Assembly (NCBI GenBank): GCA_002839825.1
Contig: PGYU01000026.1
Span: forward strand, 1 to 36,505
Origin: Ignavibacteriae bacterium HGW-Ignavibacteriae-1
GTDB lineage: Bacteria > Bacteroidota > Ignavibacteria > Kapaibacteriales > UBA2268
Direction of reading: 5' to 3'
DNA length: 36,505 nt
Shown here: positions 1 through 36,505 of the stretch, piece after piece
Position numbering within the stretch: the stretch's first letter is position 1
Layout of the letters: each line of letters opens with the position of its first letter
The notes under the pieces: model-generated
Told to the model about the DNA's origin: nothing
Database searches by the model: none
Seen by the model: only the letters and a program-made list of their open reading frames with translations
Made by a program: the position numbers and the translations under genes

Positions 1-34
1 AATTCATCTGAATACTCCAAGTCATCGGATGAAT

Positions 35-99
35 GGAGAATTTGAAAGATTCCTAATCATCTTAATCACCAAAATCATAAAAATCATAGTTCGGACAAG
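35..99. repeat. Dispersed repeat, copy 1 (ends in ATCATAGTTCGGACA)
   Basis: This roughly 65-base stretch recurs with small differences at 6633-6688, as a partial copy at 6424-6453, and in inverted orientation at about 6098-6141. The common core reads CTTAATCAC, then AAAATCATAGTT, then a GGACA/CAGACA end. The copies flank the three-gene T9SS block on both sides. The core resembles a motif I recall from many Bacteroidota genomes, but this was not searched. Apart from this repeat, positions 1-226 hold no convincing gene and no clear promoter. Confidence 0.7.
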
Positions 100-226
100 A
101 TTTTCCCTCATAATCCCACTTTTTTTTTGATACAGGTGTGACAAAATCACTTTTTGATTGTTATTTAAAATATATGATTGTGCAATTTTTAAAAAAGTTT
201 TTTTAAATATTCAAAAGGGTCACAAG

Positions 227-2230
227 ATGAAAAATTTTGTACTATGTTTAATGCTTATCATAATCTCTACTACAGTCGCCGAGTCGCAACTCGTAAATCG
301 TTGGGAAGCTGTTGACACATCATCAAGAAATTACACTGATTATATGCGAACAAAAATAATGGATGCACTTGATAAAGACAAGCTGATTTCCATTGATAGC
401 GAAGTTTCTAATACCGGATGGTTTGTCAAATATTCGGCTGATGGTGGTACTACATTTGAAACCATTTTGCAAACGGAATCATTTCAGTACGAGTTAAACT
501 CATTGTCATTTCCGGCGGAGGAGCATTTTTATATTGCTGGCGATACTTCTGAATATCTGACCTCAGTAAGCTACAATTCGTATTTTAAAAGAACTGCAAT
601 TCTCTTTACCAGCTTCGATAGCGGAGAAAATTGGAATTATATCAAGTTTGATTCAAATTCAATAATCAAATATATTGATATGGCTTCAGCAAAATTAGGC
701 GTAGCCGCAATAATGACAGTTGGGAACTACTATAACTCAACTGTTGAATACAATGGTGATACGCTTCTATGGACCGATGATGGATTTCAGACAATTCAAA
801 AAATCCCGCTTCCTATCGAAAAGCTCACTGTTTACGCAATAAAAGTTTTTGATGAAGATAATTTTGTAATTCTTGTGCAGAAAAGTTCCGAATCAATCAG
901 AAAGTATATCAAAACCACCGACAGAGGTGAAACATGGGTTGATTTTGCAGAGGCGCCAAATACAAGAATTATCGAATTCATTGACCAAAATATCGCTTAC
1001 AAGATTGATGACAAACGAAAAGAATCGAATCCTGACCAGTGGGAAACCTTAGTTTCAAAAACTACAGACGGTGGCAATAGCTGGATTGAACTATTTACTC
1101 CAACCAATCCAAAATGGACCGATTACAGAGTTGTAACCATATCATGTGCCGACGAAGATAATGTACTAATCGCAGGAATCAACAGTATGATTTATAAAAC
1201 TACTGATGGTGGTATAAGTTGGCTGCAGCAAAATTTACCAAATGGAGGTAATGGCGGCGTAGATATGGAATATGATGCAGTACGTGAAATCATATATCCT
1301 GAAAAAGATGCTGCTTATGCTATTGTAGGTAGGATTATGTTCAAAATGACCGATGAAATGAATTTACAACGACCATATTTGAATTATTTTGGATATAGCG
1401 TTTCTCCTATTGATATAATCGTAAATTGGACTTCAGTCGAAGGAGCTAAAAGTTATCGCTATCAGTTAGCAAAAGCAACATCGAATAATGTCTATAGCTA
1501 TGACGTATTTAATAATCCTGTCTTAGATACCATTGTTGACAATCTCGAAATCATTCTGCCCGAACTTGATTATGACCAATGTTACTATGCTCGCGTAAAA
1601 GCAATAGGCGATGGAATCGAAAGTGACTGGTTTATTCGGGCTAGTCATTTCTGTACTTTTGATGATGAGAATTATGTATTAGCACCCATTTTCATTAAAC
1701 CTCTATCGGGCGAAAGAATAAAAACAAGCGAAATTGAATTTGTATGGACATCCGTACCAAATGCAGAAATGTATGAGCTTCAGATTAATAATATGCCCTA
1801 TTTCCAATCAACTATATTAGCTGATGAAACTACTGCCGATACAAGCATTATTATACCTACTCCTTCATACGAAAATGTAAACTTCTACGCACGCGTTAGA
1901 GTAAATGACGGAAATATTATTTCCGATTGGAGTTATCTGACTTTCAAGTTGGCTGACCCTACAAGCGTAGAATTAAACATAGTTGAAGATGGAATCAGCA
2001 TTTTCCCCAACCCGGCGATGGATTACATCACAATTACGAAACCTTCCGAAGGTTTCGAACCTTCGGAAGGTTCAGAAATTAGAATCTATAATACTCTTGG
2101 CGAATGCGTGATAAACCTCCCTTCGACAGGCTCAGGGAGCGATAATTCAAGAATTGATATTTCCCATCTGCCTCGTGGAGTGTATTACGTTCGTATAGGC
2201 ATCCGCACACAGATGTTTGTGAAGATGTAA
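227..2230 (+). CDS. T9SS-secreted Asp-box (BNR-like) and fibronectin-III-like surface protein
   Basis: Probably an exported surface or secreted protein of unknown substrate. An in-frame ATG at 158 exists, but the ATG at 227 is preferred because a standard signal peptide (MKNFVLCLMLIIISTTVAES) begins there. Residues about 60-400 carry five Asp-box-like motifs (SADGGTTF, SFDSGENW, TTDRGETW, TTDGGNSW, TTDGGISW), as in sialidase or Ycf48-like propellers. Two FN3-like modules follow, with the strand-and-WT pattern IIVNWTSVEGAKSYRYQL and IEFVWTSVPNAEMYELQI. The last ~75 residues form a T9SS type A sorting domain (IFPNPAMDYITI, LPRGVYYVRI, basic FVKM end). Two loops of this domain contain palindromic DNA inserts at 2040-2072 and 2117-2139. 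It is first in a block of three T9SS cargo genes, 26 bases before the next ATG. The propeller and sorting-domain calls are firm; the biological role is unknown. Confidence 0.85.
   Translation: MKNFVLCLMLIIISTTVAESQLVNRWEAVDTSSRNYTDYMRTKIMDALDKDKLISIDSEVSNTGWFVKYSADGGTTFETILQTESFQYELNSLSFPAEEHFYIAGDTSEYLTSVSYNSYFKRTAILFTSFDSGENWNYIKFDSNSIIKYIDMASAKLGVAAIMTVGNYYNSTVEYNGDTLLWTDDGFQTIQKIPLPIEKLTVYAIKVFDEDNFVILVQKSSESIRKYIKTTDRGETWVDFAEAPNTRIIEFIDQNIAYKIDDKRKESNPDQWETLVSKTTDGGNSWIELFTPTNPKWTDYRVVTISCADEDNVLIAGINSMIYKTTDGGISWLQQNLPNGGNGGVDMEYDAVREIIYPEKDAAYAIVGRIMFKMTDEMNLQRPYLNYFGYSVSPIDIIVNWTSVEGAKSYRYQLAKATSNNVYSYDVFNNPVLDTIVDNLEIILPELDYDQCYYARVKAIGDGIESDWFIRASHFCTFDDENYVLAPIFIKPLSGERIKTSEIEFVWTSVPNAEMYELQINNMPYFQSTILADETTADTSIIIPTPSYENVNFYARVRVNDGNIISDWSYLTFKLADPTSVELNIVEDGISIFPNPAMDYITITKPSEGFEPSEGSEIRIYNTLGECVINLPSTGSGSDNSRIDISHLPRGVYYVRIGIRTQMFVKM
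2040..2072. repeat. In-frame 33-base palindrome, type 1
   Basis: Two 15-base perfect inverted arms (AACCTTCCGAAGGTT and AACCTTCGGAAGGTT) flank a TCG centre. Each arm is itself nearly palindromic. It is translated as PSEGFEPSEGS in the loop between the first two strands of the sorting domain. None of the three forward frames contains a stop, and because the element is palindromic the reverse frames are also open. The same element sits at the same protein position in the next gene (3788-3820), and a half copy is intergenic at 6503-6517. Confidence 0.9.
2117..2139. repeat. In-frame imperfect inverted repeat, type 3 (CTCCC...GGGAG)
   Basis: The sequence CTCCCTTCGACAGGCTCAGG continues to GGGAG and forms an imperfect hairpin. 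It is read in frame as PSTGSGSD. It occupies the second sorting-domain loop, where the next two genes instead carry the type 4 palindrome. The CTTCGACAGGCTCAGG core resembles a motif that I recall recurring in many bacterial genomes; this was not searched. Confidence 0.7.
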
Positions 2231-2256
2231 TTTAAAAATATATATTGGAGTTAATT

Positions 2257-3987
2257 ATGAAAATCTTGGTTCTTATTTCTTTTTTATTTCTTGTAACAAA
2301 TCAGATATTTTGCCAAAAAATTGTAAAAGTCGATGGTTATGCTTTGCTGAATGATGAAACTGTTCATTCAGGTATTGAATTAAAGTTCGTGATGATTGCC
2401 CCGGATTCTTATAAAGATTCAACCCAAACCTCACCAACTGGATATTACAGTTTGAATTTATTTGAGGGTATTTATAATATTTCTATAACAAAAGAAGGTT
2501 TTGATACTCCATTATTAGAAGATGTTAAAATTTTTGATACTCTTACTCTTGATACTAAAATCCTTTATAAGATAGATTTGACTGGCTCATTGTCAGGCAA
2601 TATTGCTACGGGATTACATATTTTACAAGACTCTTGTTTTGTACTTAAAGGGGACACATTAATATTAGAACCCGGAGTTAAGTTGAAATTTAAATCACAA
2701 GGCAAACTTATGATTTTTGGAACACTAATAGCAGAAGGAACTTTGTCGGATTCTATAATATTTGATGAATACGATACAAACATCGGATGGAAGGGACTAC
2801 ATTTTATTGGTGCTAGCGAAACAATTTCCAGCCTTGAATATTGTAGGGTTTCTAAGTCAAAATATTCGGCAATTCGTTTTGATAATTCCAAAGCCAACAT
2901 TTCCAATTGTTTGATTTCAGATAATTTAACAAATGGAAGTTCAACTGTGCCCGGGATAGAGTCATATAATTCGACCTTAGTAATAAGTAAAACCTTTTTT
3001 AAAAATAATATTGACCTATCCTTACTTCAAGGAGCTGCAATAAGAATTGAGGGTGGCAAAGTATCAATAATTAGTTCAAGATTTGAGAAGAATTCTTGTA
3101 ATCAATGGGGTTCAGCAATTTCTATTCGTGAAAATAGTACTGTGAATGTATATAATTCAGAATTTTTAAATAATATATCTAAATATAATGGAGCTTCAAT
3201 CCATATTGACCCAAATAATGTAATTGCTAATATTATTAATTGTTCTTTTTATCATAATATTGTTACAAAACCAACATTTAAATACAATATAAATAGTATT
3301 ACAATATTTGGGAATGCAAACATTTATAACTGCCTTTTTTTCGAGTCTAATTTCCCAATAATTTATAAATCGGAAAAAGCTAAATTAGATATAAAGAATT
3401 GTTGTTTTTCTTATGGTTCAAAAAGTGTTTTTTATGGATGTAATGAATGGTTGGGAGAAATCGTAAAGAAAAATTCAAATAATATTGATTGTGATGTTTA
3501 TAACAATATATACACAAATCCCCGAATTTTGGATGCTGCAAAAGGTGATGTACGTCTTTCTCAAAACAGTGATTGCATAGATGCCGGAGACAATCAATAT
3601 TCTATCTACGATAAAGATATTGCCGATAATGCTCGTATCTATTCACCCAATCAAGACTCTACAGGTATAATCGATATCGGTGCTTACGAGTTTCAGGGAG
3701 TTTTTGTTACCAATGTAGAATCTGAAATTCTACAAAATAAGTTGAATATTTTCCCCAACCCGGCAATGGATTACATCACAATTACGAAACCTTCCGAAGG
3801 TTTCGAACCTTCGGAAGGTTCGGAGGTTAAAATCTTCAATACCCTTGGCGAATGTGTGATTGAATTAGCAGATGTCCAACATCTTGGAGATGTTGGACAT
3901 CTACAACGCATTTATATTTCGCATCTGCCTCGTGGAGTGTATTACGTTCGTATAGGCATCCGCACACAGATGTTTGTGAAGATGTGA
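2257..3987 (+). CDS. T9SS-secreted right-handed parallel beta-helix protein
   Basis: Probably an exported surface-bound protein. The start is the ATG at 2257, giving signal peptide MKILVLISFLFLVTNQIFCQ. A TTGGAG ribosome-binding site lies 6 bases upstream, and its TTG is in frame but is unlikely to be the start. Residues about 25-105 look like a carboxypeptidase-regulatory-type beta-sandwich (TSPTGYYSLNLFEGIYNISI). Residues about 115-460 show the repeating N-x-x-F/I-x-x-N pattern of a pectate-lyase-like beta-helix (SNCLISDN, SSRFEKN, YNSEFLNN, INCSFYHN, YNCLFFES). They end in the DAGDNQYS...DIADNARI...DIGAYEFQ block typical of choice-of-anchor Q / DUF1565-like helices. A T9SS type A domain closes the protein. 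No obvious polysaccharide-lyase catalytic set is visible, so an enzymatic role is not claimed. Confidence 0.85.
   Translation: MKILVLISFLFLVTNQIFCQKIVKVDGYALLNDETVHSGIELKFVMIAPDSYKDSTQTSPTGYYSLNLFEGIYNISITKEGFDTPLLEDVKIFDTLTLDTKILYKIDLTGSLSGNIATGLHILQDSCFVLKGDTLILEPGVKLKFKSQGKLMIFGTLIAEGTLSDSIIFDEYDTNIGWKGLHFIGASETISSLEYCRVSKSKYSAIRFDNSKANISNCLISDNLTNGSSTVPGIESYNSTLVISKTFFKNNIDLSLLQGAAIRIEGGKVSIISSRFEKNSCNQWGSAISIRENSTVNVYNSEFLNNISKYNGASIHIDPNNVIANIINCSFYHNIVTKPTFKYNINSITIFGNANIYNCLFFESNFPIIYKSEKAKLDIKNCCFSYGSKSVFYGCNEWLGEIVKKNSNNIDCDVYNNIYTNPRILDAAKGDVRLSQNSDCIDAGDNQYSIYDKDIADNARIYSPNQDSTGIIDIGAYEFQGVFVTNVESEILQNKLNIFPNPAMDYITITKPSEGFEPSEGSEVKIFNTLGECVIELADVQHLGDVGHLQRIYISHLPRGVYYVRIGIRTQMFVKM
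3788..3820. repeat. In-frame 33-base palindrome, type 1 (second copy)
   Basis: Identical in sequence to 2040-2072 and located at the homologous codons of the sorting domain. It is embedded in a 77-base segment (3748-3824) that differs from 2000-2076 at only two bases. Confidence 0.9.
3871..3901. repeat. In-frame 31-base palindrome, type 4
   Basis: Perfect 13-base arms (GATGTCCAACATC and GATGTTGGACATC) surround TTGGA. It is read as DVQHLGDVGHL in the second sorting-domain loop. All three forward frames are free of stops. An identical copy is at 5980-6010 in the next gene; the first gene has a different element at this loop. Confidence 0.9.
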
Positions 3988-4008
3988 GGAAATAAAGGAG
4001 AAAAAATC

Positions 4009-6096
4009 ATGCGCTATGTAGTTTACATCGTTTTACTATTTTTTTCAGTTAGTCTGAATTCTCAAACTGTTTGGGTGCAGACAAATGGTCCGTATTCCGG
4101 TCATTTATCCTATATAACCAAAAATGGACAAGGGCATCTGTTTGCAATTTCGGAAAATTACTATTTGTTTCGTTCAAAAGATAGTGGTGCTAATTGGGCA
4201 AAAATTGCTTCAAAGATTTCTTCCATTGCTTTCGACTCGGATAATAACTACTATTTGGGAACTACTTCAGGAGAGATCTCATTGTTTGATACCAATATGA
4301 CTTTAATTCAAACAATAAGGAATGAGGAGCATGAGATAAGAAATGTGGAAAGTATTGATATTGATGCTAATGGGAATATTTATGCAAAAGTTTTTATGGG
4401 AGGATTGAACCTTTCAACAGACAAAGGCATAAGCTGGGAAACGATATATACTAGTGGTTTTTCTCAACTTAGTTTTGATTCTAATAACGTTATAATTATG
4501 AGTTTTTATAGCAATGGTATTGCCCGTTCAACAAATAACGGCAAAGGTTGGACGGAAATTGTAATTAACGATGCATCATATCGGCGCGGTATATATTTTA
4601 CTGCTTATAATAAAGTATTCGACAATTTTGTAGCTGTAGGCATGGGAAATATTGTTTATATTTCTAATGACCTTGGCTTAACTTGGCTCCTGGTGGAAGA
4701 CTCAATCCCAATCAATTATGTTGAAGCAGTTTTGATTGATGAAAATGGCGATGCATATATTGGTGGCGATAGTTTAGTTTGCCGCTCGACTGATGGTGGA
4801 TATACATGGACAAAACTCGATGGATTCCCAAAAGTACGGGGTCAATCGCTAGTAAAACAAGGTGATATGATCTTTACTGCCACTTGGAGCAATGGCATAA
4901 TTGCTTATGATATTTCTACAAATTCTGGAGAAAAAAGGAATAATGGAATAATCAATTCAAATGTGTATCAGATTGCTATAAATCAAAAAGCTAATGTTTT
5001 TGCAGCAACTTCAAGCGGAATTTATCGAACGACAAATTCCGGGAACTATTGGGAACAATTAGAATTGCCAATCAGTTCCGATGTTGAGAGCACTACAATT
5101 TTAGCCTCAAAATCCGGTAACTTGTTTGCATCAAGCGAACATGGTGTGCTTATATCAAAAGATGATGGGCAATCGTGGAGTATTGTTGACAATCTGGAGT
5201 CGTATCCTGAAATAACTACTTGTTTTGCAGAATCGGATGACGGTAGAATTTATGCCGGCAACTACTCTTTGCATTATTCAGATGACAATGGCGAAACTTG
5301 GCAATCAATAGATGTTGATGATGTAGTTTATAAAATTTCCTCAATTGCAACTTATCACAACAAATATATACTGGTGGGATCTGATTATGACGGTGTGTAT
5401 TTTTCTGAAGACAACAGCAATTCATTTAAAAAATTACCGATAAATGTCCCTGAAGATACTCAAAATTATGTCAATTTTAACTCTGAAGGCAATATGTTTA
5501 TAAGTATGAATGCTTGGCAGGGTGGCGATGCAGTTTTCAGGTCTATGGATTTAGGCAACACATTCACAACTTTGGATTCACCAAATGGTGGTGTGCGATT
5601 TTTGAAAATTGATAATAATAATATCCTATATTATTCAGATTATAAAAATCAGCTATATCATTCGAAAAACAATGGCGACGATTGGCTACCTTTGAATGAT
5701 AAATCAAAAGGTCCCGTTTATATTAGAGATATGGTTTTCGGGAATAGCAATAATGCTTATATTGGAACATGGTATGATGGTGTTTACAAAACTGATTTTC
5801 TGGCAATTGTAAATTCCGAACCGCTTCAAAATTCAGTTGATTTTGGAATTTTCCCCAATCCGACAAGCGAATATATTGAAATAGCCGTAAATATCAACCC
5901 TACGGTTAACCGTAGGGTTGATGAAATTGCTGAAATGAAAGTCTTCAATACCCTTGGCGAATGCGTGATTGAATTAGCAGATGTCCAACATCTTGGAGAT
6001 GTTGGACATCTACAACGCATTGATATTTCGCATCTCCCACGTGGTGTGTATTACTTGCGTATAGGCAATCGGACACAGATGTTTGTGAAGATGTGA
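4009..6096 (+). CDS. T9SS-secreted Asp-box beta-propeller protein
   Basis: Probably an exported propeller protein. The ATG at 4009 follows an AAAGGAG ribosome-binding site and begins a signal peptide (MRYVVYIVLLFFSVSLNSQ). At least eleven Asp-box-like motifs run through residues about 45-600, for example SKDSGANW, STDGGYTW, TTNSGNYW, SKDDGQSW, SDDNGETW, SKNNGDDW. This suggests one or two seven-bladed propellers of the Ycf48/sialidase-like type. Such repeats alone do not show sialidase activity, and no catalytic Arg triad or FRIP motif was recognised. The C-terminus is a T9SS type A domain (IFPNPTSEYIEI, LPRGVYYLRI, FVKM). It carries two in-frame palindromes at 5893-5922 and 5980-6010. It is the third member of the cargo block, 21 bases after the previous stop. 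Confidence 0.85.
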   Translation: MRYVVYIVLLFFSVSLNSQTVWVQTNGPYSGHLSYITKNGQGHLFAISENYYLFRSKDSGANWAKIASKISSIAFDSDNNYYLGTTSGEISLFDTNMTLIQTIRNEEHEIRNVESIDIDANGNIYAKVFMGGLNLSTDKGISWETIYTSGFSQLSFDSNNVIIMSFYSNGIARSTNNGKGWTEIVINDASYRRGIYFTAYNKVFDNFVAVGMGNIVYISNDLGLTWLLVEDSIPINYVEAVLIDENGDAYIGGDSLVCRSTDGGYTWTKLDGFPKVRGQSLVKQGDMIFTATWSNGIIAYDISTNSGEKRNNGIINSNVYQIAINQKANVFAATSSGIYRTTNSGNYWEQLELPISSDVESTTILASKSGNLFASSEHGVLISKDDGQSWSIVDNLESYPEITTCFAESDDGRIYAGNYSLHYSDDNGETWQSIDVDDVVYKISSIATYHNKYILVGSDYDGVYFSEDNSNSFKKLPINVPEDTQNYVNFNSEGNMFISMNAWQGGDAVFRSMDLGNTFTTLDSPNGGVRFLKIDNNNILYYSDYKNQLYHSKNNGDDWLPLNDKSKGPVYIRDMVFGNSNNAYIGTWYDGVYKTDFLAIVNSEPLQNSVDFGIFPNPTSEYIEIAVNINPTVNRRVDEIAEMKVFNTLGECVIELADVQHLGDVGHLQRIDISHLPRGVYYLRIGNRTQMFVKM
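5893..5922. repeat. In-frame 30-base perfect palindrome, type 2
   Basis: ATCAACCCTACGGTT is followed directly by its exact reverse complement. It is translated as roughly INPTVNRRVD. It sits at the first sorting-domain loop, where genes 1 and 2 carry the type 1 palindrome. Unlike types 1 and 4 it has a TAA in one alternative frame, so it tolerates insertion in only some frames. Confidence 0.9.
5980..6010. repeat. In-frame 31-base palindrome, type 4 (second copy)
   Basis: Identical to 3871-3901, at the homologous codons of the sorting domain. Confidence 0.9.
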
Positions 6097-6174
6097 TTGT
6101 CTGAACTATGATTTTTTTGATTTGAATGATTTTTATGATTGAATTTTGTTCCGTATTTGTCCTAAAATTCGTTT

Positions 6175-6210
6175 ACAACACACCCCCTAACCCCCTCTTG
6201 ATAGAGGGGG
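6175..6210. repeat. 36-base dispersed repeat with CCCCCTCT/AGAGGGGG hairpin, copy 1
   Basis: The stretch beginning ACAACACACCCCCTAA is identical over 36 bases to 25674-25709. Its right half folds as an 8-bp stem (CCCCCTCT, loop TGAT, AGAGGGGG). The two copies lie in the two intergenic repeat clusters of the window. Confidence 0.85.
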
Positions 6211-6236
6211 AATAAGACAGAATTTTCTTTTTGTTC

Positions 6237-6257
6237 CGTCAGGTGTTACACCTGACG
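6237..6257. repeat. 21-base palindrome CGTCAGGTGT-T-ACACCTGACG
   Basis: Perfect 10-base arms around one T. A truncated copy (CGTCAGGTGTTACATCG) occurs near 25361-25377, in the other repeat cluster. Confidence 0.8.
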
Positions 6258-6269
6258 AGACAAATACTT

Positions 6270-6297
6270 GTAGGGACACGGCGTGCCGTGTCCCTAC
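6270..6297. repeat. 28-base palindrome GTAGGGACACGGC-GT-GCCGTGTCCCTAC
   Basis: Perfect 13-base arms around GT. This is the strongest single hairpin in the interval. It shares the GGGACA/TGTCCCT outer bases with the next hairpin at 6308-6328. Confidence 0.85.
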
Positions 6298-6307
6298 TAA
6301 AACAAAA

Positions 6308-6328
6308 GGACAGAACGCTATTCTGTCC
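6308..6328. repeat. Hairpin GGACAGAA...TTCTGTCC
   Basis: 8-base perfect arms enclose a CGCTA loop, followed by CTAC, as in the previous hairpin. Confidence 0.75.
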
Positions 6329-6363
6329 CTACAAAATTTCATTAATTTTCTTTCTCACTCTCT

Positions 6364-6391
6364 TTCGGAGAGGGTCGGGGTGAGGTTTCTT
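6364..6391. repeat. Repeat TTCGGAGAGGGTCGGGGTGA..., copy 1
   Basis: 28 bases identical to 25585-25612. In the second copy the preceding bases complete a CTCTCC-TTCG-GAGAGG hairpin; here the left arm is eroded to CTCT. Confidence 0.85.
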
Positions 6392-6691
6392 CGGTTTTGT
6401 CCTAAAATATGTTTACACCCTTTGGCATAATCACCAAAATCATAGTTAGGACTGCTGGTCATACTGAAGCCGAAGGCGAAGAATCAAGTTTTCTGGATTC
6501 GTAACCTTCCGAAGGTTTCGAATGTATGCCTTTCGACTTTAATTCCCCTCTTGAGGGGTGGATGCGCCAGCAGACGGGGTGGATGTCTTGTCATTTCCCA
6601 CGAATAAATTTATGAACTATTTTTTTCCTCCCGGAGAATTTGAGAGCTTCTTCATCATCTTAATCACAAAAATCATAGTTCAGACAACCTA

Positions 6692-6765
6692 GTCATTCTG
6701 AAGCCGAAGGCGAAGAATCAAGTTTTCATAAAAGTCATGGATTCTTCGCTTCACTCAGAATGACC
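6692..6765. repeat. Imperfect inverted repeat of the GTCATTCTGA...GAAGAATC type
   Basis: The left arm begins GTCATTCTGAAGCCGAAGG and runs to GAAGAATC. The right arm GATTCTTCGCTTCACTCAGA continues to ATGAC and is its near reverse complement. A left-arm copy alone is at 6458-6493. The arm sequence resembles a motif I recall from many bacterial genomes; this was not searched. Confidence 0.75.
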
Positions 6766-6872
6766 ACCCTTTCGCTCAAACAAAATCAAAAAAAGTGCTT
6801 ATCAATGTGACACATAGAATTTTCAATCGTCATAAACGTTAAGTAAGTGATGCAAAGTAAAATTTATAGATA

Positions 6873-8144
6873 ATGATGACTATTTTAAAAATTAAGTATA
6901 TAGTATTGGTATGCCTTTTCATGCTGCCGGCTTTGATGAAGGCTGACAAATTAATGATTCCGATGGATTTGGCTCAAACCGACCATCTCAAATCTTATGG
7001 TGTTACTTTTTGGATACTCGAAAATGGCGGAACCGCCGATTGGCTTCTGAACTATCGTGGTGGGTCATTCTTAGTGGACTATACTGATTTGTTTGTTGCG
7101 GAATGCCGAATTCGCGGTGTGTCATTTGAAAGGCTTAGCGAATCTCAAGCTCAATCTATTATCGAAGAAGTCAGCCAAGAAAATGTGAATATGGAAGTTG
7201 TCAAACTCGAAAAGCCTCCGAAGATTGCCGTATATGCACCTCCCGGAGCTCAACCTTGGGACGATGCAGTACGCATTGCACTTGAATATGCCGAAGTTAA
7301 GCACGACCTGATTTGGGATGAAGACGTAATGGGCGACAAGCTCAAGGAATACGATTGGCTTCATCTTCATCACGAAGATTTTACAGGGCAGCACGGCAAA
7401 TTCTGGGTAGCATATAGGAACACGCCTTGGTATATTCAGCAAGTCGCTTTGAATGAAAGTATGGCAAAGAAACTTGGCTTTCCTGATGTTTGTGAACTCA
7501 AAAAAGTTATTGCAAAACGGATTCGCGAATATGTTGCTTCCGGCGGATTTTTATTTGCCATGTGTACAGCAACTGATTCTTATGATATAGCCTTGTCTGT
7601 GGAGCATGTGGATATGTGCGATGTTATGTTTGACGGAACACCTCACGACCATGGTGCTAATTCCAAATTGAATTATGATGAGACATTTGCATTTGAGAAT
7701 TTCCGTCTAATTTTAGACCCGATGGAAGTTGAATTTTCCGACATTGATGTTGGACATCACAATGTTAACAATCCCGATGCGGATTGGTTCACCATATTCG
7801 ATTTTTCGGCTAAATATGACCCGGTTCCATCAATGTTGACACAAAATCACGTGAACGTTATCAAAGGTTTCATGGGGCAAACGACATCATTCAACAAGGA
7901 CTTGCTCAAAAATACGGTAACGATTTTAGCGATGAAAGAAGGCACGAACGAGGTCAAATACATTCACGGAAATGTAGGCAGAGGTACTTATACTTGGCTT
8001 GGCGGTCACGACCCCGAGGATTTCGTGCATAGAGTAGGCGACCCGCCGACGGATTTGAATTTGTTCAAAAATTCTCCCGGTTACAGGCTTATTCTGAACA
8101 ATATTTTGTTCCCGGCTGCAAAGAAGAAAAAACAGAAAACTTAA
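6873..8144 (+). CDS. Conserved exported protein, ThuA/amidotransferase-like fold (often labelled asparagine synthetase B)
   Basis: Function unknown. Residues 1-24 are a signal peptide (MMTILKIKYIVLVCLFMLPALMKA), so the protein is exported. The opening KLMIPMDLAQTDHLKSYGVTF and the blocks YDWLHLHHEDFTGQ, FAMCTATDSYDIAL and GRGTYTWLGGHDPEDF match, from memory, a ~420-residue Bacteroidota family. Databases commonly name that family asparagine synthetase B. That name looks wrong: there is no N-terminal Cys for an Ntn glutaminase and no ATP-pyrophosphatase SGGxDS loop. The layout (APPGAQPWDDAVRIAL followed by a search for a bound partner, then FAMC) is more like ThuA/class I amidotransferase-like proteins. 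The ATG at 6873 has a second ATG directly after it. The lysine-rich tail is unusual for an exported protein. It stands alone, 69 bases before the next gene. Confidence 0.7.
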   Translation: MMTILKIKYIVLVCLFMLPALMKADKLMIPMDLAQTDHLKSYGVTFWILENGGTADWLLNYRGGSFLVDYTDLFVAECRIRGVSFERLSESQAQSIIEEVSQENVNMEVVKLEKPPKIAVYAPPGAQPWDDAVRIALEYAEVKHDLIWDEDVMGDKLKEYDWLHLHHEDFTGQHGKFWVAYRNTPWYIQQVALNESMAKKLGFPDVCELKKVIAKRIREYVASGGFLFAMCTATDSYDIALSVEHVDMCDVMFDGTPHDHGANSKLNYDETFAFENFRLILDPMEVEFSDIDVGHHNVNNPDADWFTIFDFSAKYDPVPSMLTQNHVNVIKGFMGQTTSFNKDLLKNTVTILAMKEGTNEVKYIHGNVGRGTYTWLGGHDPEDFVHRVGDPPTDLNLFKNSPGYRLILNNILFPAAKKKKQKT

Positions 8145-8179
8145 ATCTTGAAATATAGTGAAATGTATTTGTATATATT

Positions 8180-8187
8180 TATATTTG
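8180..8187 (+). promoter_or_regulatory. Possible -7 promoter element TATATTTG
   Basis: Exact match to the Bacteroidota TAnnTTTG -7 consensus, 26 bases before the ATG at 8214. No TTG lies at the expected -33 spacing, so only half the promoter is visible. Confidence 0.35.
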
Positions 8188-8213
8188 TAAATTATTAATT
8201 TAAACGGTAAAAA

Positions 8214-9032
8214 ATGTATCGGATATTAGCGACATTTTTAATTATTTTGGCATCAATAATACTTTCGCCACCAAATTCGGAGGCGCAGATATCTGTCGAG
8301 TTGCGGGACACGAGCATAGCACGTGGTTCTTTAAACGTTATACCGGTTTATGGAGATATACCGGATTCAGGCGGCGATTTACAGATTACTGTTCGATTCA
8401 ATGCCTACGTGATTGACATCAAGAGAATTATCACAGATGCGAGCACCGGTCTGATTGCACATGGTTTTTCGGTTGAATTGAAAGATCTTGAGTCTTCGTT
8501 ACTTGTAGTAAGTTCCGATAATTATAAAACGCCACCCTCAGACGTGCTGTTCTATATGGAAGTGGAAGGTTTGGCTGGTCCTGATACCTCAACAATGGTC
8601 GTTCCTCTTTCAATAAAAATTGGTGGTGTCGAACAAGAAGGGGCTGTTTTGGATTCAGGCACAATTTCCGTTCAATCTATTCCGGTACGACCTAAATTGA
8701 CGGAGGGTTTAGGGCTTAACTTTCCGAATCCTTTCAATCTATACACTGAGATATTTTTCAGTGTTGACAGCGATAGCAAGGTCAGTTTCAAAATTTTCTC
8801 GCTCAATGGGAGAAATGTTTTCAGTCCGGAAATTAATGAAAACTCGTTTGTAACTGAAATTTATGATGATTCGGGCAATGAGATTGCCAATTACCTCGAG
8901 CATACCTTTGCAGCCGGACGATATAGAATGAGACTTACACCTGCTTCTTGGCAGATTTCCGCAGGTGCGTATTACTTAGTAATGGCAGTGCAAGACCAAG
9001 TCTATAAAACTAATTTCATATACTACAAGTAA
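8214..9032 (+). CDS. Secreted cohesin-like protein with T9SS-type C-terminal domain
   Basis: Exported protein, likely surface-bound; role unknown. The signal peptide is MYRILATFLIILASIILSPPNSEA. Residues about 27-155 resemble the cohesin/dockerin-partner beta-sandwich: a strand opening ISVELRDTSIARGS, then GGDLQITVRFNAYVIDIKRI, then a closing SIKIGGVEQEG. The last ~100 residues form a T9SS/FlgD-like sorting domain with the signature LNFPNPFN, then FKIFSLNGRNVF and GAYYLVMAVQ. It ends in TNFIYYK rather than the FVKM seen in the first three cargo genes, and it has no palindromic inserts. It is followed with no gap by the next gene, whose ATG starts right after this stop, so the two are almost certainly co-transcribed and translationally coupled. 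Confidence 0.75.
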   Translation: MYRILATFLIILASIILSPPNSEAQISVELRDTSIARGSLNVIPVYGDIPDSGGDLQITVRFNAYVIDIKRIITDASTGLIAHGFSVELKDLESSLLVVSSDNYKTPPSDVLFYMEVEGLAGPDTSTMVVPLSIKIGGVEQEGAVLDSGTISVQSIPVRPKLTEGLGLNFPNPFNLYTEIFFSVDSDSKVSFKIFSLNGRNVFSPEINENSFVTEIYDDSGNEIANYLEHTFAAGRYRMRLTPASWQISAGAYYLVMAVQDQVYKTNFIYYK

Positions 9033-11447
9033 ATGAGAGAAAAATTGAAAACAAAAATTATACTTATTTTAATGCTGGTTACAGTCGGATTTTCAAATTT
9101 ATCAGCACAAGACGAAATTGACCCAACATTGGCATTGATTGCCAAAAAGCCAATCGGTACGGAATTCTGGCTTTGTTTTATGACAAATTTCAAAGAAGAG
9201 CCGGGCAATGTCAAAAATGCGCTTTTACTCGAGCTTTTTATTACAGGCGACCACGATGCCACAGTCAGTATTACTATACCCTCAATCAACTATAATCAAA
9301 CAATGTTTGTTCCGGCGGGGACAGTCAGAAGTATCGTAGTTGACCCAATGGCTCAAATCCGAAGTTATGAAATTGTCGAAAGAGGCTTAGGCGTCAACGT
9401 AATGTCCGACCAACCAATTTCTGTTTATGGATTGAACCGCCGCCACCAAACTACAGACACTTATCTTGGGCTTCCGGTAAATGTGCTTGGCACCGAATAC
9501 CGCGTAATGTGCTATCATGTGGCTGAAAAACTATCTCCGATATTTGCAATTGTAGCTACCGAAAATAACACTATCGTAGAAATAACACCTTCGACAATCA
9601 CTTATACAGGCAAGCCTCGTAGCGAAAAATATACTATCACTTTAAATAAAGGTGATGCTTATCAAGTTGGGGCAGAGACCGAATCTCGAATACTGCGGAA
9701 GTTCAACATTCGTGATATTGAAGTTGATTTGACAGGTTCATTGATTAAGTCGAACAAAAAAATCGCCGTTTTTAGTGGGCACGAATGTACTTACATACCC
9801 GTTGGTCCGCCACGTATCAAGGCGTGCAATCACTTAGTCGAGCAAATTCCTCCGGTGAATTCGTGGGGGAAGCATTTTTATATAGGCAGGCTAAAGGGCA
9901 GGTCTTTTTACACTTATCGCGTATTGGCGCATGAGACAAACACGAAAGTTTTTGAAAATTCAAAATTGATTGCCACTTTGAAACCGGGGCAATTTATTGA
10001 AAAAAATTCCAACCAAGATTTGCAAGTAACGGCAGATAAACCGGTCTTAGTATCACAATATTCGCAAGGGTATGAAAATGGTGACCAAATCGGTGACCCG
10101 ATGATGCTTTTGATTAGTCCCACGCAACAATTTTTGAACGAATATAGATTTGCAACGCCAATCAATGGCAGTTGGAATCACCATATTAATGTTGTAGTGC
10201 CGACAAATGCAATTTCGACAATGGAACTAAATGATAGAAAAATGGACGTAAAAGATTTCACTCAACTTGGTATGACAAGGTATTCAATCGCATTCATAGA
10301 TGTACCTTTCGGAACGCATTATATACGAGGCAACGAACCATTTGGGATGTATTCCTATGGTTTTGGCTTTGGCGATATTGATGCTTATGATGCTTACGGA
10401 AATATGGGCGGTCAATCTTTCCTTGAGTACGTCCCCAAAAAAGACACGATTCCACCTATGGCAGTAATGACTGAAGTTGATGGAAATGTAGTTATAATCG
10501 TCCGAGATGACAGAGTTGACGACCTTGGTTTGAGCAAAATATCCGTTGTTGACAGCATGGGAATAAGCGCAACGATTCCCCGAATTGCCGATGGTATGCC
10601 TCAAGCCCAATTTTCTGTCAAAGTAGAGAACCCAACTTACGAAGGCTCGCTTGTATTGGAATTGATGGATGTCGGTCAAAATATATCCCTTTATACTCTA
10701 TGCTACTCGTACGAACCGAGCACAGGAGGCATGGGATATTCATTAATTGAAGGAATCAGCAAAACATGTATTTCCAATCCCGGTTATACAATAGGTGTTT
10801 TTGGGCAATATTCGCTTTCAACACATTCAGCAAACTTTGATAGAACAGGCGACCTCAGTTTTCCGGGCAAATTTTCCTCAGCAGCAGGAAGTGGCGGTTG
10901 GTTTGGGATTTATGCGTCAACTCGCTTATTACCAAAGATGAATATTGCAGCTACATTAGCATTGGAAAGTATCGGCGGAGAATTGAATGCCCCCGATAGT
11001 ATTTTATCGAGTCGTCGTGACCCCGTATCAGGTCTACTTCTGCCTTTCCAAGAATCGCATCTTATAAATCTCGATAATTTGTATGCAAATCTTTCAATCG
11101 GTGTTGAATATTTTATAAATCGTTTGATGTATTTGAACGGTGGAATAAATTTTGGGATGGCACTCAGCAAATCAGCCGAAATCCGCAAGAGAATCAACAT
11201 ACCCGATAATTACGTTTACGAGAATGGTTCGCAATATTTGCCACTCAATGTGGACGAACTCGAATCTCTCAATAGCTTCAGACTGGGCTTTTATGTAGGA
11301 ATCGGAGCTAGCGTTCCCATTTATGACCGATTTTCCGGTTTCTTCGAATCAAGCATGAATTTCTCACCATTTGATATGGCTGAAGATACAGATTGGCAAG
11401 TTCAGATGTTGAAAATCAGGCTTGGTGCCAAATATTTGTTAAAGTAA
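9033..11447 (+). CDS. IgGFc-binding-domain protein fused to a C-terminal outer-membrane beta-barrel
   Basis: Exported, probably outer-membrane-anchored protein. The signal peptide is MREKLKTKIILILMLVTVGFSNLSAQ. Residues about 35-475 match the IgGFc-binding N-terminal domain: GTEFWLCF, then PISVYGLNRRHQTTDTYLGL, then IAVFSGHECTYIP and VNSWGKHFYIG, ending GFGDIDAYDAYGNMGGQSF. The family name comes from mammalian proteins; in bacteria the ligand is unknown. A short beta-sandwich (about 480-580) follows. Residues about 590-804 then have alternating-hydrophobic strands with aromatic ends (GVFGQYSL, YLNGGINFGMAL, FYVGIGASVP, LKIRLGAKYLLK), which suggests a small beta-barrel. So this copy seems to anchor itself instead of using a T9SS signal. 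A second IgGFc-binding protein starts at 33004. The stop is three bases before the ccmB start. Confidence 0.75.
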   Translation: MREKLKTKIILILMLVTVGFSNLSAQDEIDPTLALIAKKPIGTEFWLCFMTNFKEEPGNVKNALLLELFITGDHDATVSITIPSINYNQTMFVPAGTVRSIVVDPMAQIRSYEIVERGLGVNVMSDQPISVYGLNRRHQTTDTYLGLPVNVLGTEYRVMCYHVAEKLSPIFAIVATENNTIVEITPSTITYTGKPRSEKYTITLNKGDAYQVGAETESRILRKFNIRDIEVDLTGSLIKSNKKIAVFSGHECTYIPVGPPRIKACNHLVEQIPPVNSWGKHFYIGRLKGRSFYTYRVLAHETNTKVFENSKLIATLKPGQFIEKNSNQDLQVTADKPVLVSQYSQGYENGDQIGDPMMLLISPTQQFLNEYRFATPINGSWNHHINVVVPTNAISTMELNDRKMDVKDFTQLGMTRYSIAFIDVPFGTHYIRGNEPFGMYSYGFGFGDIDAYDAYGNMGGQSFLEYVPKKDTIPPMAVMTEVDGNVVIIVRDDRVDDLGLSKISVVDSMGISATIPRIADGMPQAQFSVKVENPTYEGSLVLELMDVGQNISLYTLCYSYEPSTGGMGYSLIEGISKTCISNPGYTIGVFGQYSLSTHSANFDRTGDLSFPGKFSSAAGSGGWFGIYASTRLLPKMNIAATLALESIGGELNAPDSILSSRRDPVSGLLLPFQESHLINLDNLYANLSIGVEYFINRLMYLNGGINFGMALSKSAEIRKRINIPDNYVYENGSQYLPLNVDELESLNSFRLGFYVGIGASVPIYDRFSGFFESSMNFSPFDMAEDTDWQVQMLKIRLGAKYLLK

Positions 11448-11450
11448 GTC

Positions 11451-12125
11451 ATGAGCGTTAACTATCTCAGAATCTCAGCAGTTCTAGTTAAAGAACTAAA
11501 AAGCGAATTTCGTACTCGATATGCAATTTCCGCAGTATTGCTTTTTGTACTGACTACAATCACAATGATTATGTTTGCAACAGCAGGTGAAACGATTACT
11601 CCGATGATTGCAGCAGGGATTTTGTGGGTAATTATGTTTTTCGCTTCCATGACAGGGCTATCGAAAGTGTTCGTGAGCGAAGAAGAGCGTGGCACTTACA
11701 TTTTGCTTCAACTAAGTTCCACACCATACGCAATCTATTTCGGGAAGCTATTGTTCAATATTTTATTGAGCGCTTCGCTTAATTTCTTCGCCGTTTTATT
11801 GTTTTTCCTGTTCCTGGGCGATATCGAGGTTAAAAATTTAACGCTTTTTACTGCTACTATCGTCGTTGGTAGTATTGCAGTGGCATCTGCTACTACAATA
11901 ATATCGGCATTGATAGCCAAAGCAAACAGCAAAAACGCACTATTTCCGGTGCTATCATTCCCGATTTTGCTCCCGATTATAATTCTGGGAGTAGGATTGA
12001 CAAAGATGTCTTTCGAGGGTGTAGCTTTTGCAGATGCGATGAAAGATTTGCAAATGATAATAGCATATAGCGGATTGATGATTGTAACATCATTTTTCTT
12101 GTTCGATTTCGTCAATAAAGATTAA
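11451..12125 (+). CDS. ccmB: CcmB-type ABC transporter permease (haem exporter family)
   Basis: In cytochrome c maturation system I, CcmB is the inner-membrane permease that works with the CcmA ATPase and CcmC. At 224 residues the length is normal for CcmB. The opening VKELKSEFRTRYAISAVLLF, a conserved SEEERGTYILLQLS loop after the second membrane segment, and FPVLSFPILLPIII fit the family. About six hydrophobic segments are visible, near residues 22-42, 50-72, 95-120, 128-152, 160-182 and 200-218. The oddity is context: no ccmA, ccmC or other cytochrome genes are in view. Instead it is coupled to the IgGFc/barrel gene, whose stop is three bases upstream. CcmB-like permeases with other substrates remain possible. 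Confidence 0.8.
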   Translation: MSVNYLRISAVLVKELKSEFRTRYAISAVLLFVLTTITMIMFATAGETITPMIAAGILWVIMFFASMTGLSKVFVSEEERGTYILLQLSSTPYAIYFGKLLFNILLSASLNFFAVLLFFLFLGDIEVKNLTLFTATIVVGSIAVASATTIISALIAKANSKNALFPVLSFPILLPIIILGVGLTKMSFEGVAFADAMKDLQMIIAYSGLMIVTSFFLFDFVNKD

Positions 12126-12153
12126 TTTCATGTTAATGTCAACTCAAATTTCA

Positions 12154-12180
12154 TTGTGACATCAGCATTTCATATATTTG
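12154..12180 (+). promoter_or_regulatory. Likely promoter of the thrS operon (TTG-N16-TATATTTG)
   Basis: TTG at 12154-12156 and TATATTTG at 12173-12180 match the Bacteroidota -33/-7 pattern (TTG, TAnnTTTG). The 16-base spacing is at the short end of that usually described. The -7 box ends 34 bases before the thrS ATG. It is the best two-part promoter seen in the window. Confidence 0.5.
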
Positions 12181-12214
12181 TATGATATAAAATTTTAAAC
12201 TAAGGTATTTATTT

Positions 12215-14137
12215 ATGGTTAAGATAACATTTCCGGACGGCAATGTACGAGAATATTCGGATGGAATAAGCGGATTAGAAATCGCGAAATCCATTTCCGA
12301 AGGATTAGCGCGTAATGCAGTCGGAGTAGTCGTAAATGGTGAGTATTATGAATTGAATCGCCCGATTGAATCTAATGCAACATTGAAAATTGCAACTTTC
12401 GACGACGATGACGGCAAGCAAATGTATTGGCACTCATCAGCCCACTTAATGGCTGAAGCAATTCAAGAGTTATATCCGGGTACAAAATTTGGCATTGGTC
12501 CTTCAATCGAAAGCGGTTTTTATTACGATGTTTTGCCGCCTGAAGGAGTAAAACTTTCAACGGAAAACTTGCCCGAAATCGAAGCTAAAATGCGCGAATT
12601 ATCCAAGAAAGCGTCAACATACGAGATGTACGAATCAACTTGGGATGATGCCTATCAATTTTACGCAAATGCCGGCAATGAGTTCAAACTTGATTTACTC
12701 GATGGTCTGAAAGATCAGCGCATCACATTTTGCAAACAAGGCAACTTTACCGACCTTTGCCGTGGCGGACATATTCCATCAACGGCATACATCAAATCTG
12801 TCAAATTGCTTTCAGTAGCTGGTGCTTATTGGCGTGGCGATTCGACCAAAACTATGATGACACGCATTTATGGGATAACATTTCCGAAGCAAAAACTTTT
12901 AGATGAATTCATCCAACTTCGCGAAGAAGCCGAAAAACGCGACCATCGTAGGCTTGGCAGAGAGCTTGAACTCTTCATGATATCACCCGAAATTGGTGGT
13001 GGACTTCCCGTTTGGCTGCCAAATGGTGCTTTCATTCGTCGCAAGCTCGAAGCATTCATAAAAGAAGAACTCGTCAAACGCGGATATGTAGAGGTAATCA
13101 CTCCACACATCGGCAATTTGAATTTATACAAGACTTCGGGGCATTACCCATATTATAAAGATTCACAATTTGCACCAATCATTGTCGAAGAGGAGGAATA
13201 CCTTCTCAAACCGATGAATTGTCCGCATCATCACCAGATTTATGCTCTAAAGCCTCGTTCATATCGCGATTTGCCATTGCGATTAGCCGAATTCGGCACG
13301 GTTTACCGATACGAACAATCGGGCGAATTAAGCGGATTATCTAGAGTTCGCGGATTCACTCAAGACGATGCTCACATTTATTGCACTGATGACCAGCTGA
13401 AAGACGAATTGATTAATGCAATCGAATTGACTCAACTTGTATTCAAAACTTTTGATATGAAAGTATCTACAAGGCTTTCTTTCCGCGATGACGATGCCTC
13501 AAAATATGCAGGCGACCTTGATATGTGGGAAAAAGCAGAGCGCGAAATCAAAGAAGTCGCTGATATGATGAACCTCGATTATTTCATCGGATTGGGCGAA
13601 GCATCATTTTACGGACCAAAAGTTGACTTCATCGTTCGTGATGCAATTGGTAGAAAGTGGCAACTCGGCACAGTCCAAGTTGACTATGTAATGCCTGAAA
13701 GGTTCGGACTTGAATACACCGGTGCAGACAACCAAAAACATCGTCCGGTAATTATTCATAGAGCGCCCTTCGGCTCGATGGAGCGTTTTATGTCAATTTT
13801 GATAGAGCATTATGCGGGTAATTTCCCATTCTGGTTAGCTCCACTGCAGATTTCGGTACTACCGATTAGCCAAAATCAAAATGACTATGCTCAATCTTTA
13901 GTAGATTACTTCAAAGAATTGGGCTTCAGAGCGGAACCCGATTTCCGTTCCGAAAAGGTAAATCGCAAAATTGCCGAATCCGAACAAAAGAAAATTCCAT
14001 TTGCAATCGTAGTCGGTCAAAAAGAAGAGGACAGCAAAACAATCTCGTTAAGAGAGCACGGCAAAGGCGACTTAGGAACAAAAACGCTTGACGAAGCCGC
14101 TCATTTGTTTACGACTTTGAATTTGCCCGGAGCATGA
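12215..14137 (+). CDS. thrS: Threonyl-tRNA synthetase
   Basis: Charges tRNA-Thr with threonine and edits mischarged serine; cytoplasmic. The 640-residue protein has the full bacterial layout. An N-terminal TGS domain covers about 1-62. The editing domain carries HSSAH (His73, His77) and CRGGH (Cys182, His186), the same numbering as the known E. coli editing residues. The class II core and a C-terminal anticodon-binding domain (about 540-635) complete it. Zinc ligands are visible as Cys336 in MNCPHHH, His387 in DDAHIYC and His515 in IIHRAPFGS. Motif 2 is RLAEFGTVYRYEQSG and motif 3 lies in APFGSMERFMSILIEHY. It opens a coupled run: its stop overlaps the next start. No T-box leader is seen in the 89 bases upstream. 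Confidence 0.98.
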   Translation: MVKITFPDGNVREYSDGISGLEIAKSISEGLARNAVGVVVNGEYYELNRPIESNATLKIATFDDDDGKQMYWHSSAHLMAEAIQELYPGTKFGIGPSIESGFYYDVLPPEGVKLSTENLPEIEAKMRELSKKASTYEMYESTWDDAYQFYANAGNEFKLDLLDGLKDQRITFCKQGNFTDLCRGGHIPSTAYIKSVKLLSVAGAYWRGDSTKTMMTRIYGITFPKQKLLDEFIQLREEAEKRDHRRLGRELELFMISPEIGGGLPVWLPNGAFIRRKLEAFIKEELVKRGYVEVITPHIGNLNLYKTSGHYPYYKDSQFAPIIVEEEEYLLKPMNCPHHHQIYALKPRSYRDLPLRLAEFGTVYRYEQSGELSGLSRVRGFTQDDAHIYCTDDQLKDELINAIELTQLVFKTFDMKVSTRLSFRDDDASKYAGDLDMWEKAEREIKEVADMMNLDYFIGLGEASFYGPKVDFIVRDAIGRKWQLGTVQVDYVMPERFGLEYTGADNQKHRPVIIHRAPFGSMERFMSILIEHYAGNFPFWLAPLQISVLPISQNQNDYAQSLVDYFKELGFRAEPDFRSEKVNRKIAESEQKKIPFAIVVGQKEEDSKTISLREHGKGDLGTKTLDEAAHLFTTLNLPGA

Positions 14138-15372
14138 TGAAGCATTTTAACATAGACATAGCACGGAGGGCAAGTAAAATTGCTCTCTTTGTTTTTGTTT
14201 TTTTCGCGGTATATAATTCATCTTTATCGCAAAATCAGCCGACAACGATACTTGTTTCGCTCGATGGATTCAGATGGGATTATTTGCAACGAAGCGAAAG
14301 TGCATACTTGAATTCCATTGCCGATGAAGGCGTTAGAGCTTTGTCGCTCAAATCAGTCTTCCCAACTTCAACTTTTCCGTGCCACTATTCGATAATCACG
14401 GGTCGCCACCCTGATAACCACGGAATTATTGCGAATTCTTTCCATGATTTATTTTCAGGCGAAAAATTCTCAATCGGTGCCGCTACAATGTACGAAAGTA
14501 AGTGGTGGAGAGGCGAAGCATTCTGGGAAACGGCAAAGTTAAATGGCATCAGATCTGCTACATATTTTTGGCCCGGCTCGGAAATCAGCGATGCGGAAAG
14601 ACGCCCGGACTTTTACGAAAAATACGAGCATACTCGCCCATATGAAATTAGGGTAGAGGGCGTTTTGCGATGGTTGACGCTGCCGGAAAACATTCGCCCA
14701 AAATTCATTACACTATATTTTGATGCAACTGATTCTCGCGCTCATTCGCACGGAATTGATTCTCCCGAATTAAATGCTGCTATTGGATTGCTTGACAGCA
14801 CAATCCGAAATCTCGACCTTGGGCTCGAAAAGCTCGGACTGAAAGATAGCGTAAATTTGATTATTGTGTCCGACCACGGAATGACAAAAATTGATTCAAC
14901 TCGTATCATTAATCTTCGCGAATTCATTCCCGATGACGACGTATATATAAACGCACACGGTCCATTTGCATTAGTTCAAGCTCCGAAATATAAAATGGGA
15001 ACGATTTTCACCCTTTTGCAACAAAAAGAAAATGGGTATAAAAGCTATTTGCGAAGCGAAATGCCCGAAAATTACAAATATTTTTCAAATCCTTTGTTGA
15101 CTGATATTATTTTAGTAGCTGATATAGGTTGGCTCTTGCAAACCGATTATAACTGGTCAGGCACATATTTGGCTACTCACGGATATGATAACAGCCATAT
15201 GGATATGCACGGGATTTTTATTGCACGCGGTCCATCGTTCAAATCTTCATATAGGACAGGTACACTGAATTCAGTAGATATTTATCCTATGCTTTGCAAA
15301 ATTTTCGGCATCAGACCGGCTCCCGGAATTGATGGCAGATTGTCAGACATCCGACAAATAATAATCGAATAA
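14134..15372 (+). CDS. Exported type I phosphodiesterase/nucleotide pyrophosphatase (ENPP-like)
   Basis: Member of the alkaline-phosphatase superfamily that hydrolyses phosphodiester or pyrophosphate bonds of nucleotides or lipids; likely periplasmic. A signal peptide (about residues 1-32, SKIALFVFVFFAVYNSSLSQ) precedes the enzyme. The metal and nucleophile set is intact: SLDGFRWDYL (Asp), FPTSTFPCHYSIITGRHPDNHGI (catalytic Thr before FP), DSRAHSHGIDSP (Asp and His), IVSDHGMTKI (Asp-His) and HGYDNSHMDMHGIF (His). Its length of 412 is typical of bacterial ENPP-like enzymes. The start ATG overlaps the thrS stop (ATGATGA), so it is translationally coupled; a second ATG directly follows. Substrate specificity cannot be read from the sequence. 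Confidence 0.93.
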   Translation: MMKHFNIDIARRASKIALFVFVFFAVYNSSLSQNQPTTILVSLDGFRWDYLQRSESAYLNSIADEGVRALSLKSVFPTSTFPCHYSIITGRHPDNHGIIANSFHDLFSGEKFSIGAATMYESKWWRGEAFWETAKLNGIRSATYFWPGSEISDAERRPDFYEKYEHTRPYEIRVEGVLRWLTLPENIRPKFITLYFDATDSRAHSHGIDSPELNAAIGLLDSTIRNLDLGLEKLGLKDSVNLIIVSDHGMTKIDSTRIINLREFIPDDDVYINAHGPFALVQAPKYKMGTIFTLLQQKENGYKSYLRSEMPENYKYFSNPLLTDIILVADIGWLLQTDYNWSGTYLATHGYDNSHMDMHGIFIARGPSFKSSYRTGTLNSVDIYPMLCKIFGIRPAPGIDGRLSDIRQIIIE

Positions 15373-15381
15373 GCACAAATA

Positions 15382-18063
15382 ATGAAAGCATTCCTAAATA
15401 TATTAATTATATTATTTCTATTTTTGTCACTTGAGCAATTAAATGCTCAAACCAATTATACACGCGGAATTGATACTCTAAAATTCAAAAATACTATGAA
15501 TTATAGAGATATAATTTTGCCAAGAGATTATTATAATATCGAAAAGAACAAATCTCGATTCAGCGAGAGATTATTCGAGAACTCACTTTACGGATTCGAT
15601 ATCGTAGCTTTTTACTCAAGCGAAATCAACAGACTCGATGTAAACACTTTCGAGCCTTTCCTTGGGCATGTTTTCGCCGATTTGGGTATCAAAAAGCTCG
15701 ATATTTCCGAACTAAATGCTATGATGCCACGATTAATGCTCAATGAAATGTTGGGCGTAAACCTTGATTCGGCATTTGGCTCATTGGGCGGAATTATAAT
15801 GAGCAGATATATTACAATTTATATCGTCGGGAGAACAATTCTTGAAAAGCGGCTTAATTCAATAGAGTTCAATACATTAGCTTTTATGATGAATTATGCA
15901 GATTCGATTATATATAATCCACATTTAGATACTGATGATTTGTTTGAAAATGAAAAAAGAAATGCTGAATTTAAATTAATTGCCGATAAATTTTTCGTTA
16001 ATCAATGGGTGCTTGATAGCCTCCAGACGATGTCCGCAGGCATTTCGATTTTACGGGAAATAATTAAAACAAATGATGTAGTAAAAAGCCATTTTGTTGC
16101 AACCGATAATCAAATAAAATCCGCAATTATTAATACAAAATACGGAAGATTTGCACTCGGTGGCACCGGTAAAGACAGTTACAAAGGAGATTTTGCATTA
16201 ATCGTGGATTTGGGTGGCGATGATAATTATGACTTAGATGTTAAGGATAAATTATCCAACATAACAAATCCCTTGCGATTGATAATTGATTTTAACGGAA
16301 ATGATAATTACAAAAGTGGTGATTTTGGCTTAGGGTGCGGATATTTTGGTGTGAATGCGGTTTTTGATTTGAATGGCAACGATAAATATCAAGCCGGAAA
16401 TTATAGCCTTGGATGCGGGATATTCGGGTTAGGTGCAATTTTCGATTATTCCGGAAATGATACGTATAAATCCGGTTCATTTTCGCAAGCATCGGCATTT
16501 TTTGGACTCGGGTTTATGATAGATAATTCGGGCAATGACTCTTACGATGCTAAACATTTTTCACAAGCCTTTGCCGGACTTAAAGCCTTCGCCTTTTTGA
16601 GCGATAAATCCGGCAATGATAAATATAATGCGAGTGTCAAAGCCGACGAAGCTGCATATTCACAAGCAGTTGCGATTGGGATGCCCGGATATACAGGCGG
16701 CGGAGTTGGATTTCTTGTTGACAAAGAAGGCGATGACACATACAAGAGTACATCGTGCACGCAAGCATTTTCGTCATGGTATTCATTTGCTGCATTGGTG
16801 GATTCCGATGGCGATGACAATTATTCGGCGATAAGTTTGTCCCAATCAGCCGCAGTAAATACGTCCCATGCAATATTGATAGACAATGGCGGCGATAATA
16901 ATTTTTCAACTCAATCGCAATCTCAAGCTTTTGCACACGACTTCTCTTTTGCGGCTCTAATTGCCAATGATAATTCACATTTAAAATCATCTCGCAGAAC
17001 CAAAGATGCCAAATTTGGGATTTCATTATTGCTGAATAACAGCAATCCCAACGATAGCACAATTTACACTTTTACAAATCATAACGAAGCTGAAAATATG
17101 CATTCTCAAGTGCTTTCATCAGGCATTGGTTGTAAAATGGAATATGATTCAAATAATACTAACTCATTGCCTCAGCTTGAATTATTCACAATTCCGATAA
17201 TGAATTATAAATTGAATCAAAGGAACTTCAAAGAGCCCAAATTGAGCAATAATTTGAGTGAATTAATTCGCATTGCTACATCCGAGCGAATGCCTTCGCA
17301 AATGAAGGAATCGGCAATTGATGCAATGATTGATGATACGACAATCACATTGCAGGCGTTCGGATTGCTTCTTGGCGGTGATTATGAACATTCTGTCGCT
17401 TCATTGCAACGCTTTACAAATCAATATGATACGAAAGTATTTTCTGAAGTTTTGGAAGATTCACTCCATTCGGTAAATCAAAATACTGTAATTAATTCTA
17501 TCAAAATGATTGTTGCACTGAATAATACAAATTCATTTGATAAAATTGCCGAGCAACATGCTAATGTAAATTGGATTGTCAGAATTCAAATTGCAGAAAA
17601 TATCGGAAAATTTAATAAAGGTAATTATTCGGTAATTCTGCGATTAATGCTTAAAGATTATCATCCATATGTCCGAGCTGCTGCTGCAAAAGCATTAGCG
17701 ATTTCCGACCCAAAGCCTGATAATTTAGCCGAAGCTATTAATGATTCGATATTTATAGTCAGAAATGCGGTAATAAATGGATTAAATTCAAACCCGAAAT
17801 TGGATATTAAATTATTCAGCCAATTACTTCCATTATCCCAATCATTCGATTCGGCGGCATTATTGGCAAAAATAATTCCAAAAATTGTGTTGAAGAAAAA
17901 GGACATGAAAAATTTCGAGAAATTAATTGCTGAAGCGCCGCATAATTTTATAAAAGCATTGCATTATAATCCGGAACTTATTCATGATGAAAAAGTTATG
18001 ACAATCGTAAGCAAAAGATTTGACGAAATAAACAATACTGCGGAGATACCCAATGCCGAATAA
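15382..18063 (+). CDS. Exported GNDxY-repeat (beta-solenoid-like) and HEAT-repeat protein
   Basis: Function unknown. The signal peptide is MKAFLNILIILFLFLSLEQLNAQ. Residues about 24-250 form an alpha-rich region with no recognised domain. Residues about 254-533 hold ten repeats with a G-N/D-D-x-Y core (GKDSY, GGDDNY, GNDNY, GNDKY, GNDTY, GNDSY, GNDKY, GDDTY, GDDNY, GGDNNF). Several are spaced 26-27 residues apart, with the linker pattern G-x-F-S-Q-A-x-x-F-x-G-L-G-x-x-x-D. This regularity predicts a beta-solenoid, and the Asp-rich turns could bind calcium (inference). Residues about 725-860 carry HEAT-like helical repeats (HPYVRAAAAKALAISDP, DSIFIVRNAVINGL). The gene lies 9 bases after the phosphodiesterase stop and overlaps gmk by 11 bases. 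Confidence 0.8.
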   Translation: MKAFLNILIILFLFLSLEQLNAQTNYTRGIDTLKFKNTMNYRDIILPRDYYNIEKNKSRFSERLFENSLYGFDIVAFYSSEINRLDVNTFEPFLGHVFADLGIKKLDISELNAMMPRLMLNEMLGVNLDSAFGSLGGIIMSRYITIYIVGRTILEKRLNSIEFNTLAFMMNYADSIIYNPHLDTDDLFENEKRNAEFKLIADKFFVNQWVLDSLQTMSAGISILREIIKTNDVVKSHFVATDNQIKSAIINTKYGRFALGGTGKDSYKGDFALIVDLGGDDNYDLDVKDKLSNITNPLRLIIDFNGNDNYKSGDFGLGCGYFGVNAVFDLNGNDKYQAGNYSLGCGIFGLGAIFDYSGNDTYKSGSFSQASAFFGLGFMIDNSGNDSYDAKHFSQAFAGLKAFAFLSDKSGNDKYNASVKADEAAYSQAVAIGMPGYTGGGVGFLVDKEGDDTYKSTSCTQAFSSWYSFAALVDSDGDDNYSAISLSQSAAVNTSHAILIDNGGDNNFSTQSQSQAFAHDFSFAALIANDNSHLKSSRRTKDAKFGISLLLNNSNPNDSTIYTFTNHNEAENMHSQVLSSGIGCKMEYDSNNTNSLPQLELFTIPIMNYKLNQRNFKEPKLSNNLSELIRIATSERMPSQMKESAIDAMIDDTTITLQAFGLLLGGDYEHSVASLQRFTNQYDTKVFSEVLEDSLHSVNQNTVINSIKMIVALNNTNSFDKIAEQHANVNWIVRIQIAENIGKFNKGNYSVILRLMLKDYHPYVRAAAAKALAISDPKPDNLAEAINDSIFIVRNAVINGLNSNPKLDIKLFSQLLPLSQSFDSAALLAKIIPKIVLKKKDMKNFEKLIAEAPHNFIKALHYNPELIHDEKVMTIVSKRFDEINNTAEIPNAE

Positions 18064-18631
18064 TAAGCGGTTAATTGTACTTTCATCGCCAAGCGGCGGC
18101 GGCAAAACGACTGTAGCTCGATTTTTGATGCAAAAATATCCAAGCATTCGCTTCTCAATTTCCGCTACTACGCGAGCGAAACGTCCGAACGAGAACGATG
18201 GAATTGATTATTACTTTCTTTCCAAAGAAGAATTCGAATCATCAATAAAAGAGAATGATTTTGTAGAATATGAACAAATTTTCGATAATTATTATGGCAC
18301 TTTGAAAAGTGAAGTTGAAAAAGCTTTTGGAAATAATGAATTATTGATTTTCGATATTGACGTGAAAGGTGCTTTTTCGATTAGGCAACATTACCCCAAA
18401 GATGCATTGCTGATATTTTTGGCACCGCCCAATCTCGATGTGCTCGAAGAACGACTACGCGGACGCAGCACCGAGAGCGAAGCACAGATTCAAATTCGAT
18501 TGGCAAGGGCAAAAATGGAACTCGATACAGCCGAAGAATTCGATTTTGTGGTTGTAAACAATGTGTTGGATGATACAATCAAAGAGGTTGAGCGAATTGT
18601 CTCTGAAAATTGCTTCAGCGACAAATTATAG
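18053..18631 (+). CDS. gmk: Guanylate kinase
   Basis: Phosphorylates GMP to GDP with ATP; cytoplasmic and essential for GTP supply. At 192 residues it is of usual length. The P-loop is SPSGGGKTT (residues 12-20). The GMP-binding region shows SISATTRAKRPNENDGIDYYF and FVEYEQIFDNYYGT, and IFDIDVKGA plus RLRGRSTESEAQIQIRL complete the family pattern. Its ATG lies inside the end of the solenoid/HEAT gene, an 11-base overlap, so it depends on upstream translation. Its stop overlaps the convergent gene by six bases, leaving no room for a terminator between them. Confidence 0.98.
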   Translation: MPNNKRLIVLSSPSGGGKTTVARFLMQKYPSIRFSISATTRAKRPNENDGIDYYFLSKEEFESSIKENDFVEYEQIFDNYYGTLKSEVEKAFGNNELLIFDIDVKGAFSIRQHYPKDALLIFLAPPNLDVLEERLRGRSTESEAQIQIRLARAKMELDTAEEFDFVVVNNVLDDTIKEVERIVSENCFSDKL

Positions 18632-19495
18632 TTTCAGACTGATTGCAATTTTAAAGGAATCAAAATTGAAAGTGCCTTCTCCGTTGAATGGATAAAAGGC
18701 TTGTTTACGACGTAGTTCGTACATCACAAGCGATAATAAATTTTTGTAAGTGAATTTCATCCAAGGGTAATTTCTGCCGAATTGCTCGAATAATTCCGGT
18801 TCCCAAATTTCGATAAAACGCTGAGTAACATTGTCGAAAAACCACATTCCGACCCATTCCGCAGGCAGGAAATCTTTATAATAAAGCGAATGTTCGTAAA
18901 TTAAATCAACATTTATTGATTTATAAATTTGCATTCTAACGCCGGCGCTCCACATTCCACCAAATTTGAAATTTTCATCGAAAACATTTAGCAATGTATC
19001 ATCAAATGTGAGCGATAAACGGTCAACGAAATCGGTTCTTGTCCATGTAATTGCAGAATTATGCATCAGATAGAAATTCGAGTTTTTGCCAAAATTGTAG
19101 CCGTAACCATCATTCAAGCCGAAACCGAATCGCCAAGTATCGCTCACAACTCCATCGCTTTGGATGTTGAAAGTCTTGAAATTAGTGGAAATATTGCCAA
19201 TGAAAAGATACTCGGATTGGTGCTTGAACAAATCTTCAAAAGTTTCATCCTCAATCAATCTGATAAATCCATAGCTGAATTCGAGATTGAAAGCATTCGC
19301 CAAATCAGTGTCGAATTGGTCGAATCCGAATGAAGGGAAAGTCAGACCATAATGCGACGAAAGATAAGTTTGGTTCTGAATATGCCCGGGTTTGGAGTAA
19401 AATTGCTTAAAAAAACGAACAAGCCTCGGCTCTTCATCAATCTGAGCCGAAGCTGTGTATGTCAATAAAAACATCAAAACAAATAAATTTCGCAA
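18626..19495 (-). CDS. Exported outer-membrane-like protein (paralogue of the upstream broken gene)
   Basis: Unrecognised family. The signal peptide LFVLMFLLTYTASAQ is followed by ~270 residues of alternating beta-strand-like sequence rich in aromatic residues (FNLEFSYGFIRL, WRFGFGLNDGYGYNFG, VDLIYEHSLYYKDF), ending FDSFKIAISLKL. This fits an outer-membrane barrel. The tail pattern YELRRKQ...FNFDSFKIAISLKL matches FFELRKKN...IYDSFKVGLTFKF of the neighbour at 19546, so the two are tandem paralogues. The start is odd. The only start codon in frame ahead of the signal peptide is TTG at 19495, with GAGGG upstream, while a nearby ATG at 19508 is out of frame. The ATG at codon 8 is a possible alternative. 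It is the last gene of the gltX-led operon. Confidence 0.7.
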   Translation of the reverse strand: MRNLFVLMFLLTYTASAQIDEEPRLVRFFKQFYSKPGHIQNQTYLSSHYGLTFPSFGFDQFDTDLANAFNLEFSYGFIRLIEDETFEDLFKHQSEYLFIGNISTNFKTFNIQSDGVVSDTWRFGFGLNDGYGYNFGKNSNFYLMHNSAITWTRTDFVDRLSLTFDDTLLNVFDENFKFGGMWSAGVRMQIYKSINVDLIYEHSLYYKDFLPAEWVGMWFFDNVTQRFIEIWEPELFEQFGRNYPWMKFTYKNLLSLVMYELRRKQAFYPFNGEGTFNFDSFKIAISLKL

Positions 19496-19545
19496 ACAAA
19501 ACCCTCATCTAATTATTATAATTTGACGTTTCAAAAGAAGATATG

Positions 19546-20444
19546 TTAGAATTTGAACGTCAACCCGACTTTGAATGAATCATATATGAACGGCGGAACA
19601 GTAGCGATGGGCCAATTCATATTTTTCTTTCTCAGTTCGAAAAATCCGTAATTTACAGCATTTTCGAGAACAAAGTGCATTATAGCACCTGCAACCGGAC
19701 TCTTCTTAACCACCGATTTGGAGAACCAACCGGTTAAGCTCTGAGCTGCACCTTGAATTATCCCGCTCGCTGCCCAATACCAAAACATATGGCGAGAGTA
19801 AACCATTGCCCGTTCGTACCCGACATTTAACCCTACATTTTCAATCGGGTAGAATGTCATTGACGCTTCAAACATGTTACCAAATCTAAGTTGGCTACCA
19901 AAAACGTCAAGATTAGTTTGTTGAAGCGTATCGCTAGTTTTGTCTTCAAAATCAAGACTTGTCCAAGTCATTCCGGAAATGCTATTGAAAAATAGCTTTT
20001 GGGTAGATTTCCCGATTCCGTAGCCGCTATTTCGTTGAAGTCCAAAACTCCAAGCCGATGTTCTGATGCCATCGCCGATTGCGGTTTGCGAACCCAATTC
20101 CTGCGAGTAGAATGATACCCCAACCAAATTATTTTGGTGCTTGAATACACTTGAATTTAATTCGCTCATTTCATCAATACTGCCAATGCCGAATTGAACA
20201 TTCATACTATTTAGGGGTGCAAAATCCTCACTCACGGCATCTTCGTGATAAAATGGAGGACAATGCCATAATTGATAGCAATTGTCGGCTGCTCAAAAGG
20301 GTTTGCGAAACTCAGTCTGAACATTTCATAGTCATCATCAACATTGTTACTGTCAATATCTGGGTTTTCATCCGATATTAGTATTGCAAAATTTGATGCT
20401 GAAATTGCAAGCATCAACAGAATGAAATTCATAAACTTAAGCAT
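19546..20444 (-). pseudogene. Frameshifted outer-membrane-like protein gene
   Basis: One gene split by a single-base frameshift. The front reads MLKFMNFILLMLAISASNF (signal peptide, ATG at 20444) through FEQPTIAINYGIV, then leaves frame and stops near 20233. The rest continues in another frame without a stop, from PPFYHEDAVSEDFAPLNSMN to FKVGLTFKF. Restoring one C in GTCCTCC at about 20255-20261 gives NYGIVPPFYHEDAVSEDFAPLN, which aligns with HYGLTFPSFGFDQFDTDLANAF of the paralogue at 18626. The restored length is about 299 residues, against 289 in the paralogue. The break may be a true mutation, a phase-variable site or a sequencing error; the tract is not a long homopolymer. A GTG at 20235 could allow translation of the second part alone, but it would lack a signal peptide. 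The start is 7 bases after the regulator's stop codon. Confidence 0.75.
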
Positions 20445-20451
20445 CTTAACC

Positions 20452-21855
20452 TCACTTTTTATTTGAACGAACTCTAAAAATTTGCACATTTATACCATAC
20501 TTACGAATTTTATTGTGCAAGGTTTCGCGGCTTATTGCCAAGGCTGCGGCAGATTTACTCACATTTCCGTTATTTTTTTCTAGAGTTGCTTCAATTTTGC
20601 GTTTATCGACTTGCGCAATGTCTTCTTTAAGAGTTGAGTTGCCTGTAATAAATTGTTCGGGAGTTTCGGAATGGTGATGGCTTTTCATGCCGCTATTCAT
20701 GATTTTATACAAATCATTTACTTCGACTTTTTCTGTACGTGTTGTCTGCATGGCTACTCGGATTACGCTGGCTAATTCGCGGACGTTGCCGGGCCACTTT
20801 TGCTCTGCCAAAAACTCAAGTGCCGACGGAGATAAAAACTTGGTTTCCGAGTAATCTTCATTATGCTTTTGGATATAATACTCAGCAATATTCGGCACGT
20901 CTTCTTGCCTTTGAGCCAAATTCGGCATATTGATTTCACATTCGCGCAATCGGTGATAAAGCTGCTCTCTAAATCTTGATTCTCGCATCGCAACAACCAA
21001 ATCCTTATCGGTAGCCGAGATAAAACGAATGTCAACTTCTTCGCTATTGACTGAGCCCACTTTACGGACAACTTTTTCTTCGATTGGAATAAATAAATTA
21101 GATTGCAAATCCAAAGTCATTTCTCCGATTTCATCTAAAAACAGAGTGCCTTTGTTAGCTTCATGAAATAAGCCGCGCTTTGTATCCGTAGCGCCCGAAA
21201 ATGAACCTTTGATATGACCAAAAAGCTCACTTTGGAATAATTCTCGTGGGATATTCGGGATGTCAACCGTAATAAAAGGATGCTTGCCGCGACGACTGAT
21301 AGCATGGATTGCTTTGGCAGCGAGTTTTTTCCCTGTGCCGGTTTCGCCTGTGATTAATACATTCAGATCAGTTCTGCCATAGCGAATAATACTGTCGCCC
21401 ACGTCCAAAAGCGCCTTACTCCGACCCATTAAGCCATGAGTTTCCAGAAAGCGTCTGATTTCCTCTATTTCTGGGGCTGATTCAGTATAAATGCTGCTTT
21501 GCAAAACTTGTTTGATTTGTTCTTTGCTTATTGTGCTTTTTTCGATAAAATTCACAGCGCCAAGCTTAGTGGCTCTAACTGCAGATTCTATCGTGCCTTT
21601 TCCGGAAATCATAACAACCGGGATATATGGATGATTACGTCGAAAGATTTCGAGTAAGTCCAGCCCGTCGTACTGTTCGTCCGGACCAAACTCAATGTCG
21701 AGAAATATCAAACTGATTTGCTTGAAAAAACGCTCAACTCTGTTTATTGCATCTGTAGGATTGGAAACTACCTGAGTCTGAAATCCGTTAGATTCGACAA
21801 TCTCTGCTATCGTCGTTGCAAAATCAACATTATCATCTACTATTAATACTCTCAT
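20452..21855 (-). CDS. NtrC-family sigma54-dependent response regulator
   Basis: Two-component transcription activator acting with sigma54 RNA polymerase. The receiver domain is about residues 1-120: Asp7/Asp8, phosphoacceptor Asp53 in LIFLDIE, and Lys in MISGKG. The AAA+ domain is about 135-370: Walker A GETGTGKK, Walker B GTLFLDEIGEM, and RFISATDKDL. A Fis-type helix-turn-helix closes it at about 425-460 (VSKSAAALAISRETLHNKIRKYG). Two departures from consensus are visible. The sigma54-contact loop reads GSFSGA instead of GAFTGA, and Walker A ends GKK rather than GKE. No sensor kinase is in the window, so it is an orphan. Its start is one base after the lipoprotein gene's stop, and the broken membrane-protein gene follows it closely. 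The targets are unknown. Confidence 0.93.
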   Translation of the reverse strand: MRVLIVDDNVDFATTIAEIVESNGFQTQVVSNPTDAINRVERFFKQISLIFLDIEFGPDEQYDGLDLLEIFRRNHPYIPVVMISGKGTIESAVRATKLGAVNFIEKSTISKEQIKQVLQSSIYTESAPEIEEIRRFLETHGLMGRSKALLDVGDSIIRYGRTDLNVLITGETGTGKKLAAKAIHAISRRGKHPFITVDIPNIPRELFQSELFGHIKGSFSGATDTKRGLFHEANKGTLFLDEIGEMTLDLQSNLFIPIEEKVVRKVGSVNSEEVDIRFISATDKDLVVAMRESRFREQLYHRLRECEINMPNLAQRQEDVPNIAEYYIQKHNEDYSETKFLSPSALEFLAEQKWPGNVRELASVIRVAMQTTRTEKVEVNDLYKIMNSGMKSHHHSETPEQFITGNSTLKEDIAQVDKRKIEATLEKNNGNVSKSAAALAISRETLHNKIRKYGINVQIFRVRSNKK

Positions 21856-21856
21856 T

Positions 21857-22321
21857 TTAGTTCGTACTTTGGTTTACACTAATAAATTCTTCCAATCTTT
21901 TATATATTGCTTTGAACTCTCGATTGCCTTGATTGTCATGGTTCGGATTCCACATAGCTCTAAATTTGTAATTCATACCCGGATTGATAAATTCGATAAA
22001 ATGATTCGTATCAGCCGGTACATGCAGTGATTGAATTCGCAACATCACATTCATCAAATCCGAATAAAAACTGCAAAATGCTTCGGCATCTTCGATAGTT
22101 GCAATTAAATCTCCCTCCACAGTATTGCTTTGAGTGGCGCCTTTATGAATTTTTCTGTCGCTTGTCAAAGTGTAATTATTTCCCTTCATATCGCCTTTGA
22201 TGATTTTGCCCCAATGAATCTTAAAATCCTTGTCTTTATCACTCAGACATTCAGTACTTTTCTGTGCAGAACTGCAAGAAATGAGAATCGTTAATATTGA
22301 TAGCAACAGTATTTTCTTCAT
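21857..22321 (-). CDS. Small lipoprotein of unknown function
   Basis: A 154-residue protein with a lipoprotein signal (MKKILLLSILTILISCSS, lipobox LISC with Cys16), so it is likely membrane-anchored. The mature part (IHWGKIIKGDMKGNNYTLTS, EDAEAFCSFYSDLMNVML, AMWNPNHDNQGNREFKAIYKRL) matches no family I recognise. It contains an additional Cys in FCSF. A GGAG ribosome-binding site lies within the last codons of gltX, so its translation is tied to gltX. It sits between gltX and the response regulator in the same operon. Confidence 0.75.
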   Translation of the reverse strand: MKKILLLSILTILISCSSAQKSTECLSDKDKDFKIHWGKIIKGDMKGNNYTLTSDRKIHKGATQSNTVEGDLIATIEDAEAFCSFYSDLMNVMLRIQSLHVPADTNHFIEFINPGMNYKFRAMWNPNHDNQGNREFKAIYKRLEEFISVNQSTN

Positions 22322-22324
22322 AAA

Positions 22325-23776
22325 TTAAACTCCATATTTTGAGATAAAATCATCAAATCTTCTAATACATTTTTCTTTGCCGATTAGCTGCATTGTGTCG
22401 AACATTCCGGCACCATTTGGCTTTCCGGTCAAAATCAATCTCAATGGGTGAATTATTTCGCCCATCTTTTTATTTGACGATTTAGAATATTCTTTCGTAA
22501 CAGCAGCAATTTCATCGTGCGAAAAGCTGTCCAAATTTCGGTAAATTTCAATCAAAGGTAAAATCAGATTGCGTGTGTCCGAATTCCAATGTTTAGCAAG
22601 ATACTCGCTATCAATTGGATAATCATCAACGAACATGTAACTTGCAAAAGTCGGGATTTCGCTGACGAAAATCACCCGTTCGCGGAATAAATGGGCAATC
22701 GCCGCAGTTTTTGTGCTATCTTTGGAATTATATCCATGTTTAGCCAATTCGCTTTCGAGCATAGTGCCGAGCGATTCAGCGGGCAAATCTTTCAAATATT
22801 GCTGCTGCATCCAATCCAATTTTGCAGTATCGAAAACAGCGCCACCCTTGTTCACTTTTTCGAGATTGAACAAACCGATTAGCTCCTCGATTTCGTAAAT
22901 TTCGCGGTCTGCAGTCGGATTCCAACCCAATAGGGCAATGAAATTGACAAACGCATCGCGGAGATAGCCCTTTTCGCGGAAATCTTCAACTGCGACCGAG
23001 CCTTGTCTCTTGCTGAGTTTGCTCTTGTCGTGATTTAACAAAAGAGGCAAATGTGCAAATTGCGGTGTCAGCCATCCGAAAAATTCATACAGCAAAACAT
23101 GCTTAGGCGTTGATGGCAGCCATTCCTCGCCACGGATGACGTGCGTAATGCCCATTGTATAATCATCAACCACATTAGCGAGGTGATAAGTCGGGAAACC
23201 GTCTGATTTGAGCAAGATTTGGTCATCAATATCATTCGTGTTGACGGAAACATCGCCACGAATTAAATCTTGGAAGCGAACTTCGTGATTTTCGGGAACA
23301 TTGAGCCGCACGACGTATTCTGCACCGTTTGCGAGCAATTCTTGAGTTTTTTCCGGTCCCAAAGTGAATTGATTTTTCATCACTTTTCGGTCGTACTTTG
23401 TGTCGAAGGAATCAGTCTTGCTTTCGCGCATCGCTGCAATCTCATCTTGAGTATCGAAAGCATAGTAGGCATGACCGCTGCCAATCAACTCAGCGACGTA
23501 TTTTTGGTAAATCGCCAAACGTTCGGATTGGACATAAGGACCGAAATCGCCACCTATATCAGGACCTTCGTCATATTCGACGCCAGCCCATTTCAGCGAA
23601 TCTATCAGCATTTCGGTAGCATTTTCCACCAATCGCGTGCGGTCGGTATCTTCAATTCTCAAAATCATCGCACCGCCATACTTTCGTGCAAACAAATAGT
23701 TGTACAACGCCGTACGCAAGCCCCCAACGTGCAAGTAGCCCGTAGGTGATGGTGCAAATCTAACTCTAACTTTCAT
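22325..23776 (-). CDS. gltX: Glutamyl-tRNA synthetase
   Basis: Charges tRNA-Glu with glutamate; cytoplasmic class I synthetase. The HIGH motif appears as HVGG (residues 16-19 in FAPSPTGYLHVGGLRTALYN). The KMSKS loop appears as KSKLSKR (residues 251-257). SDGFPTYHLANVVDD and THVIRGEEWLPSTPKH are typical. The 483-residue length is normal. The zinc-binding Cys cluster of the E. coli type is absent (the region reads YAFDTQDEIAAM), as in many bacteria. The start is the ATG at 23776; an in-frame TTG directly before it is less likely. It heads a five-gene run on this strand. Whether it is discriminating or also charges tRNA-Gln cannot be told here. Confidence 0.97.
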   Translation of the reverse strand: MKVRVRFAPSPTGYLHVGGLRTALYNYLFARKYGGAMILRIEDTDRTRLVENATEMLIDSLKWAGVEYDEGPDIGGDFGPYVQSERLAIYQKYVAELIGSGHAYYAFDTQDEIAAMRESKTDSFDTKYDRKVMKNQFTLGPEKTQELLANGAEYVVRLNVPENHEVRFQDLIRGDVSVNTNDIDDQILLKSDGFPTYHLANVVDDYTMGITHVIRGEEWLPSTPKHVLLYEFFGWLTPQFAHLPLLLNHDKSKLSKRQGSVAVEDFREKGYLRDAFVNFIALLGWNPTADREIYEIEELIGLFNLEKVNKGGAVFDTAKLDWMQQQYLKDLPAESLGTMLESELAKHGYNSKDSTKTAAIAHLFRERVIFVSEIPTFASYMFVDDYPIDSEYLAKHWNSDTRNLILPLIEIYRNLDSFSHDEIAAVTKEYSKSSNKKMGEIIHPLRLILTGKPNGAGMFDTMQLIGKEKCIRRFDDFISKYGV

Positions 23777-23900
23777 CAATTTTATTTTCTCAATTTTACA
23801 TTTTTACGAATACGCAAAATAACTAAATTTTTCCACATTTCTTATGAAGTCAATCAGATTAGGGTGTATTTTGGTGAGGTTAAATTTTAGATGTGTCACA

Positions 23901-24200
23901 TTGAAAATCCCGTAAGGGAATAAATGTAAATAACCCCGTATGAAATGCGGGGAAAGAAATCGCGACATATTCAACAATCCCGTAAGGGATTAAATGTAAA
24001 TAACCCCGTATGAAATGCGGGGAAAGAAGCATATGAACATTTTCAAACCACGAAGTGGTTAAAAATGAATAACCCCGTATGAAATGCGGGGAAAGAAGCA
24101 TATAAACATTTTCAAACCACGAAGTGGTTAAATATGAATAACCCCGTATGAAATGCGGGGAAAGAAGCATATGCAACCTATTTACAAGCCTGATGGGCTT
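23901..24200. repeat. Tandem array of paired hairpins with covarying stems
   Basis: Four units at a 69-70 base period share a 28-base block starting TAACCCCGTATGAAATGCGG (23931, 24001, 24070, 24139). This block folds as CCCCGTA/TGCGGGG, including a GT pair. Each unit is preceded by a second, variable hairpin: AATCCC-GTAA-GGGA(A/T) in units 1 and 2, and AACCAC-GAA-GTGGTT in units 3 and 4. After unit 4 a lone variable-type hairpin, AAGCCT-GAT-GGGCTT, stands at 24186-24200. The stem bases differ between units but stay paired. The linker between units (CATAT-ACATTTTCAA) is also conserved, so this is not a CRISPR array. It lies between gltX and a DUF2279 gene. Confidence 0.85.
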
Positions 24201-24285
24201 ACTGTCTTGTGAATTTCAACAACTGACCGTAAAACACGCTCTCCATTTCATACCGTCTTTGTAACAACTGACAGGACAAAAGATA

Positions 24286-25221
24286 TTAATAGTAAATCCA
24301 ATGCAAGCGAATTTCATTTTTTGTATTGTATTCTATTGTAGGGAAAGGAAGTTTGATGAAAGTTAAACCAGCTAAAATCGTTTTCAGAAAATCGGAGTCG
24401 GTTTCAATTTTAGTCCAATCAATATCTAAAGATACTACAAATTTTCTGTATCTCTCTGTTTGAGGTATTTTGACTCCATTATATTCGGTTATATTATATT
24501 GTTCACCAAACATTCCTCCTGCACCGTATCCAAAAGCAAAATTAATCCATTTAGGAATACTTGTATTGGGAAATATTTTTGAAATTGGGAAAGAAAGCCA
24601 ATAAGTATGCCCATTATAATCCTTGAAAATCCTATTAAAAGAATTCGTCCCGAGATAGCCATTTGATATTTTTGAATATGGTGATTGCCAATATGAAAAT
24701 TTATATTTAATGATTTGTTCATCGCAAAGCAATTGTTGACTCAGTACTAATCCAGAGCCGATAGAGTTTGCTATGATATCACCCCAAGAAAAGCCATTGT
24801 CCTGATGTATCCCATCCATGATTTCGATTGGAGTTTGCATCACAAAACCTAATGTGCCGCCAAAAAGTAATGCTTCGCTCTCGGTTATGCCCATTTCTTT
24901 TAGCCCGTGATACCCTACATAGCTATAAAAATATGCACCAAACATATGTCCGAATTTATCAACTTGCAAATAACCACTATTGTCGTTTCTTATGTGAAAC
25001 GGCACAATCTCTTTATCTTTGAACCAAGTTTTGCTGAGCACATACATTGAAAGTGCATAATATGCACTTGTTAATGCAATTGCTTTATATAATGTTTTGC
25101 TATTAATTTGACTCGAATCCCTAATCACTTGATTATTCTCCGGGTTCGCTTTAAGGGATTGACAGCAAAGGCTGTAACAAACCAACGTATAAATGAAATA
25201 TCTTTTTATAATATTGACCAT
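24286..25221 (-). CDS. DUF2279 family exported protein
   Basis: A family of unknown function related to YfiM-like proteins. Residues 1-25 form a signal peptide (MVNIIKRYFIYTLVCYSLCCQSLKA). The family core is visible at about residues 85-175: DKFGHMFGAYFYSYVGYHGL, then a glycine-rich membrane-like stretch (LLFGGTLGFVMQTPIEIMDG), then GFSWGDIIANSIGSGL. The conserved His, Glu and Asp (DKFGH, PIEIMDG, FSWGD) are those usual for this family. The C-terminal half (FGYGAGGMFGEQ, LDIDWTKI, FPTIEYNTKNEIRLHW) is beta-rich and may sit in the outer membrane. It stands alone between two repeat-rich intervals. Confidence 0.75.
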   Translation of the reverse strand: MVNIIKRYFIYTLVCYSLCCQSLKANPENNQVIRDSSQINSKTLYKAIALTSAYYALSMYVLSKTWFKDKEIVPFHIRNDNSGYLQVDKFGHMFGAYFYSYVGYHGLKEMGITESEALLFGGTLGFVMQTPIEIMDGIHQDNGFSWGDIIANSIGSGLVLSQQLLCDEQIIKYKFSYWQSPYSKISNGYLGTNSFNRIFKDYNGHTYWLSFPISKIFPNTSIPKWINFAFGYGAGGMFGEQYNITEYNGVKIPQTERYRKFVVSLDIDWTKIETDSDFLKTILAGLTFIKLPFPTIEYNTKNEIRLHWIYY

Positions 25222-25419
25222 TTTGAATGTTTAAATTAATTTTCAAACAAAAATCCTTAACTTACGGATTCTCAATTCAGATACAACAAAATTAATCAAT
25301 ATTGATTGATAATCCAAATAATTATGAATATGTCAATCAAAATACAAAGCTCCCCGTCCCGTCAGGTGTTACATCGTTTATGCCGTTTCTATGCGACCTC
25401 TTCGAGGTCGAATGTGTAG

Positions 25420-25521
25420 CATTAACAATTTTGCTATAAACATGTGACTCCTTCGGAGTCAAGAGGGATTCATTAACATTTTTGCTATAAACATGTGACT
25501 CCTTCGGAGTCAAGAGGGATT
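25420..25521. repeat. Two tandem 51-base repeats containing GACTCC-TTC-GGAGTC hairpins
   Basis: Each unit runs CATTAACA(A/T)TTTTGCTATAA, ACATGT, then the hairpin GACTCCTTCGGAGTC, then AAGAGGGATT. The hairpins lie at 25446-25460 and 25497-25511. A related stem with a different sequence (CGACCTC/GAGGTCG) precedes them at 25394-25410, so the loop (TTC) is kept while the stem changes. Confidence 0.85.
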
Positions 25522-25584
25522 AGTTTATGCTATCTTCACAATCCCACGAATAAAACCGTGGGTTATATTTCTTTCTCCCTCTCC

Positions 25585-25612
25585 TTCGGAGAGGGTCGGG
25601 GTGAGGTTTCTT
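25585..25612. repeat. Repeat TTCGGAGAGGGTCGGGGTGA..., copy 2
   Basis: 28 bases identical to 6364-6391. Here the left arm is intact, giving a CTCTCC-TTCG-GAGAGG hairpin (with CC and GG extensions) just before the GTCGGGGTGAGG tail. Confidence 0.85.
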
Positions 25613-25673
25613 AGTTTTCCCACGGTTAAAATCGAGGGTATATTATGTTAACATATTTCAGGACAAAAAAAAT

Positions 25674-25709
25674 ACAACACACCCCCTAACCCCCTCTTGA
25701 TAGAGGGGG
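25674..25709. repeat. 36-base dispersed repeat with CCCCCTCT hairpin, copy 2
   Basis: Identical to 6175-6210. It ends 21 bases before the stop codon of the DUF4249 gene on the other strand. It could serve as that gene's transcription end, though this is inference. Confidence 0.85.
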
Positions 25710-25730
25710 GACGGGTTTTGAGGTGTTTTC

Positions 25731-26618
25731 TTACGGTTGGTTCTTGTACAAGAAGACTTCTTTTTCGATTACCGAAGCGGAACCGAACACTCCGTAACCG
25801 CCTTTGATGCTGTTTAAGAGTGGGTCGGTGGAGGTTGATTGTGTGAAATACAAATTCTTGAACCAATTGAGCATGTTCGGGTCGGGATTGAACATTGCAA
25901 GAGTTTGCAGCCCAAACCACTTGAATGCAAACCATACTGCCGCAGTTTCTGTGTTGCCGATTAATCCCCAATTTGTTACATTTTTATATGTGAAATCGAA
26001 GTCCTTGTTTTTGCTCAAAAAGTTGTAGCAACGGCGATTCGGTTCGTCTGTAGCGGGAGTTAAGTATTTTCCGTAATTTAATGTATCTAAGTGCATTGTG
26101 CGAACCAAGAAATAATTGACGCTATCAACTTTAGTCCACGAAATCTTGAGCGAATCCACAGCTTCCAATGCCAAAGTGTCCTGCGGGTAATAAAATGGTG
26201 TTTTGGGTTCGTCAATCCATGCAAATGTTTTGGGCGTTTTGGTGGATGATGTTATTATTTTTCCGTCGGGAGTCGTAATTTTTAACTCATATAAAGTCTC
26301 TGCTTTGACTGTATCGTCCAATTCGGGATAAAAGTAGCCCGGAGTTTCGCCATCTTGATATTCGAGCATAATAGTTTTGCCGTCGTAGGTTAGTTGCACC
26401 ACAGCATCTTTAATCAATCCGCTCTCCGGATTATATTTGTCGGCAATTGATTGAGTATTTCTGAGAATTATTCCTCGAATCGGTTCGCCAACAATCAAAT
26501 ATCCTTCGACATATTTATCTTGAATATAATCATTCGGTGCAGGGTCTTCGCATGACGCAATAATTGATATTAATCCAACAAATATTGCAATTTTAAAATA
26601 ATTATTTAAATTTTTCAT
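25731..26618 (-). CDS. DUF4249 family lipoprotein, partner of the TonB receptor
   Basis: A Bacteroidota outer-membrane lipoprotein family normally encoded beside TonB-dependent receptors and thought to help ligand capture. The lipoprotein signal is MKNLNNYFKIAIFVGLISIIASCED (lipobox IASC). The N-terminal beta-sandwich (VEGYLIVGEPIRGIILRNTQ, IKDAVVQLTYDGKTIML, LYELKITTPDGKIITSSTKTP) is diagnostic of DUF4249. The C-terminal part (AAVWFAFKWFGLQTLAMFNPD) is also family-like. At 295 residues it has the usual length. A clear AGGAG ribosome-binding site precedes the ATG. It follows the receptor by 15 bases, so the two form one operon. Confidence 0.85.
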   Translation of the reverse strand: MKNLNNYFKIAIFVGLISIIASCEDPAPNDYIQDKYVEGYLIVGEPIRGIILRNTQSIADKYNPESGLIKDAVVQLTYDGKTIMLEYQDGETPGYFYPELDDTVKAETLYELKITTPDGKIITSSTKTPKTFAWIDEPKTPFYYPQDTLALEAVDSLKISWTKVDSVNYFLVRTMHLDTLNYGKYLTPATDEPNRRCYNFLSKNKDFDFTYKNVTNWGLIGNTETAAVWFAFKWFGLQTLAMFNPDPNMLNWFKNLYFTQSTSTDPLLNSIKGGYGVFGSASVIEKEVFLYKNQP

Positions 26619-26633
26619 TGTTTTTTCTCCTAA

Positions 26634-28952
26634 TTAAAATTTTAATTCAAATGAAAATGTCGGGATAATCGGCAATAATTTAATATCCTCTACTATCGTC
26701 TCGTCGCCTTCGGTGTCATAAATCCTCATCAAAATATCTCTTCGATTATATACATTGTATATATCAAAATTAATTTTAAACGGTAATTTGAACAAAGAAG
26801 TGATGTAGCTTGCGTTTAAATTTAATTGGTGCGAATTCGGCATACGCAATCCGTAGCGTTGTGATGGGATAACTTTGCCCCATCCGTGATTGTCGCCCGG
26901 CATACCTGTTTGGAATCGAGACGTAGCGCCGGTGTATGATTGTCCGCTTTGGTACATAAAGGTTGCCCCTACATTCCATTTTTCGTTAATTTGATATTGA
27001 GCAACGATTTTCAAGTCGTGGCGACGGTCATATTTGGGTCTGAATTCTTCGCCATTATTTATACTGTCAAATTTGGCATAAACCCATCCTAAGCCATAGC
27101 CTATCCATCCGGCTAATTTGCCGAATTGCTTTTGGAGGAAAATTTCGCCTCCATATGAATACCCTACGCCTGAAAAGAATATATCTTTGACATCTGTACC
27201 TTCAAGTGTTGTTTTATTAACTTCACTGATATTCTCCAAATCCTTGTAGTAAAAGTCAACGTTTAGATTGTAATCGGGGATGGGTTCTGTTTCGAAGCTA
27301 AGGATATAATGATATGCCTTGCTTGGGTCAACAGTTTTATCGGTAGGAACCCAAGTGTCGAATATCGAAAAGTTTTCGTCTCCTGCCAATCTCAAGTATT
27401 GGTGAAATATACCCCAAGATGCTTTGACGGCATACTTGTCGGAAATTTGGTATCGTAGTGCAATTCTTGGGTCGAAAAGTGAATGCTCCGAATAATCCCA
27501 AAAATTCCATCTCAAACCGGTTTGGAGCGAGAACAGTTCGGTGATTTTATAGTTGATTTGCGCAAAAGCACTATAAACCCAATCGTGATAGAGCATATTC
27601 ATTATGCTACCGTCGTTGGTGCCTTCTTCGATTTCGCTATCATCGCCGCTAAAATTACGAGTATATTTGAAAATGTAATTTGTAACATCAATTCCTGTAA
27701 CGGCTGTCAAATTATCGGAAACAAACCATTCCAATTTTGTTTTGAAAGAATAATCTGTTATCGAATTATTCATCGAAACTATAAAGCCGGATGCTTCTTG
27801 TCTGAAACCTTGGCTATAATAGCTCGAAGTCAGATTATTTACCATAAACAAATTATCGGCAAGTATTCTGGTCCATCTCATAGAACCGGCTTTGTTGCCC
27901 ATGAAAAGATTCATCGTCACGCCGCTTGCATCAAAATCGAAGTTGTCATCGCTCAAAAATCCGCTCAAAAATACTTTGTCATCATCCCCAAAATCTTGTG
28001 TAACTTTAGCGTTTAGGTCGTAGAATCCAAAATCGGGAATCGGGTTTTCGGGGTCTGTGTCTATCAATCCTTTGATTAGGTCAAAGTACGTGCGGCGACC
28101 GCTTACGAACCATGAGCCATTTCCAAGAGGACCTTCGAGAGCAAGTTTTGATGAAATTATACCGGCTGAAAGCATCCCTTCGAATTCATTCCGATTGCCA
28201 TCTTTTTGGGTGATATTCAATACCGAAGACAATCGGCTGCCGTATTCCGCCGGATAGCCACCTTTGATTAGTTCGACATCTTTGATTGCATCGGAGTTGA
28301 AAGTAGAGATGAATCCAAACAAGTGCGAAGGATTATACACTGTGGAACCATCTAAAAGCACAAGGTTTTGGTCCGGCGAACCGCCACGAATGTACAATCC
28401 GCTGGACATTTGAGATGAAGTCAACACACCGGGCAACATCTGAATAGTTCTGAACACATCAGATTCGCCGCCGATGCGAATTTCTTTGATTTGTTGAATC
28501 GGGATATTGACTTTGCTAATCGAAATTTGTCGAGCTTCGACATCGCGGTCAGCAACAACAGAAATTTCTTCCGTTGTGATATTAAGTCCTTTCAGAACGA
28601 TGTCCTTTCTCTCCCTAATACCCTTTGTCAGGGTGATTTTCTCCTCATAAGGAGTATAACCGACAGAAGTAACGCGTATAGTGTATTCACCGGCAATTAT
28701 AGGGCTGATTGAATAGTAGCCCAATTTGTTAGTGTAGGCTCCCTTCTTTGAGTCTTTCAACACAACAGTAGCTCCGATGAGAGTTTCACCGGTACGTTCG
28801 TCTTTCACATATCCACTTATTGCTGCTTCATCGCCGAGCAGCACCGCTATGTCTTGGCTCATTACATTTTTTTGAGCCGCTGTCATAATTATTAATGCCG
28901 ACATAAACATTAATAATGACTTATTTTTTAAGATTTTTAAAGTCTTTATCAT
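26634..28952 (-). CDS. TonB-dependent receptor with carboxypeptidase-regulatory-like N-domain
   Basis: Outer-membrane active transporter, energised by TonB/ExbBD; substrate unknown. The ATG at 28952 is preferred over an in-frame GTG six bases upstream. After a signal peptide (to about residue 34), residues about 40-110 form a CarboxypepD_reg-like domain (ISGYVKDERTGETLIGATVV, GYYSISPIIAGEYTIRVTSVGY). The plug is at about 120-240 (DVFRTIQMLPGV, SSGLYIRGGSPDQNLVLLDG, VELIKGGYPAEYGSRLSSVL). The rest is a barrel ending FSFELKF with a terminal Phe. Its size, about 770 residues, is small for a SusC-type protein, and no SusD is adjacent. The partner is a DUF4249 lipoprotein, which favours a SusC-unrelated receptor class. 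It is divergent from the gene at 29099. Confidence 0.9.
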   Translation of the reverse strand: MIKTLKILKNKSLLMFMSALIIMTAAQKNVMSQDIAVLLGDEAAISGYVKDERTGETLIGATVVLKDSKKGAYTNKLGYYSISPIIAGEYTIRVTSVGYTPYEEKITLTKGIRERKDIVLKGLNITTEEISVVADRDVEARQISISKVNIPIQQIKEIRIGGESDVFRTIQMLPGVLTSSQMSSGLYIRGGSPDQNLVLLDGSTVYNPSHLFGFISTFNSDAIKDVELIKGGYPAEYGSRLSSVLNITQKDGNRNEFEGMLSAGIISSKLALEGPLGNGSWFVSGRRTYFDLIKGLIDTDPENPIPDFGFYDLNAKVTQDFGDDDKVFLSGFLSDDNFDFDASGVTMNLFMGNKAGSMRWTRILADNLFMVNNLTSSYYSQGFRQEASGFIVSMNNSITDYSFKTKLEWFVSDNLTAVTGIDVTNYIFKYTRNFSGDDSEIEEGTNDGSIMNMLYHDWVYSAFAQINYKITELFSLQTGLRWNFWDYSEHSLFDPRIALRYQISDKYAVKASWGIFHQYLRLAGDENFSIFDTWVPTDKTVDPSKAYHYILSFETEPIPDYNLNVDFYYKDLENISEVNKTTLEGTDVKDIFFSGVGYSYGGEIFLQKQFGKLAGWIGYGLGWVYAKFDSINNGEEFRPKYDRRHDLKIVAQYQINEKWNVGATFMYQSGQSYTGATSRFQTGMPGDNHGWGKVIPSQRYGLRMPNSHQLNLNASYITSLFKLPFKINFDIYNVYNRRDILMRIYDTEGDETIVEDIKLLPIIPTFSFELKF

Positions 28953-29051
28953 AACCACTTTCGTAAGGTAAATAAAAAATCCAATCCTAATACGTTGAGA
29001 TTTTCAAAAAGTTATACTTTTTTTAGATACTATTTAATTTAAAAATTTTAG

Positions 29052-29059
29052 TAGATTTG
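29052..29059 (+). promoter_or_regulatory. Possible -7 promoter element TAGATTTG
   Basis: Matches TAnnTTTG exactly, 39 bases before the ATG at 29099, in the AT-rich gap between divergent genes. No TTG is seen at -33 spacing. Confidence 0.35.
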
Positions 29060-29098
29060 CATATTGAAATTAGTTTTTATACAATTTAGGTTTTTGAG

Positions 29099-29749
29099 AT
29101 GGGAAAGAAAGATTATTTGAATGAATTTGACGACAAAGCAGTAAATAAAGATGTGAATAAGATTATCATGGTTGTTTCTCTGTTAGTCTTGGTTGCAGCT
29201 ACTATAATGATATACATCTACATTTCATTCGACGAGCCCGTTGAATCCGAAACTGTAATAACTGATGAATTGAAGAGTAAAGCAAAATTCATGGATTCAT
29301 TGCGTCAAGGTGTGCAGAAAGAAGCTTTACCTGAAAAGTATGATGAAGATGAAATACGGATTGTAGTGAGCGAAGAGATGCTATACGAAAGAGCCACTCA
29401 TAAAAAAGATGATGTTTCGGCTGTGAAATACACTATTTCTTATGATGTGGAATTGCAAACTGTCGTGGAAAAAGTGGCTTTCGTATTGGACAAACTCAGC
29501 TTGCCGGTTCAGAAATCCGAAACTGAAAGTACAGTTACATTCGAAACTGATTATTATGATGCTTTCAACAAAACCCCGAAGTCTCCCGTAAGATTCAAAT
29601 ACCAAGTTGAAATAGATAAAGCATCGCCGAAAAATGTGAGAATGCTTTATTACTACCAAAAAAACGATAATCCCCCAAATGAAGGCTTGACAGATGCAAA
29701 TGATTACTTTAACAATACATTTGTAGCTAAAATCAAAGAAGCCTTTTAG
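29099..29749 (+). CDS. Single-pass membrane protein of unknown function
   Basis: Not recognised. This 216-residue protein has a charged N-terminal tail (MGKKDYLNEFDDKAVNKDVN), one strong membrane segment (about residues 22-42, IIMVVSLLVLVAATIMIYIYI), then a mixed, highly charged extracytoplasmic part. That part contains a strand-helix pattern (KYTISYDVELQTVVEKVAFV, STVTFETDYYDAF, VRFKYQVEIDKASPKNVRML). There is no cleavage site, so it is probably a type II anchored protein. It is followed by the epimerase gene on the same strand after 93 bases, and it is divergent from the TonB receptor gene. Confidence 0.7.
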   Translation: MGKKDYLNEFDDKAVNKDVNKIIMVVSLLVLVAATIMIYIYISFDEPVESETVITDELKSKAKFMDSLRQGVQKEALPEKYDEDEIRIVVSEEMLYERATHKKDDVSAVKYTISYDVELQTVVEKVAFVLDKLSLPVQKSETESTVTFETDYYDAFNKTPKSPVRFKYQVEIDKASPKNVRMLYYYQKNDNPPNEGLTDANDYFNNTFVAKIKEAF

Positions 29750-29842
29750 CTCGATTCGTTTTTCGGCTTTGCTTCGATACCAATTTCGCAAATTTGGAAT
29801 CGTCCATTTATAATAAGTATATCATTACAAGCGGCAACAAAC

Positions 29843-30760
29843 ATGAAAATAATATCAGTAATCGGCGGTACAGGACTTATCGGCACACGTTTAGTAGAGT
29901 CACTCTTAAGCTCAGGCTATGGAGTCCGGCTTTTTGTTCGCTCGCTCGAATCCGCACGAAGCAAATTTGATGATAGAGTTGAAATTATTGAATGGAAAAA
30001 TGATGTTGCCTATCTCTCCACTTTTTTGAGTGGCAATTTCGGGATAATAAATTTAGCCGGAGCTCCTCTTGCAGATTCCAAATGGACGGAAGAGTATAAA
30101 AAAGAAATCATTCAAAGCCGAACTAAAACTACAAGTTTGATAGTCAATGCAATTGAAATCGCAACCGAAACTCCCAAAATATTGATTAATGCTTCTGCAA
30201 TTGGAATTTACGGCTCACAAGGGGCAAATTTTTTGACTGAAAGAAGCGATACCGGGAATGATTTCTTAGCACAAGTATGCAAAGCATGGGAGCATGAAGC
30301 ACTGAAGGCTCAAAGCCAAACCAGAGTTGTCGTCCTGAGAATTGGCATTGTGCTATCTGCCAATGGTGGCGCCTTAGAGAAATTACTTCTCCCGTTTAAA
30401 TTATATGTAGGTGGAGCTCTTGGCGATGGCAAACAGTATTGGTCTTGGATACATATTGATGACCTCGTGGCAATGTTTGCTTATGCACTATTAAACGACA
30501 CTATGACAGGTGTTTACAATGCGGTGGCTCCGAATCCGGTCAAAGTGGACGAATTCGCAAGAATTTTAGGCAAAGTAATGGGCAAACCGTCATTCTTCAA
30601 AGTACCCAAATTCCTTCTTAATGCCCTTTTAGGCGAATCTGCCGAAATGGTTCTGTCGTCGCAAAACGTCTCGGCACACAAGATTTTAGACAAAGGCTTT
30701 CTGTTCAAATTCCCTGAATTAAAAGAGTCGCTCAGAGATTTGCTCAAAAACTCTGAATAA
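29843..30760 (+). CDS. TIGR01777-family NAD(P)-dependent epimerase (SDR39U1/YfcH-like)
   Basis: Extended short-chain dehydrogenase of unknown substrate; cytoplasmic. The Rossmann motif GGTGLIG (residues 8-14) binds NAD(P). The family signatures INLAGAPLADSKWTEEYKKEI (about 69-89) and NASAIGIYGSQG (116-127) are present, with VLRIGIVLSANGGAL and WSWIHIDDLVAMFAYAL further on. The C-terminal DUF1731-like tail is complete (YNAVAPNPVKVDEFARILGK, LNALLGESAEMVLSSQNVSA). At 305 residues it has the normal length. In this family the usual catalytic Tyr-Lys pair is not obvious, as here. It converges on and overlaps the rhomboid gene by 17 bases. Confidence 0.92.
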   Translation: MKIISVIGGTGLIGTRLVESLLSSGYGVRLFVRSLESARSKFDDRVEIIEWKNDVAYLSTFLSGNFGIINLAGAPLADSKWTEEYKKEIIQSRTKTTSLIVNAIEIATETPKILINASAIGIYGSQGANFLTERSDTGNDFLAQVCKAWEHEALKAQSQTRVVVLRIGIVLSANGGALEKLLLPFKLYVGGALGDGKQYWSWIHIDDLVAMFAYALLNDTMTGVYNAVAPNPVKVDEFARILGKVMGKPSFFKVPKFLLNALLGESAEMVLSSQNVSAHKILDKGFLFKFPELKESLRDLLKNSE

Positions 30761-31346
30761 AGTGATTTATAATTCCCGGAATTAGTATAATCATCATTAT
30801 GATTCCCGTTAGTGCACCGTAAAAATGGGCGTCATGATTGATGTTGTCGTTTGCTCTTTTAGCTGCAAAATAGCTCCACAACAAGTATAAAATTCCAAAA
30901 ATCCATGCAGGAATCGGTATCGGTACAGGGAATATCATTATTCCGGCATTGGGCATCACCATTATCGAAGCAAAGAGGATGCCCGATATTGCACCCGAAG
31001 CCCCAACACTACCATAACTATAATTGTCCTTATGCCTGATGACAGTCGGGACTGAACTTAGTACCAAACTAACTAAGTAGATTATCAAAAAATTTAAAGA
31101 ACCAATTATTTGCTCCAATGCGAAGCCGAAAAAATAGAAAGTCAACATGTTGAATAATAAGTGCATCAAATCGGCATGAAGAAATCCGGACGTTATGAGC
31201 AAATAAAATTTCTTTTCGTGCACAACTTTCGGAGGACTCAGCACCCAAGCGTAGTACAGCTTGTTGTTTTTGTAAAGAGTATATAAACTGATTAAGACTG
31301 TAACTGCAAATATTACTATTGCAACCGGAGAATTTTCTATATCCAT
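30744..31346 (-). CDS. Rhomboid-family intramembrane serine protease
   Basis: Inner-membrane serine protease that cleaves membrane-segment substrates. At 200 residues it has about six hydrophobic segments. The catalytic Ser117 is in the GASGAISG motif and the catalytic His174 is in NINHDAHFYGALTG. The conserved TSGFLHADLMHLLFNMLTFYFFG (about residues 52-74) holds the membrane-embedded loop region. The short form lacks cytosolic extensions. The substrate is unknown; it sits next to no obvious target. Its 3' end overlaps the epimerase gene's end, so the two transcripts are convergent and share 17 bases. Confidence 0.92.
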   Translation of the reverse strand: MDIENSPVAIVIFAVTVLISLYTLYKNNKLYYAWVLSPPKVVHEKKFYLLITSGFLHADLMHLLFNMLTFYFFGFALEQIIGSLNFLIIYLVSLVLSSVPTVIRHKDNYSYGSVGASGAISGILFASIMVMPNAGIMIFPVPIPIPAWIFGILYLLWSYFAAKRANDNINHDAHFYGALTGIIMMIILIPGIINHFIQSF

Positions 31347-31470
31347 AAACTTTTACTCGTCTAATACGTATTTAACATAATTGTGTAAACTTGTTATATT
31401 GATTTTTATTGACACACTTTGGAACTATTTTTTGTATTTTCGTAAAAATTTGTGGTGTTATGAAGTATTA

Positions 31471-32184
31471 ATGAGACTAATTGTATTAATAGTTTTAACG
31501 ATTTTTGTTTCGAGCACAGTGTTGCATTCGGAACAGGTAGCCTATACATTAAAGGACAATAGCCTCAAAGTATCAATTACAGACCTCTACACAAACTGTT
31601 GTTCTGCATATATTGGCGATTATTCAATTAATCAAACAGAAAATACCATAAGGATTGTAGTCACAGATACTTCAAACCAGCTTTGCAGATGTATGTGCAA
31701 CATTGACTTGGAATACACCGCTACAAGTATCCAAAAGGGCAAATATAAAGTATTCGTCTATCTTGACGAACTCAAAAAGTTCGGCTATCCGAAGGACATT
31801 AGGCGATTGATATCCAGACACGACATCGAATTCGCTAAAGAATGTTTGGAAGAGGAATTGCAAGGTAAGCTCACTCAAAGCGTTTGCAAAACCACAAATA
31901 GCGTCATCAGCCGTAGCGAAATGAAATCTGAAATAGAAGTATTCCCCAATCCGTCTAATTCAATGGTGACAATACGCTTTTATTTGAAAGAGCGTAACGA
32001 TGTTGAAATAAAAATACTAAACTTCTTGGGGAAAGATTTGATGACAATGGAATATACAGGATTGCCCGAAGGAGTCAACACAGTTTCATTTAGTGCCGGA
32101 GATTTGCCCTCGGGAATGTATCTCGGCAAATTGATGACAAAAAGTGGAAATGTCAGTTCATTTAAAGTTGTTTGGTCGAAATAA
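31471..32184 (+). CDS. Cysteine-rich secreted protein with T9SS type A sorting domain
   Basis: Exported cargo of unknown role. An earlier ATG at 31381 is in frame, but the ATG at 31471 begins a proper signal peptide (MRLIVLIVLTIFVSSTVLHS). The mature N-domain carries a striking Cys group, TNCCSAY and then QLCRCMCNIDLEY (five Cys within ~45 residues), plus one Cys near FAKECLEE and one in SVCKTT. This could be a disulfide or metal-binding site (inference). The C-terminal ~80 residues are a T9SS domain (VFPNPSNSMVTIRF, IKILNFLGKDL, LPSGMYLGKL, SFKVVWSK). It has none of the palindromic inserts seen in the 227-6096 genes and so shows the uninserted loop lengths. The next small gene starts three bases after its stop. 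Confidence 0.78.
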   Translation: MRLIVLIVLTIFVSSTVLHSEQVAYTLKDNSLKVSITDLYTNCCSAYIGDYSINQTENTIRIVVTDTSNQLCRCMCNIDLEYTATSIQKGKYKVFVYLDELKKFGYPKDIRRLISRHDIEFAKECLEEELQGKLTQSVCKTTNSVISRSEMKSEIEVFPNPSNSMVTIRFYLKERNDVEIKILNFLGKDLMTMEYTGLPEGVNTVSFSAGDLPSGMYLGKLMTKSGNVSSFKVVWSK

Positions 32185-32187
32185 ATC

Positions 32188-32397
32188 ATGAAAATACTTC
32201 TAATTTTAGGCTTAATATTAAGCTTCTTTCTCTTGCTTTTCGCACTTGGCATCAGATTCATCAAAGGGATTTTGAAGCCTTTTACCGGATTTGGCGCTCC
32301 TAAGCAGGCTCGTACCGACAAAAGCAAAGAAATCATCTACCAAAAGGACGACATCGTGATAATGAAAGGCGATGCCGACAACTCTACCAAAAGCTAA
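32188..32397 (+). CDS. Small membrane protein, DUF4834-like
   Basis: A 69-residue protein with one N-terminal membrane segment (KILLILGLILSFFLLLFALGI), then a basic stretch (RFIKGILKPFTGFGAPKQARTDKSK) and a polar tail. The layout resembles the small Bacteroidota DUF4834 proteins, but the match is from memory and weak. The ATG is three bases after the upstream stop, so it is probably co-transcribed with the T9SS cargo gene. Its role is unknown. Confidence 0.6.
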   Translation: MKILLILGLILSFFLLLFALGIRFIKGILKPFTGFGAPKQARTDKSKEIIYQKDDIVIMKGDADNSTKS

Positions 32398-33003
32398 ATT
32401 AATCACTTTAATTCCGGCTATGCTTTGAATTCCATCAATCCCGATAAGATTGCACTTTTCGTCTTATGTTATTTGCGACGGCATCATCGTCAGCCAATTT
32501 TATACGAGCCAAAACCATCGAATTACATCGTACTCTGAGAAATAAGAAAAAAAAATGAAAATTATTTTTCTTCCAAAAATTAATATAAATCTTTTATAAA
32601 TAGCAGAAAATATTTTATATATTTTCAGCATTATTATGATGCTTTCAATGCACATAGAGTGAATGTAAATAATTGCAAAAATTCATTACAAATAAAATTT
32701 ATATAATCATATAGACCATAGATATATCAAGACGATATAGTTGTTCATAGCAACACCTCGATTAAAAATAATGATTCAGTTAATAATTCAAGTGAACCTA
32801 AATAATATGCAACCCTAATAATTTTATTAAGTAGTTATTTTTGATTAACATTGGTTCATTATACTTGGCGATGTCCATGAACACTAATAAAAAAAACTTA
32901 AAAATAAAATGTAACAAATCAAAATTTCATTTGTTATTTGCATATAGAAAGAGTACTGAAATTGAAAAACATTTCATATTTATTGACAAAGATTGGAGGA
33001 TTT
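32398..33003. other. Gene-free AT-rich leader before the giant surface-protein gene
   Basis: No credible coding sequence, tRNA or strong hairpin is seen. A short open frame from 32841 overlaps the next gene's start and looks like chance. A possible promoter is noted at 32841-32867. The sequence is very AT-rich (about 32560-32850) and could hold regulatory or bent DNA. Confidence 0.6.
32841..32867 (+). promoter_or_regulatory. Possible promoter TTG-N16-TATACTTG
   Basis: TTG at 32841-32843 and TATACTTG at 32860-32867 match the TTG/TAnnTTTG pattern with one mismatch, using the same 16-base spacer as the thrS promoter. It would give a ~130-base leader before the ATG at 33004. Confidence 0.3.
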
Positions 33004-36000
33004 ATGAAAACCAAATTTACCCTATTGATAATCATGGGTATATTTCTTGCAGGATTTATTCACAATGCCGCAGTCGCCCAAGACGATTTAGTTGATTCAT
33101 TTAAAGATAATCTACCACAATTACTGAACTCAAATAATGCAGGCACCTTGTTCTGGATAACCTTTCACCCATGTTACGAGGATACCGGTCCCAATAATGC
33201 CTTACGTATTTATGTGTCATCCGCAGTTGCTACAACAGTAACTTTAGAAATACCGGGATTGGCAATTACAAGGCAAAAGGTCACCATTCCAAATGACGTT
33301 ATTGAGTTTCGTTTACCTGTAGCAGAAGGTCAAGCTTATTCTAAGGGTGGTCAAATGTCAGGACCTCCTCAACCGGCTCAGGTATGGGAAGGTAGAGCAA
33401 TCAAGCTTAGTGCTGATTATCCGATTATTGTTTATGGCGTTACTCGTTACCAATATACATCAGATGGTTATTTAGCATTACCTGTTAGTTCTTTGGGAAA
33501 GAAGTACCAGGTTGCTTCTTATGAAGACCCTACTGATAATACTAATCAATACTTTCCATCATTTACAAGTATTGTAGGTGCTTATGATAACACAAAAGTA
33601 ACATTTCGTCTTGGTGGCTTCGAAAACGCGATGGTTCCACTTTTAAGTGGAGATACACTCAGAGCAAATGAAGTAATAAGAGCTACATTGAACGAAGGTG
33701 ACATATTGTTGATTCCCGGGATTGGTCCTTTCAACGACCTAACCGGAAGTACAATTAATGCAACAAAACCGGTTAACGTACTTTCCGGAAGTTTTTGTGC
33801 CTATATTCCATCATTTACACCAGCTTGCGACTTTATTATTGAACAGGAATTACCGGAAAATATTTGGGGTAAGAAGTATCACGTAACACCTATTCAAGGC
33901 AGAAAAAAATATGGAATTATAAAAATCTTTGCCAAAAAGCCTATGACTCAATACTATTTCGATGGCTTACCTTCAGGTACTATTCAAAGCGCCGGTGGTC
34001 TGAGAAGTAGAGGGTGGATTGAAACTCGTACAGGAGCTGACGATTTTCCGCGCCCCGTTGTTGTTTCCGCCAATGAGGCTATAAACGTTGTGCAATATAA
34101 TCCCGGTCAGAATGATGATGGCGTTGAAAATGACCCATTCCAATTGCAACTTTCACCGCTTGAACAATATCAAACTGAAATCGTTTTCAACACTCCCGGT
34201 ATTCGCGGTGGTTTTGGATTTAAAGATAATTTTGTAAATATTGCATATAAAGCTACTATTGATGGCGGTCTACCTCAAGACATGGAAATAGCAGAAGTTG
34301 TTGACGGACAATTCAGATGGATTGCTCTCGAAGCATATTCGGGCAATCCGGGAACTGCTTTTAATGATCATGATGTTGACGGTAGAAAATATTATTCAAA
34401 AACTATCAGATTGTTATATGACGGTGTTTACAAGCTTCGTGCAAATGACCCATTCGTAGCTTATGCATATGGTTATGACTGGTATGACTCATATGGCTTC
34501 CCGACTTCAGTCGCAACTGCTGATTTGGAAACACCTGATACATTAGCACCTTATGTCACTTTCATGCAAGTATGCTCAGGTGATGTCGCGGGTGAAGTGA
34601 TTGATGAACCACGTATTGATCCCGAAAATCGCTCGAATCTCGGTTTGATATATATGGATATTCCAAATAGTTATAATTTCTCGTTTGATGTCGAACCTTA
34701 TATAATGGGTACGACACCAATGACTACATGGACTTTAACTGTAAATGATGAAACTTTAAACGGTGTAGCTAATCTTGTATTTATGGATAGAGCCGGTAAT
34801 AGAAAAGATACAATGATCGAACACTATGCTCTTAGCCCAACCTTGTCTCCATATCAAGAAAATTACGGTACTTTCAAAATCGAGTCCCCTCCTACAACGG
34901 AAAGTAGAACCTTTACTTTACGTAACGAGGGTGAAAGAGAAATCGGAGACAGATACAGTATATATGTTACACTTGATTCAAAAATTGCTGAAGACAAGCC
35001 TAACGACATTTTCGGATATCAAAACTTTGATTTGATTGGTTTGGAAAATGTAAATTTAGCACCATTGGCAGTCGGCGCAGAAGTCAAATTTGATGTCGTT
35101 TTCACAGCTAACGTGGAAGGCTATTTCAAAGATTCTGTTGGAGTACTTGTTATCGAAAACTCCACCGGCGACACTTGTGTATTTACCTATTTTGCTTTAG
35201 TAGAAGCGTTCATTGGATATCCTTATATCAATGCGACCGACCACGATTTCGATTTACAAGTCGTTAATTCTCGCTCTAATACTATTGATTTGATTTTGGA
35301 AAATCCAAATGTGGCTCCGTATAAAGCAACTACTGACCTAAAAATTATTGGATTAGAATTGACAAACGGTCTTGGTATCAAAGGTACTGATGAAATTTTC
35401 GAATTCGAGATGATTGGTTTCGACCTAAGTACACTTAGCGAATCAAATCCGATTAGACTTAAGCCCGGAGAATTCCGTACACTTAGAGTCAGCTTTAAGC
35501 CTGCTATGGTTCAAGATTATTCCGGTACAATCACATGGATTGCAGATACTCAAACTCCTGATCATTTAACTGAATTACTCGGTCGCGGTATCCAACCCGG
35601 TTTGATTGTAAATGGCGAAAATTGGTTAGAAAGACTTGTTGACCCCAACTCTTATATTAATAAAGGCGGAGTTTACACATTTGCACCATACGCGTCTGCA
35701 AATAACGCAATTACATTAGAAAACAACGGTTCTGCTGAAGTTACAATTAATAGTGTGACTATAGCAGAGAATATACTCGGAAGTGCATTCAAAACTGATG
35801 ACGGGCAAGATTTGTCAGACCCGAATGTTTTAACAGGAATATTTGGAAATATGAAAATTGCTCCGAATTCCAAACGTACTATCCCTGTGTATTTCCACCC
35901 AACTACAAATGGCGATCATAGTTTAGTCCTAACATTCAATAGTGATGCTCCTGATGACCCAACAAGCACATTACGCGGCATTGGGATATTCCCACGCACA

Positions 36001-36505
36001 AGCTCTGAAGACTTTGATTTCGGTCATATGATTGTCGGTACAACTAAGAAAACAGGTTCGGTAAAATTCACAAACAATGTTTGGGAAAATGACCACGATG
36101 TTGTTATTACAGATTTCGTAGAAAATACTGTTGGTGGCGCTACTTTCTCTGAATTTGGCGGTAATGGTATCTTCCGCTGGGATCGTAATGGTATTACTGA
36201 CCAAAACGGCAATGCAGTTGTATTCCCAATTACATTAGCACCGGGTGAATTTGTAATCGTTCCCGGCGAATTTGAAGCAGTAACATTTGGTTCATTCGAA
36301 GTAAGTTTGACGACTGTTTCTGATGCTGAATTTGAAGTAACTTCAGTTTGGACAGGGACTGCAGAAGTCGAAGGTTCGAGCATGAAAGCTGCTGAAGCAG
36401 TTACTTGTATCAACCGTCCGATACTCATGAGAGCATCAATTACAAACGAAGGTTCGGAAGAACTTACTGTAACCGGGCTGACAGTTACAAATGATGATGG
36501 AATCG
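33004..36505 (+). CDS. Giant IgGFc-binding-domain and HYDIN-like repeat surface protein (3' end outside window)
   Basis: Exported surface protein, partial: 1167 codons are open to the end of the window. The ATG at 33004 has a strong GGAGG ribosome-binding site close upstream and a signal peptide (MKTKFTLLIIMGIFLAGFIH to VAQ). Residues about 45-500 are an IgGFc-binding N-terminal domain: GTLFWITF, then PIIVYGVTRYQYTSDGYLAL, then VNVLSGSFCAYIP and NIWGKKYHVTP. These match block for block the protein at 9033. From about residue 605 onward come repeated beta-sandwiches of the HYDIN/choice-of-anchor D type (ESRTFTLRNEGEREIGD, FDFGHMIVGTTKKTGSVKF, LMRASITNEGSEELTVTGL). The T9SS tail expected for such proteins lies beyond the window. 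A role in surface adhesion or matrix is plausible but unproven. Confidence 0.85.
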   Translation, partial: MKTKFTLLIIMGIFLAGFIHNAAVAQDDLVDSFKDNLPQLLNSNNAGTLFWITFHPCYEDTGPNNALRIYVSSAVATTVTLEIPGLAITRQKVTIPNDVIEFRLPVAEGQAYSKGGQMSGPPQPAQVWEGRAIKLSADYPIIVYGVTRYQYTSDGYLALPVSSLGKKYQVASYEDPTDNTNQYFPSFTSIVGAYDNTKVTFRLGGFENAMVPLLSGDTLRANEVIRATLNEGDILLIPGIGPFNDLTGSTINATKPVNVLSGSFCAYIPSFTPACDFIIEQELPENIWGKKYHVTPIQGRKKYGIIKIFAKKPMTQYYFDGLPSGTIQSAGGLRSRGWIETRTGADDFPRPVVVSANEAINVVQYNPGQNDDGVENDPFQLQLSPLEQYQTEIVFNTPGIRGGFGFKDNFVNIAYKATIDGGLPQDMEIAEVVDGQFRWIALEAYSGNPGTAFNDHDVDGRKYYSKTIRLLYDGVYKLRANDPFVAYAYGYDWYDSYGFPTSVATADLETPDTLAPYVTFMQVCSGDVAGEVIDEPRIDPENRSNLGLIYMDIPNSYNFSFDVEPYIMGTTPMTTWTLTVNDETLNGVANLVFMDRAGNRKDTMIEHYALSPTLSPYQENYGTFKIESPPTTESRTFTLRNEGEREIGDRYSIYVTLDSKIAEDKPNDIFGYQNFDLIGLENVNLAPLAVGAEVKFDVVFTANVEGYFKDSVGVLVIENSTGDTCVFTYFALVEAFIGYPYINATDHDFDLQVVNSRSNTIDLILENPNVAPYKATTDLKIIGLELTNGLGIKGTDEIFEFEMIGFDLSTLSESNPIRLKPGEFRTLRVSFKPAMVQDYSGTITWIADTQTPDHLTELLGRGIQPGLIVNGENWLERLVDPNSYINKGGVYTFAPYASANNAITLENNGSAEVTINSVTIAENILGSAFKTDDGQDLSDPNVLTGIFGNMKIAPNSKRTIPVYFHPTTNGDHSLVLTFNSDAPDDPTSTLRGIGIFPRTSSEDFDFGHMIVGTTKKTGSVKFTNNVWENDHDVVITDFVENTVGGATFSEFGGNGIFRWDRNGITDQNGNAVVFPITLAPGEFVIVPGEFEAVTFGSFEVSLTTVSDAEFEVTSVWTGTAEVEGSSMKAAEAVTCINRPILMRASITNEGSEELTVTGLTVTNDDGI

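Follow-up and report, generated by a model that had tools for sequence, protein, structure and literature searches.

Why do three adjacent genes for T9SS cargo proteins carry different DNA palindromes at the same two loops of the same sorting domain, all of them in frame? The window considered here is the whole stretch of DNA that was analysed (36,505 nucleotides; contig C42) and belongs to the 3.23 Mb draft genome of Ignavibacteriae bacterium HGW-Ignavibacteriae-1, hereafter the window genome; its three cargo genes end in T9SS type A sorting domains (CTDs). The two loops are loop A, between strands s2 and s3, and loop B, between strands s4 and s5, named after the strand description of the RgpB CTD in passages of PMC4804311. 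We hypothesize, with a probability of about 0.72, that palindromes resembling REP/BIME repeats have inserted repeatedly in these two loops, persist there, and are exchanged among CTDs by recombination. The features of the window that bear on this question are as follows.

2..34, no strand: family E variant with 3 mismatches, at the window's start and outside the listed ORFs (motif search).
227..2230, + strand: gene 1, T9SS cargo (VPS10/BNR-like) with a C-terminal sorting domain (HMM 2000-2218); ORF 158-2230, PF18962 at 48.8 bits and PF15902; the ATG at 227 is our choice of start.
2040..2072, + strand: palindrome of family A in loop A (s2-s3) of gene 1, AACCTTCCGAAGGTT-TCG-AACCTTCGGAAGGTT, encoding KPSEGFEPSEG.
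2117..2139, + strand: weak palindrome of family I (CTTCGACAGGCTCAGG; family assigned by motif) in loop B (s4-s5) of gene 1, CTCCCTTCGACAGGCTCAGGGAG, encoding part of LPSTGSGS.
2257..3987, + strand: gene 2, T9SS cargo with a sorting domain (HMM 3748-3975), the CTD being a mosaic of those of its two neighbours, genes 1 and 3; here too the start, the ATG at 2257, is our choice.
3788..3820, + strand: palindrome of family A in loop A of gene 2, AACCTTCCGAAGGTT-TCG-AACCTTCGGAAGGTT.
3870..3902, + strand: palindrome of family C in loop B of gene 2, AGATGTCCAACATCT-TGG-AGATGTTGGACATCT, encoding DVQHLGDVGHL.
4009..6096, + strand: gene 3, T9SS cargo (VPS10/BNR propeller) with a sorting domain (HMM 5848-6087), from the ORF listing and a profile match; its CTD was modelled.
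5893..5922, + strand: palindrome of family B in loop A of gene 3, ATCAACCCTACGGTTAACCGTAGGGTTGAT, encoding INPTVNRRVD; in the model, a coil between strands 21-27 and 42-45.
5979..6011, + strand: palindrome of family C in loop B of gene 3, AGATGTCCAACATCT-TGG-AGATGTTGGACATCT; in the model, between strands 51-55 and 67-71.
6270..6297, no strand: intergenic GTAG...CTAC palindrome, a family D variant, downstream of gene 3 (palindrome scan).
31939..32157, + strand: sorting domain without palindromes, used for comparison, in ORF 31381-32184 (profile search and palindrome scan).

The domains of genes 1, 2 and 3 score 48.8, 38.3 and 37.5 bits against the T9SS type A sorting-domain profile (cut-off 27), and the three ORFs remain open through all elements, which is the sense in which these are in frame. 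The first-pass annotation had distinguished four types of palindrome, 1 to 4, which correspond to our families A, B, I and C. A sequence check and a strict palindrome scan located types 1, 2 and 4 where it had placed them, and its statement that types 1 and 4 contain no stop holds for the three forward frames (read by eye). Type 3 at 2117 has a motif that recurs at the same loop in other CTDs, but it is a weak palindrome with 6-base arms, missed by the strict scan; the domain that had been offered as an example without insertions is indeed free of palindromes, but lies at 31939-32157 and not at 31471.

The pattern seen in these three genes is confirmed, and it is larger than the window reveals. 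The window genome contains at least 165 CTDs, 165 of which were examined (two family searches, each with at least 150 scored CTDs), and 37% of the genome was read. When strict palindromes are defined by arms of at least 11 bases and at most one mismatch, 31 of the 165 CTDs contain one and 134 do not. A total of 109 strict palindromes occur in 536 kb that are enriched for T9SS genes, as against 4 in one block-shuffled copy; 51 of them are in open frames of CTD genes, and the remaining 58 are outside those frames. Rather than being spread equally over strand positions, 49 of the 51 in-frame palindromes are found at two positions: 28 in loop A, at 34-48 nt from the domain start, and 21 in loop B, at 114-132 nt. 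Of the two exceptions, one belongs to a CTD fragment, in its loop A region (C28:46027), and the other lies about 960 nt outside a domain (C14:66099). At least four different families are present at each loop: the occupants of loop A in the window genome are A (10), B (15), F (1), J and, on contig C35, a palindrome that is unique, and those of loop B are C (8), D (8 and one variant), E (4) and the weak family I, below the strict threshold. All eight pairings of A or B with C, D, E or I are represented in this genome, as identified by a motif caller that accepts decayed copies, and the loop lengths of the domain vary among the 165 CTDs.

Structure prediction points to the same placement. The gene 3 CTD was modelled with AlphaFold2 along with 23 other CTDs of the window genome, and in its model (pLDDT 79.2, pTM 0.69) both elements are predicted to fall in inter-strand loops: element B (residues 28-37) as a low-confidence coil, and element C (residues 57-67) in the second loop, touching the first residue of the strand that follows. 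The best fold match of the model is the NucA CTD bound to T9SS (8glk; TM 0.58/0.71, E 0.0014), and no match attained an E value of 0.001. Passages of PMC4804311 describe the CTDs of P. gingivalis as cleaved off after secretion. By analogy, the CTDs of the window genome are presumably removed as well, and if so, insertions in their loops would leave the mature cargo untouched.

The elements are 24-33 bases long and typically consist of two inverted 15-mers with a 3-base spacer, or of GTAG-footed palindromes of 28-30 bases; as read from the open frames, they would encode peptides of 8-11 amino acids. Families of 24, 30 and 33 bases are multiples of three, the 28-base GTAG palindromes bring two further bases, and the frames used are open; each family is always in one frame in the window genome, though A to D have more than one open frame. 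Family A has 30 copies in this genome (at most 3 mismatches), including 10 in CTDs, 1 in a CTD fragment and 19 elsewhere, 8 of which were read; family C has 9 identical copies (in a search allowing 3 mismatches), 8 in CTDs and the ninth at C7:3938; family E has 18 copies (at most 3 mismatches) and family D has 16 (at most 1). A and F have a 9-base core in common, a GTAG foot characterizes family D and is lacking in A, B, C, E and F, and families A, D and E are present outside genes too. In family D, seven CTD copies of the window genome are exactly GTAGAGACACGGCATGCCGTGTCTCTAC, and the non-CTD copies are mostly GTAGGGACACGGCGCGCCGTGTCCCTAC or near it, a difference expected if elements circulate among CTDs; the exception is C23:66228, a D variant near the non-CTD pool whose orthologue in genome G002 has the usual CTD variant at that site. 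Four CTD copies of D read in genome G001 have the centre ATTCATGAAT or are one base off, and the alternative centres of this family (CGGCATGCCG, ATTCATGAAT and CAGCGCGCTG) are still palindromic. Many copies are decayed or half-deleted and yet stay open (for example, those with the peptides TSEVLETSAV, INRRVD and VETQHAESL), and single-sided variants of family B recur.

The first-pass annotation had proposed that the sorting domain is a safe harbour for such palindromes, an idea that is supported by the sample read, where other genes almost never contain them. The unselected contigs C40 and C33 (760 kb, with 657 ORFs from a simple greedy caller) have 45 strict palindromes, comprising 30 intergenic ones, 3 at ORF edges and 12 inside ORFs; 9 of these 12 are in CTDs, whose total length is about 7.1 kb, and the other 3 are in doubtful ORFs (60, 89 and 105 aa) and were set aside, so that no credible non-CTD gene in these 760 kb has a palindrome. 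Similarly, 24 non-CTD copies were read (8 of A, 11 of E and 5 of D; 23 from the window genome and one from G001, the A copy of L254 being left out), and no credible gene contains any of them. The 11 E copies include five with 3 mismatches, and the E copy at L268 is within a 139-aa stop-to-stop stretch. The sole candidate for an intragenic A outside CTDs (L255) was rejected, as it lies in an open stretch ahead of the methionine taken as the gene start; the gene that follows this copy is presumably ComM/YifB-like. Since the palindrome copies are related by descent, the contrast between CTD and non-CTD sequence is given without a p value. The concentration in two loops, together with the different elements found on the same protein in relatives, makes this tail seem a rare intragenic safe place for repeats. 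In-frame intragenic palindromes were already known; no report that they are concentrated in two loops of a single removable signal, here the T9SS domain, was found in the literature searched, whose coverage takes in few subscription papers.

Use of these loops extends to other species and genera. The closest CTD matches in named genomes are from Ignavibacteria/Kapabacteria MAGs, and loci read from G001 and G002 (same genus) and from G011 and G015 (other genera) have members of families A to E or new palindromes, AGACTTCCGAAGTCT-TGA-AGACTTCGGAAGTCT among them, at the same loops; 10 loci of G005 have none of these palindromes there. Among the best 80 CTD loci in GTDB species genomes (palindrome arms of at least 10), a palindrome is present within the domain in 25 of 64 loci of Kapabacteria/Ignavibacteria-type MAGs, representing 8 of 12 MAG groups, and in none of 16 Bacteroidota loci, counts that favour palindrome-bearing loci because the query contained palindrome peptides. 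Their placement is 17 in loop A, 16 in loop B and 0 elsewhere (19, 12 and 2 according to the classifier; by eye, L341 and L343 are in loop B, as are the two classed as other). GTAG palindromes occupy loop A in L300, L319 and L350, but in the window genome those in CTDs are found at loop B; L184 has a plain short loop A and a palindrome at loop B, and L175 has half an A element at loop A.

Orthologues were compared as reciprocal best cargos sharing 70% aa identity or more across 200 aa or more, all from draft assemblies of tens of contigs, and a loop was called similar if at least half of its residues are equal; 5 of 93 domains in the loop comparison and 17 of 93 in the third-position comparison were unparsed, and the affected pairs are left out of the counts. 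Between the window genome and G002, 14 pairs were compared, of which 7 are similar at loop A, 10 at loop B and 4 at both; between the window genome and G001, the corresponding figures are 1, 4 and 0 of 9 (two more pairs were unparsed, one of the 9 is element-free, and two of the four B loops counted as similar sit right on the threshold and differ by eye); and between G001 and G002 they are 0, 3 and 0 of 7, with one more pair unparsed. Rather than conserving the loop residues as ordinary protein sequence, orthologues often have other palindromes, decayed ones or unrelated loops. Even the two closest pairs, with cargos 96% identical, have different elements at one loop each: C12:124451 and L149 (cargo nt identity 98.1%) carry A and B, respectively, at loop A and the same E at loop B, and C12:6265 and L151 (99.1%) both carry A at loop A, with E and a decayed D at loop B. 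Third-position identity in these two pairs is 0.97-0.98 for the cargo, and 0.73 and 0.75 for the CTD outside the loops. Orthologues with different elements at 98-99% cargo DNA identity suggest that the exchange is recent enough to be watched in isolates or metagenomes. The window genes tell a similar story: gene 1 has A and I here and B and I in G002, and gene 3 has B and C here and B and I in G002. In G002, genes 1 and 3 adjoin each other in unchanged order, and all that is left of gene 2 is a CTD tail of about 38 nt, which matches gene 2 from position 3950 onwards and lies behind two AGACTTC[GC]GAAGTCT 15-mers. The loci compared revealed neither a target-site duplication nor a clean empty site.

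The CTD of gene 2 indicates how such differences may arise: it is near-identical to that of gene 1 through the end of element A, close to that of gene 3 across element C, and then once more close to that of gene 1 as far as the stop. With the elements set aside there are 36 informative sites, 21 of them on the side of gene 1 and 15 on that of gene 3, and most are grouped into three blocks (permutation p = 0.0002). Flanking codons change along with the element among the alignments listed; the mosaic, the changed flanks and the free combination of loops are all predicted by gene conversion between paralogues. CTD identity is lower than cargo identity in 8 of 12 window genome-G002 element pairs (Wilcoxon p 0.077, borderline), as compared to 7 of 17 controls (p 0.22), the controls being element-free CTD orthologue pairs with a reciprocal best partner at 70% or above, drawn from the 30 G002 loci given (nucleotide identity 0.907 for CTD versus 0.898 for cargo). 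The cargo-minus-CTD difference at third positions is 0.082 in the 12 element pairs versus -0.018 in the controls (Mann-Whitney p 0.039), a conservative comparison because the loops are counted in the controls and not in the element pairs. At third codon positions, the identity of CTDs is 0.64 for orthologues (26 pairs) versus 0.54 for paralogues of the window genome, so that homogenisation is only partial. Given the gene 2 mosaic and the flanks that change with the element, we suggest that a few insertions founded the elements and that recombination among paralogous CTDs now shuffles them; the idea that palindromes were swapped in the three genes thus stands for insertion as the founding event, but the exchange is best explained by recombination between paralogues and not by a separate insertion each time.

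As to where the elements came from, the window genome has one Y1_Tnp (RAYT-like) gene, a weak match (27.1 bits; cut-off 23) flanked by six AGACTTC[CG]GAAGTCT repeats, with which A and F share the core CTTC[CG]GAAG. The exact 15-mer of this RAYT, AGACTTCCGAAGTCT, is found as an inverted pair in a CTD only in G011 (L173, loop A), and one A copy is 253 bases behind a RAYT-like gene in the same genome (L413). Among 15 RAYT loci of this bacterial family that were looked at, 11 genes were counted (L286 and L412 are the same gene; L271, L278 and L279 were left out): similar palindromes are present on both sides of 5 (L031, L282, L276, L285 and L280), on one side of 4 (L413, L286, L272 and L273), and beside neither end of 2 (L284 and L277). 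Families B, C, D, E and J are beside none of the RAYT genes read, and G001 has palindromes and no Y1_Tnp match. RAYT presence is a weak explanation for the presence of A, as a Y1_Tnp match was found in 8 of 10 genomes with A and in 15 of 30 without, among the matches listed. The core in common with the RAYT repeats, the A copy near a RAYT gene and the GTAG foot of D make a REP-type origin likely for A, F and D, and the number of families, loops and genera suggests that the elements may be mobile.

The positions, open frames, families, mosaic, orthologue differences and near absence from other genes in the sample are read from the DNA itself, and a process that could connect them runs as follows. 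Short palindromes of the REP/BIME kind, perhaps through RAYT-type transposition, would insert repeatedly in surface loops s2-s3 and s4-s5 of T9SS type A CTDs, where they would be translated in frame as 8-11 amino acids. They would persist in CTD loops, and almost nowhere else in genes, because a longer loop may cost little in a secretion signal that is cut off its cargo. They would then spread by being exchanged loop by loop among about 30 similar CTDs of one genome by homologous recombination, presumably gene conversion, and as a result orthologous cargos would soon differ in their palindromes. A variant that we regard as rather doubtful is that the palindromes drive their own spread without a transposase, their hairpins breaking in replication and being repaired from another CTD, like homing elements. 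Such a process would keep all the signals in rapid exchange, and would amount to a recombination system, selfish or useful at a later stage, that is built on a protein domain which can be removed.

If recombination played a minor role, each palindrome would have been independently inserted or lost at a preferred CTD target by a transposase, which we consider unlikely. Such direct turnover would fit the different families at each loop within and between genera, the similar palindromes on both sides of 5 of the 11 RAYT genes, the RAYT 15-mer in the G011 domain, and C23:66228, with its GTAG variant near the intergenic pool and the usual CTD variant in its G002 orthologue; but it does not readily account for the single frame used by each family in the window genome when more than one is open for A to D, for flanking codons that change with the element in the alignments listed, for family D copies in CTDs that are mostly unlike intergenic ones, or for the mosaic of gene 2. 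Selection for a function, whether as an mRNA hairpin or as programmed diversification of the secretion signal, appears less probable again: perfect symmetry is seen in most copies found, though the scan selects for symmetry, and the alternative centres of family D remain palindromic, whereas a hairpin that is required would hardly agree with so many open copies that are decayed or half-deleted, single-sided B variants recur, 134 of 165 CTDs do without a strict palindrome, and the variable part is presumably removed with the domain.

An assembly artefact or hidden paralogy, in which short-read assemblers joined the wrong partners at near-identical CTDs, is suggested by the draft state of the genomes (tens of contigs or more) and by CTD stretches of about 90 bases that are near-identical between genes. 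We hold this to be very improbable, as single-loop swaps are followed by further private differences, with no switch to another locus among the alignments listed; the order of genes 1 and 3 is the same in G002, where the remnant of the gene 2 tail separates them; element-free CTDs show no drop in identity; and independent assemblies use the same two loops. Ordinary variable loops, with palindromes arising from chance or codon bias, would agree with the variation of loop length among the 165 CTDs, but chance is rejected by the excess over the shuffled copy (109 versus 4 in one shuffle) and by the copies of families A, D and E outside genes, and the likelihood of this explanation is negligible.

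Should repeated insertion followed by exchange among CTDs be the correct reading, it would provide a natural test case for palindrome spread. It points to a protein domain where repetitive DNA can live within genes, and the dozens of natural variants would indicate which T9SS signal loops tolerate foreign peptides, information that may be useful for secretion engineering; it also cautions that loop residues of these CTDs should not be taken as conserved function.

Concerted evolution by gene conversion is well known in gene families, and the mosaic domains and the orthologues with different segments are features in common with it; here the exchanged segment is a short signal domain attached to different cargos and marked by palindromes. 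The domains themselves resemble other T9SS type A CTDs (PF18962, TIGR04183; the RgpB CTD in passages of PMC4804311) in their family matches above cut-off and predicted fold, and differ from them in the two loops enlarged by DNA palindromes. The likeness to Rickettsia palindromic elements noted in the first-pass annotation holds in so far as both are in-frame palindromes in protein genes (open frames here), proposed to be tolerated. Those elements, as portrayed in parts of PMC2229807 and PMC10969869, are about 105-150 bp long and inserted in many unrelated genes, whereas ours are 24-33 bases long, confined to one domain family and exchanged between paralogues, so that size and breadth of host genes rule out membership. 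The elements look like REP-type repeats instead, the REP, BIME and REPIN palindromes with their RAYT (TnpA-REP) proteins, GTAG-tagged forms included (PMC3733652; see also PMC3116915 and PMC2817692), and mobilisation by a RAYT would be the corresponding mechanism here. Both are palindromes of 20-40 bases dispersed in the genome singly or as inverted pairs, and further likenesses are the position of the non-CTD copies read, outside credible genes, the GTAG foot of family D (REP repeats having GTAG or CGTC there), and a Y1_Tnp gene accompanied by inverted palindromes. REP repeats are predominantly extragenic; of the copies in the window genome, 19 of 30 in family A lie outside CTDs and CTD fragments, and 8 of 9 in family C lie inside CTDs. 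Intragenic REPs are described as well (PMC3733652); the proteins concerned belong to various categories, and many of them serve DNA synthesis and repair. The system reported here differs in its low copy numbers (9 to 30), in the lack of a GTAG foot in families A, B, C and E, and in the concentration of the intragenic copies in two loops of one domain family.

The GTAG-footed (D-type) palindromes that lie in loops of T9SS sorting domains are, among those read here, in the frame with the codon split GTA|G despite the presence of another open frame; this was seen in the source genome, in G001 and G002 (same genus), in G015 (another genus), and at the individual loci L300, L319 and L350. Elements of half size that keep the frame (INRRVD, QPTEG, QTSEV and ASEGLG) were also found, at C40:553330 of the source genome, L377 and L378 of G002, and L175 of G015, and they hint at a route by which palindromes may be partially lost from loops with the frame intact. 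Some open reading frames of 80-117 amino acids extend hardly beyond the palindrome-bearing sorting domain (G001:C8:86525, L142; C38:46911 and C43:68693 of the source genome), and may be pseudogenes or silent donors in recombination.

A further group of 33-base palindromes, in the forms AGATGTGCCACACCT... and AGATGGACTCCACC..., is located 4-11 bases 3' of the stop codon in some sorting-domain genes:
L149, L150 and L157 (G001/G002), stop-proximal palindrome
C2:15372 (source genome), stop-proximal palindrome
C35:3229 (source genome), stop-proximal palindrome
The unique loop A (s2-s3) palindrome at C35:3229 is the AGATGGACTCCAC form of this group.

Palindromic repeats also occur in groups within the window:
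23905-24181 (intergenic), four tandem units of 69-70 bases, each consisting of two palindromes, AATCCCGTAAGGGATT or AACCACGAAGTGGTT, plus CCCCGTATGAAATGCGGGG
6174-6397 and 25391-25760, two more clusters, sharing an identical 37-base stretch (6174-6210 and 25673-25709) and a second stretch of 56 bases at 89% identity

Palindromes are found on both sides of the RAYT-type genes L031, L282, L276, L285 and L280, and vary between genomes (AGACTTCCGAAGTCT, CCCACGGTTNNAACCGTGGG, AACGGGCTTCAGCCCGTT, CCCACGAATAAATTCGTGGG and CTTGGGG...CCCCAAG).
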